Source: Chromatiales bacterium (GTDB lineage Bacteria; Pseudomonadota; Gammaproteobacteria; Chromatiales; Chromatiaceae). Taken from it: a stretch of 64,000 nt of DNA. This document shows, piece after piece, positions 1-64,000 of the stretch; position 1 is the stretch's first letter, and every line of letters starts with the position of its first letter. The notes under the pieces are model-generated. The model did not search any database and was not told the DNA's origin. It saw only the letters and a program-made list of their open reading frames with translations. The translations under genes and the position numbers were made by a program. The stretch is taken from contig JAQYVO010000225.1 in assembly GCA_030145425.1 (NCBI GenBank), positions 1-64,000 on the forward strand, written 5' to 3'.

Positions 1-532
1 CCAGGCCTTCTACAACGGTCCGTTGCCCATCGGCCACGGGCAGACCATTTCCCAACCCTATATAGTTGCGTTGATGACCGATCTGCTGGATCCGCAGCCG
101 GATGACGAGATACTGGAGGTGGGAACGGGATCGGGCTACCAGGCGGCGGTTCTGTCCCGGCTGGTCAGGCAGGTCAATACGATGGAGATCATTGAACCGC
201 TACTGACTCGCGCAGCCGATAACTTGAGCAACCTGGGTTACACGAACGTGGTCTGTCGAGTCGGCGACGGTAACCACGGCTGGCCGGAAAAGGCCTCTTT
301 CGACGGCATTATCGTCACTGCAGCCGCACCTTCCATCCCCCACGCTTTGATAGATCAGCTCAAGCCCGGCGCCAGGATGGTGATCCCCGTGGGGTTGCCG
401 TATCACCACCAGGAGTTGATGCTTCTGGAAAAGGACGAAGCGGGAGAGGTTTCGACTCGGGATGTGCTTGGTGTCATCTTCGTCCCCCTCACCGGAGATT
501 CTGTCTCGGCGAGGGGAGGGGAAAGCCAGTAA
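1..532 (+). CDS. pcm: Protein-L-isoaspartate O-methyltransferase (5' end cut by window)
   Basis: SAM-dependent enzyme that methylates isoaspartyl residues and so starts repair of age-damaged cytosolic proteins. The frame is open from base 2 and enters with the family block PLPIGHGQTISQPYIVA, so the N-terminal part lies outside the window; the TTG at 23 is internal to the gene. The SAM-binding glycine motif EVGTGSGYQ is clear, followed by the acidic/hydrophobic MEIIEPL strand and the RMVIPVG strand of the methyltransferase fold. The C-terminus is in the usual place. The next gene is convergent, its stop only 4 bp away, so the two transcription units meet here. Confidence 0.95.
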   Translation, partial: QAFYNGPLPIGHGQTISQPYIVALMTDLLDPQPDDEILEVGTGSGYQAAVLSRLVRQVNTMEIIEPLLTRAADNLSNLGYTNVVCRVGDGNHGWPEKASFDGIIVTAAAPSIPHALIDQLKPGARMVIPVGLPYHHQELMLLEKDEAGEVSTRDVLGVIFVPLTGDSVSARGGESQ

Positions 533-536
533 AGCT

Positions 537-974
537 TCAGAGCCGCTCCGGCAGGCTGCTTCTTATCTGGGATAGATCGTGTGTTGCCAGGTTCTTTGAA
601 ATCTCCGCTGCCACCAGCCTCTGCAGTGAACTTGACTGATGTTTTCTCAGGACACCCAGAAACCCCGGTGCGGCAATCACGTAAAGCTTGCCGAAACGCC
701 CGTTGACCCGGCCTGCCTCCAGTTCCTCACAGACCTGAGCCGCGAATTTTACGGTTTCTTCCTGCTTGGCCTCCGATTCATGCCCCATGTTGTGATGACC
801 CGACGGACCCGGATTGCGGTCTCTGCCGGCTTTGTCGGAAACCAGGTCCCCTTCATGCAGTCTGGCCTGTGGATGGGCCAATGTCTGTATCTCAATAATG
901 GGATCGTTTCCGTTCTCGGCGGTGAATATCCTTGCCCGGCTCGTATCGGCTACAACTATCCAGATTGAATTCAT
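537..974 (-). CDS. Host attachment protein family (AtsE-like)
   Basis: A 145-residue protein resembling the family annotated as 'protein required for attachment to host cells'. Visible landmarks are the N-terminal strand WIVVADTSRARIF, a polar middle with GRDRNPGPSGHH, and the C-terminal half with FGKLYVIAAPGFLGVLR. The start at 974 is chosen because AAGGAGGGC lies a few bases upstream; an in-frame start 39 bases further upstream adds arginine-rich residues outside the family core. The biochemical role is not established, and the attachment label rests on a plant-associated homologue. It stands alone, convergent with pcm and divergent from the methyltransferase gene at 1119. Confidence 0.75.
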   Translation of the reverse strand: MNSIWIVVADTSRARIFTAENGNDPIIEIQTLAHPQARLHEGDLVSDKAGRDRNPGPSGHHNMGHESEAKQEETVKFAAQVCEELEAGRVNGRFGKLYVIAAPGFLGVLRKHQSSSLQRLVAAEISKNLATHDLSQIRSSLPERL

Positions 975-1118
975 AACTGCCCTCCTTCTCATGGGCGGAA
1001 GCGCCCTCGCCACCCCCGTTGGACTCTCCTATTGAAAAGTATAGGGCAGAAAAGGTCTTTCTTGGGATATCTCTATCGGTAGTACTATGGCATTGGGATT
1101 ATCAGGGATGGGTTCGAT

Positions 1119-1778
1119 ATGAAACATGACTTTTGGCACGAACGCTGGCTTCGAAACGAGACCGGTTTTCACCAGCAGGAATTCAACACTCATCTTCAGG
1201 AATTCTGGTCGCGCCTGGGGCTGCCGTCCGATGCCGGGGTCTTCGTTCCTTTATGCGGTAAAAGTCTGGATCTGCTTTGGCTGCGTGCCCAGGGTCATGA
1301 AGTCACCGGTGTTGAGATCAGCCCGGTCGCGGTTGGGGATTTCTTCAGGGAGAAGGAATTGACGCCAAGGAAGTCCAGGCAGGGCCCGTTCGAACGGTGG
1401 GAGACGGATGGCCTTGCGATTCTGTGCGGAGACTTTTTTGATCTGAAAGTGACGGATCTCCAGAACTGTTCCGGCATCTTCGACCGCGCATCCCTGATTG
1501 CGCTGCCGCCGGAAATGCGAGATGACTATGCGGCGCACCTGCGACGCATTACTCCACCCGGAGCACGGGCGCTGCTGGTTGCCATGGAGTATTCCCAGGA
1601 ACAGATGCAGGGGCCGCCCTTTTCCGTCGGGGAAGAGGAGATTCGGAAGCTCTATGGTCAGGCTTACGACATAAAGCGGCTCTATTCCCTGGATATCCTG
1701 GAAGAGCATGCGCGATTTCGGGAGAAGGGTTTGACGAGTCTGACCGAGAAGGTTTATCTGATGGAGCCAGGTGGGTGA
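1119..1778 (+). CDS. tpm: Thiopurine S-methyltransferase family protein
   Basis: A 219-residue SAM-dependent methyltransferase of the bacterial TPMT family, cytosolic, expected to methylate thiols or metalloid oxyanions such as selenite and tellurite. Family signatures are the N-terminal FWHERW, the VPLCGKSLDLLWL motif with GHEVTGVEIS that bind SAM, and FDRASLIALPPEMR further on. Length is normal for the family. It appears monocistronic: the upstream gene is divergent and the downstream space carries an inverted-repeat element. In a sulfur-metabolising organism methylation of Se or Te compounds is a plausible role, but the substrate cannot be read from sequence. Confidence 0.88.
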   Translation: MKHDFWHERWLRNETGFHQQEFNTHLQEFWSRLGLPSDAGVFVPLCGKSLDLLWLRAQGHEVTGVEISPVAVGDFFREKELTPRKSRQGPFERWETDGLAILCGDFFDLKVTDLQNCSGIFDRASLIALPPEMRDDYAAHLRRITPPGARALLVAMEYSQEQMQGPPFSVGEEEIRKLYGQAYDIKRLYSLDILEEHARFREKGLTSLTEKVYLMEPGG

Positions 1779-1823
1779 CTTTTTTACCGGCTCCTCCCCT
1801 GATGAAGTGAGTAGATTACTATT

Positions 1824-1895
1824 GTAGGGTCGAATTCATTCGGCCAAGGTTGGATTCGAATCAACCAGTTGTTGGCCGAATGAATTCGGCCCTAC
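1824..1895. repeat. Paired REP-like hairpins, locus 1
   Basis: Two inverted copies of a short palindrome (1824-1847 and 1872-1895) separated by 24 bp. Each arm is itself a hairpin of the form GGYCGAAT-TC-ATTCGRCC flanked by GTAG on the outside. The left arm mixes the two forms (GGTC with GGCC, a G-U pair in RNA); the right arm is the GGCC form. The sequence just upstream (gtagattactatt) matches the flank at the other loci near 12.5, 38.2 and 61 kb, so the whole unit is dispersed. Confidence 0.9.
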
Positions 1896-1985
1896 AGTTC
1901 TGGTGTCGGACGGAATACGTTTTAATCGTAAATGTTGATTTACCCGCTCAATCAGGAGAAGAGCGTTTTTACCAATCACATCGGC

Positions 1986-2951
1986 TCAATCCATGCCGAA
2001 AATAGACTGCAGGTGGTCTACTATTTTTTCCTCAAGCCAATATTTGGGCTTCAAAGGATGGGGCCCATGCACAAATCCCACATGACCGCCCGCGTCGCTC
2101 ACCTCCAGGGTTACGGCGGGCGACAGGTCATCTTCATCCGGTATCGTGTCTGGCCACATGAAGGGATCGTCTCTGGCGTGCAGAACGAGGGTGGGGGTCT
2201 TGATGGTCTTGAGATACTGCCTGCAGCTGGAGTTCCGGTAGTAGTGATCGACACCCCTGAAACCATGCAGCGGGGCCGTCACCTTGTCATCAAATTCGCG
2301 AAAGCTGCGAATGCGATCGACATCAACTTCGAACGGCATCCTGACGAGGCCTCGCTTTCGCTTGTATGAGGCCCTTAATCGCTTCAACAGATGATTTCTG
2401 TAGATTTTCGATGTCCCCTGATCCAGCCTCATGGCACAGTCGTTGAGATCGAAGGGCACCGATACCGCAACGGCAGCCCGGAGGGTTGATGCCTCACCCT
2501 GTTCACCCAGCCATTTCAAAAGCACATTGCCACCCAGGGATATGCCGATCGCAGCGCTTACCGGCCTGTCGAACTTTCGTTCCACATGCCGAATCACCTG
2601 TTGCAGATCTTTCGTTTCTCCCGAGTGGTAGCTCCTCGGCAGACGATTGGGTTCCCCGCTGCAGCCGCGAAAGTGCATGAAAAGAGGCAGGAACCCTGAC
2701 CGGTTAAGGGCACTGAGCAGGCCGGTGGCATAGTGTGATCGTATGGATCCTTCCAGTCCGTGCAGAAGCAGGACCACCGGCCCACTGTTTTCACCTGTCC
2801 AGGCGATGTCCAGGAAATCCCCGTCAGGCAGTTCCAGGCGTTCGGTGGATAGCGGAAGTTTCCGGGGACGGTGGAAAAACAGGGGCCACACGGTTTGAAG
2901 ATGTGGTCCCGATAGCCACCGCGCAGGTCTGAATAGACTCTCTTTAATCAC
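1986..2951 (-). CDS. yheT: Alpha/beta hydrolase of the YheT/COG0429 family
   Basis: A 321-residue alpha/beta-hydrolase of the YheT group (predicted esterase or acyl hydrolase, substrate unknown). It shows the family N-terminus with HLQTVWPLFFHRP, the oxyanion strand VVLLLHGLEGS, the MHFRGCSGEPNR motif and the nucleophile elbow GISLGGNVLL with its serine. The C-terminal half holds PTLVLHARDDPFM (acid residue) and DAGGHVGF (catalytic histidine). Translation starts at GTG, 12 bases after the TPR gene stop, so it is probably the last gene of the TonB operon, though its function need not be linked. Confidence 0.88.
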   Translation of the reverse strand: MIKESLFRPARWLSGPHLQTVWPLFFHRPRKLPLSTERLELPDGDFLDIAWTGENSGPVVLLLHGLEGSIRSHYATGLLSALNRSGFLPLFMHFRGCSGEPNRLPRSYHSGETKDLQQVIRHVERKFDRPVSAAIGISLGGNVLLKWLGEQGEASTLRAAVAVSVPFDLNDCAMRLDQGTSKIYRNHLLKRLRASYKRKRGLVRMPFEVDVDRIRSFREFDDKVTAPLHGFRGVDHYYRNSSCRQYLKTIKTPTLVLHARDDPFMWPDTIPDEDDLSPAVTLEVSDAGGHVGFVHGPHPLKPKYWLEEKIVDHLQSIFGMD

Positions 2952-2963
2952 GGTATTCAGATG

Positions 2964-4184
2964 TCAGGGTGCTTTGACCCTCTCCATGGCCGCCTGTTTT
3001 TCAATGTATCGAAGCCAGGCCTGCGCCTCGTCATGGAACGCCGCGTCCGCCTGGGCAAGCCGGAAGATATCCCGCGAGGCCTCAACATTGCCCGTTTGAT
3101 AATGGCTGATGCCCAGCAGGAGCCGGGCATGTCCCACGGCCCCGGTATCGCCGGAAGCAAGGGCGTTTTCCAGGGTGTCTCTGGCTGCCCGCCATTGCTC
3201 CATATCCGCCAGAAGGGTGCCGAGCTGATATTGCAGGGAACCGCTCGGCATCTGTGATACTGCCTGTGCCAGTATGCCCCGGGCCCGTTCTTTTTCCCTG
3301 GCACGCAAAAGACAGTGGACCAGCAACCGGTAGTGCGCTTCGGTTCGGGGGATATTGCCCGTCTCGAGTTCGTGTTCGAGAAGATCGGCGGCCTGATAGG
3401 GCATGCCCTGTCGGTCGTAGGATCTTACCAGGCGGATTTTTTCCGCAGTGTTCAGCATACCCCGTCGATACATGAGTTCCTGGAGCGCCAGGGACTCCGG
3501 AGCCATTTCCGCGTGCCGGTACCAATACAGCAGGTTGTCCCAGAATGCTCCCATATCGGGATAGCGGCGGATTGCCCGCTGCGAAACCCTGATTGCTTCC
3601 GCGCCCCGGCCTGTTTTCTGGTAGCAGGCCAGAAGCAGTTCGTACCAGGCGGCGGGTCCGCCCCCGTCAGCCGAAATCGCCTTCTCCATTTGATTCGCAG
3701 CCGCGCCATAACTGCCCAGTCGATAATAGGCTGTGGCCAGCAGAGCCATACTCTCAGCAGTCGGGTCTTTCTCTTCATTAATCCACCGGAGAAGATAACC
3801 GGCGCCGTCCCGGTAGGATGCTTCCGCGATCAGCAACTGCCCGATGCTGTAACGCAGATCATGGTTTACCCACGCCGGGAGCATTCCGGTCTCCAGGGCC
3901 TGTTTGAATGCGTTGATCGCTGCCGGCCGGTTCCCCATGGTGGAATGGATATGTCCTAGCAGTTGCAGTGACACCGCCCGGTCGTAGGTTTGGGCCTCGA
4001 GCTTCGGAATCAGCCGATTCAAAGTGGTCAAGGCGCGTTTGAACTTACCCTGATCAATCAGATCATCAATGTTTGCCAGCTCGCTGTAGGCGGATTCGGT
4101 CAGGGCATTTTCGTTGCCGAATACGGATCCGAATCCGCAGCAGAACAGCAGCAACAGCAGGAGAGTGGACATCTTGGAGATCAT
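2964..4184 (-). CDS. TPR-repeat protein of the TonB2-type system
   Basis: A 406-residue secreted tetratricopeptide-repeat protein. The N-terminus is a signal peptide with a long leucine run (MSTLLLLLLFCCGFGSVFG). The rest is made of helical repeats, for example AAINAFKQALETG, GAAANQMEKAI, AAWYELLLACYQKTGRGAEAI and AARDTLENALASG. It starts one base after the tonB stop, so it is translationally coupled. TPR proteins occupy this position in Vibrio-type TonB2 operons, where they are needed for full uptake activity. A scaffold role between TonB and the outer membrane receptor is an inference. Confidence 0.82.
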   Translation of the reverse strand: MISKMSTLLLLLLFCCGFGSVFGNENALTESAYSELANIDDLIDQGKFKRALTTLNRLIPKLEAQTYDRAVSLQLLGHIHSTMGNRPAAINAFKQALETGMLPAWVNHDLRYSIGQLLIAEASYRDGAGYLLRWINEEKDPTAESMALLATAYYRLGSYGAAANQMEKAISADGGGPAAWYELLLACYQKTGRGAEAIRVSQRAIRRYPDMGAFWDNLLYWYRHAEMAPESLALQELMYRRGMLNTAEKIRLVRSYDRQGMPYQAADLLEHELETGNIPRTEAHYRLLVHCLLRAREKERARGILAQAVSQMPSGSLQYQLGTLLADMEQWRAARDTLENALASGDTGAVGHARLLLGISHYQTGNVEASRDIFRLAQADAAFHDEAQAWLRYIEKQAAMERVKAP

Positions 4185-4185
4185 C

Positions 4186-4890
4186 TCAGCGCTCGCTGAG
4201 CGTAAAGGTGATGTCCTGAACCGCTCTTACCTCTTCAGTGCGCGGGTTGAATCTCCATTTCCCGATAGCACCCAGGACTGCCCGGTCGAAGACATAGGGG
4301 GGGGACGATTTGACGATCTTCGGATCTCTCACGCTTCCAACGGTAGTAATGGTGAAGGCTACGGTAACCACACCCTCCACACCGGACCGCTTTGCCCGCC
4401 TGGGATAGTGTGGTGTTTCCCGGTACAGGGGGACCAGGGCGTTATCGGGGCTGTACGCTGCCGCTCCCGGAGAAGCGGCTGATTCGGCCGCCTTCGCTTT
4501 CAAGGCCTTTTCCAGAGTCGGCCTTGATACCAGTTTCAGGGGTATCCGGACGGCGGACTCCTGATGTTCGATACCCGTCGGCTCAGACATCTGCAAAGGC
4601 TCGGGCAGCGGCAGCCGGGGCAGCGTGGGGCGATCCGATGGTTCTGGCGACTCCGGCCCGGCAGCGTCCATCTCTGGGGCTGCCGCCGGAGACATATCGG
4701 CCCGCAGGGTTGAAGGCGAGTGCAGGAAACTGACCAGTCGGCTGGTGGAGATTAGCTGCGTCTGTGCCGGGTTGTATCTGACCATGGCGTGCACGAACCA
4801 GAGCAGCAGCACATTGACCGCGACGGCCAGGGCCAGGCTGACAATGAATCTGCCGGAGCGCATCGTGCTCAATGCTCCACGGTTTCCCAT
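4186..4890 (-). CDS. tonB: TonB family energy transducer
   Basis: An inner-membrane-anchored periplasmic protein that carries the ExbB/ExbD energy to outer membrane receptors. It has one N-terminal membrane helix (FIVSLALAVAVNVLLLWFVHA), a short proline-containing spacer rather than the long Pro-rich arm of classical TonB, and the C-terminal domain starting PHYPRRAKRSGVEGVV and ending near WRFNPRTEEVRAVQDI. The start at 4890 overlaps exbD by 22 bases and has GGGGAG eight bases upstream; a second ATG at 4863 is possible. The short spacer fits TonB2-like proteins that work with an accessory TPR protein. Confidence 0.9.
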   Translation of the reverse strand: MGNRGALSTMRSGRFIVSLALAVAVNVLLLWFVHAMVRYNPAQTQLISTSRLVSFLHSPSTLRADMSPAAAPEMDAAGPESPEPSDRPTLPRLPLPEPLQMSEPTGIEHQESAVRIPLKLVSRPTLEKALKAKAAESAASPGAAAYSPDNALVPLYRETPHYPRRAKRSGVEGVVTVAFTITTVGSVRDPKIVKSSPPYVFDRAVLGAIGKWRFNPRTEEVRAVQDITFTLSER

Positions 4891-5309
4891 TTGGGAAACT
4901 CCCCGCGGCGCGGTTCGGCTGCCACAGACACGTTATGCACCCCGGCGAGACGGACCTGATCCACGATCCCGACCAGCACCCCGGTGCGTGCCTCCCGGTC
5001 CGCCCTGATGATCACAGCACGCTGCGGATCTTCCGCGCGAAGCCGCTCCACGCGACGGCGTATCGTTGCCGGATCGATGGGCTGGTTTTCCATCCAGACG
5101 TTTCCGGCATCGTCAATGCTGATGCTGATTGCCCCCGGCTCTCGCTGCGTGGCGGATTCGGCGCCCGGTCGGTTGACCTGCACACCAGCCTCCCTGTCAA
5201 AGGAAGAGGTTACGATAAAAAAGATCAGCAGGATAAACACCATATCCAGCAGGGGCGTCAGATTGACGGCCGCTGCCGGGCTTTCGGTTTCCGAGTGTCT
5301 TCTGCGCAT
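4869..5309 (-). CDS. exbD: ExbD/TolR family biopolymer transporter
   Basis: A 146-residue inner membrane protein with one N-terminal helix (LTPLLDMVFILLIFFIVTSSF) and a periplasmic domain. The aspartate in PLLDMVF is the proton-carrying residue of this family. The periplasmic part contains the ISISIDDAGNVWMENQPI and VIIRADREARTGVLV strands typical of ExbD/TolR. Together with the ExbB protein encoded just upstream it forms the proton channel that powers TonB. It lies between exbB and tonB in a tight minus-strand operon. Confidence 0.92.
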   Translation of the reverse strand: MRRRHSETESPAAAVNLTPLLDMVFILLIFFIVTSSFDREAGVQVNRPGAESATQREPGAISISIDDAGNVWMENQPIDPATIRRRVERLRAEDPQRAVIIRADREARTGVLVGIVDQVRLAGVHNVSVAAEPRRGEFPKWETVEH

Positions 5310-5334
5310 AATGTTGGTAGGTAACAGGTTTCCC

Positions 5335-5853
5335 CTATACCAGTTTATCGCTCACTTTATGTATCTCGATGCGCGCCCGCTGCTGCAGATTGATGCTGAA
5401 ATAGAGACTCGCGATGGCAGTGACCAGTCCGGCGGTCGTGGGCAACAGGGCCTTGGAGATGCCGGTCGACAAGGCACGGGAGTTGCCGCTGCCGAAAGTA
5501 TTGAGAATGTCGAATGTGGCGATCATCCCGGTCACCGTGCCGAGAAGACCCAGCAGGGGCAGGATGCCGGTGAGCACCTGTATGGTCAAGAGATGCCTGT
5601 GCAACGCCAGGGAAAGCTCCGAGATCAATCCTTCCCGAATGCGACGGGCATACCAGCTGTTTCGCTCCTCGCGGTGCGCCCACCGATCCGCCACGCATCC
5701 GAGGGTCTTGGGATACTCGATCGCGTAATACCAGTAGCGCTCGATGATCAGCGTCCACAGCAGGATCGAGGTGACGATGATGACCGGGATAACCGGTCCG
5801 CCGCGCTCCACAAGCATGGACAGGATGTCCGTTAAGTGAAGGGGATCAGCCAT
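5335..5853 (-). CDS. exbB: ExbB-type MotA/TolQ/ExbB proton channel protein (short)
   Basis: A 172-residue inner membrane protein, the small ExbB of TonB2-type systems. It has an N-terminal helix (PVIPVIIVTSILLWTLIIERYWY) and two more helices, LTGILPLLGLLGTVTGMIATF and LSTGISKALLPTTAGLVTAIASLYF, which carry the family signature. The start at 5853 lies inside the stop region of the upstream gene (8-base overlap) and is preferred to an upstream in-frame start at 5925, which would add 24 residues with no family resemblance. Confidence 0.92.
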   Translation of the reverse strand: MADPLHLTDILSMLVERGGPVIPVIIVTSILLWTLIIERYWYYAIEYPKTLGCVADRWAHREERNSWYARRIREGLISELSLALHRHLLTIQVLTGILPLLGLLGTVTGMIATFDILNTFGSGNSRALSTGISKALLPTTAGLVTAIASLYFSINLQQRARIEIHKVSDKLV

Positions 5854-7228
5854 GGGCCGAAGCGCCGGGGAGCGCGGGCTGTGGTGCGCTCTGTTGTTCC
5901 GCGAGTCTTGCCACCATGGCCGCACTCTGTTCGTCCAGTACCTGAATGATCCGGTTGCTGCGGGAGGAGAGAAAACTGTGCAGCAGTAATAACGGGATCG
6001 CCACCACCAGACCCTCCACCGTGGTCACCAGTGCCTGGGAGATTCCCCCGGACATCATCCGTGGATCGCCGGTGCCGTGTACGGTGACTGCCTGAAAGGT
6101 TTCGATGATGCCGGTCACCGTCCCGAGCAGGCCCAACAACGGTGCAATCGCGGCAAGCACAGACAGGGTTCCCAGGCCCCAGCGGATTCGTGGGAGTTCC
6201 CTGAGAATCGCCTCATCCAGTTTCAGGCCCAGGGTCTCGGTGTCGACCCTGGGATTATCGGTATATACCTGAAGAATCCGGCCGAGTGGGTTGAGGCGAT
6301 CCGGCGTCTTGTTTTTCAACTGGCGCCGGATGCCCCCTTCCAGACGGCCCAGCACCCAAAGGCGTCTCCCGGCGATCAACAGGCCGATGCCCCCCAGCCC
6401 CAGGATGATCCAGCCGATAACGCCCCCCTGGTCGATGCCCTGGCGGATTCGCTCCTCCAGGTCCGGGGTCTGGGACAGTTGCAGGAGCAGATCGCCCCGG
6501 GTCGGGTCGATGGGCATTGGCACAAAACCCGAGTCGGCCTGCTCCAGTTTCAGGGCCTGGTCCCGGTAGCGGGCCGGCGGCTGCCGGCGTGGCTCTATCA
6601 GCCGGCCGCTGCCGGGCAGGTAGCGCAGGAAGCTGCCGTCAGAAACCGCACCGAACAGGCCCACCCGGGTCACGTTAGCCTGCACGGGTTCGCCGTCCTT
6701 GTTGATGATGTCGGCCGGAAACCTCGCAACCCGGCCCATCTCGATCATTTCCTGCAGCTGCAGACGCCACAGCCCCTCTATCTGTTCCAGGGAGGGCAGC
6801 TCCCGGGTGCGGACCAGGTCTTTGACTCCCGTTGCCCGGTCTGGAATCTGGGCCGACACCAGGGAAGTCTCGGTGGCCTTGAGAAACCACTCGGCGGATC
6901 GCAGGAGCTGCTCACGCAGTTCATCCATATCGCCGAGCTCGGTCTCCAGCGCTAGACCAGCGTCCCTGATCCTGCTGATATTCTCCCCAGCCTCCCGGTC
7001 CAGGCGACTGCCGGCGGCCTGCTCATCGGCCAGCAGGGTCCTCGCCTCCGCAAGCAGCGCTTTCTGTTGGTCCCGGGCATCGGTGAATCGTTTCAGGCGT
7101 TCGGTATTTTTCCGCTGCTCCTGACCTTGTTGTTTGTGCACCTGCTCCAACAGCGCTTCCAGCGAATCGGCCCCCGAGGCGGAAACCGGCAACAGTATGA
7201 GCAACAACAGTATGACCCGGTGAATCAT
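5846..7228 (-). CDS. Large MotA/TolQ/ExbB protein with periplasmic N-terminal domain (TtpC-like)
   Basis: A 460-residue protein: signal peptide (RVILLLLILLPVSASGA), a coiled-coil-rich periplasmic domain of about 240 residues, then a membrane helix (GVIGWIILGLGGIGLLIAG) and an ExbB-like channel domain with LSVLAAIAPLLGLLGTVTGIIETF and GISQALVTTVEGLVVAIPLLLLHSF. This layout matches the TtpC proteins that work with TonB2 in Vibrio and other marine gammaproteobacteria. It overlaps the DUF3450 gene by 4 bases (ATGA) and the small exbB by 8, so the set is translationally coupled. The system thus has two ExbB-type proteins. Confidence 0.88.
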   Translation of the reverse strand: MIHRVILLLLILLPVSASGADSLEALLEQVHKQQGQEQRKNTERLKRFTDARDQQKALLAEARTLLADEQAAGSRLDREAGENISRIRDAGLALETELGDMDELREQLLRSAEWFLKATETSLVSAQIPDRATGVKDLVRTRELPSLEQIEGLWRLQLQEMIEMGRVARFPADIINKDGEPVQANVTRVGLFGAVSDGSFLRYLPGSGRLIEPRRQPPARYRDQALKLEQADSGFVPMPIDPTRGDLLLQLSQTPDLEERIRQGIDQGGVIGWIILGLGGIGLLIAGRRLWVLGRLEGGIRRQLKNKTPDRLNPLGRILQVYTDNPRVDTETLGLKLDEAILRELPRIRWGLGTLSVLAAIAPLLGLLGTVTGIIETFQAVTVHGTGDPRMMSGGISQALVTTVEGLVVAIPLLLLHSFLSSRSNRIIQVLDEQSAAMVARLAEQQSAPQPALPGASAHG

Positions 7229-7995
7229 TTCGGTGCCGGCACAGGGAGGCTGAGGAGGTCAGGCGGTACCTGGTTTCTTGCCACCCGGATACCCTGGGCC
7301 AGGGTGGGTATGAAATCCTTCGAGAGAGGGTGCCAGCGATTTTCCTCCTTGTCCCACAACCCGGCATGGTTGCCGTCCGGCGTGAGGTAATAGAGGCTGA
7401 CACGGCCGATGCGCAGATACTCAGCGGGTATCGTCCGGCCATCTTCCTCCAGGATGCCCTGGTAGGCCTCCATGGTCCGGCCGTAATCCAGTTCGATCTG
7501 GTAGGCCTCGGCGATCCGGCGGTATTTTTCCGGCATGCCCGTTTCGGGGTCGTCCATGATCTGTCGCAGCCGCACGATGCGGTCTTCCCGCTCAACCAAC
7601 AGAAATGGCAGATCCAGGGCGACGAATTTTTCCAGCACGTCGACCATTTGCACCATCAGGGGGATCAGTCCCTCCCTGATGTGGCGAAGGTTCTCCCGCT
7701 GCCGTCCAGTCGAGGCCAGCTGTCCTTCCTGTCTGGCAATCCGCCGCCTGATTTGTTCGTTTAGGGCACGCACTTCGTCGATTCTGTCCAGGGTCCGCCG
7801 ATATTCCCCGGCCATGCTGTCCGTGGATTCCGCCAGATCGTCGACCTGATTTTGGGTGTCCATGTTGTCGCCCTGCACCTCGATGCGACTGTCGATGGCC
7901 CGGCCCAGTGTGTCCGACGCCGTCACCGGGCTGGTCATGAGCCCAGAAAGGATCAGACAAAGCATGCAAAGCGGGGCTTTCCGATGTCGGTTCAT
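7225..7995 (-). CDS. DUF3450 periplasmic protein, first gene of the TonB operon
   Basis: A 256-residue protein with an N-terminal signal peptide (LCMLCLILSGLMTSPVTAS) followed by a long predicted coiled coil (about residues 40-110, rich in E, R, Q, L) and a C-terminal part with EAYQIELDYGRTMEAYQG and LYYLTPDGNHAGLWD. These are features of the DUF3450 family, usually encoded first in operons with TtpC-like, ExbB, ExbD, TonB and TPR genes. Its role is unknown; the coiled coil and periplasmic location suggest contact with the periplasmic domain of the next gene product. Confidence 0.85.
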   Translation of the reverse strand: MNRHRKAPLCMLCLILSGLMTSPVTASDTLGRAIDSRIEVQGDNMDTQNQVDDLAESTDSMAGEYRRTLDRIDEVRALNEQIRRRIARQEGQLASTGRQRENLRHIREGLIPLMVQMVDVLEKFVALDLPFLLVEREDRIVRLRQIMDDPETGMPEKYRRIAEAYQIELDYGRTMEAYQGILEEDGRTIPAEYLRIGRVSLYYLTPDGNHAGLWDKEENRWHPLSKDFIPTLAQGIRVARNQVPPDLLSLPVPAPK

Positions 7996-8025
7996 TGCGG
8001 TGGAGTATCGATGGGAAATGCGGGT

Positions 8026-8047
8026 TAGGGCCTGTTAACAGGCCCTA
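8026..8047. repeat. Perfect 22-bp palindrome of the GTTAAC repeat family
   Basis: A perfect palindrome made of TAGGGCCTGTT followed by its reverse complement AACAGGCCCTA. It lies between the formate dehydrogenase stop and the DUF3450 start. Single-sided versions of the same motif (GTGTTAACAGGCCCTA) occur before rimP, truB and motD. It could also serve as a weak hairpin between the two operons, but there is no T-run. Confidence 0.8.
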
Positions 8048-8071
8048 GATGGTATGGATTTTTGCGGGGTC

Positions 8072-10828
8072 CTACAAGTTGGCGGGGTTTGGGGAAGAAG
8101 AAACTTGAACCGCACAGAATTTGAACTCCGGGATCTTGGCTGCAGGGTCCAGTGCCTCGTTGGTCAACAGGTTGGCGGCTGCCTCCGCATAGCAGAAGGG
8201 CAGGAAGATCTGACCTGGCTGCAGGCCTTCGTCCGCTCGTGCATAGAGGGTCACCTCTCCCCGACGGGATTTCAGGCGTATCGAGTCACCGGGTTGCACG
8301 CCAATCCGTGCCATTTCCTGAGGATGCAGACTGGCCACCGGGTCCGGCTCTATGTTGTCCAGAACCGGGACGCGACGGGTCATGACACCCGTGTGCCAAT
8401 GCTCGAGTTGCCTTCCGGTGATCAGTACCCAGGGATATTCCCGGTCCGGCAGTTCGTCCGCGCTGGTAAAAGGGGAGGGGGTGAACCGGGCCTTTCCGGA
8501 GGATGTGGGAAAGCGCTCGATAAAGATGACCGGCTGACCCGGGTCGTCCGGGTTCAGGCAGGGGTAGGTGACTGAGCCTGACTGCTCCAGGCGCTCCCAG
8601 GAGATTCCCGCGATACTGGGCATGACACGGGTCATTTCCGCGAATACGTCGGCGGGACCACTGTAGTGCCAGCCCAGGCCTATTCGGTTCGCCATCGCCT
8701 GGATGATCTCCAGGTCCTGGCGCGCCTGCCCGGGTGGCTGCAGGGCCTGTCGACCCATCTGGACCCGCCGGTCGGTGTTGGTGAAGCTGCCGTTCTTTTC
8801 CGGAAAAGCGGAGGCGGGGAGGATGACATCGGCATACCAGGCGGTTTCCGTCATGAAGATGTCCTGAACCACCAGGTGTTCCAGGCTGGACAAGGCTCGC
8901 CGCGCATGGTTCAGGTTGGGATCGGACATCGCCGGGTTTTCCCCCATGATGTACATGCCCCGGACCCGTCCGTCTGTAATGGCATGCATGATCTCTACCA
9001 CCGTCAGGCCGGGATTCGGATCCAGAGGCTGACCCCAGAGGGTTTCGAAACGGGCGCGGGCGTCCTGATTGTCCACCCGCTGATAATCCGGAAACACCAT
9101 GGGTATCAGGCCCGCGTCCGATGCACCCTGCACGTTGTTCTGGCCCCGCAGGGGGTGCAGGCCGGTTCCGGGGCGGCCGATCTGGCCCGTCATCAGGGCC
9201 AGGGAGATCAGGGCACGGGCGTTGTCCGTGCCGTGGATATGCTGCGAGATGCCCATGCCCCAGAAGATGATGGAGGCATCGGCGCCCGCATAGACCCGCG
9301 CAATCTCCCTGATGACACTGGCCTCTATGCCGCAGACGGGCGCCATTGCCTCCGGGGTAAAGGATTTGAGATGGGCCTTTATTTCCTCGAATCCGCTAGT
9401 CCGTCTTTCGATGAACTGAAGATCCACCAGCCCCTGTTCGATCACCGCGTTCATGATGGCGTTCAGCAGGGCCACATCGGTGTCGGGCCTGAACTGCAGA
9501 AAATGGGTGGCATGACCGGCGATCGGGGTGCGCCTGGGATCCATCACGATCAGCTTTTTTCCCCTGCGCACCTCGTTCTTCATGAAGGTGGCGGCTACCG
9601 GGTGATTCTCCGTGGTGTTGGAGCCGATCACGACGATGACATCGGCCTCGCTGACATCGGCCACCGGGTTGGAGACGGCCCCCGAACCGATCATCTCCAG
9701 CAGCGCGGTAACCGACGAGGCATGGCACAGGCGGGTGCAGTGGTCGATGTTGTTGGTTCCAAACCCGGTGCGTATCAGCTTCTGGAACAGATAGGCCTCT
9801 TCGTTGGAGCCTTTGGCCGAGCCGAATCCTGCCAGGGCCCCGGGTCCATCCTGGTCGCGGATACGGGTCAGGCCAGCGGTGGCCAGATCCAGCGCCTCCT
9901 CCCAGCTCGCCTCCCGGAAATCCCGAAATGGGTCACGGCGATCAAGCCCCAGGACCGCCTGCTTGGGGGCTTCTGTACGGCGTACCAGTGGCAGCATCAG
10001 GCGCTGTCTGTGGTGAACATAGTCGAACCCGAAACGCCCCTTCACGCAGAGACGGCCCTGGTTGGCGGGACCGTTGCGACCGGTCACGTGATGAATGCGC
10101 TCTTCCCTGATGTGATAGGTGAGTTGGCACCCCACGCCGCAGTAGGGGCACAGGGAGTCGACCTGCCTGTCGGTCGTCTCCGTGCCCTTTACCGCCGCGG
10201 GCATCAGGGCGCCCGTGGGGCAGGCCTGAACACAGTCGCCGCAGGCGACGCAGGAACTGGCTCCCATGGGATCGTCGGCATCGAATAGGATGTGGGAAGC
10301 AGACCCACGTCCTCCGTAACCGATCACGTTGTTGACCTGGGCGTCCCGGCAGGCCCGCAGGCATCGGGTGCACTGGATGCAGGCGTCCAGGTTGACGGAG
10401 ATCGCCGGGTGGGAGCGGTCCGGTGGCGGTTGTCTGCGTCCCTGAAAGCGGGGGGCGCTCATGCCCAGTTTATTCGCCCAGCGTTCGAGTTCGTTTTCCT
10501 GTGTGTAAGGGGATTCGGGCATATCTGATTGCAGCAGTTCGATCACCATCTTCCGGGCCCGGCACGAGCGCTCGCCGGTGGTATCCACCGCCATGCCTTC
10601 AAATGGCGTGCGGCAGCATGCGGGAGCCAGTGCTTTTTCGCCTTCGATCTCAACCATGCATGCCCGGCAGTTGCCATCTGCCGGCAGGCCCTTCGTGTAG
10701 CAGAGATGAGGGATCTCCACCCCCGCGCGACGTGCGATCTCCAACAGGTTTTCGTCGGGTCGGGCGCTGATCGACCTGCCGTTAAGCGTAAATTGGATCT
10801 GATTGACCGTTTCGGGTCGATCAGTCAT
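8072..10828 (-). CDS. fdsA: NAD-linked formate dehydrogenase, alpha (catalytic) subunit
   Basis: A 918-residue molybdo/tungsto-enzyme that oxidises formate to CO2. N-terminal [2Fe-2S] domain with CYTKGLPADGNCRAC (residues 43-57); a His/Cys-type region; two [4Fe-4S] motifs, CIQCTRCLRAC (150-160) and CVACGDCVQACP (193-204); then the molybdopterin domain opening with CPYCGVGC (227-234). In CTRLCHASS the second Cys (368) takes the active-site position, so this is a Cys enzyme, not a selenoprotein. It overlaps the beta subunit gene by 8 bases. Separate FdsC/FdsD maturation genes are not present in the window. The family name fdhF is an alternative. Confidence 0.92.
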   Translation of the reverse strand: MTDRPETVNQIQFTLNGRSISARPDENLLEIARRAGVEIPHLCYTKGLPADGNCRACMVEIEGEKALAPACCRTPFEGMAVDTTGERSCRARKMVIELLQSDMPESPYTQENELERWANKLGMSAPRFQGRRQPPPDRSHPAISVNLDACIQCTRCLRACRDAQVNNVIGYGGRGSASHILFDADDPMGASSCVACGDCVQACPTGALMPAAVKGTETTDRQVDSLCPYCGVGCQLTYHIREERIHHVTGRNGPANQGRLCVKGRFGFDYVHHRQRLMLPLVRRTEAPKQAVLGLDRRDPFRDFREASWEEALDLATAGLTRIRDQDGPGALAGFGSAKGSNEEAYLFQKLIRTGFGTNNIDHCTRLCHASSVTALLEMIGSGAVSNPVADVSEADVIVVIGSNTTENHPVAATFMKNEVRRGKKLIVMDPRRTPIAGHATHFLQFRPDTDVALLNAIMNAVIEQGLVDLQFIERRTSGFEEIKAHLKSFTPEAMAPVCGIEASVIREIARVYAGADASIIFWGMGISQHIHGTDNARALISLALMTGQIGRPGTGLHPLRGQNNVQGASDAGLIPMVFPDYQRVDNQDARARFETLWGQPLDPNPGLTVVEIMHAITDGRVRGMYIMGENPAMSDPNLNHARRALSSLEHLVVQDIFMTETAWYADVILPASAFPEKNGSFTNTDRRVQMGRQALQPPGQARQDLEIIQAMANRIGLGWHYSGPADVFAEMTRVMPSIAGISWERLEQSGSVTYPCLNPDDPGQPVIFIERFPTSSGKARFTPSPFTSADELPDREYPWVLITGRQLEHWHTGVMTRRVPVLDNIEPDPVASLHPQEMARIGVQPGDSIRLKSRRGEVTLYARADEGLQPGQIFLPFCYAEAAANLLTNEALDPAAKIPEFKFCAVQVSSSPNPANL

Positions 10829-12488
10829 CTTTCACCTCGTCTGGAAAATATTTGAGGACGCTGAGCAGAGGGTTCGGTGCGGCCTGACCGAGACCGCAGA
10901 TGGAGGCATCGGTCATTACAGCAGCCAGTTCCTCCAGCAGGTCACGATCCCATTCCGGTTGCTCCATGAGCCGTGCCGCCTTTTCCGTACCCACCCGGCA
11001 GGGCGTGCATCGTCCGCAGGATTCGCGGGCGAAGAAGCGCATGGCATTGACAGCAGCCTCACGTGCGCTGTCCTGCTGGGACAGCACGATGATCGCCGCC
11101 GAACCCAGGAAGCAACCATGGGGCTGCAGGGTGTCGAAGTCGAGAGGGATGTCTGCCATCGAAGCGGGCAGTATGCCTCCGGAAGCGCCTCCCGGAAGGT
11201 AGGCATACAGCTCGTGACCCTCCTGCATTCCCCCGCAGTGTTCTGTTATCAGCTCCCGCAGACTGATGCCCGCCGGCGCCAGGTAGACCCCGGGAAGAGC
11301 CACCCGGCCGCTGACTGAAAAGGCGCGCAGACCGCTGTGGCCACGGCGTCCCTGTTCCCTGAACCAGTCCGCCCCCCGTTCCAACAGTTCCGGCACCCAG
11401 AATAGGGTCTCCATGTTGTGCACCAGGGTGGGTCTGCCGAACAGTCCAGCCTGAGCAACGTAGGGAGGTCGAAGCCGCGGCATGCCCCGCTGCCCCTCGA
11501 TGGATTCGATCATTGCCGACTCTTCGCCGCAGATATAGGCCCCGGCGCCCCGGCGCAGCTCCACAGGAGGCATGTCCCAAGGCAGGTTCTCCAGGAGCCG
11601 GTTCAACTCCTGCTGCAGCATCCCGCGGATGCCCGCGTACTCGTCACGCAGGTAAATATAGATCTTGCTGATACCGACCACCCGTGAAGCGATCAGCATG
11701 CCCTCGAGGAAGCGGTAGGGATCCTGTTCCAGGAAATGCCGGTCCTTGAAGGTGCCGGGTTCACCCTCATCGATATTGACCGCCATGAGCCGGGGTTCCG
11801 GTTGGTCCCGGACTATCCGCCACTTGCGGCCTGCGGGAAAACCGGCGCCACCCAGGCCCCGCAGTCCGGCATCCTCGAGGGTTTGAATCACCTCATCCGC
11901 AGGGAGAGCGCCCTTTTCGACCCGACCCAGAAGCTGGTAGCCACCAGCGGCCCGGTAGGCATCGTAGTCTCTGCCCGAGGGATGCACGGGTGAAGTATCC
12001 CGTTCTTCCACCCTGGATCGGACGGTGTCGAGTGTGGCCTCACCCACCGGATTCATACCGATGACGGCAACCGGTGCGTCGGCGCAGCGCCCTACACAGG
12101 ACACCCTTTGTACGCGCACTCCGTCACCCAGGCCGTTTTTCAGATCTTCCGCGAGTATTTCCGCACCCGCCATGGCACAGGCCAGGGAATCGCATACCCT
12201 TACGGTAATGGATGGTGGTGGGGACTGGTCCTCCCTGACCAAGTCGAGGTGATGATAGAAACTGGCCACCTCGTACACTTCGGTAACGGAGAGCCGCATT
12301 TCCCCGGCCAGCGCCACGAGGTTTGAAACGGTTATACAGCCTTCACTATCCTGGATCCGGTGCAGGTGCTCCAGCAGAAGGTCGTGGCGGCGCGGCGCAT
12401 CGCCCAGAAGATCGCGCACCCGGGCCAGTGCTTTGGGTTCAATGGAACGTCCCTTGGTGCGGCCGCGTTTTTTACGGTGTGTGGGCAT
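10821..12488 (-). CDS. fdsB: Formate dehydrogenase beta subunit, fused NuoE-NuoF type
   Basis: A 555-residue fusion of a NuoE-like domain (residues 15-160) and a NuoF-like domain (170-555); it passes electrons from the alpha subunit to NAD+. The first part has the thioredoxin-like [2Fe-2S] ligands C99, C104, C131 and C135 (VCDSLAC...CVGRC). The second has the NADH/FMN loop GLRGLGGAGFPAGRKW, VNIDEGEPGTFKDR, GAGAYICGEE and the C-terminal [4Fe-4S] motif ESCGRCTPCR. In FdsGBA enzymes the NuoE part is usually a separate gamma subunit, so the fusion explains the lack of an fdsG here. First gene of the pair, with fdsA translationally coupled. Confidence 0.92.
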   Translation of the reverse strand: MPTHRKKRGRTKGRSIEPKALARVRDLLGDAPRRHDLLLEHLHRIQDSEGCITVSNLVALAGEMRLSVTEVYEVASFYHHLDLVREDQSPPPSITVRVCDSLACAMAGAEILAEDLKNGLGDGVRVQRVSCVGRCADAPVAVIGMNPVGEATLDTVRSRVEERDTSPVHPSGRDYDAYRAAGGYQLLGRVEKGALPADEVIQTLEDAGLRGLGGAGFPAGRKWRIVRDQPEPRLMAVNIDEGEPGTFKDRHFLEQDPYRFLEGMLIASRVVGISKIYIYLRDEYAGIRGMLQQELNRLLENLPWDMPPVELRRGAGAYICGEESAMIESIEGQRGMPRLRPPYVAQAGLFGRPTLVHNMETLFWVPELLERGADWFREQGRRGHSGLRAFSVSGRVALPGVYLAPAGISLRELITEHCGGMQEGHELYAYLPGGASGGILPASMADIPLDFDTLQPHGCFLGSAAIIVLSQQDSAREAAVNAMRFFARESCGRCTPCRVGTEKAARLMEQPEWDRDLLEELAAVMTDASICGLGQAAPNPLLSVLKYFPDEVKDD

Positions 12489-12554
12489 CGATTAATGTGA
12501 ATACTCAGTTCCGTGCCATAGCCCGACTCACTGCGAAAATTCAGCTGACGTGTT

Positions 12555-12626
12555 GTAGGGTCGAATTCATTCGACCGATGCCTGATTTGAACCAACCAGC
12601 TGTTGGCCGAATGAATTCGGCCCTAC
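12555..12626. repeat. Paired REP-like hairpins, locus 2
   Basis: Inverted pair in the 340-bp space between fdsB and pabB: left arm 12555-12576 is the GGTCGAATTCATTCGACC form, right arm 12603-12626 the GGCC form. The outer flank on the right (caacggtaatctacccac) is the reverse complement of the flank seen at 60.9 kb. The rest of this gap (12627-12828) is AT-rich and must hold the pabB promoter; no clear -10/-35 pair was picked out. Confidence 0.9.
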
Positions 12627-12828
12627 AACGGTAATCTACCCACTGGATCAGGGGGAAAGCCATATTAATATTTTTCGCTTCTCTGAGGTCCAAACTCTTG
12701 ATGAACATAGCACAGACCAACTAATTCACCATACCAAGACGCTTTCACCCACCAAAAAATTTACAATAGCGGCGTATGGTTCCCCACAGCCACATCCAAA
12801 ACACATCTGCCCGGGTGAAGGTGCGGCA

Positions 12829-14235
12829 GTGAGTTCGCCTGAAATTCGGGACTTCCCTTATCACGAGGACAGTGCAGCGCTGTTCGTGCTCATGCGTAAC
12901 CGCCCCTGGTCCGTGTTCCTTGACAGTGGACATCCCGCGTGCGATCAGGGCCGCTACGATATCCTCAGTTCGGATCCCCGGACCGTCCTGATCACCCGTG
13001 GGCAACAGACCGAGATACGTCGGTCGGGTGAGATCCGATTGTCCCCGGATGATCCCTTCACTCTTGTGCAGGAATCCCTGGGACCCAGGATACAGGGACC
13101 GGACGGTATACCCTTTTCCGGTGGCGCCATAGGTTGCTTCGGTTATGACCTGGGCCGCCGTCTGGAACGTCTTCCCAGTTTGGTGCCGGACATCGGCGGG
13201 CTGCCGGAGATGATGATTGGTATCTACGACTGGGCGCTTGTGGTCGATCATCTCGAACGGCGCAGCTGGCTGGTGGACAAAGATGTCCAACGGATAAAGG
13301 AAACCGCCGAAGCCCTGATGCCGGGTCTGCGGCGGCAGGAGAGCACAGACCGGGGTCCGGCGTTTCGGGTATTGGGGAAGGTGGAGTCCGACATGGAACA
13401 GGGGCGATACCTCACCTCGATTCACCGAATCAAACACTACATCCGGGAAGGAGACTGCTATCAGGTAAACCTTGCCCGCTGTTTCAGCGCGCCTGCTGAA
13501 GGTGATTCCTGGCAGGCCTACAGGCTGCTTCGACAACTCAATGCCGCCCCGTTTGGTGCTTACCTGAATACCCCATACTGCCGGGTGTTGAGCTCATCGC
13601 CGGAGCGGTTTTTGCAGCTGCTAAACGGGGTAGTGGAGACACGCCCCATCAAGGGCACCTGTCCCAGGGGCAGGGAACCGTCAGAGGATGGAATGCTTGC
13701 AGAGAGGCTGGCAAACAGTCCCAAGGACCGGGCGGAAAACCTGATGATCGTCGATCTGCTTCGCAACGATCTGGGAAAGGTATGCGCCATCGGCAGCGTG
13801 GAGGTGCCGGAGATGTACAGGGTGGAGCACTTTGCCCGTGTGCATCACCTGGTGAGCACGGTGCGGGGCAGGCTTGCTGAAGGCGCTTCCGCCACATCGC
13901 TGCTGCGCGCCTGTTTCCCCGGGGGATCTATTACTGGCGCCCCGAAACTCAGGGCCATGGAGATCATAGAGGAGCTGGAAACCCAGCGCCGGGGTCTCTA
14001 TTGCGGGGCCATCGGTTATCTGGGGTTTGATGGGGGCATGGATACGAACATCGCTATTCGCACCCTGGTGCACGCCGGTGGGATAGTCCGCTGCTGGGCG
14101 GGAGGTGGCATAGTCGCCGACTCCGACCCAGATGCGGAATATCGTGAAATTCAGGACAAAGCCGCGCCAATGCTGGAGCTGTTGCGGCGGTTTCAGATGG
14201 TTGCCCCTGTCACCCCCGGAGAAGGTGTGCAGTGA
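12829..14235 (+). CDS. pabB: Aminodeoxychorismate synthase component I
   Basis: A 468-residue chorismate-binding enzyme that makes 4-amino-4-deoxychorismate from chorismate for folate synthesis. The C-terminal domain has the family landmarks YQVNLARCFSAP, ETRPIKGTCPRG, the active-site stretch RAENLMIVDLLRNDLGKVC, GGSITGAPK and the closing GAIGYLGFDGGMDTNIAIRT. PIKGT, where anthranilate synthases carry PIAGT, and RNDLGKVC favour PabB over TrpE. The start is GTG at 12829. No pabA is adjacent. The downstream GIY-YIG gene overlaps by 4 bases (GTGA). Confidence 0.93.
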   Translation: MSSPEIRDFPYHEDSAALFVLMRNRPWSVFLDSGHPACDQGRYDILSSDPRTVLITRGQQTEIRRSGEIRLSPDDPFTLVQESLGPRIQGPDGIPFSGGAIGCFGYDLGRRLERLPSLVPDIGGLPEMMIGIYDWALVVDHLERRSWLVDKDVQRIKETAEALMPGLRRQESTDRGPAFRVLGKVESDMEQGRYLTSIHRIKHYIREGDCYQVNLARCFSAPAEGDSWQAYRLLRQLNAAPFGAYLNTPYCRVLSSSPERFLQLLNGVVETRPIKGTCPRGREPSEDGMLAERLANSPKDRAENLMIVDLLRNDLGKVCAIGSVEVPEMYRVEHFARVHHLVSTVRGRLAEGASATSLLRACFPGGSITGAPKLRAMEIIEELETQRRGLYCGAIGYLGFDGGMDTNIAIRTLVHAGGIVRCWAGGGIVADSDPDAEYREIQDKAAPMLELLRRFQMVAPVTPGEGVQ

Positions 14236-14552
14236 GTGGTAGTAAAAAAGAAGGGCTGCCTGGGCCTGAACAGCCGGTGCCCATGGATCAGGATACTGCA
14301 TCCGAGTGGCACCTCTACATCCTCGCCTGCGCCGATGGAACGCTCTATACGGGGGTCGCCAAGGACGTAGAGGCGCGAGTGAGGCAGCACAACAATGGCA
14401 AAGGGGCAAAGTATACTCGGGGCAGGCTACCGGTTGATCTGGTCTACAGCGAACGGGTCGGGGCCCATGGCGATGCCCTGCGCAGGGAACGGCGGGTTAA
14501 AATGATGGATCTGAGGCACAAGCGCCGCCTGATAAATAATACTGGTCGATAA
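14232..14552 (+). CDS. GIY-YIG nuclease superfamily protein (YhbQ-like)
   Basis: A 106-residue protein with a single GIY-YIG domain: WHLYILACADGTLYTGVAKDVEARVRQHNNGKGAKYTR carries the two hallmark strands (LYIL and LYTGV) and the conserved Arg and His; VYSERVGAHGDALRRE supplies the Glu region. Small stand-alone proteins of this type (YhbQ/UPF0213) bind and nick DNA in some studies, but their role is unclear. It begins at GTG inside the pabB stop codon, so it is coupled to pabB. About 20 extra residues precede the domain; a start at 14283 would give a shorter protein closer to family length. Confidence 0.88.
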   Translation: MSGSKKEGLPGPEQPVPMDQDTASEWHLYILACADGTLYTGVAKDVEARVRQHNNGKGAKYTRGRLPVDLVYSERVGAHGDALRRERRVKMMDLRHKRRLINNTGR

Positions 14553-14565
14553 CGGGGACTTACTC

Positions 14566-14718
14566 ATGAGAAACCTGTCAATTTTCCCACTGGTCCTGGG
14601 CGGGGGGAACTCCAGACTTCTTGACCGTCCTGAAACCGTGGAGATCCTTGGTAACCATCGCTGGTTTTCCGATACCTATAACAACCGGATCGTTCTCTAT
14701 AGCATGGCGCTGTCCTAA
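14566..14718 (+). other. Doubtful 50-codon open frame
   Basis: An ATG-started frame of 50 codons (MRNLSIFPLVLGGGNSR...) directly after the GIY-YIG gene. It has no convincing ribosome-binding site and resembles no family known to me. On the minus strand the same bases also stay open as an extension of the mobB remnant region. It is listed because the 180 bp between the GIY-YIG gene and the mobB remnant hold nothing else; it could be a small gene or debris from the mobB truncation. Confidence 0.2.
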
Positions 14719-14731
14719 AACCCCCGTTACA

Positions 14732-14925
14732 CTAGCCCGATGCACGCAGTTTAAAGCTGTCCTTGCCCGCATGGTCCACCTCGAAGCTGTGGTGGGCATG
14801 CTTTACCACGCCGATGCGCAGAGACCCCGGGCTTTGAGCAAGAGAATCAGCTGGGTCAATAGGGTGGTTTCCCCCGTCCCGCTGTAGGCGCAGAAGCCCA
14901 GAGTGGGCAACGGGTACTGGATCAT
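14732..14925 (-). pseudogene. mobB: mobB remnant (frameshifted, truncated, Walker A lysine lost)
   Basis: The start MIQYPLPTLGFCAYSGTG is a clear MobB N-terminus, the GTP-binding partner of MobA in MGD synthesis. Three lesions are visible. The P-loop reads GTGETTL, with Glu in place of the invariant Lys. After LLKARGL a 1-base deletion (or 2-base insertion) near 14819 leads to a stop in CASAW. The shifted frame then resumes with RIGVVKHAHHSFEVD and GKDSFKLRASG, standard MobB sequence, before a TAG near 14732. The C-terminal two thirds are missing. The start overlaps the mobA stop by 4 bases, the normal mobAB arrangement. Confidence 0.85.
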
Positions 14926-15542
14926 GTGATGGCCCTCTCTCTCTGCAATCGATCCCGCTCCCCGGGCGTGTTGATATTGCGAAAGGCCTCGGGGCAATCG
15001 GAAAAGTCCGCCAGGGCCACGTGGCGCCTTGAATACCATAGGTTAATCTTGCGATCGCCTTCCGCCAGAAATGCTTCCAGGTCGGACATCAACCCTACCG
15101 GCAGCAGGGCATAGACGGGCTGTATGCGGTCTCCGTCGTGGGCCACGGCTATCTCGTTTTCAGACATCTCCAGGGCGTTGATCATTCTCTGCACGTAGTC
15201 AGTCGGTACCAGCGGTCCGTCGCAGGGAAGCGTCACGATGTAAGGGGTGGATGCTACAGCCATAGCGGATACGAAACCCGCCAATGGCCCTTGATAATCG
15301 TCCAGGGTATCGGACACGATCCGGTACCCGAATTCCCGGTATTTTTCAGCGTTGCGGTTTGCGTTAATCAGCACTGAACCCGCCTGAGGGACTATCGCGT
15401 TCAGAACGTGGGCGATCAGCGGCCGTTTTTCGAGGTCCACCAGCCCTTTGTCCATTCCACCCATACGGCGGCCGCGCCCACCGGCCAGAATAACGGCGGT
15501 TACCTCGTCAAGAGAGATCCTGTCATGGATGCCTTCAGACAT
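14922..15542 (-). CDS. mobA: Molybdenum cofactor guanylyltransferase
   Basis: A 206-residue nucleotidyltransferase that joins GMP to molybdopterin to form MGD, the cofactor needed by the formate dehydrogenase encoded at 8-12 kb. It shows the N-terminal GTP-binding loop AVILAGGRGRRMGGMDKGLV, the LPCDGPLVP motif with the metal-binding Asp and IQPVYALLPV. Length is normal. It is followed by the mobB remnant and preceded, with 8 bases between the genes, by the tungstate-binding protein gene, so three molybdenum/tungsten genes share one transcription unit. Confidence 0.93.
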   Translation of the reverse strand: MSEGIHDRISLDEVTAVILAGGRGRRMGGMDKGLVDLEKRPLIAHVLNAIVPQAGSVLINANRNAEKYREFGYRIVSDTLDDYQGPLAGFVSAMAVASTPYIVTLPCDGPLVPTDYVQRMINALEMSENEIAVAHDGDRIQPVYALLPVGLMSDLEAFLAEGDRKINLWYSRRHVALADFSDCPEAFRNINTPGERDRLQRERAIT

Positions 15543-15550
15543 TGATCGAC

Positions 15551-16381
15551 TCAGTGCACTGCCAGATGGCTTGTGTTAGCCGAAGGTGTGAAAAGGGGGT
15601 CGCCGGCTATCTCGAAACTGCCGATGAGGGACTGTCCCTCGGGGGATGTGATCCAGCGGATCAGGCGCGTGGCCCCTTCGTAGTTCGCGTCTGGATAACG
15701 CCCCGGGTTGACGGCGATGATGCCGTAGGGGTTGTACAGCCTCGGATCGCCCTCGAACAGCAGCTTAAGTGGGGATTTCCCCAGGTAAGCCAGCCAGGTT
15801 CCCCGATCCGTGAGAGTGTAGGCATCGAGTTCCCCGCTCATCTGCAACACCTTTCCCATGCCCTGACCCGCTTCGCGGTACCAGTTGCCCCGAGGTTCGA
15901 TGCGGGCCGCCTGCCACAGGCCAAGCTCTTTTTTATGGGTGCCGGAATCATCGCCCCGGGAGATGAAGAGGGCGCCTGTCCTTGAGATTCTTTCGAGGGC
16001 ATCGCTGGCATCACCGCTGCCGGCTATACCCGCGGGATCTCCGGTCGGGCCCACGATAACGAAATCGTTGTACATTACGTCGCGCCGGTCCACGCCGTAC
16101 CCCTTGTCGACGAAGTCCTTCTCAGCTCCCGGGGCGTGCACCAGCACCAGGTCCACGTCACCATCCCGCCCCATTCGCAGTGCCTTGCCGGTACCCACGG
16201 CGATCACATGAACCTTGTAGCCGGTCTCCTTCTCGAAGGCCGGCAGCAACACACCCAGGAGCCCGGAATTATCGGTACTGGTGGTGGTTGCCATGCGCAA
16301 TGTTCCCTGGTCAGCAGCCGGGAGCAGCGGCGTGACCAGTAACAGCGACAGCAGCACGAGTACTTGGAAGGGACGAATCAT
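15551..16381 (-). CDS. tupA: Tungstate/molybdate ABC transporter substrate-binding protein (TupA-like)
   Basis: A 276-residue periplasmic binding protein. The signal peptide is VLVLLSLLLVTPLLPAA; the mature part begins LRMATTTSTDNSGLLGVLLPAFEK, the TupA/WtpA signature that binds the oxyanion, with GTGKALRMGRDGDVDLVLVHAP and FISRGDDSGTHKKE further on. The start at 16381 has AAGGA upstream at good spacing and is preferred to 16414. The permease and ATPase genes (tupB, tupC) are not adjacent. TupA rather than ModA type suggests tungstate as a ligand, hence possibly a W-containing formate dehydrogenase; this is inference. Confidence 0.85.
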   Translation of the reverse strand: MIRPFQVLVLLSLLLVTPLLPAADQGTLRMATTTSTDNSGLLGVLLPAFEKETGYKVHVIAVGTGKALRMGRDGDVDLVLVHAPGAEKDFVDKGYGVDRRDVMYNDFVIVGPTGDPAGIAGSGDASDALERISRTGALFISRGDDSGTHKKELGLWQAARIEPRGNWYREAGQGMGKVLQMSGELDAYTLTDRGTWLAYLGKSPLKLLFEGDPRLYNPYGIIAVNPGRYPDANYEGATRLIRWITSPEGQSLIGSFEIAGDPLFTPSANTSHLAVH

Positions 16382-16500
16382 GAAAAAAATCCTTTTGTTG
16401 ATGGCTGATGACAAGGCAAAAGCAGCGCCAGGTCGGTAGTTTACCCTCTGCTAACTGAATTGGGGTACATACTGCTATTTTTGTCCATGGATCGGATAGT

Positions 16501-16773
16501 GTGAAGTTGCGGGTCCCTGAGACGGGTAAAAATGTCCCATTCCCAAATGGATCTATCGACAAATTCGGCAGTGTCGGCATGGAGGGAGCGCTGGAAGGCA
16601 TGAAGACCGGTTACTGCGATCTCAACTGGGCCCGTGAGCACCACGATTGGTGGGCCCAGCGCTGTGAAGACGAAGGCAAGGTCCTGTCCAGGGAGCAAGT
16701 GACTGCTTCCGTCGCTGATACAGCTTCCCGGCCGCCACCGGCCGGTCAAACCGCTGGGGAGTCAGTCAGCTGA
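16501..16773 (+). CDS. Small hypothetical protein, 90 residues
   Basis: A GTG-started frame of 90 codons giving a hydrophilic protein with no signal peptide or membrane segment. It contains GMEGALEGMKTGYCDLNWAREHHDWWAQRCEDEGK, with two Cys, two adjacent His and several Trp, a composition that could bind metal, and an Ala/Ser/Pro-rich tail. I recognise no family. It lies divergent from the tungstate-binding protein and upstream of tusA. The codon pattern resembles neighbouring genes, which supports a real gene, but the ribosome-binding site is weak. Confidence 0.5.
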   Translation: MKLRVPETGKNVPFPNGSIDKFGSVGMEGALEGMKTGYCDLNWAREHHDWWAQRCEDEGKVLSREQVTASVADTASRPPPAGQTAGESVS

Positions 16774-16893
16774 CTAGACCAGCAGTGTGAGCCTTTACAA
16801 CCGTGGTAGGTACTCCGTCAATATCACGTTGACGGAGTACCAGTGTGTATAATCCGGATACTACAACTGAGAAGCGTTTCCGGAGATGAACTG

Positions 16894-17142
16894 ATGAACC
16901 AGACGGCCGAGACCACCGAACCTTCCCATGAAATTGATCTGTCAGGGCTGACCTGCCCGCTACCCATATTAAAGACCAAGGCAGCGCTGGCCAGGCTTGG
17001 TAGTGGAGAACTGCTGAAGGTGATCATCACCAATCCGGATTCTGTGCGGGAATTCGGTGTACTCTGTAAAACCCCCGGTGTCGAACTGGAGTCATTCCAG
17101 GAAACCGGAGCAAGTTGGATATACCAAATTAGAAAACTGTGA
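16894..17142 (+). CDS. tusA: TusA-type sulfur carrier protein (copy 1)
   Basis: An 82-residue TusA/SirA family sulfurtransferase that carries persulfide sulfur on a single cysteine. The signature DLSGLTCPLPILKTK places the active Cys at residue 21 in the CPxP motif. GELLKVIITNPDSVREFGVLC is the conserved second half. The start at 16894 is chosen for the CGGAG located eight bases upstream; an earlier start at 16843 would add unrelated residues. It is not in a sulfur operon; it may serve tRNA thiolation, molybdopterin synthesis or sulfur oxidation. A second copy lies at 28414. Confidence 0.92.
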   Translation: MNQTAETTEPSHEIDLSGLTCPLPILKTKAALARLGSGELLKVIITNPDSVREFGVLCKTPGVELESFQETGASWIYQIRKL

Positions 17143-17184
17143 TAACAGGCTCTTTTTTGGAATATCCCGCCCGGTGAGCGGTAA

Positions 17185-17213
17185 TTGCATCTGCCATTTC
17201 GATGCGCTATTAT
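17185..17213 (+). promoter_or_regulatory. Sigma-70 type promoter of the ncRNA candidate
   Basis: TTGCAT (17185-17190), a 17-base spacer, then TATTAT (17208-17213). Both hexamers are close to consensus and the spacing is optimal. The expected transcription start is near 17219-17221, at the first base of a predicted stem. Confidence 0.7.
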
Positions 17214-17218
17214 TCGGT

Positions 17219-17379
17219 GCCGATTTGGGAGGGTAGTGAACCGCGCGGGTTCTGCAGGCGGAATCCTGGAGACGAACGGGCTATACCTAAACGAAGCGGT
17301 GTCGGTACGGGCGGATTAAAGCGAAGGGGTGGAAGCCCCAGAGATCATTCGAGGCAGGCCCCGTCAGCGGGGTTTTTTT
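17219..17379 (+). ncRNA. Structured small RNA candidate, about 160 nt
   Basis: A stretch with its own promoter and Rho-independent terminator and no coding frame. Predicted elements are a long-range stem (GTGCCGA near 17218-17224 with TCGGTAC near 17302-17308), a hairpin GAACC-GCGC-GGTTC at 17238-17251, and a hairpin GGGG-TGGAAG-CCCC at 17326-17339. GGA occurs five times, twice within loops (the GGGG/CCCC hairpin and AGG-CGGAAT-CCT), which is suggestive of CsrA/RsmA binding. It does not match tRNA, tmRNA, 6S, SRP or RNase P RNA as far as I can tell. The position upstream of rimP is where many relatives carry a tRNA gene. Confidence 0.55.
17357..17379 (+). terminator. Rho-independent terminator of the ncRNA candidate
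   Basis: Stem CCCCG/CGGGG (17359-17363 and 17368-17372) with a TCAG loop, followed by seven T residues. Confidence 0.85.
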
Positions 17380-17417
17380 ATGGGTGGCCCGTAGCGCCGG
17401 GTACGCGCGGATTGTTG

Positions 17418-17471
17418 ACACCTGAAATTGGTTCAGGTGTTATGTGGAAGTGGGCCTTTGGCCCATTTTTT
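17418..17471 (+). terminator. Two further hairpins, the second a terminator
   Basis: A 9-bp stem ACACCTGAA/TTCAGGTGT (17418-17440) without a T-run, then TGGGCC-TTT-GGCCCA (17451-17465) followed by six T residues, a standard terminator. With the one at 17357 this isolates the rimP operon from upstream transcription. Confidence 0.75.
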
Positions 17472-17485
17472 GTTTGTGGTTACCA

Positions 17486-17501
17486 GTGTTGACAGGCCCT
17501 A
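17486..17501 (+). repeat. GTTAAC-type 16-bp repeat before rimP
   Basis: GTGTTGACAGGCCCTA, one mismatch from the copies at 22800 (reverse orientation) and 49837. It ends three bases before the rimP ATG. Its AGG is the only Shine-Dalgarno-like triplet close to the start. Confidence 0.7.
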
Positions 17502-17504
17502 GAC

Positions 17505-17963
17505 ATGACACAGGCCCCCGAGGACCTTAGAAGTCTTGTTTGCAAGACGGTGGAAGGGATGGGCTACGAGTTGGTCGGCGTCGAGTATCAGGGGCGCGGC
17601 GGTTCAGGCGCGCTGTTGAGGGTTTACATCGACAGCGTCGACGGAATCGTGGTGGATGACTGCGTTAGCGTAAGTCATCAGCTCAGTGGTGTTCTCGATG
17701 TGGAGGATCCCATCAAGGGGGAATACGACCTGGAGATATCCTCCCCCGGGCTGGACCGACCCCTGTTTTCCAGGGAGCAGTATGAAAAGTTCGCAGGTAG
17801 CCGTGTCACGGTTAAGCTGCGGATCAAGCAGGACGGCAGGCGTCGTTTCGAAGGCATTCTGAAGGGTGTTGACAACGACGATGTGCTGGTGGAAGGGGAA
17901 GACGGGCTATTCAGATTGCCGTTGAGCGGGATAGAGAAAGCACGGGTGATACCGGAATTCTGA
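17505..17963 (+). CDS. rimP: Ribosome maturation factor RimP
   Basis: A 152-residue cytosolic factor needed for 30S subunit maturation. It has the N-terminal VEGMGYELVGVEYQGRGGS motif, the LRVYIDSVDGI strand, the DEP-like region LDVEDPIKGEYDLEISSPGLDRPLF and a C-terminal SH3-like domain. First gene of the rimP-nusA-infB operon, 15 bases before nusA. The start ATG at 17505 sits just after a dispersed 16-bp repeat. Confidence 0.95.
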   Translation: MTQAPEDLRSLVCKTVEGMGYELVGVEYQGRGGSGALLRVYIDSVDGIVVDDCVSVSHQLSGVLDVEDPIKGEYDLEISSPGLDRPLFSREQYEKFAGSRVTVKLRIKQDGRRRFEGILKGVDNDDVLVEGEDGLFRLPLSGIEKARVIPEF

Positions 17964-17978
17964 TTGGGTTGAAAGACG

Positions 17979-19484
17979 ATGACTAAAGAAATATTGCTGG
18001 TCGTAGATGTCGTATCCAACGAGAAGGACGTCGACAAAGATACTATTTTCGAAGCCATTGAAGCGGCCCTGGCATCGGCAACCCGCAAGAAACATGGTGG
18101 TGAGATGGATGTCAGGGTGACGATAGACAGAGAGACTGGCGATTATGTCAGTGTCCGGCGCTGGGAGGTCATCGAAGAGCCGGACGAGGAAGAGGGCTTC
18201 CAGCCCGAAAGGCAGATCATGCTGGAGGATGCACAAAAGCAGGATGCTGCGCTGAATACCGGGGATTTCATAGAGGAACCCATGGATTCCATAGCCTTCG
18301 GCCGGATAGCCGCCCAGACCGCCAAACAGGTCATAGTGCAGAAGGTCAGGCAGGCCGAACGCGCCAAGATCGTGGAGGCCTATACGGAGCGCGTGGGCGA
18401 GCTGGTGACCGGGGTGGTGAAGCGGGTCGAGCGCGGCAACGTGATTCTCGACTTGGGCGGAAATGCCGAATCCATCATACTCCGGGAGGAAATGATCAAT
18501 AGGGAATCGGTTCGCAACGGCGACCGGATTCGCGGGCTGCTCTACGATGTTCGCCCCGAGCCCCGTGGCCCCCAGCTTTTTGTCAGCCGCGCGCGGCCGG
18601 AGCTTCTGATCGAACTGTTCAAGCTGGAGGTGCCCGAGGTGAGCGAGGGGCTGATCGAAATCATGGGCGCAGCACGTGACCCGGGGCTTCGGGCCAAGAT
18701 CGCCGTACGCAGCAATGACCAGCGGATCGATCCAGTGGGAGCCTGCGTGGGCATGCGCGGGTCACGGGTTCAGGCGGTATCCAACGAACTCAACGGTGAG
18801 AGGGTGGACATCATTCTCTGGAATAATACGTCTGCCCAGTTCGTGATCAACGCCATGTCACCCGCCGACGTCGTTTCCATCATCGTGGACGAGGAGAGCG
18901 AAAGCATGACCGTCGCGGTGACCGAGGAAAATCTCTCACAGGCAATCGGTCGTGGCGGGCAAAACGTGCGCCTGGCCAGTGAGTTGACCGGCTGGGAACT
19001 CAATGTCATGAACGAGGAGGATGCGTCCGCCCAGAGCGAGGCCGAATCCCATAGCCTGGTCGAGAAATTCATGGCCCACTTGGATGTGGACGAAGAGGTG
19101 GCATCCATCCTGGTGCAGGAGGGATTTTCGACCCTGGACGAGGTTGCCTATGTTCCAATCAGCGAAATGCTGGATATCGAAGAGTTCGATGCGGAAATCG
19201 TGGATGATTTGCGCAGCAGGGCAAAGGAAGTACTGCTGACCCGGGCCATCGCCACGGAAGAGGCACTCTCGGACGAAAAACCCGCCGATGATCTGACCAG
19301 TATGGAAGGTATGGATGAAAGTATCGCCCGACAGCTTGCCAGTCGCGGCGTGATTACCATGGAGGGTCTGGCGGAGCTGGCCGTGGATGAACTCATGGAG
19401 CTCGAGGATATGGATGAGGAGCGGGCAGGGCAGCTGATCATGACAGCGCGCGCCCCGTGGTTTGTGGACGAACAGCAGGGTTAG
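17979..19484 (+). CDS. nusA: Transcription termination/antitermination factor NusA
   Basis: A 501-residue RNA polymerase-associated protein. Order: N-terminal polymerase-binding domain (1-125, with ALASATRKK), S1 domain (about 135-200, [21 protein letters not shown]), two KH domains (about 200-345, including [14 protein letters not shown] and [17 protein letters not shown]) and two acidic C-terminal repeats (about 360-500, containing LVEEGF-type [15 protein letters not shown] and [14 protein letters not shown]). This two-repeat form is typical of gammaproteobacteria. Confidence 0.97.
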
Positions 19485-19506
19485 GCCGTCGAGAGGTCCC
19501 ATCAGA

Positions 19507-22107
19507 ATGAGTGACGTAACAGTAAAACAGTTTGCCGGTGACGTGGGAATACCGACCGATCTTCTGCTCACGCAGCTGGTCAAGGCGGGGTTGCCCAAGG
19601 CCGGCGAGGAAGATGTTATCAGCGAGGAGGAGAAGCGCCAGTTGCTGATCCACCTGCGTGAGAAGCACGGCAAGACGGCCGACCCAAACGGGGGTCCGAA
19701 AAAGATCACCCTGAAGCGCAAGACGGTCAGCGAGCTTCGCCAGCCGGGGTCCGGCTCCCGTGCACCGACCCGGGGAGCGGCATTGCGAACCGGCAAGACA
19801 GTGAGCGTCGAGGTGCGGCGCAAGCGCACTTATGTCAAACGCAGTCTGATTGTGGAAGACGAAATGCAGCTGCAGGAGGCCGAGGTCGCGCGGAAGGCGC
19901 TGGAGGACCAGGCGGATCAGAAACGGGACATCGAAGCCGAAGTCGACGCAAGACATGCCGCGGAAAAGGCGCGCCGGGATGCCGAGGGCGAATCCCAGCG
20001 CCTGGTCAGGGAAGAGGAGGAGCTCAAGCTCCAGGAAGAAGAGAAGCAGCGTCTCGAGGAAGAGGAGAGCAAGAAGCAGGAAGCGGAAGCAGCGGCCAAA
20101 CAGGAACAGGAGCTTTTTCTTCAGAAACAGGCGGCTCAACAGGCGCAATTGGTTGCCGAGGAAAAGACCGGTAGAAAGGCCGTTCATCGCAAGGAGGAGG
20201 ACAAGTCCAAGAGTGGCCGCGAGCGCAAAGAACTGCATGTGGCGGCCGGGAAGCGCGGCAGGCGCAAACCCAAGCAGCCTCCGAGGCGGCGCAGCGCGGC
20301 ACGCCAGGGCGATGCGCAGCACGGATTCGTGAAACCCACTGCGCCGGTAGTGCACGAGGTTGAGGTTCCCGAGACCATCTCCGTTGGAGACCTGGCCCAG
20401 AAGATGTCGATCAAGGCCGCGGAAGTCATCCGGGAGCTGATGAAGATGGGGATGATGGTCACCATTAATCAGGTTCTGGATCGGGACACCGCGTTTCTGG
20501 TGGTCGAGGAACTTGGGCACGCGCCGGTGGAGCAGAAGCAGGCGGACGTGGAATCCGAGGTGATGAGTACCTTGGCGCAGGAGCTGCAGGGGGAGAAAAA
20601 ACCCCGCGCCCCCGTTGTCACCATTATGGGCCACGTGGATCACGGCAAAACTTCCCTGCTCGATCATATTCGGAGGACCCGGGTTGCGGAAGGAGAGGCC
20701 GGCGGCATCACCCAGCATATAGGTGCCTATCACGTGGAGACCGGGAAGGGGATGATCTCCTTCCTCGATACGCCGGGCCATGCGGCTTTTTCCGCCATGC
20801 GTGCCCGCGGCGCCAAGGCGACCGATATCGTGATCCTGGTGGTAGCGGCCGACGATGGTGTCAAACCTCAGACCATAGAGGCGATACAGCACTCCAAGGC
20901 GGCCGAGGTGCCGATCATCGTCGCCGTCAACAAGACCGACAAACCCGAGGCCAACACGGACCGGGTGATGCAGGAACTTTCCCAGCAGGAGGTCGTGCCG
21001 GAGGAATGGGGTGGTGACACAATATTCGTCAAGGTGTCGGCCAAGACCGGCGACGGTATCGACAACCTGCTCGATACCATCCTGCTCCAGGCCGAGTTGC
21101 TCGAACTGGAGGCGGTGGAGGAGGGGCCTGCGAGGGGCATTGTCGTGGAATCCACCCTGGACAAGGGTCGGGGGCCGGTGGCGACGGTGCTGGTACAGTC
21201 AGGTACCTTGAAACAGGGCGACATGCTGGTCAGCGGCCAGGAGCTCGGCAGAGTGCGGGCGATGTTCGACGAGAACCGCAATCAGGTGACGAGTGCCGGA
21301 CCTTCGATCCCGGTCGAGGTATTGGGCCTGTCTGGCGTACCCAATGCAGGTGACGATGCGATAGCGGTGGCTGACGAGCGCAAGGCCCGTGAGCTGGCGT
21401 TGGAGCGCCAGATAAAGAGCCGTGACAGCCGACTCGCGGCCCAGAAGGCTGCGAAGCTCGATGAGTTCTTCTCCAAGATGACGGAGGGGGAGACCAGTCA
21501 GATCAACCTGATCGTCAAGGCCGACGTACAGGGCAGCGTGGAGGCACTGAGGGATTCGCTGACCAAGCTCTCGAATGATGAGGTGAGCGTCAAGGTGGTG
21601 GCATCGGCGGTGGGCGGTATCAACGAGTCGGATGTCAATCTGGCGCAGGCTGCCAGTGCATTCATCATTGGCTTCAACGTACGGGCCGATGCATCCGCGA
21701 GAAGAATCGCGGAAGATCAGGGTGTCGATCTTCGCTATTACAGCATCATCTACGAAGTGTTGGATGATGTTAAGCGTGCCCTATCCGGCATGCTCTCTCC
21801 GGAAATCCGGGAGGAGATCGTTGGAATGGCCGAAGTCCGCGACGTGTTCCGGTCCTCCAGGCTCGGTGCCATCGCCGGCTGTATGGTGCAGGAGGGTGCG
21901 GTAAAGCGTAATTCACCGATCCGCGTGCTGAGGGACAATGTGGTGATTTACGAAGGAGCACTGGAATCACTGCGCCGCCACAAGGATGACGTCAGCGAGG
22001 TCAAGGCAGGCACAGAATGCGGTATCGGCGTCAAGAACTACAATGACGTAAAGGTCGGGGATCATATCGAGGTCTTCGAACGCACCGAGATCGCGCGCGA
22101 ACTCTAA
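19507..22107 (+). CDS. infB: Translation initiation factor IF-2
   Basis: An 866-residue GTPase that places initiator tRNA on the ribosome. It has an N-terminal IF2-N domain ([19 protein letters not shown]), a long charged linker rich in E, K, Q and R (about residues 115-280), a second IF2-N domain, and the G domain with [20 protein letters not shown] and NKTD. Domains II-IV follow to the C-terminus. The start at 19507 (MSDVTVKQF) is the family start; an open extension from 19462 is ignored. The last codon is followed directly by an inserted repeat element rather than by rbfA. Confidence 0.97.
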
Positions 22108-22111
22108 TCTA

Positions 22112-22423
22112 GTGTACCCCGCCGCCAGTCCTGTAACATTCAGAGCGCGCCTCTGTCGTCAGTGCAAGGCGCGGTCCGCAGTAAATGGCTCGCCCTTTAC
22201 AAGGAGCGCAACGCTGCAATGGCGGCAGAGGCGCGCTCCCTTCGGGCGAGTCAGGAAGCGGTCATCCGCTGCGTTATGCCTCTCGGCAATTGCTCCATGC
22301 ATTGCTCTACCTCCTGCATCCATGCAGTCGTTGGAAAGGGCTGGGCCATTCCCTGCGAGGCAGGCCTTGCGGCTAACCGCTTCCTGGCTCGCTGAACGTT
22401 GCAGGATTGGCGGCGGGGTACAC
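22112..22423. mobile_element. MITE-like element between infB and rbfA
   Basis: A 312-bp non-coding segment with terminal inverted repeats of about 30 bp: GTGTACCCCGCCGCCAGTCC at the left end and its near-exact reverse complement ending at 22423. Nested inside is GAGCGCGCCTCTG (22143-22155) with its complement CAGAGGCGCGCTC (22228-22240) and GGAAGCGGT (22254) with ACCGCTTCC (about 22375-22383). No transposase frame is present; short open frames inside are unlike proteins. The right end lies 4 bases before the rbfA ATG, so the element supplies the rbfA leader. Confidence 0.75.
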
Positions 22424-22427
22424 CAGT

Positions 22428-22799
22428 ATGGCGCGTGAATTCAGCAGGACCGACCGGGTCGGTTCCCAGCTTCAGCGTGAACTCGCGTCTATCATCAGAA
22501 ACGAACTGGATGATCGGCGGCTCGGTATGTTGACCATTCAAGAGGTCCGCGTATCCAGGGATTTTTCTCACGCGAAAGTCTATTACACCTCCCTCGGAAG
22601 CAGCCTGGAACCGGTGGAACTCACGCGTATTCTCAAAGAGGCAGCACCTTTTCTCAGGCACGAATTGGGACGGAAGGTGAATTTGCGCACGACGCCTGAG
22701 CTGCGTTTTGTTCATGACGAATCGGTAGAACGCGGTGAAAAGCTCTCATCATTGATCGACGCGGCGGTTAAATCAGATGCTGCCAAACACGGCAAGTGA
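22428..22799 (+). CDS. rbfA: Ribosome-binding factor A
   Basis: A 123-residue 30S maturation and cold-adaptation factor. It shows the KH-like fold motifs TDRVGSQLQRELASIIRNEL, LTIQEVRVSRDFSHAKVYYT and LRTTPELRFVHDES. The start is ATG at 22428, immediately after the terminal repeat of the MITE-like element; the nearest purine-rich stretch is GGCGGGG inside the terminal repeat about 11 bases upstream, so translation initiation may use the element's own sequence or depend on coupling to infB. Confidence 0.95.
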   Translation: MAREFSRTDRVGSQLQRELASIIRNELDDRRLGMLTIQEVRVSRDFSHAKVYYTSLGSSLEPVELTRILKEAAPFLRHELGRKVNLRTTPELRFVHDESVERGEKLSSLIDAAVKSDAAKHGK

Positions 22800-22815
22800 T
22801 AGGGCCTGTTAACAC
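22800..22815 (-). repeat. GTTAAC-type 16-bp repeat between rbfA and truB
   Basis: TAGGGCCTGTTAACAC, the exact reverse complement of the copy before motD (49837). It starts at the first base after the rbfA stop and lies 17 bases before the truB ATG. Confidence 0.75.
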
Positions 22816-22832
22816 TATGTGGGTACGTTGAT

Positions 22833-23741
22833 ATGGGCCGAAGGGGTAGGAAGGGGCGTAACGTACGCGGTGTTCTGCTGTTGGACAAGCCGAAGGGAGA
22901 CACCTCCAACGGTGCTCTGCAGCGGGTAAAGCGTATCTACAATGCTCAGAAGGCAGGACATACCGGCAGTCTTGATCCCCTTGCCACGGGCCTCCTGCCG
23001 ATTTGCTTCGGCGGCGCCACCAAACTCTCCGCATTTCTCCTGGACGCCGATAAAAGCTACTGGGTTCAGGTCAGGCTGGGTGCTACCACCACCACCGGAG
23101 ATACCGAGGGCGAGGTGGTGGAGACAGCCCCCACCGATCACATTACGGAGGCCGATGCCATGAAGGCCCTGGAAGGGTTCCGGGGCGAGATTCAGCAGAT
23201 TCCTCCCATGTATTCCGCGCTCAAGCACAAGGGCGAGAGGCTCTACAAGCTGGCAAGGGAAGGCAAGGAAGTCGAGCGGGAGCCACGCACCATTAATATT
23301 TATGAACTGCATCTGCAATCCTTCGAGCTCCCCAGCCTGGAACTGGAAGTGCGTTGCAGCAAGGGCACCTATGTCCGCACCCTGGCGGAAGATATTGGTG
23401 GGGTGCTGGGATGCGGCGCTCATGTGACAAATCTGCGGCGTACCGGTGCAGGTCCCTACGACGCGGACAACAGCATCACCATGGAACAGCTCGAAACAGC
23501 CGCCCAGGAAGGGTACCAGGCGCTGGACGATCTGCTGGTGGCGGCGGAGACTGCGCTGGCCGACCGGCCGACGGTAACGCTCAACCCCGACAGCACTTTT
23601 TATGTCAAACAGGGGCAGCCCGTGCTGGTTCCGAATGCGCCAACCGAAGGGCAGGTCAGACTGTTCGACCCCAACGGCCTGTTCATCGGCGTGGGCGAGA
23701 TCCTGGACGACGGGCGGGTGGCCCCGAAGCGATTGATATGA
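22833..23741 (+). CDS. truB: tRNA pseudouridine(55) synthase
   Basis: A 302-residue enzyme that makes pseudouridine 55 in the T-loop of tRNAs. The catalytic motif AGHTGSLDPLATGLLP has the nucleophilic Asp at residue 48. Also visible are LLLDKPKGDTSN, QIPPMYSALKHKGERLYKLAREG and SKGTYVRTLAEDIG. A PUA-like C-terminal segment with NAPTEGQVRLFDPNGLFIGVGE completes the usual length. Confidence 0.96.
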   Translation: MGRRGRKGRNVRGVLLLDKPKGDTSNGALQRVKRIYNAQKAGHTGSLDPLATGLLPICFGGATKLSAFLLDADKSYWVQVRLGATTTTGDTEGEVVETAPTDHITEADAMKALEGFRGEIQQIPPMYSALKHKGERLYKLAREGKEVEREPRTINIYELHLQSFELPSLELEVRCSKGTYVRTLAEDIGGVLGCGAHVTNLRRTGAGPYDADNSITMEQLETAAQEGYQALDDLLVAAETALADRPTVTLNPDSTFYVKQGQPVLVPNAPTEGQVRLFDPNGLFIGVGEILDDGRVAPKRLI

Positions 23742-23922
23742 TGTAAGCATGTTTGCTTGCTAAAACAAAAGCCATCATAATTACCTGTTTTCCGGATCCC
23801 GGACGGCCTTGCCCGCTGTCCGGGTATCTCAGCTGCCTTCCCCAAGGGGTAAGGCAGAGCCCGTTCCTGAACTCATTGTCGGGGATCGGCTCCACCAATC
23901 CAATCAATGAGGAGACAAAAAA

Positions 23923-24192
23923 ATGGCAATGAATGCAGAGCAAAAGAGGGCCGTAGTCGAAGAATATGGCCGCGGCACCAACGATACCGGTTCACCGGAG
24001 GTGCAGGTTGCCCTCTTGACCACAAGAATCAACGAATTGACCGAGCATTTTGCTCAACACAAGCACGATCACCACTCCCGTCGGGGATTGGTGCGCATGG
24101 TGAACTCCCGCCGGAAGTTGCTCGACTATCTGAAGGAAAATGACGTAGAGCGTTATCGTGACCTGATCAAGAGACTTGGCCTGCGTCGCTAA
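23923..24192 (+). CDS. rpsO: 30S ribosomal protein S15
   Basis: An 89-residue primary 16S rRNA-binding protein. [44 protein letters not shown] and [13 protein letters not shown] are textbook S15. A strong ribosome-binding site (GAGGAGA) precedes the ATG. The 181-bp gap upstream of it contains a small AAGCA-TGT-TTGCTT hairpin just after truB and probably the rpsO promoter and autoregulatory leader; I could not define the operator. Confidence 0.97.
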
Positions 24193-24218
24193 CCCAATCA
24201 CTGTTTGAGGAATCACAC

Positions 24219-26309
24219 GTGACCCCGATTAAGAAAGAATTTCAGTACGGCGACCACAAAGTCACCATAGAGACAGGCGAGATAGCCCGTCAGGCTGACG
24301 GTGCGATAATGATCGACATGGAAGGTACCGTGGTGCAGTGCACCGTGGTGGGCGCCGGTCCCATTCCAGGCAGGGATTTTTTCCCGATGACCGTCGATTA
24401 TCAGGAGAAGACCTACGCCGCAGGAAAGATCCCCGGCGGTTTTTTTCGCCGGGAAGGTCGTCCTGCCGAGAAGGAGATCCTGGTCTGCCGTCTCATAGAC
24501 CGGCCCGTTCGCCCGCTGTTTCCCAAGGGCTACAACAACGAAGTGCAGATCATCTGTACCGTGATGTCCCTGAACCCGGCGGTGGATCCGGAGATTCCAG
24601 CACTGCTGGGAACCTCAGCCGCATTGTCGATCTCAGGCCTCCCGTTCCAGGGGCCCATAGGTGCCGCGCGCGTCGGTTACAAGGACGGCGGTTATCTGCT
24701 CAATCCTCCCGGAACCGGTCTGAGTGAGACCACCGATCTGGATCTGGTGGTGGCCGGCACTGAAAAGGCCGTGCTGATGGTGGAGTCCGAGGCCGACCAG
24801 CTGTCCGAGGAGATCATGCTGGGTGCGGTGCTGTTCGGTCATGAGCAGATGCAGGTTGCGGTTACCGCGATCAAGGAGCTGGCGGCCCAGGTGGGTAAGG
24901 CGCAGATGATTTACACGCCGCCGGAGCCAGATAAGGAACTGGCCGATGCGGTGCAGTCGGCCGCCGGCGATGCGATCACCGCCGCTTACACTATTGCGGA
25001 CAAGATGGCACGCTATACCCGTGTCGACGAAGTGACCGCCGAAACCGTCGGAAAGCTCTGTGCGGGTGAACAGCCCCAGTGGGGCGAAGGCGAGGTGAAG
25101 GAGGCCCTCGGCAAGCTCAAGAAGAAGGTGGTGCGCAGCCGCATTCTCGCAGGCGAACCCCGTATAGACGGCCGAGATACCAAAACCGTCCGGCCCATCA
25201 CCGTTCGCACCGGCGTACTGCCCAGGACCCACGGTTCGGCCCTCTTCACGAGAGGGGAGACTCAGGCCCTGGTGGTGACGACCCTGGGTACAGAGCGGGA
25301 CTCCCAGATCATCGACGCCCTGGGGGGGACCTATCGGGAACCGTTCATGATGCATTACAACTTTCCGCCGTTCTGCGTGAACGAGACCGGCCGTGTCGGC
25401 AGCCCCAAACGTCGCGAGATCGGTCACGGCAGGTTGGCAAAGCGTGGTGTACTGGCCTGTATGCCGGAGCTGGACAGCTTCCCTTACTCCATCCGGGTGG
25501 TTTCCGAGATCACCGAGTCCAACGGGTCATCCTCAATGGCTTCGGTATGCGGAACCAGCCTCTCATTGATGGATGCCGGCGTGCCCGTCAAGACACCGGT
25601 TGCCGGTGTGGCGATGGGTCTGATCAAGGAAGGCGACGACTTCGCCGTGCTGACGGATATCCTGGGTGACGAGGATTATCTCGGCGACATGGATTTCAAA
25701 GTTGCGGGTACCGCCAACGGCGTCAATGCCCTGCAGATGGACATCAAGATCGACGGCATCACCCGGGAGATCATGGAGACCGCGCTGGAGCAGGCTAAAC
25801 ATGGCCGCATGTTCATTCTCGAGGAGATGAACAAGGCGATTGCCAAACCCAGGGAGGAGATGTCCGAACATGCCCCGCGCATTATTTCCTTCAAGATCGA
25901 TCCGGACAAGATCCGTGACGTTATCGGCAAGGGCGGTACCACGATCCGTTCCATAACCGAGGAGACCGGCGCCACGGTGGACGTGACCGACGACGGTATG
26001 ATCAAGATTTTCTCCGTCGACAAGGCGGCAGGCGAGAATGCCAAGAAACGTATCGAGCTGATTACCGCTGATGTGGAGGTGGGTACCATCTATGAGGGCA
26101 AGGTGGCCCGTCTGATGGACTTTGGGGCATTCGTGACCATTCTTCCCGGTCGCGACGGCCTGGTGCATATCTCCCAGATCTCAGAGGAGCGCGTCGAGAA
26201 GGTGAGCGACAAGCTTGCGGAAGGCGACATCATCAAGGTCAAGGTCCTGGAAGTTGACAGGCAGGGGCGGGTACGCCTCAGCATGAAGGCAGTGGGCGAG
26301 AACGACTGA
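24219..26309 (+). CDS. pnp: Polyribonucleotide nucleotidyltransferase (PNPase)
   Basis: A 696-residue phosphorolytic 3'-5' exoribonuclease of the degradosome. Two RNase PH-like domains: the first with [18 protein letters not shown], the second with [29 protein letters not shown] and the active-site Asp stretch [23 protein letters not shown] domain ([19 protein letters not shown]) and an S1 domain ([24 protein letters not shown]) end the protein. The start is GTG. Last gene of the rimP-pnp region; a strong terminator follows. Confidence 0.97.
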
Positions 26310-26337
26310 AGAATGTTACGATTTTAGACCGGCCGTG

Positions 26338-26372
26338 AGCCCGGTACCCTGTCCAGGGTACCGGGCTTTTTT
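26338..26372 (+). terminator. pnp terminator
   Basis: A 13-bp perfect stem AGCCCGGTACCCT/AGGGTACCGGGCT with a 4-base loop, followed by a T-run (26367-26372). Confidence 0.9.
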
Positions 26373-26393
26373 CTGACCGGCTTTGCGAGGCAT

Positions 26394-26445
26394 AGAGAGG
26401 GATTAGAGTAAGCGATCCTCCAGGAGAGTTTACTCTGACCCCTCT
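26394..26445. repeat. Imperfect inverted repeat downstream of cysG
   Basis: AGAGGGATTAGAGTAA is matched by TTACTCTGACCCCTCT (26430-26445), 13 of 16 positions pairing, with an 18-base loop. It abuts the cysG stop codon and might act as a structure at the mRNA end. There is no T-run on the minus strand. Confidence 0.5.
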
Positions 26446-27843
26446 TTATTCCTCTTTATCAGGGACCTTGTACCAGCTTAGTTTTTCCTGCAGTTCCACG
26501 ACATGCCCCACAATGATCAGTGTGGGTGGCTTGGGTTTTTCACGTTCGACAATGGATTCGATATCCGACAGAGTTCCGGTGAAAACCCGCTGATTTTCGG
26601 TGGTTCCCTGCTGTATCAGCGCCACCGGCATCTCCGGTGAAACCCCGTGTTTGACCAGTTCCCGGCAGATCACCGGTAGCCCGAGCAGGCCCATGTAGAA
26701 CACCACGGTCTGATTCGGCTGGGCCAGCTGGTTCCAGTTCAGATTCATGGTGCCGTCTTTCAGGTGCCCGGTCACGAAGGTTACCGACTGGGCATATTCC
26801 CTGTGGGTCAGGGGAATACCGGCGTAGGCGGCACAACCGGAGGCGGCGGTGATCGCGGGTATCACCTGAAACGGCACCCCTTCGGCTGAAAGGGTGTCAA
26901 TCTCCTCGCCGCCCCGCCCGAAGATAAACGGGTCTCCGCCCTTCAGCCGCACCACCCGCTTGCCCGCCTTCGCCAGCCGGACCAGCAGCCGGTTGATCTC
27001 TTCCTGGCGCATGGAATGACGATCCCGCTCCTTGCCCACGTAAATGCGTTCGGCGTCCCGACGGGTCAGTTCCAGTATGGGTTTGGCCACCAGCCGGTCA
27101 TGCACCACCACATCGGCCTGCTGCATCAGGCGCAATGCGCGAAAAGTCAGCAAATCCGGGTCTCCGGGGCCGCCACCCACCAGATAGACTTCTCCCACGG
27201 ATTGGGTCTGGCCGGATTCGGCGAGCGCCTGTTCCATGGCGGTTTCCGCCTCCCGCATATGTCCTGCGAAGACACGCTCCGCCACACCGCCCTCCAGGAC
27301 TTTCTCCCAGAACCGCCGCCGGTCGGAAGGCTTGTCAAATCGCTCCTTGACACTGTCGCGGAAACGAAGCGCCAGTGCGGCCAGGTGGCCGTATCCCGCC
27401 GGAATCAGTGTTTCCAGCCGTGTGCGAATCAGTCGGGCGAGGATCGGCGATGCGCCTCCGGTGGATACCGCCGCAACCACCGGTGACCGGTCGATGATAG
27501 AGGGAACGATAAAGGTGCAGAGTTCAGGCTGGTCGACCACGTTGACTGGGATCCTAAGCCTGGAGGCCTGTTCGTAGATCTGCCGGTTGATTGCCGGATT
27601 GTCGGTTGAGGCTATGACCAGATGGCAGTCGTTAAGGTCGTCAACCGCGTATTCCCGCGCCTCTTGTTCGATGAGCCCCCGGTCCAGCTCAGATTTCAAG
27701 CTGGGACACAAGTCGGGCGAAACAACCCGCACGTGTCCCCCGGCCTTTAGCAGCAGCGACGCCTTACGGGCGGCGACCTCACCCCCTCCAACCACAAGGC
27801 AGAGCTTGCCTTTGATGTCGATGAAAATTGGTAAAAAATCCAT
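26446..27843 (-). CDS. cysG: Siroheme synthase (CysG)
   Basis: A 465-residue trifunctional enzyme. The N-terminal half is the precorrin-2 dehydrogenase/ferrochelatase ([42 protein letters not shown]). The C-terminal half is uroporphyrinogen-III methyltransferase with [38 protein letters not shown] and [11 protein letters not shown]. It makes siroheme for sulfite reductases, including Dsr-type enzymes of sulfur oxidisers. It is divergent from the rhodanese-tusA-dsrE2 cluster and so shares the intergenic promoter region with it. Confidence 0.96.
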
Positions 27844-27931
27844 GCGGACTGGTATCTCCGGGACATTGATCCGGGCAAGGCGCGAACTCTACCATGGGGT
27901 ATGCCGGGGAACAATCCGGTCATATCGTTTC

Positions 27932-27961
27932 TTGCTAATATATGCGCCTTAGTAGTATACT
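27932..27961 (+). promoter_or_regulatory. Sigma-70 type promoter before the sulfur-carrier cluster
   Basis: TTGCTA (27932-27937), an 18-base spacer and TATACT (27956-27961). It would start transcription near 27968, about 32 bases before the rhodanese GTG start. Confidence 0.55.
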
Positions 27962-27999
27962 AAAAAGCTTGGTTATAGCATAAAACAGGTCCCCTAGAC

Positions 28000-28320
28000 G
28001 TGGTAAAAGAGATCAATTCTACGGAACTCAACAACAGGCTTTCGTCTGACGAAGGTCCTTACCTCCTGGATATTCGCAGTGAGGCCGAAGTGGTACACGG
28101 CATGCTTCCCGATTCCACCCATCTGCCCATGCACCTGATACCCTTGAGGATGAACGATTTTCCCAAAGATAAGGAAATTGTACTTTACTGCCGCAGCGGT
28201 GCCCGTTCTTATCATGCATGCATGTATCTTATGCAGCAGGGCATGCAGAACGTCATCAATCTCAAGGGCGGAATCATAGACTGGGCGAGGCATGGATATC
28301 AGGTAATTGCCTACAGTTGA
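28000..28320 (+). CDS. Single-domain rhodanese-like sulfurtransferase
   Basis: A 106-residue cytosolic rhodanese homologue. The active-site loop is CRSGAR with Cys at residue 64; YLLDIRSEAEVVHG and INLKGGIIDWARHG are the other family marks. GTG start. Together with tusA and dsrE2 downstream it forms the rhd-tusA-dsrE2 set known from purple sulfur bacteria and other sulfur oxidisers, in which persulfide sulfur is passed between the three proteins on the way to Dsr or sHdr oxidation. Confidence 0.92.
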   Translation: MVKEINSTELNNRLSSDEGPYLLDIRSEAEVVHGMLPDSTHLPMHLIPLRMNDFPKDKEIVLYCRSGARSYHACMYLMQQGMQNVINLKGGIIDWARHGYQVIAYS

Positions 28321-28413
28321 AGGCGCATTATCACTTGCGTTTCTGGTGCGTTAGAATATAAGATTAGACTGATTTTCAATATACCGAGACCCAACTTGCC
28401 TTGGAGGCTGAAT

Positions 28414-28644
28414 ATGGCTGATTTCGATCAAGAATTGGATGCTAGCGGGTTAAACTGTCCTCTGCCAATCCTGCGAGCAAAGAAGACCTTGACTCCAATG
28501 GAAACCGGACAGATTCTACACATCATTGCTACGGATCCGGGCTCGGTCAAGGATTTCGAGGCCTTCTCACGGCAGACCGGAAATGAGCTGATGGAATCAA
28601 GGGAAGAAGGCGGTAAATTCCATTTCCTGATCAAGAAAGCCTGA
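28414..28644 (+). CDS. tusA: TusA-type sulfur carrier protein (copy 2)
   Basis: A 76-residue sulfur carrier with DASGLNCPLPILRAKKTL, active Cys at residue 15, followed by HIIATDPGSVKDFEAFSRQTG. The start ATG has GGAGG upstream at good spacing. Its location between the rhodanese and dsrE2 genes marks it as the sulfur-oxidation TusA, in contrast to the isolated copy at 16894. Confidence 0.94.
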   Translation: MADFDQELDASGLNCPLPILRAKKTLTPMETGQILHIIATDPGSVKDFEAFSRQTGNELMESREEGGKFHFLIKKA

Positions 28645-28694
28645 ATACCGGTCTGGAATCAGCCCTCGACAACTCCGAACAGGAGGAGATTCAG

Positions 28695-29174
28695 ATGCAA
28701 GAGAAAAAATTAGCGATTATTGCGACCAAGGGTTCCCTCGATTGGGCCTATCCGCCCTTCATTCTGGCCTCGACAGCTTCCGCCCTGGGCTATGACACCG
28801 AGATCTTTTTTACCTTCTACGGCCTGCAGCTTCTGAAAAAGAACCTGTCCCTGGAAGTCACCCCGCTGGGTAACCCCGGCATGCCCATGCCGATGAATAT
28901 GGACAAGTGGTTTCCGGTGATGCTGACAGCGCTGCCGGGCATGCAGTCGATGATGACCACCATGATGAAGAAGAAGATGGCGGACAAGGGCGTGGCCAGC
29001 CTGGAGGAACTCCGGGAACTCTGTCAGGAAGCCGAAGTGCGGCTCATCGCCTGTCAGATGACCGTGGATCTGTTCGACATGAATCCCGGGGATTTTATCG
29101 ACGGTATAGAGTATGCCGGTGCCGCCAGGTTCTTTGAATTTGCGGGCGAAAGCGACATCTGTCTCTATATCTGA
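28695..29174 (+). CDS. dsrE2: DsrE2 family sulfurtransferase
   Basis: A 159-residue DsrE/DsrF-like protein of the DsrE2 type. The N-terminus KKLAIIATKGSLDWAYPPFILA, the Met-rich segment GNPGMPMPMNMDKWFPVMLTALPGM and the RLIACQMTVDLFDM stretch with Cys120 are family marks; a second Cys is at 110. The hydrophobic middle could associate with the membrane. In rhd-tusA-dsrE2 operons this protein exchanges sulfur with TusA. GGAGGAG precedes the start. A bidirectional terminator closes the cluster. Confidence 0.92.
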   Translation: MQEKKLAIIATKGSLDWAYPPFILASTASALGYDTEIFFTFYGLQLLKKNLSLEVTPLGNPGMPMPMNMDKWFPVMLTALPGMQSMMTTMMKKKMADKGVASLEELRELCQEAEVRLIACQMTVDLFDMNPGDFIDGIEYAGAARFFEFAGESDICLYI

Positions 29175-29202
29175 TTTTTCTTCAGTATAGGTATAGTTAA
29201 AG

Positions 29203-29238
29203 AAACGCCATCCCCCTTCACAGGGGATGGCGTTTTTT
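29203..29238. terminator. Bidirectional terminator between dsrE2 and the porin gene
   Basis: A 12-bp perfect stem AACGCCATCCCC/GGGGATGGCGTT with a short loop and T-runs on both strands, placed between two convergent genes. Confidence 0.92.
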
Positions 29239-29243
29239 GTTGG

Positions 29244-30512
29244 TCAGAACTTGTACTCGAGACCCACGGTCAACAGGTAGGCCCGGGCATTCTCGAATTC
29301 GGCACCGGCAGCCAACAAACCATTGACGGTATTTTCACCCGGTGCGAGCGTCAGCTTGTCTTTCCGGTCGTAAAGGAAGGAACCGCCCAGGCTCAATGCA
29401 TCCGAGTGCTTATAACGGGCACCAATAGAATAGATCTTGGCGTCAGAGTCAGGCAGTTCGAATCCGATGGTCTCTTTGGGTGCGGGCGATTCGTCATAGG
29501 CGAAACCGGCCATCAGTGTCCACTTAGGATTCAATTGATGGGTGACGCCGATGCGGTAGGTATTGGTGTCGTTCCAGTTCTTGGGTGTCGGATCGTCGAA
29601 AGCGGCAGTGAATACCGGGTTCAAAGCCGTATCGTAGCTGAAATTGAGATCTTTATAAGCAGACCAGTAATTCCGCTCATAGGTAAATTCAACCGTTGTT
29701 TTTTCCCGGAATGTATAGGCAGCAGCGAGGGCGAGCGTGGCCGGAATCGGGACAGTCACTGCTGCGCCACCCTCATAGGTTGGAAGCGGGGTGCCGGCAC
29801 CAGGGTTACCGGGGGGTATGCTCCCAAAAAGTTTTGCATAGCCTTCGACGTTCAGTTCCACCTTTGATCGGTAGGTGGCGGCAAGGTCCAGATCGTCCGT
29901 GGCCTTGAACTGCAGGGCCAGGTTGTAGCCAAAATCCCAGGAATCCCCTTTCAGTGTGCGGCCCACAGTGACGGGAGGAAAAGCGCTATCCGAACTCTCC
30001 ACCCGCCCCCTGGTATAAACCGCACGCACACCGCCCCCGATAGAGAACCGATCGTTGATCTTGTAGCCGATGTTGGGGTTGATCTCGATGGTTTCCAGCG
30101 TGAATTCCTGGGCGAAGGCCCGGCCGACTCCTTTCCAGCGTTTGGAGAGTCCCGCCGGGACTACAAGAGACAGGCCGAATCGTGCGTTGCCAACGGATGG
30201 GCTTACATAGTGAAACGCCGGCAGGATGACATTCTCGGTTTTGGTGGAGTCGGTGAGTCCTGTTGCACCGGTATAGTCTATGGGGGAGAGTTGTATGAAA
30301 GTGAGATCCCCCTCCAACATCGCACCGTCTTCATTAAACACCATCGCCGCCGGATTGTAGTAGGAGGCGTCCGAACCGTGGGCGTTGGCAACGTAGGCAC
30401 CGGCGAGTGCGGTGGAGTTTATCGACTGTTCCGGTATTTTGTATGCGGCGGCCATCGACTGGGATGACATTGCCGCCAGGGTGCAAAACAGCAGACGTTT
30501 TTGCATTCTCAT
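29244..30512 (-). CDS. FadL/TodX-type outer membrane transport protein
   Basis: A 422-residue beta-barrel protein of the FadL/OMPP1 family, which moves hydrophobic compounds across the outer membrane. After a signal peptide (LLFCTLAAMSSQSMAAA) comes the hatch region KIPEQSINSTALAGAYVANAHGSDASYYNPAAM with the NPA motif. Alternating strands follow, ending in a C-terminal aromatic strand with terminal Phe (TVGLEYKF). The start at 30512 has AGAGGA upstream; the frame is open to 30584. In sulfur oxidisers near relatives have been suggested to import sulfur compounds, but that is speculative. Confidence 0.9.
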   Translation of the reverse strand: MRMQKRLLFCTLAAMSSQSMAAAYKIPEQSINSTALAGAYVANAHGSDASYYNPAAMVFNEDGAMLEGDLTFIQLSPIDYTGATGLTDSTKTENVILPAFHYVSPSVGNARFGLSLVVPAGLSKRWKGVGRAFAQEFTLETIEINPNIGYKINDRFSIGGGVRAVYTRGRVESSDSAFPPVTVGRTLKGDSWDFGYNLALQFKATDDLDLAATYRSKVELNVEGYAKLFGSIPPGNPGAGTPLPTYEGGAAVTVPIPATLALAAAYTFREKTTVEFTYERNYWSAYKDLNFSYDTALNPVFTAAFDDPTPKNWNDTNTYRIGVTHQLNPKWTLMAGFAYDESPAPKETIGFELPDSDAKIYSIGARYKHSDALSLGGSFLYDRKDKLTLAPGENTVNGLLAAGAEFENARAYLLTVGLEYKF

Positions 30513-30670
30513 AGTACCAAGTCCTCTCTTGTTATTTATTCTTGTACCCCTGAAAATCCTGAGGGAATCTAGCACCTTGAGCAAGCTTCCACAAGAGATG
30601 GCAGGTGTTCCCTTGACTTCGGCAGGGGGGAAACCCGGGTGGAAAAGATGGGCGATAAACGCGGTTGAGA

Positions 30671-30700
30671 TTGCTATTTATTAGGAAAACATGGTATAAG
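30671..30700 (+). promoter_or_regulatory. Promoter candidate of the LysR gene
   Basis: TTGCTA (30671-30676), 18-base spacer, TATAAG (30695-30700), about 42 bases before the LysR start. The porin gene reads away on the other strand, so the LysR protein may bind between the two. Confidence 0.45.
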
Positions 30701-30741
30701 GTCAGCTTATTGGGCCCTAAACATTGACGTGGGTTACCCGC

Positions 30742-31647
30742 ATGGCAGATAGACGACTTCAGGTCTTTTTCACCGTTGCCCGTTTACTGAGTTTCACCAA
30801 AGCTGCGGAGTCGCTGCACATGACTCAGCCTGCCGTAACTTTCCAGGTTCGGCAGCTTGAAGAGTACTTCAATACCCGTCTTTTCGATCGCACCCACAAT
30901 CGCATCAGCCTGACCGAAGCCGGCGCCCGTGTATACCAGTACGCGGACAAGATATTCGAACTCTATTCGGAGATGGAGAATTCGGTGCGGGAGATGACCG
31001 GTGAGATCAGCGGTTCGCTGACTATCGGTGCCAGCACCACCATAGCGGAGTATATGCTTCCGGCTTTGCTTGGGGATTTCAAGAAGAAGTACCCTGAAAT
31101 CAATATCCATCTCAAGGTCTCCAATACCGACGGCATCGTATCCATGGTGGAGAACAACAGCATCGATCTGGGTGTTGTGGAGGCTCCAGTTACCAACAAG
31201 AACCTGGTGGTCGAACAGTGTCGTCCCGATCATCTGGTCGCGATCGTGCCGCCCGGGCATCCCGAGGCGGAGCGTGAAACCCTCACCTACGAGGCGTTGA
31301 TCAAGTATCCCTTTATCTGTCGCGAAGAGGGATCAGGCACCCGTGAGGTGATCAGCGAGTACTTGAATGCCGTAAATTGCAGCGAGGATTCCCTGAACGT
31401 ATCCATGGAACTGGGAAGCCCCGAGGCGGTCAAGGGGGCGGTGGAGACGGGGATGGGTATCTCGGTGGTTTCCCTGGCCACCGTGCAAAAGGAGCTCAAA
31501 CTGGGGACGCTGGTGGCCATCAACCTGGATCCATCTATGGACAGGCCGTTTTCCTTCGTTCGTCAGAAACAGAAGTTTCGCGCCAGGGTGATGGAGGAAC
31601 TGCTGGAGTTCGCGCAGAATTACTGCAGGGAACATCAGGAAATCTGA
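30742..31647 (+). CDS. LysR family transcriptional regulator
   Basis: A 301-residue regulator. The N-terminal helix-turn-helix reads LQVFFTVARLLSFTKAAESLHMTQPAVTFQVRQLEEYF, followed by RLFDRTHNRISLTEAG. The effector domain starts at GSLTIGASTTIAEYMLP and resembles those of CysB/CbbR-type regulators that sense small oxyanions or metabolites. The start at 30742 gives the usual MADRRLQ beginning. It is divergent from the FadL-type porin, its likely target by position, and is followed by a hypothetical gene and a PerM transporter on the same strand. Confidence 0.92.
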   Translation: MADRRLQVFFTVARLLSFTKAAESLHMTQPAVTFQVRQLEEYFNTRLFDRTHNRISLTEAGARVYQYADKIFELYSEMENSVREMTGEISGSLTIGASTTIAEYMLPALLGDFKKKYPEINIHLKVSNTDGIVSMVENNSIDLGVVEAPVTNKNLVVEQCRPDHLVAIVPPGHPEAERETLTYEALIKYPFICREEGSGTREVISEYLNAVNCSEDSLNVSMELGSPEAVKGAVETGMGISVVSLATVQKELKLGTLVAINLDPSMDRPFSFVRQKQKFRARVMEELLEFAQNYCREHQEI

Positions 31648-31665
31648 TCTGGGGATGACTCCCAT

Positions 31666-32070
31666 GTGGTGGATCCGGAGACTATTGCCTTGGTACCGAC
31701 CAAACGAAATGCCTCCCCGAGCCAAAAGGGGCTCATAAAGGTCTTTGCGGCCCTGAACGATCAGGATAAGGCATCACTGGTGGCCTTCGCCGAATTTTTA
31801 AGGGCCCAGGCCGCAGATAACGAGCCGGAAGCTGCCGGCCCGCCACCCGAGCCCAAGCCCATCCCGAGACCCCGAAAGGAATCCGTTGTGGGGGCGATCA
31901 AGCGCTTGTCTGATACCTACTATATGCTGGACCGTTCGACCCTGTTGAACGAGACCTCCTCACTGATGACCTCTCATGTCATGCGGGGGCGAGAGGCTTC
32001 CAAAGTCATTGATGACCTGGAGACCATGTTCGCCAGTCAGTTCGAAGAATTCGTTTCTTCCGCGGACTGA
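31666..32070 (+). CDS. Hypothetical protein with proline-rich linker
   Basis: A GTG-started 134-residue cytosolic protein. An N-terminal helical part (QKGLIKVFAALNDQDKASLVAFAEFLRAQA) is followed by a proline-rich linker with PPPEPKPIPRPRKE and a C-terminal helical part (IKRLSDTYYMLDRSTLLNETSSLMTSHVMRGREASKVIDDLE). It carries no signal peptide or known motif and I recognise no family. Codon use resembles neighbouring genes. It lies 18 bases after the LysR gene and 12 before the PerM gene, so it is probably cotranscribed with them. Confidence 0.7.
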   Translation: MVDPETIALVPTKRNASPSQKGLIKVFAALNDQDKASLVAFAEFLRAQAADNEPEAAGPPPEPKPIPRPRKESVVGAIKRLSDTYYMLDRSTLLNETSSLMTSHVMRGREASKVIDDLETMFASQFEEFVSSAD

Positions 32071-32082
32071 TCTACTGCCCAC

Positions 32083-33150
32083 ATGCGCCTATTAACCGAG
32101 TGGTTTAAACGCTACTTCTCAGATCCCCAGGTGATTTTTCTGGCCGTGCTGCTGGTGGGCGGTTTCGCGGTCGTGCTCACCATGGGGGACATGTTGGCGC
32201 CGGTGCTGGCCAGTATCGTTATCGCTTATCTTCTCGAGGGGATCGTCGCGAAGCTTGAACGGGGCTCCGTGCCCAGGCTGCTGGCCGTTCTGCTGGTTTT
32301 CGTTGCATTTCTTGTCTTCGTTACTCTGCTGCTGTTCGGGATCATGCCCCAATTGTCCCGCCAGGCGACCCAGCTGTTCCAGCAGATCCCCTCCATGATC
32401 ACCAAGGGACAGGATCTGTTGATGCAACTCCCGCAGCACTATCCTGAGATCGTATCCCCTGAACAGGTTCAGGCCCTGTTTACCGTCATCCATCAGGAGA
32501 TTGCGGAACTCGGGCAGAGGGTGCTGTCGGTTTCCTTCTCCTCTGTCGTCGGTTTCATCACCGTCATGGTCTATCTCATCCTGATGCCGCTACTGGTGTT
32601 TTTCTTCCTCAAGGACAAGCGGCTGATCGTCGACTGGGTCATACGCTTCCTTCCCAGCGAGCGACGGCTGGCAAAGACCGTCTGGCGCGACATGGATCGT
32701 CAGATCGCCAACTATGTCCGGGGCAAGTTCTTGGAGATTATCATCATCTGGGTGGTCAGCTCGATCACCTTTACACTCATGGGTCTTCAGTACGCGGCAT
32801 TGCTGGGTATGCTGGTGGGGCTTTCGGTCATCATCCCCTATATCGGTGCGGCGGTGGTTACGTTTCCGGTGTTGTTGATTGCCTGGTTTCAGTGGGGCTG
32901 GACGGCGGATTTCGCCTGGCTCACCTTTGCCTATTTTGTCATTCAGATCCTGGACGGCAACGTGCTGGTGCCGCTGCTTTTCTCCGAGGCCGTGAACCTG
33001 CACCCGGTGGCCATCATTGTGGCTATATTGGTGTTCGGCGGGCTCTGGGGCTTCTGGGGGGTCTTTTTCGCGATACCGCTTGCAACCCTCGTTCAGGCGG
33101 TAATTACCGCCTGGCCGCATACAAAGAGGGAAGTACCGGAGGCTGCCTGA
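32083..33150 (+). CDS. perM: AI-2E/PerM family transporter
   Basis: A 355-residue inner membrane protein of the AI-2 exporter superfamily. Eight or so hydrophobic helices are visible, for example VIFLAVLLVGGFAVVLTMG, VPRLLAVLLVFVAFLVFVTLLL and VGFITVMVYLILMPLLVFFFLKDK, with the family motif GLSVIIPYIGAAVVTFPVLLIAW and the C-terminal LHPVAIIVAILVFGGLWGFWGVFFAIPLATLV. The substrate is unknown; PerM-type members act in osmotic or solute efflux rather than quorum sensing. It converges with the signalling gene on the minus strand. Confidence 0.92.
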   Translation: MRLLTEWFKRYFSDPQVIFLAVLLVGGFAVVLTMGDMLAPVLASIVIAYLLEGIVAKLERGSVPRLLAVLLVFVAFLVFVTLLLFGIMPQLSRQATQLFQQIPSMITKGQDLLMQLPQHYPEIVSPEQVQALFTVIHQEIAELGQRVLSVSFSSVVGFITVMVYLILMPLLVFFFLKDKRLIVDWVIRFLPSERRLAKTVWRDMDRQIANYVRGKFLEIIIIWVVSSITFTLMGLQYAALLGMLVGLSVIIPYIGAAVVTFPVLLIAWFQWGWTADFAWLTFAYFVIQILDGNVLVPLLFSEAVNLHPVAIIVAILVFGGLWGFWGVFFAIPLATLVQAVITAWPHTKREVPEAA

Positions 33151-33170
33151 ATCTGTCGATTCTCATTTAG

Positions 33171-35513
33171 TCAGCCCGGCATCGACGGCACGAGATCCGC
33201 CTCGGCAATCCAATGGGGCGGAAGCGTACCGGTCTCCATATAGGGCAAGACGATGCGGGCATGCAACTTTTTGATCAATGTGGCCAGTTTGCGGGCGCTG
33301 CTGCTCTCCACCTTCAGGGTCTCCGCTGCAAGGCGGATATGCTCTGCCTTCAAATAGTGCAGCACCTGAAAGGCGTTCTTACTCGCACTGAATCCTGTCA
33401 GGGAGATCTCTATCCCCATCTGTCGCAACGCATTGACGGTGGCCTTCGCCTCTGTGGGCGATGCCCCCAGTTCCTGGGTGTTGAAGCCGGCTACCAGACC
33501 GGTTCCGACCATCTGCCGGCTGCGAAGTTGATCCCTGAGCCACACGATCTGTTTCGGTTGTTTCATGGACTCGAAGGAGAGTTCCACGAACAGGGTGACG
33601 GGCTCGCCGCTGGTACGCTGCTGCTCCATGATGTTCAATGATTGTTCCAGTAGGCACCGGTCGAGAAGACTCAATTTTTCAGCCTGCCTCGCCACCTCCC
33701 GAATATCCTGTGCAGAGACCTCGGATACCTCCGGAGTCATGATATTCAGGACGATTTCGAAGTGGGTGATCTCTCCGTCAGGCGATTCAATGAGAGGCTG
33801 GAAAAAGGTGCGGATATCACCATGTGTCAGGGACTCGATGATCAGTGCCGCCATTTGACCGCCTGCGGCAAGACTCGATGACAACACTACCGGGCTGTAT
33901 ACGCAGCTCTGGTTGCCTCCCAGCTGCTGCGCATCCTTACAGGCCCTGGCCGCCTCCAGCAACAGAGTCGATGCTTCGTCGCGCTGATTTGTAAACAGAC
34001 CTATACCTATGCTCAATGTCGGTGTCAGGCCGCTTGCGCTGTGGGCAAACAGGTATTGCTCCACTTTTGATCGCAGCTTTTCCGCCAGTTGCAGTATATT
34101 GTCATCATCGGGCCGGCTGGCGATCACACCCAAACTGTTGTCGTTCAACCTGCAGGCTACGTCCTGTACCTCGATCTGTTGGGCGATGAGGGTTCCTAAT
34201 TCTGCAAGAAGGCGGCTGGCGACTTCTTCCCCCTCAGCCTGGCGGATCTTTTCCAGCCTATCGATATGAATATGCAGCATTCCTCCATGCAGCAAGTCCG
34301 CCTGATCGCCTGACATCAGGTCATCCAATTGCTCAAAGAAATATCCAGGGTTGTAGAGGCCGCTGACCGGGTCTCGTGAAGTCGATAACGAGGTGCGTTT
34401 CTGCAGCACCTGAGAACGTTTGATCCTGTTGCTCACGGTACTGATCAACTGGGTTGGACTTACCGGCTTGCTGAGGAAGTCATCTGCGCCGTAGCTGAGG
34501 GCATCCAGCTGCTTTTCACGGTTTTTCTCCCCGGAGAGAAAAACGATGGGGGTCACCACGAAATCAGGATGCTCGCGTATCACCGTGGTCAACTCATTGC
34601 CATTTGCATCCGGCATGTAGAGGTCCATAAGTATAAGGTCGGGTTTGAATCGGCCAAGGGCGTCGAGCACCTGCAGCGGCTGGGTGATCGACAGGGTCTT
34701 CATGCCCGCTTTCTGAAGTATGGCAGACGCGAACTGGGCCTGGGAGATATCGTCCTCTATTACCAGAACACGGTACTGCATCTGCTCCCGATTGGTCAGT
34801 TCCCAAAGCTCCTGCGCCAGGGTTCGTGAATCGACGGGAGCGACATAGTAGGCCGCCACATTGGTTCTTATTGCCATCAGGCGCAGTTCCAGGCTGCGAT
34901 TCCCTGCGATACAAACCACCGGCACCTTTGCGTGTTGCCTATCCTGTGCTGATTTCAACAGGGGTGTCATGGAATACATCTGGGGCAGCATGTCGCCGTC
35001 CACGATTATCCCATCCGGAAGGCGCTTCTGGACCTCACCTTCCATATCGTCCGCATCCATGAAGGTCAGTACGTTGAAGCCCGCGTTCTTTAACTCAGAC
35101 TCCAGCCCGGGATGCGGATTGTCAACGGGTCGGAGATAAAATAACCTTCGCTTTTCCGATCGTGTGGGAAAGGTTTGATCGACGGCCTCGATCCGATTGG
35201 CCTCTTCACGCAGCTGTGCTACCAGATTCATTCCGGCCTGATACTGGAAATCGGAGGGCTGGGACCGGGCTTCGTCCAGCGTGTTCAGGAAGCGCTCCAG
35301 CTGAATGGAGCATTGATTGATCCCAATCTGTCCAAATCTGCCGCTGGAGCCTGCCAGTTCATGCACTCTCTTCAAATAGGAATCGAAATCGTGGGAGGAC
35401 CATGACAGTTTGCAAAGCCGGGTCCATCCATCTTCAAGGTATTTTACGCGCCGCGGAAGATGCTTTAAAAAAGCTTCTTTGAGCTCCTGTCTTGCATCAT
35501 TTTCGATTGGCAT
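33171..35513 (-). CDS. HPt-REC-degenerate GGDEF-EAL signalling protein
   Basis: A 780-residue cytosolic regulator. Domains in order: HPt (1-110, phosphorylatable His51 in VHELAGSSG); a pseudo-receiver (about 120-245, no clear phospho-Asp); a true receiver (about 248-370, IEDD and phospho-Asp297 in LILMDLYMPD); a GGDEF-like domain (about 385-540) in which the signature is replaced by RLNDNSLGVIA; and an EAL-like domain (about 555-770) in which EAL is replaced by FEIVLNI and DFGTGY by GFSASK. Both c-di-GMP domains should be inactive, so it may act as a binding or docking protein. It is divergent from a hybrid kinase, a likely partner. Confidence 0.88.
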   Translation of the reverse strand: MPIENDARQELKEAFLKHLPRRVKYLEDGWTRLCKLSWSSHDFDSYLKRVHELAGSSGRFGQIGINQCSIQLERFLNTLDEARSQPSDFQYQAGMNLVAQLREEANRIEAVDQTFPTRSEKRRLFYLRPVDNPHPGLESELKNAGFNVLTFMDADDMEGEVQKRLPDGIIVDGDMLPQMYSMTPLLKSAQDRQHAKVPVVCIAGNRSLELRLMAIRTNVAAYYVAPVDSRTLAQELWELTNREQMQYRVLVIEDDISQAQFASAILQKAGMKTLSITQPLQVLDALGRFKPDLILMDLYMPDANGNELTTVIREHPDFVVTPIVFLSGEKNREKQLDALSYGADDFLSKPVSPTQLISTVSNRIKRSQVLQKRTSLSTSRDPVSGLYNPGYFFEQLDDLMSGDQADLLHGGMLHIHIDRLEKIRQAEGEEVASRLLAELGTLIAQQIEVQDVACRLNDNSLGVIASRPDDDNILQLAEKLRSKVEQYLFAHSASGLTPTLSIGIGLFTNQRDEASTLLLEAARACKDAQQLGGNQSCVYSPVVLSSSLAAGGQMAALIIESLTHGDIRTFFQPLIESPDGEITHFEIVLNIMTPEVSEVSAQDIREVARQAEKLSLLDRCLLEQSLNIMEQQRTSGEPVTLFVELSFESMKQPKQIVWLRDQLRSRQMVGTGLVAGFNTQELGASPTEAKATVNALRQMGIEISLTGFSASKNAFQVLHYLKAEHIRLAAETLKVESSSARKLATLIKKLHARIVLPYMETGTLPPHWIAEADLVPSMPG

Positions 35514-35538
35514 TTACGTATATTCCGGACTCAGGCAC

Positions 35539-35555
35539 CCGGTGATTATCACCGG
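35539..35555. promoter_or_regulatory. Palindrome between divergent signalling genes
   Basis: A perfect 17-base palindrome CCGGTGAT-T-ATCACCGG in the space between the HPt-REC gene (starting at 35513, minus) and the hybrid kinase (35716, plus). It could be an operator or the start of a hairpin. No T-run follows. Confidence 0.4.
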
Positions 35556-35666
35556 TCTCTGTTTGAAGTGGGAATACCTCCATTATACCGGTTGACGGAT
35601 CCAAACATCATACCTATTGTGCTTATGAATGTAACAGGATTGGCGTTGGGTTACACTAGTAACAAT

Positions 35667-35764
35667 ATGAAACAATACGATAAAGCTGGCCTGCTGGGTG
35701 CCGATAGTAAGCAGTATGAAACAATACGATAAAGCTGTCTTGCTGAGTGCCGAACAGCTCCGAC
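35667..35764 (+). repeat. 49-bp tandem duplication over the hybrid kinase start, with a 21-codon upstream frame
   Basis: The bases from 35667 and from 35716 both begin ATGAAACAATACGATAAAGCT and stay similar for about 40 bases. The first copy encodes MKQYDKAGLLGAD, against MKQYDKAVLLSAE in the real gene. Because 49 is not a multiple of three, the first copy is out of frame and closes at a TAA ending at 35732, overlapping the real start by 17 bases. It therefore forms a small upstream frame that could couple to or compete with translation of the kinase. Confidence 0.75.
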
Positions 35765-38088
35765 TCTTCTATAAGGGAATGGGGTTCGGTGCGCTTGCCA
35801 CTTTGTTGCTGGCATGGGCCATCGTTGAAACTGCAGGTGGCTTGGGAAACGATGCGGTGTTCGTCTGGAGCGTGGCGATTGGGCTGGTGAGTATCGGCCA
35901 ACTTATGCTCTGGTACCTTTGGCGACGCGTGAAGCCCGGTCCTTCCGTATCCCGGAACTGGCGCTATTATCCCCTGCCGCTGAGTCTGTTCGGTGGCATT
36001 TGCTGGGGTGCGGCCGCCGTCTACCCATATCCCTACTCTGCGGGCTTCGACCTGCTGCCGGTTCTCATCGCTGCCTGCGGCGTGCAGTTGATGCTCATGC
36101 TTCAGTCCTCCCTTTTGCCCGCGTTGGTGATTTTTGTTTTGGGTTTGCTGGTGCCCATGGTTATGGCGTTCCAGTCCAGCGCTGAGCACCCCTCTCCGGA
36201 TCAGGTCCTGGTTATCGGCACTGTTGTGGTTTTGATAAGCCTGACGGCCGTGGCATTTGCAAGACTGATGATGTGGATGTCTAACCTGCATGCAGGCAGG
36301 GAGATTCTGGAACTGATGCTGCAGATGGAGGGTGATGAGAATGTTGAACAGCAGCGCAAAATGGAGGAGCGGGATTCGAATAGCAGGGACTTGGAGCGGG
36401 AACTGTTCCTGGAAAAGGAGGCGGTAGAATCGGCGGCTATGGCCAAGAGCGAGTTTCTGGCCACCATGAGCCACGAAATCCGGACGCCCTTGAACGGCAT
36501 CGTACCGGTGCTGGAGATGCTCGGGGATACACGGCTGGATCAGGAACAAAAGCAGTTCGTAAGCACCGCGCTTGCCTCATCCCATCATCTGCTGGGAATC
36601 ATCAACGATATTCTCGATTTTTCCAAAATAGAGGCGGGACGTCTCCAGGTGGAGAAGATTCCCTTCGATGTCTGGGAACTGGTTAATTCAGTGTCGGCGG
36701 TTATGTTGGGTCATGCACAGAAGAAAAACCTGGATCTGCAGTACCTGGTGAGTAACGACGTTCCCCCGGTTATCCAGGGCGATCCGATCCGCCTGAGGCA
36801 GGTTCTGGTCAACCTGGTGAGCAACGCCATCAAATTCACCCAGGAAGGGAGCATTACCCTGGAGGTCTCTCTAAAAAGCGAGCACGGGATCGGGGAGCAG
36901 TTGATGTTTTCGGTCAAGGATACCGGCATAGGTATTAGCAGCGAAACGATATCGCATCTGTTTCAGTCATTCTCCCAGGCCGACGCATCCACCACCCGCA
37001 GGCATGGCGGAACCGGCCTGGGTCTGGTTATCTGCAAGGGGCTCGTGGAACTCATGGGCGGACAAATCAATGTTCGGTCTAAACCCGCTGCGGGGTCGGT
37101 GTTCTGGTTTGTTCTGCCCCTCGAGAGGGCAGTGTCCGAAGAGGTATCGCGCGAAGCGGTCCCGGGGTCCCGGTTTACGCCCGTTTTCGGATCGGAGGAA
37201 GAGCTACCGGTACCGGAGAGTGAACCGGTGTTTCACGAGGTTCCAGTGGAACCGCAGCTGTCGGGCATCGTGCTGGTAGTGGAAGACAATCCGGTGAATC
37301 TGGGTGTCGCGAGAAAGATGCTGCAGCGTTTGGGACTGACCTGCGATGCGGTGACCGATGGCAAATCTGCGGTTACTGCCGCCAGCGGGAGTCGATACGA
37401 TCTGATTCTGATGGATTGCCAGATGCCTATCATGGATGGTTACGAGGCTACCCGGTTGATTCGCCAACGGGAACGCGGTAAGGATGCGCCGCAGGTGCCG
37501 ATTATTGCCATGACTGCCAACGCCATGGCGGGAGACCGGGAGAAGTGTATTGAGGCGGGCATGGATGATTACCTTTCCAAGCCTGTTGTGCTGGATACCC
37601 TGGGAAAGACCCTGGGCTATTGGCTCAGAGTACACGAATCCCCCCAGCCGGTGCAGCCGGTGCAGGGCAAAACCCGGCGCTTCACGCGCTCTTTGACCGG
37701 TAAACGTGGAACAGCCGCTGCCAACGAGTCAGAGGATGCTCCTTCCATCGTGGACAAGGAGGTTCTGCGGAATCTGTATTATGTCATGGGGGACGATTTC
37801 GTTGGGCTGATCGAAAGCTATATGGCACATGTTCCGCAGTTGATGGGTGAAATCAGGGCCGGCATCGAGGCCCGTGACCTGAGCCAGGTGATCCGCCCGG
37901 TTCATTCCCTGAAGTCCAGCAGCGCCAATGTGGGTGCCATGCGCCTCTCTTCGGTTGCACGGGAAATGGAGGAAGACGCCCGAACTGGAGAACAGGATAA
38001 AGTGATTGCCGGGTTGGCAGGTTTGGAACATGAGTACGAAGTATCCAACGGCGCGCTGAAGACCATCGACTCAAACTTTTTCGAATAA
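35716..38088 (+). CDS. Membrane hybrid histidine kinase (BarA-like layout)
   Basis: A 790-residue inner membrane kinase. Five or six N-terminal helices (about residues 20-200) include FGALATLLLAWAIVETAG and LLPALVIFVLGLLVPMVMAF. A coiled coil leads to the HisKA domain with ATMSHEIRTPLNG (His near 253), then the ATPase domain with LVNLVSNAIKFTQ and GGTGLGLVICKGLVELMGG, a receiver with LILMDCQMPIMDGYEATR (Asp near 565) and a C-terminal HPt with HSLKSSSANVGAM (His near 729). It resembles kinases with a transmembrane sensor. A GTG at 35698 is an alternative start. Start region duplicated, see 35667. Confidence 0.93.
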   Translation: MKQYDKAVLLSAEQLRLFYKGMGFGALATLLLAWAIVETAGGLGNDAVFVWSVAIGLVSIGQLMLWYLWRRVKPGPSVSRNWRYYPLPLSLFGGICWGAAAVYPYPYSAGFDLLPVLIAACGVQLMLMLQSSLLPALVIFVLGLLVPMVMAFQSSAEHPSPDQVLVIGTVVVLISLTAVAFARLMMWMSNLHAGREILELMLQMEGDENVEQQRKMEERDSNSRDLERELFLEKEAVESAAMAKSEFLATMSHEIRTPLNGIVPVLEMLGDTRLDQEQKQFVSTALASSHHLLGIINDILDFSKIEAGRLQVEKIPFDVWELVNSVSAVMLGHAQKKNLDLQYLVSNDVPPVIQGDPIRLRQVLVNLVSNAIKFTQEGSITLEVSLKSEHGIGEQLMFSVKDTGIGISSETISHLFQSFSQADASTTRRHGGTGLGLVICKGLVELMGGQINVRSKPAAGSVFWFVLPLERAVSEEVSREAVPGSRFTPVFGSEEELPVPESEPVFHEVPVEPQLSGIVLVVEDNPVNLGVARKMLQRLGLTCDAVTDGKSAVTAASGSRYDLILMDCQMPIMDGYEATRLIRQRERGKDAPQVPIIAMTANAMAGDREKCIEAGMDDYLSKPVVLDTLGKTLGYWLRVHESPQPVQPVQGKTRRFTRSLTGKRGTAAANESEDAPSIVDKEVLRNLYYVMGDDFVGLIESYMAHVPQLMGEIRAGIEARDLSQVIRPVHSLKSSSANVGAMRLSSVAREMEEDARTGEQDKVIAGLAGLEHEYEVSNGALKTIDSNFFE

Positions 38089-38195
38089 CATTGCCAAGTG
38101 GGGGTGACCCGCAGGGTCCTGCGTGGCTGATTCCCTTTCCGGGGGATGTTCAAGATTTCTGGCTCTTCCCCAGGTCAAGTGGGCAGATGGCCGTT

Positions 38196-38349
38196 GTAGG
38201 GCCGAATTCATTCGGCCAACAGCATCATTACCCTTGGAGACAAGGAGGTCACCACGTCCTGCGACGCATTACGCAGCGGACGTCATTCCCTGCACCATCA
38301 AGTCTATTGCATCACCACTACCGAACTGGTCGAATGAATTCGACCCTAC
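38196..38349. repeat. Paired REP-like hairpins, locus 3
   Basis: Left arm 38196-38219 is the GGCC form and right arm 38328-38349 the GGTC...GACC form, inverted relative to each other and 108 bp apart. The left flank (ctcttccccaggtcaagtgggcagat) matches the flank at 60.9 kb. They sit in the 445-bp gap between the hybrid kinase and fliL; the remaining 38350-38480 is AT-rich with no gene seen. Confidence 0.9.
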
Positions 38350-38480
38350 GGTTTTACCTCGCAATGCGCCGCCGGGAAACCGCCTCCCCACGCTTTCGAA
38401 CTTCGTCAATAGTTCGACGCCTTCCGAAACTAAGAAAATAACCTGCTGAATTAAATAATAAAAAAACCCATAACTAGTCA

Positions 38481-38496
38481 TGGCATATCTCTTGCT
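38481..38496 (+). promoter_or_regulatory. Sigma-54 promoter of the flagellar operon
   Basis: TGGCATATCTCTTGCT matches the sigma-54 consensus, with GG and GC 12 bases apart (the -24/-12 elements). Transcription would start near 38508, about 26 bases before the fliL ATG. Sigma-54 control through a FleQ-type activator is known for class II/III flagellar genes in Pseudomonas and Vibrio. Confidence 0.8.
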
Positions 38497-38533
38497 TACG
38501 GATAGTCCGTAAATAGAAGAGAAGCAAACTGCC

Positions 38534-39070
38534 ATGGAAAACGACGCAATGGACTCCGATCTGGATCTCGGTATTGAGAAGCCTGAGGGGTCAAAAAAGA
38601 AACTCATCATAATCATAGCCCTGGCTGCTTTGCTGCTGTCGGCTGTCGGCGGAGGCGTCGCTTGGTTTCTTCTGAGCGATTCCAAACCCGGGTCGGAGCA
38701 GACAGAAGGCGGGGTCGAGGATAAGGAAAAGGTTGTCGACAATGATGACAATCCGGCACTTTATCATCCTCTGGAGCCGGTCTTTGTGGTCAATCTGCCG
38801 CCGGGCGGACGGCACAACATGATGCAGGTGGGGGTACATCTCATGACCCGCGAGCCTGACCTGGTGGAGTTTCTCGAATACAACAATCCCCTGATTCGCG
38901 ATCACTTGCTCACCCTGTTCAGTAATCAGAAGGACACTGCCCTGCAGGACCGAAAGGGTAAAGAGAAACTGCAGGCGAAGATGAAGAAGGTGCTCAACAA
39001 GATTGTTGCCGACCAGGGCGGCACCGGGGAGATCGAAGGGGTCTATTTCACCTCTTTCGTGATGCAATGA
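38534..39070 (+). CDS. fliL: Flagellar basal body-associated protein FliL
   Basis: A 178-residue inner membrane protein that surrounds the stator and supports torque. One membrane helix (LIIIIALAALLLSAVGGGVAWFLL) follows a short cytoplasmic tail; the periplasmic domain contains YHPLEPVFVVNLPPGGRHNMMQVGVHLMTR and ends with GVYFTSFVMQ. First gene of the block, behind the sigma-54 promoter. fliM starts two bases after its stop. Confidence 0.95.
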   Translation: MENDAMDSDLDLGIEKPEGSKKKLIIIIALAALLLSAVGGGVAWFLLSDSKPGSEQTEGGVEDKEKVVDNDDNPALYHPLEPVFVVNLPPGGRHNMMQVGVHLMTREPDLVEFLEYNNPLIRDHLLTLFSNQKDTALQDRKGKEKLQAKMKKVLNKIVADQGGTGEIEGVYFTSFVMQ

Positions 39071-39071
39071 C

Positions 39072-40079
39072 ATGAGCGCCAATGACCTCCTTTCACAAGA
39101 TGAGATCGATGCCCTACTGCACGGGGTAGACAACGGGGCCGTCGAGGCCGATGAGGCCGATCAATTCGATAATGATACCCGCTCCTACGATTTCGCCAGT
39201 CAGGATCGTATTGTCAGGGGCCGGCTTCCCACCCTTGAGATGATCAATGAACGCTTTGCAAGGCACTACCGCACCAGCCTGTTCAATATGCTGCGAAGGT
39301 CCGCGGATCTTTCCGTATCCGGCGTGCAGATGGTCAAGTTTTCCGAGTTCGTACACAGTTTGTTCGTTCCCACCAGCCTGAACATGATTCGGGTTCCGCC
39401 CCTGAAGGGCAAGGGTCTCTGCGTCCTGGACCCAAAGCTGGTGTTCTGCGTAGTCGACAATTATTTTGGCGGCACCGGCCGCTTTCATACAAAAATCGAA
39501 GGTAGGGATCTCACGCCCACGGAACAGCGCGTGGTCAGGATACTGCTGGATCTGGCCTTCGTGGACCTCGAGCAGGCCTGGAAGCCGGTGATGGATCTTA
39601 AGTTCGAGTATGTGGGCTCAGAGGTTAATCCCCAGTTTGCCAATATCGTCAGCCCCTCCGAAGTGGTTGTGATTACCACGTTTCACATCGAACTGGAGTC
39701 GGGTGGGGGCGATATGCACGTCTGTTTGCCCTACTCAATGGTGGAACCCATTCGCGATCTGCTGGATGCGGGTGTACAGAGTGACCGCGGTGATCGTGAC
39801 GAACGCTGGGAGCAGTCCCTCAGGGAAGAGATTCTGGAAGCTGAGATCGAGCTGAGCAGCATGCTCACCGAGACTCAGATCTCTATGAGAGACCTGGCGC
39901 AGATCAAACCGGGCGACATCATTCCCATAGACCTTCCGAATACAGTGGAAGGTTTTGCCGCCACCGTTCCGGTGTTTCAGGGAACCCTTGGAGTTTCGGA
40001 AGGGAAGTACGCCATCAAGGTGCGGGAATGGAACAAACGAGGGACAGGGGAAGGTCTCAAGAAGCTGATCGGAAATTGA
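39072..40079 (+). CDS. fliM: Flagellar motor switch protein FliM
   Basis: A 335-residue switch protein of the C-ring. The N-terminus MSANDLLSQDEIDALLHGV is the CheY-P binding helix, kept intact (the LSQDEIDALL motif) even though no cheY is intact in this window. The middle domain has GRLPTLEMINERFARHYRTSL and the C-terminal domain a SpoA-like fold with MRDLAQIKPGDIIPID. Length is normal. Downstream fliN follows after 96 bases. Confidence 0.96.
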   Translation: MSANDLLSQDEIDALLHGVDNGAVEADEADQFDNDTRSYDFASQDRIVRGRLPTLEMINERFARHYRTSLFNMLRRSADLSVSGVQMVKFSEFVHSLFVPTSLNMIRVPPLKGKGLCVLDPKLVFCVVDNYFGGTGRFHTKIEGRDLTPTEQRVVRILLDLAFVDLEQAWKPVMDLKFEYVGSEVNPQFANIVSPSEVVVITTFHIELESGGGDMHVCLPYSMVEPIRDLLDAGVQSDRGDRDERWEQSLREEILEAEIELSSMLTETQISMRDLAQIKPGDIIPIDLPNTVEGFAATVPVFQGTLGVSEGKYAIKVREWNKRGTGEGLKKLIGN

Positions 40080-40175
40080 CAGGAGATTCCGGCATCCGGT
40101 GACAGCCGGTGTTTTCGACGAAGCCAGGCCGGGATGTGAGCAGGCCCCAACGCAAAATATAGGCAGGATGAAACT

Positions 40176-40592
40176 ATGAGCGAGATGAACACGGACCAGA
40201 ACGAAGCATTGCCCGATGATTGGTCTCAAGCGATGGATGAACAGCAGAGTTCCGACAGTGCGGCGGAAGGAGGCGGGGCCGAATCTGCCCAGTTCCAGGA
40301 ACTTCAGGCTGAAAGTGCAGTAGAGAATGGAGAGGTAAGTCTCGATGCGATTCTCGATGTGCCGGTCATCATCTCCATGGAGATCGGCCGGACAAAGATC
40401 AGCATCCGCAATCTTCTGCAGCTCAACCAGGGTTCGGTGGTTGAACTCGACCGGTTGGCCGGGGAACCCATGGATGTGCTGGTCAACGGAACGCTTATTG
40501 CCCAGGGAGAAGTGGTGGTGGTCAACGACAAGTTCGGTGTTCGGTTGACCGACGTCATCAGCCCCGCTGACCGGGTCAAGAGACTTCAGTGA
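40176..40592 (+). CDS. fliN: Flagellar motor switch protein FliN
   Basis: A 138-residue C-ring protein. An acidic N-terminal extension precedes the SpoA domain with LDVPVIISMEIGRTKISIRNLLQLNQGSVVEL and DVLVNGTLIAQGEVVVVNDKFGVRLTDVIS, which is standard FliN. Ribosome-binding site AGGA is seven bases before the ATG. Overlaps the fliO start. Confidence 0.96.
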   Translation: MSEMNTDQNEALPDDWSQAMDEQQSSDSAAEGGGAESAQFQELQAESAVENGEVSLDAILDVPVIISMEIGRTKISIRNLLQLNQGSVVELDRLAGEPMDVLVNGTLIAQGEVVVVNDKFGVRLTDVISPADRVKRLQ

Positions 40593-41023
40593 TGAAAACC
40601 GTTGCCTGCATCCTTCTGCCGGCTTTGGCACTGGCTTCGCCCCTTATCTATGGAGCGGAGGACAAGAGTGCCCCGGCAGGCATGGGCACGTCCCCCCTGG
40701 GGACCGGCGCCCTGATGGAAACAGCGGGTGGGCTGCTGCTTATTCTGGCACTGATCATCGGACTGGGCTGGTTGGTTCGCCGTTACGGCAGACTGCCGAT
40801 GGCGGGCAAGGGATTGGTGACCATTCTCGGTGGTGTTTCATTGGGGCCCCGGGAGAGGGCCGTGGTACTGCAGGTGGGCGATGCCAGGCTGCTGGTTGGA
40901 GTGGCCCCCGGGCGGGTGCAGACGCTGCACGTTATCGAAGGCAGCGATGATCAGGTCACGGAAGCCAGCGGAGCGGTCTTTGAGTCGAGGCTTCGTACGG
41001 AGATGGAGGCCTCTCCGTTGTGA
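40592..41023 (+). CDS. fliO: Flagellar biosynthetic protein FliO
   Basis: A 143-residue inner membrane protein that helps assemble the FliP ring. A cleavable-looking N-terminal segment ([18 protein letters not shown]) is followed by a helix [21 protein letters not shown] and the cytoplasmic part [36 protein letters not shown]. The ATG at 40592 overlaps the fliN stop by one base; a GTG at 40589 would add one residue. Confidence 0.93.
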
Positions 41024-41760
41024 AGCATTTCATACCTGCCCTGTCGCTTCTGTTACTGCCGATGTCGGGCTTTGCGGCCCCCGGCCTGGAAGCCTTCACG
41101 CTGACCCCTTCTGCGGACGGCAACGGTCAGACCTATACCCTGAGCCTGCAGGTGCTGCTGTTCATGACGGCGCTCAGCCTGCTGCCCGGCGCCCTGCTGA
41201 TGATGACTTCTTTTGCACGGGTGATAATCGTGCTGGCCATTCTGCGCCAGGCACTCGGAACCCAGCACACACCATCCAATCAGATACTCATCGGGCTGGC
41301 CCTGTTTTTAACCGTATTCATTATGATGCCCGTGTTCGAGGAGACCTACCAGGTGGGCGTGGAACCCTATCTGGAGGGAAAGATCGCCGCACAGAAGGCC
41401 GTCGAGCAGGGATCCTTCCCGTTGCGGGAGTTCATGCTGGCTCAGACCCGTGAGAGTGATCTGGCACTGTTTTCCAGGATCGGCAACTTCGAGGCCTTTC
41501 AAAGCAGCGAACAAGTTCCGTTTTCGGTGCTGCTGCCTGCCTTCGCCACTTCTGAGCTGAAAACCGGATTCCAGATCGGCTTCCTCATCTTCATTCCTTT
41601 TCTGATCATCGATCTGGTGGTGGCCAGTGTCCTTATGTCCATGGGCATGATGATGCTGTCGCCGCTGATCATATCCCTGCCGTTCAAGATCATGCTGTTT
41701 GTACTCATCGACGGCTGGGCCCTGGTGTTCGGCACCCTGGCTTCGAGCTTCCTGGTTTAA
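41020..41760 (+). CDS. fliP: Flagellar export protein FliP
   Basis: A 246-residue component of the export gate. Signal peptide-like N-terminus, then [62 protein letters not shown] and the C-terminal [21 protein letters not shown], all family hallmarks. GTG start inside the fliO stop (4-base overlap). Confidence 0.97.
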
Positions 41761-41764
41761 CAGG

Positions 41765-42034
41765 ATGACACCTGACTCGGTTCTGGACATAGGCCAGTCT
41801 GCACTGGAGGCAACCACAGTGCTGGGTGCGGTGATACTGATCCCGGCATTGCTGGTGGGCCTGGTAGTGGCCATGTTTCAGGCTGCCACCCAGATCAACG
41901 AAATGACCCTCACCTTCATTCCCAAGCTGATCATCGTGGTGGTGGTGCTGATGGCGGCGGGCCCCTGGATGCTGCGGGTGATCATGAATTTCACCATCAC
42001 CCTCTTCGAAAGCATTCCGGAACTGATCGGATAA
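41765..42034 (+). CDS. fliQ: Flagellar export protein FliQ
   Basis: An 89-residue two-helix export gate protein: SALEATTVLGAVILIPALLVGLVVAMFQAATQINEMTL followed by LIIVVVVLMAAGPWM. Start at ATG 41765, four bases after the fliP stop; a longer open frame upstream overlaps fliP and is not used. Confidence 0.95.
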   Translation: MTPDSVLDIGQSALEATTVLGAVILIPALLVGLVVAMFQAATQINEMTLTFIPKLIIVVVVLMAAGPWMLRVIMNFTITLFESIPELIG

Positions 42035-42045
42035 GTGGAAAACCC

Positions 42046-42825
42046 ATGGCCTTCAGCGAGGAACAACTTCTGCTCTGGTTGGCCGCATTCATCTGGCCCA
42101 TGATCCGCATCGGTGCTTTCCTGGCATCGTCGCCGATCATCAATTCACGCCAGACCCCGGTGATGTTTCGTCTCAGTCTGCTTATGGTGCTGACCTGGCT
42201 GGTGATGCCCCTGGTGCCGCCGCCGTTACCGGTGGATGTCTTCAGCAGCGAGGCGTTCCTTATGGTGCTGCAGCAGATACTGATCGGCGTGGCCATGGGA
42301 TTCGTCCTGCAGATGGTGTTCGGCGCGCTGACCTTCGGCGGCCAGGTGATGGCCTACAGCATGGGGCTGGGCTTCGCCTCCATGATGGACCCCCAAAACG
42401 GCGTACAGGTGCCGGTGATATCCCAGTTCTATCTGATCCTGGCGACCCTGACCTTCCTGGTCCTCGACGTGCATCTGATTCTCATCGAACTGTTGATCGA
42501 GAGTTTTCACACCTTCCCCGTTGCTGTTGACGGCATCAGCCGCAACGGCCTGAAGGAGATCATCGGCTGGGGCAGCCGGATGTTCAGCGGCGGCCTGCTG
42601 ATGGCCCTGCCGGTGATGGCGGCGCTGCTGCTGGTAAACCTGGGCATGGGCATCATCGGACGCGCCGCCCCGCAGCTGAATATCTTCGCCGTCGGTTTTC
42701 CCATTTCGATGCTGATTGGTTTTGTCCTGATCTGGATCACGCTGCCCAATGTCATGGCCATCTTCGAGGATTTCCTGGCAGAGGGTTTGAATCTGATCCG
42801 GCACATCCTGTTCATTGGGAGTTGA
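42046..42825 (+). CDS. fliR: Flagellar export protein FliR
   Basis: A 259-residue membrane protein of the export gate. Typical elements are IRIGAFLASSPIINSRQTPVMFRLSLLMVLT, the VFGALTFGGQVMAYSMGLGFASMMDPQNGVQVP stretch and the C-terminal helices ending with PNVMAIFEDFL. Normal length and position between fliQ and flhB. Confidence 0.96.
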   Translation: MAFSEEQLLLWLAAFIWPMIRIGAFLASSPIINSRQTPVMFRLSLLMVLTWLVMPLVPPPLPVDVFSSEAFLMVLQQILIGVAMGFVLQMVFGALTFGGQVMAYSMGLGFASMMDPQNGVQVPVISQFYLILATLTFLVLDVHLILIELLIESFHTFPVAVDGISRNGLKEIIGWGSRMFSGGLLMALPVMAALLLVNLGMGIIGRAAPQLNIFAVGFPISMLIGFVLIWITLPNVMAIFEDFLAEGLNLIRHILFIGS

Positions 42826-42828
42826 GCC

Positions 42829-43971
42829 ATGGCAGAGAACCAAGACGGTCAGGAAAAAACAGAACAACCCACACAGAAACGGCTTCAGGACGGCAAGCGT
42901 AAAGGCCAGACCGCCCGCTCCAGGGAACTCAACACCGTGGCCATCGTCCTGATCGGAGGCGCCACGATGGTGGGGATGAGCGGACATCTGGGTCAGGGAC
43001 TTTCTGATGTCATGACCTCGGGTTTCACCATTCCCAGGGCGGATATGTACGACCCCACGGTGATGCTGCTGCGCCTGGGCTCCGCCATTCAGGACGCCCT
43101 GCTGGTGCTGCTGCCCTTTTTCATCGTGGTCGTTGCAGTCGCCGTTATCAGTTCCGTTGCCCTGGGCGGCATAACCATCAGCACCGAGGCGATTGCCCCC
43201 AAGCTGGGAAAGCTCAATCCCCTGAAAGGCCTTAAACGGATGGTCTCTGTAAAGGGGCTGATGGAACTGCTCAAGGCCCTGGCCAAGTTTCTGCTGGTCG
43301 GCGGAGCGACGGCGGTGGCGCTCTGGACCACTCTCGACGACTTCATCGCCCTCAACACCATGGACCTAGGGCCGGCTGTGAGCCAGCTCGGCAGCCTGGT
43401 GGGCGGGTCGTTCGTGCTGATCGCCACCACACTGATCCTGGTGGCCATGATCGATGTGCCCTTCCAGCTGTGGGACCACAAGCGGCAGCTCAAAATGACC
43501 CGCAACGAGCTCAAGGAAGAGATGAAGGACACCGAAGGGCGGCCCGAGGTAAAGGGACGCATCCGCAGCCTGCAGCGTGAAATGGCCCAGCGCCGAATGA
43601 TGGAGGAGGTGCCGAAGGCCGACGTAGTGGTGACCAACCCGACCCACTTCGCGGTGGCGCTGCGCTACGACCAGTCCCGCATGAGTGCGCCGAAAGTGGT
43701 GGCGAAGGGCTCCGACCTGATTGCCGCCAACATCCGCAGGGTGGCCCAGGAGCACGATATAACCGTGGTTGAGTCGCCCATGCTGGCACGTGCCATCTAC
43801 TTTCACACCGAACTGGGGGACATGATCCCGGCGGGCCTCTACCTGGCCGTTGCCAAGCTTCTCGCCTATGTCTTCCAGCTCAGAGCCTATCGCACGGACG
43901 GTGGCATGAAGCCGGATTCCCCGGAAGACCTGTCGGTTCCCGATGAACTTCAGGTCCCCGAGAAAGATTAA
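42829..43971 (+). CDS. flhB: Flagellar export switch protein FlhB
   Basis: A 380-residue membrane protein that sets export specificity. N-terminal QEKTEQPTQKRLQDGKRKGQTARSRE, four membrane helices, and the cytoplasmic domain with the autocleavage site NPTH in VVTNPTHFAVALRYD. The C-terminal tail (about residues 350-380) is acidic and proline-rich, as often seen. Confidence 0.97.
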   Translation: MAENQDGQEKTEQPTQKRLQDGKRKGQTARSRELNTVAIVLIGGATMVGMSGHLGQGLSDVMTSGFTIPRADMYDPTVMLLRLGSAIQDALLVLLPFFIVVVAVAVISSVALGGITISTEAIAPKLGKLNPLKGLKRMVSVKGLMELLKALAKFLLVGGATAVALWTTLDDFIALNTMDLGPAVSQLGSLVGGSFVLIATTLILVAMIDVPFQLWDHKRQLKMTRNELKEEMKDTEGRPEVKGRIRSLQREMAQRRMMEEVPKADVVVTNPTHFAVALRYDQSRMSAPKVVAKGSDLIAANIRRVAQEHDITVVESPMLARAIYFHTELGDMIPAGLYLAVAKLLAYVFQLRAYRTDGGMKPDSPEDLSVPDELQVPEKD

Positions 43972-43993
43972 CCCAAGAGCCGATTGAGACGTT

Positions 43994-46078
43994 ATGGACA
44001 CCACGATCATTCTGAACAATTTTAGAGAAATGGGGGCGAAGGGCCTGGGCGCGCCGCTGATCATGCTGCTGTTGCTGGCGATGGTGGTGATACCCCTGCC
44101 GCCCCTGGCCCTGGATGTCCTGTTCACTTTCAATATCGCCCTGTCCCTGGTGGTTATGCTGGTGGTCGTCTATACCCTCAGGCCCCTCGAGTTCAGCGTG
44201 TTTCCAAGCCTGCTGCTGGTGGCCACCCTGTTGAGGCTGGCTCTGAACGTGGCCTCCACCCGCGTGGTGCTGCTGGAAGGACATAACGGCGGCGATGCGG
44301 CGGGAAAGGTGATCGAGGCCTTCGGTGCCTTCGTCATCGGCGGCAACTACGCGGTCGGCCTGGTGGTGTTCTTCATCCTCGTGATCATCAACTTCGTGGT
44401 TGTGACCAAGGGTGCCGGCCGTGTCTCGGAGGTCAGCGCCAGATTCACCCTGGATGCCATGCCCGGCAAACAGATGGCCATTGATGCGGATCTCAACGCC
44501 GGACTCATATCTCAGGAGGAGGCACGGACCCGACGTGAAGACGTGGCGCAGGAGGCTGACTTCTACGGTGCCATGGACGGTGCCAGCAAGTTCGTCCGGG
44601 GCGATGCGGTGGCGGGCATTCTGATCCTGCTGATCAACATTATCGGCGGACTCGCCATCGGCATGGGGCAGCACGACCTGGATTTCTCCACCGCGCTGCG
44701 CTACTACGCCCTGTTGACCATCGGTGACGGCCTGGTGGCCCAGATACCCTCGCTGCTGCTTTCCACTTCGGCGGCAATCATCGTGACCCGGGTTGCGTCA
44801 TCCCAGGATATGGGTGGCCAGATACTCAGCCAGGTGTTCTCCAATCCCCGCGTCCTGGCACTGGCCGCCATCATCCTCGGCATGATGGGAATCATTCCAG
44901 GGATGCCCAATTTTGCCTTCCTCAGCCTGGCCGCATTGGCCGGGACGGGTGCCTGGTGGCTGTATAGACGCCAGAATCTGGTGGAGGATGAAGTATTGCC
45001 CCCGGTCGTGCCCGAAGTACCCGCCGAACAGAAGGAATTGACCTGGGACGACGTGCAGCCCTTGGATATCGTCGGGCTCGAGGTGGGGTATCGCCTGATC
45101 CCCCTGGTGGACCGCAACCAGGGCGGTCAGCTGATGAACCGTATCAAGGGGGTTCGCAAAAAGCTCTCCCAGGAGCTGGGTTTTTTGATCCAGCCGGTGC
45201 ACATCAGGGATAACCTGGACCTCAGCCCCACGGCCTATCGCATATTGTTGAACGGAGTTGCCGTGGGCGAAGCAGAGGTTCAGCCCGACAAGGAGCTGGC
45301 GATCAGTTCCGGCCATGTGTTCGGAACACTGCAGGGCGTGGAGACAAAAGATCCGGCATTCGGCCTCGACGCGGTCTGGATCGATCCCAACCAGCGCGAC
45401 CACGCCCAGACCATGGGTTACCACGTGGTGGATACCAGCACCGTGGTGGCCACCCATCTCAACGAGATCCTGAAGACCCAGGCCCATGAACTGATCGGCC
45501 ACGAAGAGGTGCAGCAGCTGTTGGACATGTTGTCGCGCACCGCCCCCAAACTGGTCGAAGACCTGGTGCCGAAAATCCTCTCTCTGGGCCAGCTGTTGAA
45601 GGTGTTGCAGAACCTGCTGGCGGAGAGTGTACCCATACGTGATATTCGCACGATCGCCGAAACACTGGCGGAATACGGTACCCAGAGTCAAGACATTGGC
45701 GCCCTGACAGCCCGTGCCAGAGTGGCCATGTCTCGCGCCATCGTTCACCAACTTGTTGGTTCTACTGATGAAATTCCAGTTTCTGTTTTAGATCCAGGAT
45801 TGGAACAGATATTGCAACAGAGCATACATCCCTCGGATGAAGGAGGCGTGGGATTCGAGCCGGGCCTGGCAGAACGGTTACAGCAGGCCCTGATCGAGAC
45901 GGCGGCCCAGCAGGAGACGGCAGACCAGCAGAGCATACTGCTCGTCGCCGCGGGAATCAGGCCCTGGATGTCCAAATTCGTGAAGCACAGCGTACCGGGC
46001 ATGCGGGTCCTCTCCTACAACGAAGTGCCGGACAACCGCCAGATCAAGGTCGTTGCCACGGTTGGAAAACCGAATTAG
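43994..46078 (+). CDS. flhA: Flagellar export protein FlhA
   Basis: A 694-residue export gate protein. Eight membrane helices in the first 330 residues, including PPLALDVLFTFNIALSLVVMLV and VFPSLLLVATLLRLALNVASTR; the FHIPEP stretch VTKGAGRVSEVSARFTLDAMPGKQMAIDADLNAG; and a cytoplasmic domain with LVPKILSLGQLLKVLQNLLAE and PVLSYNEV-like VLSYNEVPDN at the end. Complete. Confidence 0.97.
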   Translation: MDTTIILNNFREMGAKGLGAPLIMLLLLAMVVIPLPPLALDVLFTFNIALSLVVMLVVVYTLRPLEFSVFPSLLLVATLLRLALNVASTRVVLLEGHNGGDAAGKVIEAFGAFVIGGNYAVGLVVFFILVIINFVVVTKGAGRVSEVSARFTLDAMPGKQMAIDADLNAGLISQEEARTRREDVAQEADFYGAMDGASKFVRGDAVAGILILLINIIGGLAIGMGQHDLDFSTALRYYALLTIGDGLVAQIPSLLLSTSAAIIVTRVASSQDMGGQILSQVFSNPRVLALAAIILGMMGIIPGMPNFAFLSLAALAGTGAWWLYRRQNLVEDEVLPPVVPEVPAEQKELTWDDVQPLDIVGLEVGYRLIPLVDRNQGGQLMNRIKGVRKKLSQELGFLIQPVHIRDNLDLSPTAYRILLNGVAVGEAEVQPDKELAISSGHVFGTLQGVETKDPAFGLDAVWIDPNQRDHAQTMGYHVVDTSTVVATHLNEILKTQAHELIGHEEVQQLLDMLSRTAPKLVEDLVPKILSLGQLLKVLQNLLAESVPIRDIRTIAETLAEYGTQSQDIGALTARARVAMSRAIVHQLVGSTDEIPVSVLDPGLEQILQQSIHPSDEGGVGFEPGLAERLQQALIETAAQQETADQQSILLVAAGIRPWMSKFVKHSVPGMRVLSYNEVPDNRQIKVVATVGKPN

Positions 46079-46150
46079 CAGAATTGATGAACCCAGTCGG
46101 GTGGGCAGAGAAAAGCGCTGTTCACCACTGAAAGGCGAAAGCAAGGGATT

Positions 46151-47374
46151 ATGAAGATAAAACGTTTTTTTGCTCCAGACATCCGCCAGGCGCTGCGCCA
46201 GGTCAGGGAAACCCTGGGGGCTGATGCGGTGATCCTGTCGAACAGATCGGTGGACGGCGGTATTGAACTGGTTGCTGCCATGGACTACGACGAAACCGCT
46301 TTCGAGTCCCAGTCCCAGGTACCGTTGAAACCCGTTCCCCCCACAGAGATTTCCCCCGAATACAAAGAAGACAGGCCCAAGGTGGTCGAAGCGGCCCGGA
46401 GCCGGACAAGCCCGCCTTTGATCGAATGGAGTCAGGACCCCGCTCTGCAGGAGATGCGCCAGGAAATGAAGTCCCTGCGCCGCATGATGGAAAACCAGCT
46501 TTCAGGTCTGAGCTGGCAGCAACTGGGCAGCCGCAGACCCCAGTCCCAGGAACTGCTGCGCCGCCTCATGGAACTGGATCTGAGTCCGGATATCTGCTCC
46601 CGTCTCGTGGGACAGATACAGGATACCGAGAGTTTGGATCAGGCTTGGCGCAAAGCCCTGCATCTTCTGGCCAACGAACTGCCGGTGGTGGGGGAGAGCC
46701 TGCTGGACGATGGCGGCGTTGTGGCACTTGTCGGACCCACCGGCGTGGGCAAGACCACCACCATCGCCAAGTTAGCCGCCCGTTTTGTACTGCGCTACGG
46801 CCACCGCAACCTGGCGCTGGTTTCCACCGACAGCTACCGGATCGGTGCCCAGGAGCAACTTAACACCTACGCACGCATACTGGATGTGCCGGTGCGAAAG
46901 GCACCGACCCCAGAGGAACTCAAGGTCACCCTTAATGCGCTTTCCGATAAACGCCTCATACTGGTTGACACCGCCGGCATGAGCCCGCGGGACCTGCGCC
47001 TGAGCGAGCATCTGTCTCTTCTTAAAACCGGGAACCGGCGGGTTCGAACCTTCCTGACCCTTTCAGCCACCACCCAGCAATCGGCCCTGGAGCAGGCTAT
47101 CCAGTCTTTCGGTACATCGGAACCCGAGGGCTGCATCCTCACCAAGGTTGACGAAGCGGCATCCCTCGGCGGAGCCCTCTCTTCGGTGTTGCACAGCGGT
47201 CTGCCGATGGTTTTTTACACGGACGGGCAAAAGGTGCCCGAGGATATCCACCTGGCCAGGGCGCATACCCTGGTGGGGCGTGCCGCAACACTCAGTCAAC
47301 AGACGATGACGGAATACAACGACGAATACCTGGCCCTGGCGTTGGGAGGTGCGAGAGCAGATGCTCATGTCTGA
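46151..47374 (+). CDS. flhF: Flagellar GTPase FlhF
   Basis: A 407-residue SRP-type GTPase that places the flagellum at the cell pole. N-terminal basic domain (MKIKRFFAPDIRQALRQVRETLG), then NG domains with the P-loop GPTGVGKTTTIAKLAARF, LVSTDSYRIGAQEQL and DTAGMSPRD. Its presence with flhG implies polar flagellation. Last bases overlap flhG. Confidence 0.96.
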   Translation: MKIKRFFAPDIRQALRQVRETLGADAVILSNRSVDGGIELVAAMDYDETAFESQSQVPLKPVPPTEISPEYKEDRPKVVEAARSRTSPPLIEWSQDPALQEMRQEMKSLRRMMENQLSGLSWQQLGSRRPQSQELLRRLMELDLSPDICSRLVGQIQDTESLDQAWRKALHLLANELPVVGESLLDDGGVVALVGPTGVGKTTTIAKLAARFVLRYGHRNLALVSTDSYRIGAQEQLNTYARILDVPVRKAPTPEELKVTLNALSDKRLILVDTAGMSPRDLRLSEHLSLLKTGNRRVRTFLTLSATTQQSALEQAIQSFGTSEPEGCILTKVDEAASLGGALSSVLHSGLPMVFYTDGQKVPEDIHLARAHTLVGRAATLSQQTMTEYNDEYLALALGGARADAHV

Positions 47375-48248
47375 AGCATCATTGGATCAAGCCGCGGGTT
47401 TGCGCCGCATGGTCAAACCGGAGCCTGTGCGGGTGATAGCCGTAACGGGCGGCAAGGGCGGCGTCGGCAAGACCAACATATCCGTGAATCTGGCTGTTTC
47501 CCTGGCGGATCTCGGCAGACAGGTGATGGTGCTGGATGCAGACCTGGGTCTGGCCAACATCGACGTGGCGCTGGGGCTTCATCCGGAACGCAACCTTTCC
47601 CACGTACTGCGCGGCGAGTGCGAGCTGAGCGAAGTGGTGCTCAGGGGCCCTTCAGGCATCATGGTGGTGCCGGCGGCATCGGGGGTTCAGCAGATGGCCG
47701 AACTCAGCGCCGCCGAGCATGCGGGCCTGATCCGCGCCTTCAGTGATGTGGGCGCAGAGTTAAACACCCTGATTATCGACACGGCAGCCGGCATTTCGGA
47801 CAGCGTCATCAGCTTCAGCCGTGCCGCCCAGGAAGTGGTCGTGGTGGTGTGTGACGAGCCGGCTTCCATTACCGATGCCTATGCGCTGATCAAGCTATTG
47901 AACCGGGAATATGACGTGGATCGCTTCCGGATTCTTTCCAATATGGCGCGCTCGGCCCAGGAGGGCAGGGATCTTTTCAGTAAGATTTGTCGGGTAACCG
48001 ATCAATACCTGGATGTCATGCTCAGCTACATGGGCAGCATCCCCTACGACGACACCCTGCGCCGGGCCGTGAAGACCCAGAAGTCCGTGGTACAGGCGTT
48101 TCCACGCAGCCGGTCGGCGCAGGCATTCAAGAATCTGGCGAAGAAGGCCGATAACTGGCCGGTACCTGAAGGGGCCGGTGGCCACCTCCAGTTCTTCGTC
48201 GAAAGGCTTATTCAATTTTCTAGTCAGCCCGGGGAGATGGGATGGTGA
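47361..48248 (+). CDS. flhG: Flagellum number regulator FlhG (FleN), MinD-like ATPase
   Basis: A 295-residue MinD-type ATPase that limits flagellar number. The N-terminal DQAAGLRRM is the motif that activates FlhF GTPase; the deviant Walker A is GGKGGVGKTNISVNLA, with VLDADLGLANIDVALG and LIIDTAAGISDSV. The start at 47361 is preferred because GGGAGG lies about ten bases upstream; GTG 47349 and ATG 47367 are alternatives. It overlaps flhF by 14 bases and fliA by 7. Confidence 0.95.
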   Translation: MLMSEASLDQAAGLRRMVKPEPVRVIAVTGGKGGVGKTNISVNLAVSLADLGRQVMVLDADLGLANIDVALGLHPERNLSHVLRGECELSEVVLRGPSGIMVVPAASGVQQMAELSAAEHAGLIRAFSDVGAELNTLIIDTAAGISDSVISFSRAAQEVVVVVCDEPASITDAYALIKLLNREYDVDRFRILSNMARSAQEGRDLFSKICRVTDQYLDVMLSYMGSIPYDDTLRRAVKTQKSVVQAFPRSRSAQAFKNLAKKADNWPVPEGAGGHLQFFVERLIQFSSQPGEMGW

Positions 48249-48982
48249 ACGGATTAGCAACCTACAACGCAGTTCAGGAGCAGAGTGCCGAAGTATTGGT
48301 GGCCGAGCATGCATCACTGGTGAAGCGTATTGCTTATCACCTGGTGAACAGGCTGCCGCCAAATGTCCAGGCGGATGACCTTATCCAGGCCGGTATGATC
48401 GGCCTGCTGGAGGCCAGCCGCAACTACGATCCAAGCCAGGGTGCCAGCTTCGAGACCTATGCCGGTATTCGCATTCGTGGCTCAATGCTCGACGAGATCC
48501 GCCGCAGCGACTGGACACCCAGATCGGTCCATCGCAAGGCACGGATGGTGGCCGAGGCAATGCGGGACATCGAAAACGAAGAAGGCCGCGATGCCCGCGA
48601 TGTGGAGGTGGCGGATGTGCTGGGCATGTCCCTGCGTGACTACCACAAGATACTTCAGGATGCCTCAGGCTGCAGAATTTTCAGCCTGGAGGAACTGCAG
48701 TCAGTCGGGGAACTGCCACAGGAACGGAAAGACGGTGCCATCAGCGGTCCGTTCGAAGGGATGCAGCGCGACATGTTCAAGAGTGAGCTCTCCGAGGCCA
48801 TCGCCGGCCTGCCCGAGCGGGAGCGACTGGTCATTGCCCTCTATTACGACAAAGAATTAAATCTGCGGGAGATCGGGCATGTGCTCGGTGTCAGTGAATC
48901 ACGGGTATGCCAGATCCACAGCCAGGCTACTTTGCGCCTGAGATCCCGGCTCTCTGAATGGCTGTCTGAGGGACCTGAATAG
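48242..48982 (+). CDS. fliA: Flagellar sigma factor FliA (sigma-28)
   Basis: A 246-residue sigma factor for late flagellar genes. Region 2 reads LVKRIAYHLVNRLPPNVQADDLIQAGMIGLLEA and YDPSQGASFETYAGIRIRGSMLDEIRRSDW; region 4 reads IAGLPERERLVIALYYDKELNLREIGHVLGVSESRVCQIHSQA. Complete. In related genomes cheY, cheZ, cheA and cheB follow directly; here a short stub and then motC follow. Confidence 0.97.
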   Translation: MVNGLATYNAVQEQSAEVLVAEHASLVKRIAYHLVNRLPPNVQADDLIQAGMIGLLEASRNYDPSQGASFETYAGIRIRGSMLDEIRRSDWTPRSVHRKARMVAEAMRDIENEEGRDARDVEVADVLGMSLRDYHKILQDASGCRIFSLEELQSVGELPQERKDGAISGPFEGMQRDMFKSELSEAIAGLPERERLVIALYYDKELNLREIGHVLGVSESRVCQIHSQATLRLRSRLSEWLSEGPE

Positions 48983-49000
48983 TTCTTTGAAGGAAAAATC

Positions 49001-49090
49001 GTGTTGACAGCTGTTTTAGACAAGGGCATGAAGATCCTCATCCCAGACTACCGCTTTTGCGGGGGACTCCCCCAACGCCTGGAATGGTGA
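49001..49090 (+). pseudogene. cheY: Probable cheY remnant (29 codons)
   Basis: Between fliA and motC a GTG-started frame with AGGA upstream reads LTAVLDKGMKILIPDYRFCGGLPQ and stops at 49090. DKGMKILI matches the beginning of gammaproteobacterial CheY proteins (MDKxMKILIVDD...), at exactly the place where cheY is expected. After eight matching residues homology ends, consistent with a deletion joining cheY to sequence near motC. The match is short, so a chance resemblance cannot be excluded. Confidence 0.55.
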
Positions 49091-49096
49091 TCTGAG

Positions 49097-49834
49097 ATGG
49101 ACTATCTAAGCATTCTTGGCATCACAATCGCTCTGGGTGCCATCCTCGGCGGAAACATGTTGGAGGGTGGTCATCTCGATGCCCTGGTAAACGGTCCGGC
49201 CCTGGTGATCGTATTCGGCGGCACCATCGGTGCGGTCATGCTGCAGACACCCTTGAGCATATTTCTCCAGGCCCTGCGCCTTTCGGGAAAGGTCTTCCGG
49301 CCCGAGAAATTTCTACCCGATCAGGCGATCGGGAAAATGGTCGAGTGGAGTAACGTGGCGCGCAGGGAAGGCCTGCTGGGTTTGGAGAATGCCTCAGAGG
49401 CTGAGAATGACCTGTTCATCCGCAAGGGCATGCAACTGCTGGTGGACGGCAGTGAACCGGAGGTCATCAGGAATATTCTGGAAGTGGAGCTGGATATCCA
49501 GGAACAGCAGGACGTACAGGCCGCGAAGGTGTTCGAGGCCATGGGCGGGTACTCGCCAACCATCGGCATCATCGGTGCTGTTTTGGGACTTATCCACGTG
49601 ATGCAGAACCTGGCGGATCCCAGCAAACTGGGCAGCGGCATCGCGACGGCCTTCGTTGCCACCATATACGGTGTCGGCCTTGCCAATCTGTTTCTACTGC
49701 CCTTCGGCGGCAAGATGCGCACCCAGGCCCGGGAGAAGGCAAGTTACCGGGAGCTGGTTGTGGAGGGCATCGTGTCCATCGCCGAGGGCGAAAACCCGCG
49801 CTATATAGAGACCAAGCTTCAGGGTTACCTCTGA
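49097..49834 (+). CDS. motC: Flagellar stator protein MotC (MotA family)
   Basis: A 245-residue stator subunit of the MotA family, close to MotC of the Pseudomonas fliA-che-motCD cluster. Helices: DYLSILGITIALGAILGGNMLEGG, ALVIVFGGTIGAVM, PTIGIIGAVLGLIHVMQNL and GIATAFVATIYGVGLANLFLLPF, with the cytoplasmic loop between. It would couple ion flow to rotation with MotD. A 16-bp dispersed repeat lies between it and motD. Confidence 0.94.
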   Translation: MDYLSILGITIALGAILGGNMLEGGHLDALVNGPALVIVFGGTIGAVMLQTPLSIFLQALRLSGKVFRPEKFLPDQAIGKMVEWSNVARREGLLGLENASEAENDLFIRKGMQLLVDGSEPEVIRNILEVELDIQEQQDVQAAKVFEAMGGYSPTIGIIGAVLGLIHVMQNLADPSKLGSGIATAFVATIYGVGLANLFLLPFGGKMRTQAREKASYRELVVEGIVSIAEGENPRYIETKLQGYL

Positions 49835-49836
49835 TA

Positions 49837-49852
49837 GTGTTAACAGGCCCTA
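49837..49852 (+). repeat. GTTAAC-type 16-bp repeat between motC and motD
   Basis: GTGTTAACAGGCCCTA starting 3 bases after the motC stop and ending 4 bases before the motD ATG. Same placement as the rimP copy. Confidence 0.75.
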
Positions 49853-49856
49853 AGAT

Positions 49857-50690
49857 ATGGCGCGCAGAAAACGGCATGAGGAACAGGAAAACCACGAGCG
49901 CTGGCTGGTCTCCTATGCGGATTTCATAACGCTGTTGTTTGCGTTCTTCGTGGTCATGTATTCCATTTCGTCCGTAAATGAAGGCAAGTATCGGGTGTTG
50001 TCCAGTACCCTCACGGGGGCATTTGTTACGCCGGCCCAAAGCCTGGATCCCATTCAGATAGGCGAACAGGTGCGCACCCAGATGCCGGTATCCGGTGAAT
50101 ATGCTGCACCGGAAGCCCGACCAGAGAATCTCAACCCACCTACAATCAATGAGACGGTTCAGGACGAAAAGCCTCCTGTAACGGCTCCCATAACAGGAAA
50201 GCCCCTGGCGGCGGTGGAAGAGGAGCTGATTGATAATCTCAGCGGCTTCATTGACAAGGATCTGGTCTCGGTCAATCGCACGGAGCGGGGTATCGAGGTG
50301 GAAATGAAGAGCAAGATGCTGTTTCCCAGCGGCAGCGCCCGTCTCTCCCGGGATTCATTGAATGTTCTGAAAGGGATGGCGGAGATCATAAAACCCCTGC
50401 CCAACCAGATTCGCGTGGAGGGCCACACCGATAACGTGCCCATCAAGACTGTCAGCTTTCCTTCAAACTGGGAGCTGTCGGCGGCACGTGCGGCCAGTGT
50501 TGTCCACCTCTTTACACGCTATGGTGTCGATTCCGGCCGCATGGCCGCCACCGGCTTTGGCGAGTTTCGCCCCATCACAGACAACGACCAGGAGGAGGGG
50601 AGGCAGAAAAACCGCCGGGTGGCGATGGTGATTTTGGCCGGGGAGCATGAGCGGATGCTGGAAAACTTCTCTGGAAAGAATGATAACTGA
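49857..50690 (+). CDS. motD: Flagellar stator protein MotD (MotB family)
   Basis: A 277-residue stator subunit: N-terminal helix HERWLVSYADFITLLFAFFVVMYSIS with the ion-binding Asp, a periplasmic linker, and an OmpA-like peptidoglycan-binding domain with RVEGHTDNVPIKT, NWELSAARAASVVHLF and GRQKNRRVAMVILA. Pairs with MotC. In related genomes parA-like and cheW genes follow; here the next 164 bp are non-coding. Confidence 0.94.
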   Translation: MARRKRHEEQENHERWLVSYADFITLLFAFFVVMYSISSVNEGKYRVLSSTLTGAFVTPAQSLDPIQIGEQVRTQMPVSGEYAAPEARPENLNPPTINETVQDEKPPVTAPITGKPLAAVEEELIDNLSGFIDKDLVSVNRTERGIEVEMKSKMLFPSGSARLSRDSLNVLKGMAEIIKPLPNQIRVEGHTDNVPIKTVSFPSNWELSAARAASVVHLFTRYGVDSGRMAATGFGEFRPITDNDQEEGRQKNRRVAMVILAGEHERMLENFSGKNDN

Positions 50691-50854
50691 AGGTTCGGGA
50701 TACGCTGCAGATTTCAGGCACGAAACGTGCATTAATTATTTAAAATACTTTTATCGTCCAAAACTTGACGCTGTAAAACCGGATTGATTGGCGCCTTACA
50801 TCCATATCAGGCGCAGGGCAGGGGGGCTGTTAAAGACCTGCCGGGAGAAAAACG

Positions 50855-51025
50855 ATGTCCGAAATCAGTCAACCCACATCCATAAAGCCTATCTGGCCCA
50901 CGCGCAGGGAGCAGGCTCCGACAAAGCGCCGGCCAACCCAGCGCAAGGATGAAGGACAAGAGAGCGAGGGGCAGAAAAAGGAATCGCGCGATGGTGACAG
51001 ACATGTGGTGGACGATTATGCCTGA
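50855..51025 (+). CDS. Small hydrophilic protein linked to flagellar/chemotaxis genes
   Basis: A 56-residue, very charged protein (MSEISQPTSIKPIWPTRREQ... ending HVVDDYA). It has a good ribosome-binding site (GGGAG, seven bases spacing) and overlaps the next gene by 8 bases. Small proteins with an IKP-x-P start and a final V/I-D-D/E-Y-A appear beside motility genes in related bacteria as I recall them, but I cannot verify this. No function can be given. The basic, Gln-rich middle suggests a disordered protein. Confidence 0.6.
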   Translation: MSEISQPTSIKPIWPTRREQAPTKRRPTQRKDEGQESEGQKKESRDGDRHVVDDYA

Positions 51026-51443
51026 TAGCGCTGACACAGTCTGGATCCTGACTGCGGCGTTCGCTGTGGTGGCAGTGGTTACCTTGCTGGGGATGGCCAT
51101 GACCATCCGGCTGCAAAGCCGGAAGCTAACAGAGCTTAGGGAAGGTATCCATACACTCGGTGCGGACTTCAATGCGCTTTGCTCCGGCGCCACGGGTGTG
51201 GATCGGCGCATTTCCCGGCTGGAGAGGCAGGGATTGGATCTCGGTCACCGCCAGGAGACCCTGGAGAATCAGAGACAGACCGGAGACATGCCGTACGGGG
51301 AAGCCATACAATTGGTACAGAAGGGTGCTTCTGCGGAGAGGCTGGTCGAAGAGCTCGGTCTCAGTCAGGGCGAGGCCGAACTGGTCATGTTGTTGCACGG
51401 GATGAAAAAAGAGGACGCGGCCTCTGTCATGGCCGGGGGTTGA
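51018..51443 (+). CDS. DUF2802 protein at the end of the motility cluster
   Basis: A 141-residue protein with an N-terminal membrane helix (VWILTAAFAVVAVVTLLGMAMTI), a coiled-coil middle and a C-terminal helix-turn-helix-like part, YGEAIQLVQKGASAERLVEELGLSQGEAELVMLLHG, the DUF2802 signature. This family closes the fliA-che-mot cluster in Pseudomonas and relatives, which supports the view that the chemotaxis genes between have been lost. Start at 51018 gives an 8-base overlap; 51003 is possible. Confidence 0.82.
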   Translation: MPDSADTVWILTAAFAVVAVVTLLGMAMTIRLQSRKLTELREGIHTLGADFNALCSGATGVDRRISRLERQGLDLGHRQETLENQRQTGDMPYGEAIQLVQKGASAERLVEELGLSQGEAELVMLLHGMKKEDAASVMAGG

Positions 51444-51718
51444 TCACAGAAACCTTCACAGCACTTTTCTTCCAGCGCCGTATTTCCTATGCTTCGTTCC
51501 ACTGCTGTCCCGTTAACCTCAATATAGATGTCAGTAACACTATGATTTTAGAGGTACAGCTAAGACTGGCATTCTATTGAGACATGAAATCCCAGAACAA
51601 TGGGTCCCTTCTCCCCACCCCCCTTTCCCGATCCACGGATCTGCCCCTGTTGCAAATCAACGATCCCGAGGCGATAGCAAAGTTCATCGTGAGGCGCTTG
51701 CCTTTCGACTAAAACGCT

Positions 51719-51812
51719 TTAGTTGGCTGAGTAAATTTGGCCCTACAAGGGTAAATTAACATTTTCTACAAAATGCATTCCATCTGTCAGTAGGGTCGAA
51801 TTCATTCGACCA
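51719..51812. repeat. Paired REP-like hairpins, locus 4 (one arm degenerate)
   Basis: In the 456-bp gap between the DUF2802 gene and the aldolase. The right arm (51790-51812) is the GGTC...GACC form. The left arm (about 51723-51746, GGCTGAGTAAATTTGGCC) is a decayed copy of the GGCC form in opposite orientation. The arms point outward. No gene was found in the rest of the gap. Confidence 0.8.
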
Positions 51813-51899
51813 CCGGCTGTCTCCAGCGGGTTCAAGACCACTACGCCAACCCCGCCATTCGAGCTAAACTACTCACTCTTTGATCGAAACGGAGCACTC

Positions 51900-52490
51900 A
51901 TGGATATCAAGCAGGACCTGGTACGCCACTATCGCTGGCTGCGCCACTACGGCAATAACGACTCCCACAGCGGCAATGGCTCGGTGCGTGTGGATGACCA
52001 AATCTGGCTGACCCCAACTGGCGCCTGTGCCGACACCCTGACAGCCGAGTATCTGGTGGCTTGTCCCCTGGTAGGCCCGTGCGGCCAGGGCGCATCCCTG
52101 GATGGTCCGCTACATCAACAGATTTATCAGACAAATCCGGCAGCAAGGGCGGTACTGCACAGCCATGGCCCCTACACGGTGGCCGCTACACTTGGTGGTG
52201 AAGATTTCATACCGCTGGACTTCGAGGGTCAACTTTACTTCCCCCGGGTACCGGTGGTTACCATCCCTTATGAAGACTATGTAGAAAAAGCGCCGAAAGC
52301 AGTAGCTCAACTGCTGGCCACCCACAGAATAGCTGTAGTGCGTGGACACGGGGTATACGCTTGTGGCGAGTCGCTCAATCTGGCATACAAGTGGAGTTGT
52401 TCCCTGGAACTCTCTGCCAAGACAGCTTTGATCGCCGCGGGAGCGGGTACGGTTGATTTCGGAAATATTCCCCGATCTGTCGCACAGTGA
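51900..52490 (+). CDS. Class II aldolase/adducin family protein
   Basis: A 196-residue zinc-dependent aldolase fold protein. It has the substrate loop GNGSVRVDDQIWLTPTGA, the zinc ligands in LHSHGPYTVAA (HxH) and RGHGVYACGES, and a catalytic acidic residue region near LDGPLHQQIYQ. Such enzymes cleave or isomerise sugar phosphates (L-fuculose-phosphate, methylthioribulose-phosphate). Substrate unknown. GGAG lies five bases before the ATG. It stands alone between a repeat locus and an AT-rich segment. Confidence 0.88.
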   Translation: MDIKQDLVRHYRWLRHYGNNDSHSGNGSVRVDDQIWLTPTGACADTLTAEYLVACPLVGPCGQGASLDGPLHQQIYQTNPAARAVLHSHGPYTVAATLGGEDFIPLDFEGQLYFPRVPVVTIPYEDYVEKAPKAVAQLLATHRIAVVRGHGVYACGESLNLAYKWSCSLELSAKTALIAAGAGTVDFGNIPRSVAQ

Positions 52491-52660
52491 TCCTGTATGA
52501 CCTAATGTTGGCCAGGATAATTGCCGATACGGATGTTTATCGATCTATTAAGTAAATGCGCACGGTGCGAAATAGTTGGAACCAGGCTCTCATGTAACGC
52601 CGATACCGTTGGGTTATAAAATCACTTTACCGTTAAAAGTTGCTGAACCGGGAGTCAGGC

Positions 52661-53593
52661 TTGTTGAAAATAATGAACAATAACCAAGTAAAACCGGAGA
52701 AAGTCACCAAGCCTATTCAAATACTAGGTGCATGGCTGGCTGGTCTCATTCTTGTTAACGGATCGTTCTTGGGAGTGGCGGCATCAATCAGTAAACCTGA
52801 TTGGATAGTTGGTGCGCTTGTTATTGCAAGCATAGTAAATGTCCCATTATTTCTTGGTTATATACTTCTCCTTCAAGCTAAATTTCGACCGGAAATGAAA
52901 GAGAACCCTTATTATGCCAAGTATCTCGAGTCAAACACCGGAAAAATATTTTATGAGAAAAAGGAAAGTATGTCTTCCACAGAAGTCAGGGAACTGGTGG
53001 ATTCTTTCAACAAGCAAAATATCTCTATGATTTCTGGTCTGGAAGATGGCCTTAAAATAGTAACAGAACATTTAAAAAGTATATCAAGAGAAAAAAGGGG
53101 ACACCCTCAATACCAGGATAGGATAGTAGCTCTCGAGAAGACCATAAAAAATTCCTCGAAATTGCTTGAAAATGCCAGAAGAAGCATGAGACGCAGATCC
53201 GATGTGGCTGGCATATATGTAAACGACTTGTTATTCAACTATCAACGAATTGTGAGTGAATTGGCTAAGCACGGTCTTTCGGTTGCATCTACTTTTGGCT
53301 CCAGTTCAGATGTTCCTGAGGCACCGGTAAAACTCGTTTTGGGATTTGGATACAATATCTCAATGAATGATCTCAGAATTGCATCCAGGATTGCTATAGC
53401 GCAAGGTTTTGACCATATCCATTTTGCCAGGTTTCAGTTTAATGAGGAAAAAATTTATTTCGGTTCTTACATATATCGAGCTGCAGATCGACCAAAAGAA
53501 GTGGCATTCACGGACGAAATATTTAGTTTAATCATGAACGAAGAATCTACCATCTATGATGTGATTGACATCATTAAGCAACAGCAAACCTAG
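52661..53593 (+). CDS. AT-rich hypothetical membrane protein, two N-terminal helices
   Basis: About 310 residues. Two membrane helices (IQILGAWLAGLILVNGSFLGVA and WIVGALVIASIVNVPLFLGYILLL), then a cytosolic part with a coiled coil (near IVALEKTIKNSSKLLENARRS) and a C-terminal alpha/beta domain with KLVLGFGYNISMNDLRIASRIA and KIYFGSYIY. TTG at 52661 has GGGAG at ideal spacing; ATG at 52673 is the other candidate. Its base composition is clearly more AT-rich than the neighbouring genes, suggesting horizontal origin. No family recognised; the layout (membrane anchor plus ligand-like domain) recalls sensor or effector proteins, but that is only a shape comparison. Confidence 0.75.
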   Translation: MLKIMNNNQVKPEKVTKPIQILGAWLAGLILVNGSFLGVAASISKPDWIVGALVIASIVNVPLFLGYILLLQAKFRPEMKENPYYAKYLESNTGKIFYEKKESMSSTEVRELVDSFNKQNISMISGLEDGLKIVTEHLKSISREKRGHPQYQDRIVALEKTIKNSSKLLENARRSMRRRSDVAGIYVNDLLFNYQRIVSELAKHGLSVASTFGSSSDVPEAPVKLVLGFGYNISMNDLRIASRIAIAQGFDHIHFARFQFNEEKIYFGSYIYRAADRPKEVAFTDEIFSLIMNEESTIYDVIDIIKQQQT

Positions 53594-53707
53594 AGTATTA
53601 AACACGGAATTATTGAAGCGGTATGCGTTTTAAAAGGCGGGTTATCTGAAGCGTTTGTAGCCTATGGTAACCCTATAGCAAGGTATATTTCCCCACAAAT
53701 ACTGGTC

Positions 53708-54178
53708 ATGGTCATGGCCATGACATATAGACTGGAAAGCAACAAACAGAAAGTGATTGGTTTTTACAGGACAGCTTATGAGGCAACCCGCAGATCTTTT
53801 TTGCGGAGTATGGTGTTTGCTCTTGTTGTCTTTTTACTGATTGGTTGTGGAGGTTCTGATGAAGGCGGCATAACCTTGGAGGATTTGCCTCGCTATCCCG
53901 GCGCAGTCCAGGTTGAATCCATGGAACAATCTACCCCGGGTGGCCTTATGGGGGGGAAGCTCGAACAGTTTACTACTACAGATCCATATGAGGATGTTCT
54001 TCGTTTCTATACCGAGGCATTAAGTGAATTTGATCCTGAAACTTCCTCATTCGGCTCGGAACTTGGGCAACAAACTGCAATTTCAATTCCACGGGAGAAG
54101 GGCATTTTAACGGTGGCCGTACAAGTATTCGAAGAGGAAGATATGGTGAGTATTACTTTTATGTCTGTGGGGAGATGA
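53708..54178 (+). CDS. Hypothetical lipoprotein
   Basis: The open frame gives 156 residues; a lipoprotein signal FLRSMVFALVVFLLIGC with lipobox LIGC lies 30-50 residues in, so the true start is probably nearer 53798-53810 than the first ATG. The mature part (GGSDEGGITLEDLPRYPGAVQ...) contains a segment LEQFTTTDPYEDVLRFYTEALSE typical of small domains found in exported proteins that follow a DLPxYPGA motif. Function unknown. Base composition is intermediate to AT-rich. Confidence 0.7.
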   Translation: MVMAMTYRLESNKQKVIGFYRTAYEATRRSFLRSMVFALVVFLLIGCGGSDEGGITLEDLPRYPGAVQVESMEQSTPGGLMGGKLEQFTTTDPYEDVLRFYTEALSEFDPETSSFGSELGQQTAISIPREKGILTVAVQVFEEEDMVSITFMSVGR

Positions 54179-54262
54179 CTATTTCTGATCGCACTAGTGG
54201 TCCGCGCGACCCACTGTGGGCCAACCGGGTTCATCCAGCCGCCTTTACCCGCCTGTGACGGG

Positions 54263-54985
54263 TTAGTCCGCAGGTGGTTTGCCGAACTGGATGACTTTCC
54301 TTTGAGGTGAGAGGTTGATTTCGTCGAATACGGCCCCTGTGCGGGCGCTGAGCATCAGCCACACGGCCTCCGCCACATCTTCGGGGGTGAGATGATCCCC
54401 CGGAGCGTCTCCGGGCCGAAAGTTCAGCTGGTCGAAAAAGCTGGTATTGACCATGCCGGGATTGACAATACCGACCCTGACCCCGGATCCGGCACACTCC
54501 TCCCGAAGTGACTGGGCCAGTCCACGAATGGCGAATTTCGTGGCAGAGTAAACAGCCCCTTTTTTGCCGCCGGAAACAGCGGCTTCAGAACCCATGAATA
54601 TGAGATCTCCCGCGGTTCTTTTTTTAAACGCAGGCAGAAACTCCCGTGCAAGCAGAATGGAAGCGGTGAGATTAAGGTCGATGAGTTCCCGGATCTGCGT
54701 GGGTGAAAACTCCTCTAGCGAGCCGAAGCGCCCGAACCCCGCATTGCAGACGATGCCGTCTATCTCCGGATGTTGGAGGTGCAGGGACTTCAGCCTCTCG
54801 GGCAGACTGTCTATCAATGCCAGATCAAGGGAAACCCCGGTAAACCCTTTCATCGGTTCGATATCCTGTGAACTGCTGCGGCTGAGGCCTATTACCTTGC
54901 AGCCCTCCTCCAGGGCTTTGTCCGCAATGGCCCTGCCTATGCCCCTTTTGGCCCCGGTGATCAGTAAAGTCCTTGAAGTGCTCAT
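54263..54985 (-). CDS. Short-chain dehydrogenase/reductase
   Basis: A 240-residue SDR family oxidoreductase. The nucleotide-binding loop is TGAKRGIG, the structural NAG is VCNAGFG, and the catalytic residues are Ser in FMGSEAAVSG and YSATK. The arginine after the glycine loop and SRS after the second strand favour NADP(H). Start ATG overlaps the nucleosidase stop (TAATG), so the pair is coupled. Substrate not determinable. Confidence 0.92.
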   Translation of the reverse strand: MSTSRTLLITGAKRGIGRAIADKALEEGCKVIGLSRSSSQDIEPMKGFTGVSLDLALIDSLPERLKSLHLQHPEIDGIVCNAGFGRFGSLEEFSPTQIRELIDLNLTASILLAREFLPAFKKRTAGDLIFMGSEAAVSGGKKGAVYSATKFAIRGLAQSLREECAGSGVRVGIVNPGMVNTSFFDQLNFRPGDAPGDHLTPEDVAEAVWLMLSARTGAVFDEINLSPQRKVIQFGKPPAD

Positions 54986-55578
54986 TAATGTATATCCAGT
55001 TGTGCCAGCAGCCTGTCCAGTATGGTCAGCCGGTCCGCTATCAACCGGGAGACCATTTTGGCGTTGATCCCCGCGGCGGGTTGACGCAGGTTGTCCGATA
55101 TCACTTTCAGGCAGAAGATCCTGTCGGGTGGGGCATACTGCAGCGCTGCCGCATAGAAACCTGCCGCCTCCATGTCACAGAGTGTCGGTCTTCGATAGTC
55201 TGTGTCCGGCCCGCTGAGGGTGGTCAGCCGGTCCGTAGCACAAGGCGGCTCGAACGGGATGGTCGCCTGCCATCTACCCTTGTCGTCCCCATCCAGAATC
55301 TCGCTGGCCAGCACCGCATCACCGACGGCACGGGTTGGATGGCCTGCAATGCCGAGGTTTATCCAGCTCGCCCGGGCGGGGCCCAGCATTTCGGCCAGCC
55401 AGCAGGTAGCGTCGTAGGCGGCATTTTTTCCCACCCCGGAGACTATCAGAGTCATATTGCCTTTTTTATAAAGTGGCAGATGGCTTACTTTGTTGTCTCT
55501 GATCAGGCTGTAACGGTCATTGACCGACCTCGCCTCGGCCGGGAGGGCGGTAACCAGGCATATCGGAGTCGCGGTCAT
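54985..55578 (-). CDS. Nucleoside phosphorylase/nucleosidase superfamily protein
   Basis: A 197-residue protein of the PNP/MTA-SAH nucleosidase fold. It has IVSGVGKNAAYDATCWL, NLGIAGHP (ribose-binding glycine motif) and the hallmark LCDMEAAGFYAAALQY. It could be an MTA/SAH nucleosidase, a futalosine hydrolase or a hopanoid-type phosphorylase (HpnG-like); the last is sometimes encoded beside other hopanoid genes but none is present here. The frame is open further upstream to 55674; 55578 gives the standard start. Confidence 0.85.
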   Translation of the reverse strand: MTATPICLVTALPAEARSVNDRYSLIRDNKVSHLPLYKKGNMTLIVSGVGKNAAYDATCWLAEMLGPARASWINLGIAGHPTRAVGDAVLASEILDGDDKGRWQATIPFEPPCATDRLTTLSGPDTDYRRPTLCDMEAAGFYAAALQYAPPDRIFCLKVISDNLRQPAAGINAKMVSRLIADRLTILDRLLAQLDIH

Positions 55579-55714
55579 CGGTCGGATTCCTGTACATCCG
55601 GAACGCTTGCCGGAGATGTGTTCGATATTACAACTACTTAAAGTATTCCGGCAATCGACCGATCTACATCCCAATAGGGTGATTTTCTGCCTGGGGATAT
55701 TTGCGTCTTTGCGG

Positions 55715-55882
55715 CTAGGAGGCTGTCGGACTTATCCGTTTGAAGCGAAAATCACTGGGTGCGAATCAAATCAGTTTATCGAACGAAGCGAATAGTGAGC
55801 CTATTTAACGAGTTCGATAAACTGAGTTGATCGTCATCCAGGGATTTGCAGCCAAACAGTGTTAAGTCCGACAGCCTCCTAG
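55715..55882. mobile_element. MITE-like element with 20-bp terminal repeats
   Basis: A 168-bp segment with perfect terminal inverted repeats CTAGGAGGCTGTCGGACTTA (55715-55734) and its complement (55863-55882). A long internal hairpin pairs CAGTTTATCGAAC with GTTCGATAAACTG. Ends in CTAG on both sides. No coding frame. It lies in the 344-bp gap before the TAXI gene. Confidence 0.75.
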
Positions 55883-55922
55883 AGCTGCACAAGCGACCGA
55901 AAGCGTCGCGGGAACCTGCGTT

Positions 55923-56936
55923 ATGCGTTTCTGGAAACTGCTCTCCATAACGGTCCTGACCGGTATGCTCGTGATACCGGCGCTGGCCGATATCAACGAG
56001 ATGCGTCTGTTCCGGATCGGTACCGGGGGAAGTGGTGGCACCTACTATCCCATCGGCGGCCTGGTTGCACTGGCAATCAGCAATCCGCCCGGCTCCAGAT
56101 CCTGTGAATCCGGAGGCAGCTGCGGGGTGCCCGGTCTGGTGGCAATTGCCCAGTCGTCCAATGGCTCGGTGGCAAATGTCCGGGCGGTGCAGTCGGGCGT
56201 GCTGGAATCTGCCTTTGCACAGTCTGACGTAGCTTACTGGGCCTTTACCGGCTCGGGAAGCTTCAGGAACGAAGGGCCAGCAGCCCGGCTACGGACCATT
56301 GCCAGCCTCTATCCCGAAAGCATTCATCTGGTGACACGCCGTGAATCCGGAATCCGGACAATCAGGGATCTTCGCGGAAAACGGGTTTCTCTCGACGAAC
56401 CCGGCTCAGGTACGCTCACGGATGCCCGAATCGTTCTCGAGGCCTTCGGGCTGAACACGGGGGATTTTGAGGCGGAATACATCAAGCCGGGCGTCGCCGC
56501 CGAGAAGATGTTGAATGATCAAATCGATGCATTCTTCTTCGTGGCCGGTTATCCCGCGCCTTCTATCTCCCGGCTCGCGGCGGAGAAAGCGATTTACCTG
56601 GTGCCCCTGGAGGGGGCGGAGGTACATGAACTCATCGATACGCACCGGTTCTTTTCTGAAACCGTTATTCCGGAGAACAGTTATGAGGGTGTGGGACCGA
56701 CACCCACCCTGAGCGTCGGCGCTCAGCTGATCACGTCATCTGAACTGGATGAGGAACTGGTGTACGAGATAACCAAGTCACTCTGGAACACGAATTCACG
56801 CTGGCTCCTCGATAATGGCCACGCCAAAGGCAGATCCATCACCCTGGAAACTGCGCTGGACGGCATTGCCACGCCCTTGCATCCGGGTGCGGAACTCTTC
56901 TACAGGGAAGTAGGAATGCTGGCTAGAGAGGAATAA
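55923..56936 (+). CDS. TAXI-type TRAP transporter substrate-binding protein
   Basis: A 337-residue periplasmic protein with a signal peptide ([17 protein letters not shown]). The family start [26 protein letters not shown] and [21 protein letters not shown] are clear, with [20 protein letters not shown] in the second lobe. No TRAP membrane component is adjacent. The next gene is a GGDEF-EAL protein with a periplasmic domain, 22 bases on, which suggests the binding protein may act as a sensor input instead of a transporter part. Confidence 0.9.
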
Positions 56937-56958
56937 TGTCCAGCCCGGTGTTACAGGG

Positions 56959-58983
56959 TTGCTTTGCAGGGTGGCCCCAGCGTTGAAGACACTGCTGAAA
57001 AAGCTTTTGACCTGCTCTACGAGATCGCTGGTACTCATAAGCCTTCTACTGCTTTTCACCAGCACTTTTATCTACTACACACATAAGACACTCGGCGATA
57101 TACAGGCCTCTCTGCCCATTGCCCTGTCCATGCAGGAGCAGGATGTGGCCTTGCTGGTCAACGAGTTCAGTGATTTGATTCATCTCGTGCAGTCGGCGAA
57201 GGCTGCAATGGATCCGGAGGCCATCAAGAAGCTGGTGGATCAGATCAGCACTGTTGATCGGCATCTTGCGAAGATGCGGGAGGAGTACCGCTTCAACGAT
57301 CTGATCGGTGTCTCCGCGATACATGCCGTTCTCAATCCCGCGATATTCGATATCAGTAGATGGTCCAGGGAGGGGGTTTATCTTTTTCCCCCTGAATCGC
57401 CCCAGACACTTGAATTGATCGAACTTCGCGCCGATGAGGCAAACCAGCAGGCGACCAAGCTGCTTTCCCAGTCGGCGGGGAAGGCCCTGGAGATACTCTC
57501 CCGACAGGCGTGGCGCATGAGCAGGTTTCGGCAGGTGACCTTCGCGACCCTCGTTATTCTGGGTGTGATGTCCCTGGGACTTGTGATCTCCGCTTTGCGC
57601 CAGCAGCGGACTGTGTTCGCATTGAAGGAGAGCGAGGAGCAGATTCGGTTCCGGGCCAATTTCGACCAGGTCAGCGGGCTTCCGAACCGGCCGAACTTTA
57701 TTGAACATCTGGCTGATGCAGTGGCCCGCAGCCGCAGGACGCGGAACCTGATCGCCCTGCTGTACATCGATCTTGATCGCTTCAAGACCATCAACGACTC
57801 CCTGGGACACAATATTGGGGACCAGCTCATCAGAGAGGTGGGTCAACGAATCAATCAATGTGTCAGATCGACAGACATGGTGGCACGCCTGGGCGGCGAC
57901 GAGTTTACGGTGTTGCTGGAGGACATGACCGATGCCATGCACGCATCCCTGATCGCAGAATCGATCATCGATAGGCTTTCCTTTCCGTACCTGATAGAAA
58001 CCCACGAGATCTACTCAAGTGCCAGTATCGGCATCACCATCTGCCCGATCGATAGTGAGGATGCCACCACATTGTTGAAGAATGCCGACATGGCCATGTA
58101 TCAGGCCAAGGATATGGGACGCGACACCTTTCGCTTCTTTACCTCGGAGATGACCGACCGCGCCCGGCACTTTATCGAAATTGACAAGGATCTGCGCCAG
58201 GCCCTGGCACGCGAGGAGCTGTTCATCGAGTATCAGCCCATCTATGACCTTCAGCAGGGCAGGGTCGCCGGTGTCGAGGCACTCATGCGCTGGCGACATC
58301 CGGACAAGGGTCTGATTATGCCGGACGTCTTTATCCCCGTAGCCGAGGAGACCGGCCTGATCGTGGCTATGGGCTACTGGATTCTGCAGCAGGCAACCAG
58401 GCAGGCCGCCAAGTGGCAGCGGTTGGGTGTGGCCATGCCGTATCTGGCGGTTAACGTATCCACGCGACAGATCATAGGCGGCTTTTGCAGGGAGAAGATC
58501 AGCCCCATATTGGAGCAGTCGGGTTTTCCCGCGAACCGTCTGGTCCTGGAGATCACCGAGTCTCTGCTCATGGGGGAGGATAACCGGGTACACGAGGCCC
58601 TTGACGGTTTTCGTGAAATGGGTGTGGAACTCGCGGTGGACGATTTTGGCACCGGCTATTCCGCACTCAACTATCTGCGCAACTTTCCCGTCAGCCTGTT
58701 GAAAATAGACAGATCCTTCATCAAGGACATGGTTGAAAACCACGGAGATGCCCGTCTGGTGGAAACCATTGTCGCAATGGCGGGAGGTCTGAATTTGGGC
58801 GTGGTTGCCGAGGGCGTTGAAACACCGGATCAACACCAGGCCCTGCGGGAGCGGGGCTGCAACATGGTACAGGGGTTTTTCTACAGCAACCCGGTGGATG
58901 CGGGTACCATCGATTCGCTTCTGTCCAACGGCAACTCCATTAATGATTGGATTCCGGCAGACACATCGACCAAAGCTTCTTAG
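56959..58983 (+). CDS. Membrane GGDEF-EAL protein
   Basis: A 674-residue protein that makes or breaks down cyclic di-GMP. Helix 1 ([19 protein letters not shown]) and helix 2 ([19 protein letters not shown]) flank a periplasmic helical domain of about 160 residues. The GGDEF domain has [12 protein letters not shown]; the EAL domain has [16 protein letters not shown] and [10 protein letters not shown], so both look catalytically intact. Start codon uncertain: TTG 56959 or GTG 56971. Cotranscription with the upstream TAXI binding protein is likely. Confidence 0.9.
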
Positions 58984-58990
58984 CAGCATC

Positions 58991-59107
58991 GGTCGAATGA
59001 ATTCGACCCTGCAACCTGTTCAATGCCACCATCATTTCGGCCCAGGCCGGGATCCGGGAAAGCGACCACTATGATAAACAACCGTAGGGCCGAATTCATT
59101 CGGCCAA
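58991..59107. repeat. Paired REP-like hairpins, locus 5
   Basis: Left arm 58991-59011 is the GGTC...GACC form; right arm 59084-59107 the GGCC form. Arms point outward, the reverse of loci 1-3. They fill the gap between the GGDEF-EAL gene and the glycosyltransferase gene. Confidence 0.88.
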
Positions 59108-59111
59108 CAAT

Positions 59112-59951
59112 TCAGGCCCCTTCCGCCATCTTCAGGTAATCAGACCGGAGTTTCAGGTAGCATTCGGCCTCCTGTTGCCTGCCCCGTTTCCCGGCGCCCT
59201 TTGCCAGGATTCCGGCCTTGCGCACCAGCACGGATGCGGCATCCGAGAGGTCTTCCCCGCTGATGGTGCCGCTGCCGATGATTTTTTCCAGGGCCCGTAT
59301 GCGGAATCTGTCCATCCCCCAGAATTTCTGTGAGAGCTGATCCGTATGCCCGCCGTATTTGATAATTTGCGGGGTCTCCAGGTAGGCCACCGGGTAGCGC
59401 GAGCAGACGCGCAGCCAGAGGTCGTAGTCCTCGCAGGCCGGCAGGGATTCGTCGAACAGCCCGATCTCGTCGAAAAGGGCTCGTTTAATCAGCGACGATG
59501 AGGGGGAGATTACGCACAACGGCAGGCAGTTGGAGAATATCCATCCGCCGCTCTTGGCATGTTTTTTCATGGCATTCACCCGACGGCCGTTACGCACCCA
59601 GATTTCCCCGGTGTGGCAGAGGGGGTGATCCGGTAGATCCGCCAGCAGCTGCAGCTGGTTGGCCAGTTTTTCCGGCAGCCACTCGTCGTCGGAGTCCAGG
59701 AGCGCGATCCATTCCCCCCGGGATGCCTCTATACCGAGGTTGCGAGCGCTGCTTACCCCGCCATTTGGCTGGTGAAGATAGCGGCAGTCGGGAAAAGCCT
59801 TTTCCACCATTTGGCGGGTATCGTCCGTGGAGCCGTCATCCACGATGATGATCTCCAGGGGCCTGAAGGTCTGCCTCTGAACCGATGTCAGGGCGCGGCT
59901 CAGCAGGGCAGAGCGATTGAAGGTGGGTATGACGACGGAAACAGAGGACAA
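59112..59951 (-). CDS. Family 2 glycosyltransferase
   Basis: A 279-residue GT-A fold enzyme: VSVVIPTFNRSALLSRALTSVQRQTF, IIIVDDGSTDDTRQM (nucleotide-sugar binding), ARNLGIEASRGEWIALLDSDDEW with the DxD metal site, and CEDYDLWLRV. No membrane helices. TTG start. It follows the DUF692 gene by 5 bases, so the two are cotranscribed. The acceptor is unknown; the usual roles are surface polysaccharide or glycopeptide formation. Confidence 0.92.
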   Translation of the reverse strand: MSSVSVVIPTFNRSALLSRALTSVQRQTFRPLEIIIVDDGSTDDTRQMVEKAFPDCRYLHQPNGGVSSARNLGIEASRGEWIALLDSDDEWLPEKLANQLQLLADLPDHPLCHTGEIWVRNGRRVNAMKKHAKSGGWIFSNCLPLCVISPSSSLIKRALFDEIGLFDESLPACEDYDLWLRVCSRYPVAYLETPQIIKYGGHTDQLSQKFWGMDRFRIRALEKIIGSGTISGEDLSDAASVLVRKAGILAKGAGKRGRQQEAECYLKLRSDYLKMAEGA

Positions 59952-59956
59952 GGGGA

Positions 59957-60799
59957 TCAGGAAGCGATGGCACCGGCCGCCCGGCGTGCCCTGTGCAGTT
60001 GCCCCACCATTTCTTCCAACGACGGCATGCAGTCGATCCGCTCTATCATGGTGGAAACGGGCCCGAAATGGGCAAGGGTGTCGCCGTAGAAGTCCCAGAT
60101 TGGATCCTTGACGGATTCACCGCTGCGGGCTCCCGGTTCACAGAGTTGCGTGGCGCCTGCCAGATGTATCTGTTGAACCCGGTTTCCCGGTAAAAGTCTG
60201 AGATAATCGTCCAGTTCCAATCCCTGGTTCACGCAGGTGGTGTGGAGGTTCGAGATATCCAGCAGGATCAGGGAATCGGATTGCTCCGCCACCTCACGGA
60301 GAAATTCCGCTTCAGTAATTTCCTGGGAAAATCGACCCCGTCCCACGGGTACGTTTTCCAGGAGTATTCTGCGCCCCAGGTAATCCTGCACCTTAGCGAT
60401 GCGGGACACCAGATGTTCCAGCGTGTCCTGAGAGTAGGGCAGTGGCAGCATGCGTCCGTGGTTGTCATCGGCGCCACTCCAGCAGAGATGGTCCGACACC
60501 CAGGCGGGATCGACCCGATCGAGAAGCTTTTTGAGGCGCTCCAGGTAGTCCGTATCCAGCGGCCAGGGGCTGCCGATGGACAGTGAGATCCCGTGCATGG
60601 TGAGGGGATAACGGCTACGGATCGCATCGAGTTGCCGCAGTTCGTCAGGTTCCGCATCCATGTAGTTCTCGGAGATGATCTCGAACCACCCCACATCCGG
60701 CCGCAGGCGCAGCACTTCGGGCACGTAATCCCGGCGCAGTCGCAGACCGAACCCGAGATACGGGAAACGGGGATCGCCTTGGGCTGTTGGAGTCGTCAT
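59957..60799 (-). CDS. DUF692 (MNIO/BufB-like) family protein
   Basis: A 280-residue TIM-barrel protein of the DUF692 family, multinuclear iron-dependent oxidases that modify cysteines in ribosomal peptides (MbnB, BufB). Visible motifs are FEIISENYMD, MHGISLSIGS, WVSDHLCWSG, LLENVPVGRGRF, LLDISNLH, QIHLAG and FGPVSTMIERID, including the His, Glu, Asp and Asn that bind iron in the family. A start at 60799 is used; upstream open sequence is translated repeat. No precursor (DUF2282-type) or BufC-like partner is encoded beside it; the next gene is a glycosyltransferase. Confidence 0.9.
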   Translation of the reverse strand: MTTPTAQGDPRFPYLGFGLRLRRDYVPEVLRLRPDVGWFEIISENYMDAEPDELRQLDAIRSRYPLTMHGISLSIGSPWPLDTDYLERLKKLLDRVDPAWVSDHLCWSGADDNHGRMLPLPYSQDTLEHLVSRIAKVQDYLGRRILLENVPVGRGRFSQEITEAEFLREVAEQSDSLILLDISNLHTTCVNQGLELDDYLRLLPGNRVQQIHLAGATQLCEPGARSGESVKDPIWDFYGDTLAHFGPVSTMIERIDCMPSLEEMVGQLHRARRAAGAIAS

Positions 60800-60947
60800 C
60801 AATCGGGGCCTGCTTTCAGCCGGAACCTGGTTTGAAGATAACGCTACTTCCCGGGTTGCCGCAAGAAAATAAAATCCGAACCGCGGAGACGCGGAGAATT
60901 GTGATTTTTTGGGCTCTTCCCCCTGATCAAGTGGGTAGATTACCGTT

Positions 60948-61080
60948 GTAGGGCCGAATTCATTCGGCCAACAGCTGTATCTGGATGACAGGTCGTGATG
61001 AAACGCCGATGGTCGAATGAATTCGACCCTACTAATCAAATGGGTAGATTACTGTTGTAGGGCCGAATTTATTCGGCCAA
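60948..61080. repeat. Three REP-like hairpins, locus 6
   Basis: Three copies: 60948-60971 (GGCC form), 61011-61032 (GGTC...GACC form, inverted) and 61057-61080 (GGCC form, one base changed in the centre). The flank gtgggtagattac precedes the first and third. With locus 5 they bracket the DUF692-glycosyltransferase pair. The rest of this 325-bp gap holds no gene. Confidence 0.9.
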
Positions 61081-61124
61081 CTACGGTTATGCTTGCGTAT
61101 CGAAGGCTCAACAGATCCACCAAC

Positions 61125-61988
61125 TCAATGCAGGGCGTTGAACATCCTGCCGCGGTAGCGGGCCACGAGGGGGTTCGATGCGCCCATGATCTCAAATACT
61201 GCCAGCATACCCTTGCGCCCGGCGTCATCCCCATAAGTGCGATCTTTCTGGAGCAACCTCAGCAGCAATTCCAGGGCGGCTTCGTGGTCACCCAGTCTCA
61301 CCTTGTGGGCGGCCAGCTGGTAGAGGGCCTTGCTGTCCGCGCCGTCGCCGGAGACCCGGGATTCAAGGTCACTCTCGGTCGGGGCGTCCTGCAGCACCAA
61401 CTGGAACTGCAGATTTGCCCTGAGAGACACCGCTTCCGGGCTGTCCTGGTCATCCTGGGGCAGCGCCGATAATGCCTCCTGTGCCCGTTCAATCTCGCCC
61501 TGCGCCGACTTCACGCCGGCATAGGCCAGCAGAACCCGGGAATTTTGTGGATCCATCTCGTGGGCCTGCTCGATAATACCGGCGGCTCCGTCGAAGTCTC
61601 CCTGCTGGGACATCTCATCCGCCCGGGCCAGCAGGCCATCGGATTCCCTGGGTATGTGCTTGTCCAGGAAGGCGCGGATCTGGTTTTCCGGCAGCGCCCC
61701 CATAAACTCATCAACGGGCTGCCCATTCTTGAAGACCTTCACCGTGGGTATGCTGCGGATCCCGAACTGCATGGCGATCGCCTTCTGCTCCTCGGTGTTG
61801 AGCTTGGCGAGCAGGAACTTGCCCTGGTACTCGTCCACCAGTCTCGCCAGCAGGGGCATGAGCATCTTGCAGGGCTGGCACCACTCGGCCCAGAAGTCCA
61901 CCAGGACCGGGACGGACTGGGAGCCCTCGATGACAATTTTCTGGTAGTTCTCTTCGGTGATTTCAAATATATAGGGTGAATCGCTCAT
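61125..61988 (-). CDS. cnoX: Thioredoxin-TPR co-chaperone (CnoX/YbbN family)
   Basis: A 287-residue protein: a thioredoxin domain (1-110) with WCQPC active site and SIPT cis-proline loop, followed by TPR-like helices (about 120-285). YbbN/CnoX proteins hold unfolded or oxidised clients and pass them to DnaK or GroEL. E. coli YbbN lacks the first Cys; here CxxC is intact, so it could also act as a reductase. Monocistronic. Confidence 0.93.
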   Translation of the reverse strand: MSDSPYIFEITEENYQKIVIEGSQSVPVLVDFWAEWCQPCKMLMPLLARLVDEYQGKFLLAKLNTEEQKAIAMQFGIRSIPTVKVFKNGQPVDEFMGALPENQIRAFLDKHIPRESDGLLARADEMSQQGDFDGAAGIIEQAHEMDPQNSRVLLAYAGVKSAQGEIERAQEALSALPQDDQDSPEAVSLRANLQFQLVLQDAPTESDLESRVSGDGADSKALYQLAAHKVRLGDHEAALELLLRLLQKDRTYGDDAGRKGMLAVFEIMGASNPLVARYRGRMFNALH

Positions 61989-62109
61989 GGTCGTATGCCT
62001 GCCTGCTCCATGCCTTCGGATTTTCTTGATTCAATATGGGGTGTTTTGCGGAGAATTCCAGTTCCTTGAAATCCGGTCACCGGATCCCGCATCCTCCGGG
62101 GCGGTTCGA

Positions 62110-62138
62110 TGGACATCGATTGCCCCCTGAAGTAAAAT
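62110..62138 (+). promoter_or_regulatory. Sigma-70 type promoter of carA
   Basis: TGGACA (62110-62115), a 17-base spacer and TAAAAT (62133-62138), each one base off consensus. It predicts a start near 62145 and a leader of about 150 nt. A hairpin CGGTTCC-CTC-GGAACCG (62248-62264) lies in the leader without a T-run. Confidence 0.65.
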
Positions 62139-62295
62139 TTCCCCGGTCGGCAGCCGTCCTCAGGGCGGTGATATCAGCAGCACTTCGGTGAAGCCCAGCA
62201 TTCATCGGATTCAGCTGGAAAGACCACTCTTTTAATGCGATTTGGGGCGGTTCCCTCGGAACCGTTCTGATTCGGCACGCCTGTAGGGGACTGTC

Positions 62296-63501
62296 TTGAG
62301 AAAACCGGCGTTTCTGGTCCTGGAGGACGGCACCTCTTTCCGGGGTGAGTCTATCGGTGCCGACGGTCAGACCGTTGGTGAGGTCGTTTTCAATACCGCT
62401 ATCACCGGGTACCAGGAGATCCTGACGGATCCCTCCTACTGCCGGCAGATCGTCACTCTCACGTACCCCCACATTGGGAATACCGGGACCAATACTGAAG
62501 ACGAGGAGTCTTCGCAGGTATACGCATCGGGCCTGGTCATCCGAAACCTGCCCGCGCTGGCAAGCAACTGGCGCAGCAAGCAACCCCTGGAAGAGTACCT
62601 GAGAGAAAAGGGCGTGGTGGCCATCGCCGATATCGATACGCGCAGGCTGACACGCATCCTCAGGGAAAAAGGGGCGCAAAGCGGCTGCATACTGACCGGA
62701 GAGAACATAGACGAGACAACGGCACTTATGGCAGCAAAGGCCTTTCCCGGTCTGAAAGGTATGGATCTGGCGAAGGAGGTCACCACCGGGGTGCCTTACG
62801 AGTGGGCCCAGGGTTCATGGACCCTGGAACAGGGCTATCCGGATACCCCTCATCCCATCGAGGAGCATCTGCCCGTGCACGTGGTGGCCTACGACTACGG
62901 CATCAAACGAAATATCCTGCGGATGCTGGTGGACAGGGGCTGTCGTATCACGGTGGTGCCGGCCCAGACCCCCGCGGCCGATGTCCTCGCGATGCAACCC
63001 GACGGGGTGTTTCTGTCCAACGGTCCGGGAGATCCCGAACCCTGCGATTACGCCATCCGTTCTATAGGAGAGCTGCTGGAAACCGGGCTGCCTGTGTTTG
63101 GTATCTGCCTGGGCCATCAATTGCTGTCCCTGGCCAGCGGTGCCAGGACCATGAAGATGAAATTCGGACATCACGGGGCCAACCATCCGGTACAGGACCT
63201 GGATTCCAAAGGCGTAATGATCACCAGCCAGAATCATGGTTTTGCGGTGGATGGCGACAGCCTGCCGGCGAATCTCAGGGTTACTCACCGCTCCCTGTTC
63301 GACGGCTCTATTCAGGGTATCCACTGCACCGACAGGCCGGCGTTCGGTTTCCAGGGGCATCCCGAGGCCAGCCCGGGCCCCCACGATGTGGCGCCGGTCT
63401 TCGATCATTTCATCGATCTCATCAACCAGCGGGATACATCGGGGAGCGGGTTGGAAAACAACGAAGAAACGGTTGCGAATTCCGTCAGAGCGGCTGACTA
63501 A
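62296..63501 (+). CDS. carA: Carbamoyl phosphate synthase small subunit
   Basis: A 401-residue glutaminase subunit supplying ammonia for carbamoyl phosphate (pyrimidine and arginine synthesis). N-terminal domain with [16 protein letters not shown] and [19 protein letters not shown]; class I amidotransferase domain with [11 protein letters not shown], the nucleophile [12 protein letters not shown] and [13 protein letters not shown] start at 62296 with GGGGA upstream. carB follows after 1 base. Confidence 0.96.
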
Positions 63502-63502
63502 G

Positions 63503-64000
63503 ATGCCAAAACGTACAGATATCCAGAGCGTTCTCATCATCGGTGCCGGTCCCATTGTGATCGGCCAGGCCTGCGAATTCGATTACTCGGGCGCCCAGGC
63601 GTGCAAGGCACTGCGAGAGGAGGGGTACCGGGTGATCCTGGTCAACTCCAACCCGGCCACCATCATGACCGATCCCGACAGTGCCGATGCCATCTATATC
63701 GAGCCGATCAACTGGCGCACCGTGGCCAGGATCATCGACAGGGAACGCCCCGACGTACTGCTGCCCACCATGGGCGGTCAGACGGCCCTGAACTGCGCCC
63801 TGGATCTGGTCCGCGAGGGCGTACTTGAGGAATACGGCGTGGAGATGGTCGGTGCCAGCCGGGAGGCCATTGATAAGGCGGAGGATCGCGACCTCTTCCG
63901 TAAGGCGATGAGGAAGATCGGTCTGGACATGCCGCGCTCGGCCATAGCCCACAGTATAGAAGAGGCCCTGCAGGTACAGGTACAGATAGGCTTCCCCACC
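63503..64000 (+). CDS. carB: Carbamoyl phosphate synthase large subunit (3' end outside window)
   Basis: The first 166 codons of the large subunit: [48 protein letters not shown] and [15 protein letters not shown] are unmistakable CarB. The frame runs off the window edge. Coupled to carA. Confidence 0.97.

Follow-up and report, generated by a model that had tools for sequence, protein, structure and literature searches.

Stepwise loss of the flagellar chemotaxis genes in a Chromatiales genus and the probable takeover of motor control by a different chemosensory system

The Flagellar Locus and its cheY Relic

The stretch of DNA analysed here (the window, 64,000 nucleotides of contig JAQYVO010000225.1, assembly GCA_030145425.1) carries on its forward strand fliA, encoding sigma-28 (48242..48982; Pfam Sigma70_r2/r3/r4), followed by the flagellar stator gene motC (49097..49834). 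These two genes form the borders of a first deletion, and the interval between them spans exactly 48983-49096, i.e., the 114 bp given by the first-pass annotation. The conserved che order on which that annotation relied is borne out by the relatives, since cheY-cheZ-cheA-cheB lie between fliA and motC in 54 of the 64 related loci possessing both border genes. None of the four is present between fliA and motC in the window, where a cheY stub stands alone in the 114-bp gap.

The gap contains, as had been reported, a short open frame of 29 codons (49001..49090, forward strand), which opens with a GTG at 49001, closes with a TGA at 49088-49090 and, according to its translation, joins a cheY start to an unrelated tail. 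It is preceded by a plausible ribosome-binding site (GAAGGA, 48990-48995), and the TTG at 49004 is the counterpart of the cheY start of relatives. Positions 48985..49041 (forward strand) were aligned to the fliA-cheY start of locus L010, which is the fliA–motC locus of the nearest sibling genome, G001, assigned to the same genus. Identity extends over 48 of the 57 columns with a score of 66; 300 shuffles averaged 16.3 and never exceeded 22. In the sibling, the matched segment is the beginning of a full-length cheY, comprising its ribosome-binding region and initial codons; the stub peptide LTAVLDKGMKILI matches the sibling CheY LEAALDKGMKILI, and homology ends at about codon 13-15. Because the alignment lies far above the shuffle maximum, this segment, which comprises the ribosome-binding region and the first ~13 codons, is a real relic of cheY, and the resemblance to a CheY N-terminus noticed at first pass reflects homology. 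The tail joined to this relic (49042..49096, forward strand, 55 bp) reaches the motC start and can fold into a GC-rich stem-loop just before it (-20.6 kcal/mol, z -2.0). No origin was found for the tail, and no match above chance, in the sibling gap, the che genes of relatives, cheB ends or the repeats of the genome's own contigs; a weak match to locus L023 was equalled by 5 of 200 shuffles and is not significant after seven comparisons.

The deletion is double and hence larger than originally proposed. Downstream of motD, the second stator gene (49857..50690, forward strand; 87% identical to L010, dN/dS 0.13), the usual order in most relatives is motD, parC, parP, cheW, a small gene and a gene encoding a DUF2802 protein, with a distance from motD to the DUF2802 gene of ~2.3-2.8 kb, as compared to 326 bp in L010. 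In the window, the interval that parC-parP-cheW occupy in relatives (~2.3 kb) has collapsed to 50691..50854 (forward strand), and neither these three genes nor any remnant of them was found in the 164 bp before the small gene. With respect to the F6 flagellar cluster of polar-flagellate gammaproteobacteria (fliA-cheY-cheZ-cheA-cheB-motC-motD-parC-parP-cheW-DUF2802), the window thus retains, in the same order, the genes that flank both che intervals, together with the cheY relic, whereas all seven signalling genes are gone and the small protein, the DUF2802 protein and the motor genes stay.

The small gene (50855..51025, forward strand) encodes a conserved protein of 56 aa, PTSIKPIWPTRR ... DDYA, also present in L010, G002 (the third genome of the genus) and L013. 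The motif PT(S/P)(I/V)KPIWPxRR lies close to its N-terminus and DDYA closes the sequence; no Pfam or NCBIfam family was matched, and both the genus and Sedimenticola relatives have retained the protein even after loss of all che genes. Its gene overlaps the start of the DUF2802 gene (51018..51443, forward strand; Pfam PF10975), the right border of the second deletion, which still adjoins motD in L010, L023, L048 and L078, all lineages with che loss at this locus. DUF2802 proteins are usually listed beside chemotaxis genes; their persistence after che loss suggests that they, and with them the retained small protein, serve the flagellum and not the chemoreceptor array.

Regarding the motor itself, FliA is 97% identical to its sibling counterpart (dN/dS 0.03) and MotC 93% identical (dN/dS 0.06). 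Across the flagellar genes of these two che-less siblings dN/dS ranges from 0.03 to 0.13, and the flagellum is therefore under selection; stators, FliA, FlhF and FlhA are all retained. FliM (39072..40079, forward strand; Pfam FliM) has also kept its N-terminal CheY-binding segment, MSANDLLSQDEIDALLHGV, in agreement with the first-pass reading.

Intermediates of the Loss in the Genus and Among Relatives

Three genomes, all metagenome bins, represent the genus: the window genome (91% complete), G001 (82%) and G002 (96%), which form a single clade with 100/100 support. G002 possesses fliA-cheY-cheA-cheB-motC and motD-cheW-small gene-DUF2802, lacking cheZ, parC and parP, while the G001 locus is reduced to fliA-cheY-motC, with motD followed by the small gene and the DUF2802 gene. 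Searches across G002 (loci L158 and L159 included) and G001 found no CheZ. Together with the alignment of the stub to the sibling cheY, these intermediates support the deletion between fliA and motC: the relatives display a full cheY history rather than a 114-bp gap that never held the gene.

The number of chemoreceptors varies in the genus, with 13 in G002, one in G001 and three in the window genome, compared to 11-15 in most complete relatives. In G001, only a Pil-Chp-type receptor and kinase were found (in a genome 82% complete), and non-chemotactic swimming may fit this sibling. Its CheY (L010, 9601-9996) is an orphan, with no flagellar CheA in the genome, and has 21 residues absent from all 62 related CheYs compared, including D13G, F14Y, S15A, T16A, N59K, M60L and A88T. 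D13G and N59K sit in the acid pocket; the phosphoacceptor D57 and the FliM-facing residues are retained. Such a protein would be decaying, or perhaps phosphorylation-independent.

Similar losses occur beyond the genus. The set cheZ, cheA and cheB has been lost in 6 of the 64 loci, three of which retain cheY alone; cheZ alone is missing in two loci and cheB alone in two others. At least six independent whole losses are required on the tree, the window genus included. A second clade with 100/100 support repeats a similar progression, L015 lacking cheZ, parC and parP, and L023 having cheY alone plus part of cheW. Relics of a cheB start (L048, 4253-4370 region) and of a cheW end (L023, 5386-5600) show that these two intervals were deleted independently in other lineages as well. 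From these few events, cheY would tend to be the last gene lost.

An Alternative Chemosensory Cluster on Contig C59

The first-pass annotation had proposed that motility had become non-chemotactic or that the signalling genes had moved elsewhere. CheW and receptor searches of the window genome returned two clusters, on contigs C314 and C59; an F6 CheA or ParP/CheW turned up in no part of this genome (91% complete). The C314 cluster is of the Pil-Chp type (type IV pilus class) and occurs in all three genus members. It resembles C59 in having CheW, a receptor and CheA, along with a ChpC-like protein, and differs from it by a 1804-aa ChpA-type kinase and by having no cheY-cheZ pairing.

Contig C59 (24.5 kb) encodes on one strand a hybrid CheA, a CHASE3 receptor, CheW, a second receptor with PilJ and zinc-binding CZB domains, CheB, CheR, a second CheY, an HDOD protein and CheX. 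The hybrid CheA comprises Hpt, dimerisation, ATPase, CheW and receiver domains. On the opposite strand, divergent from cheA, lies a cheY-cheZ pair, and the cluster adjoins no second motility locus. The paired CheY is 78% identical to the flagellar CheYs of relatives, lies just above the NCBIfam flagellar CheY cut-off (189.5 versus 189) and has an intact acid pocket (D12/D13/D57), T87, K109 and FliM-facing Y106/V108. Its partner CheZ scores 213 bits against a Pfam cut-off of 30.7, falls under the E. coli-type NCBIfam cut-off (153 versus 257) and retains both the catalytic Gln segment, QDLTGQVI, and the CheY-binding end, DDLLSSLGF.

The array encoded on C59 fits neither the F6 nor the F7 class: its CheA is only 36-40% identical to F6 CheAs and its receptors are longer than 40H, and it has neither cheD nor the gene order published for F7. 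Indeed, the receptor hairpin arms measure ~197-203 residues from HAMP to tip, compared to 140 in G002 receptors, i.e., ~9 heptads more than 40H, giving receptors of ~58H length. Owing to this difference, these receptors are not expected to be part of the same array as receptors of the 40H class. No orthologue of the C59 CheA was found among 91 related genomes, where the best match has ~40% identity, and a donor search extended to plasmids and to another 368 genomes of the class yielded no more than ~36-38% identity.

Assignment of C59 to the window genome deserves attention, as does the deletion itself, since the relevant genomes are all metagenome assemblies and contamination is estimated at 2.7%; loss of the che block by misassembly, or C59 being a contaminant, would turn the observations into artefacts. 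This we regard as highly improbable. Both intervals are collapsed in the independent sibling record L010, the stub remains in place, and searches of the whole window genome brought up no F6 CheA or ParP/CheW. Moreover, the base composition of C59 is inside the range of the other contigs of the genome. Copies of its repeat at 18158-18428 occur in more than 40 further contigs, including that of the window (1823-1964), and in G001, and the genes on its two sides have counterparts in G002 and G001 that are 77% and 84% alike. With composition, common repeats and flanking genes all matching, C59 is part of this genome. The repeat family has members of ~60-270 bp, whose reading frames yield peptides such as GPNSFGQ and NEFDPTV. 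In G001 and G002 the genes flanking the cluster have other neighbours, and an empty site could not be defined.

On how the cheY-cheZ pair reached C59, the CheY and CheZ trees do not discriminate between acquisition and relocation. The F6 pair could have relocated within the genome to a place beside an older second array, with the remainder of the F6 cluster being deleted. Relocation of F6 cheY and cheZ is the published route in the F7 takeover (PMC7184735), and the AU test does not reject a grouping of the C59 CheY with the CheYs of the genus (p 0.60). We nevertheless consider this account doubtful, for a native cheY still follows fliA in the sibling and its stub does so in the window, which makes the C59 cheY an extra copy; neither G002 (96% complete) nor G001 yielded a CheZ; and the C59 CheZ groups with L082, from another genus, with support of 96-98, on long branches. 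A closer kinship of the C59 cheZ, with the Sedimenticola type, is likewise not rejected by the AU test (p 0.13). Given the native cheY of G001, the window stub and the finding of no other CheZ in the genus, acquisition is the simpler account, and the pair would have been acquired from outside the genus rather than relocated. Replacement also fits better than relocation because the C59 CheA, receptors and CheW differ in kind and are without orthologue in relatives. Accordingly, of the proposal that the signalling genes had moved elsewhere, one half stands, such genes being present on C59, and the other does not: with a CheA lacking an orthologue in the relatives, they are not simply the old genes in a new place.

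Probable Replacement of the Signalling System and its Significance

Starting from the observed deletion, its living intermediates and a C59 cluster with intact active-site and FliM-binding residues, we consider it probable that an F6 cluster was eroded and that a different chemosensory system then took over CheY/CheZ control of the motor. An ancestral F6-type flagellar cluster would have been lost stepwise in the genus, with cheZ, parC and parP disappearing at a first step, cheA, cheB and cheW at a second, together with most chemoreceptors, and cheY at a third, leaving a 13-codon stub and a retained flagellar motor. In the present-day cell, the C59 receptors would drive the hybrid CheA, which would phosphorylate the adjoining CheY; CheY-P would in turn bind FliM of the window flagellum and CheZ would reset CheY. 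Motility, phosphotransfer from this CheA to CheY and motor control are all predicted here from sequence features.

A cell that swims without chemotaxis, with the C59 array serving another output such as biofilm, c-di-GMP or development and cheY-cheZ idle or used otherwise, is the other reading to be weighed. Hybrid CheA proteins with a receiver, CheX and HDOD proteins, all encoded on C59, are common in clusters with non-flagellar outputs. The C59 cluster also has its own second CheY, transcription of cheY-cheZ runs away from cheA, and full loss with a retained motor does occur in the genus (sibling G001). We find this reading unlikely for the window genome, however: CheZ is the flagellar CheY phosphatase, both CheZ and CheY of C59 retain their functional residues, and an intact pair divergent from cheA in a genome whose native pair has been lost is difficult to account for unless it controls the motor. 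Upstream of the C59 cheA, a sigma-28-like site (score 10.75) weighs in the same direction, weakly; elsewhere, 17 sites of at least 10.5 occur in 240 kb, which leaves it suggestive only. Of the two outcomes first envisaged, non-chemotactic motility is thus not favoured here, and signalling genes situated elsewhere come nearer, in the form of a cheY-cheZ pair and cluster on C59.

Among known systems, the nearest parallel comes from the gamma- and betaproteobacteria leading to E. coli, where an F7 system took over F6 outputs and F6-type cheY and cheZ outlive the F6 cheA, cheB and receptors (Ortega et al., 2020, PMC7184735). The likeness lies in a second class associated with F6-type cheY/cheZ, in the loss of the F6 kinase and in CheY R26K, a substitution in the expected direction at a published partner-switch site (PMC7184735), which is found in the C59 copy and in none of 62 relatives. 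R26K is consistent with a partner switch, though weakly; it was rejected as proof because, as a single match among ~5 changes at near-invariant sites, it may arise by chance. In contrast to the F7 takeover, C59 is without cheD and the F7 order, and has CheX, HDOD, a hybrid CheA, ~58H receptors and a divergent cheY-cheZ. A cluster on an Azospirillum plasmid (NZ_CP029833) similarly brings together a hybrid CheA with receiver, CheW, CheY, CheB and CheR, but the two kinases share only ~36% identity over 69% of CheA, and no cheZ, CheX or receptor is annotated in that cluster.

On a more specific proposal we are evenly divided: that this is a recent and independent takeover, in which an array neither F6 nor F7, with ~58H receptors and a hybrid CheA, came with or recruited an F6-type CheY-CheZ after a stepwise and repeatable erosion whose intermediates persist in sister species. 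Among the papers searched on chemotaxis loss with retained flagella, none dealing with the genus or family was found. Deep comparisons had led to the inference of a switch of the flagellar motor between chemosensory classes in the ancestry of E. coli. Here a similar class switch appears to be recent; intermediates are still living in one genus, a parallel pair occurs in another, and it can therefore be tested directly in what order the genes were lost and which changes CheY needs to accept a new kinase.
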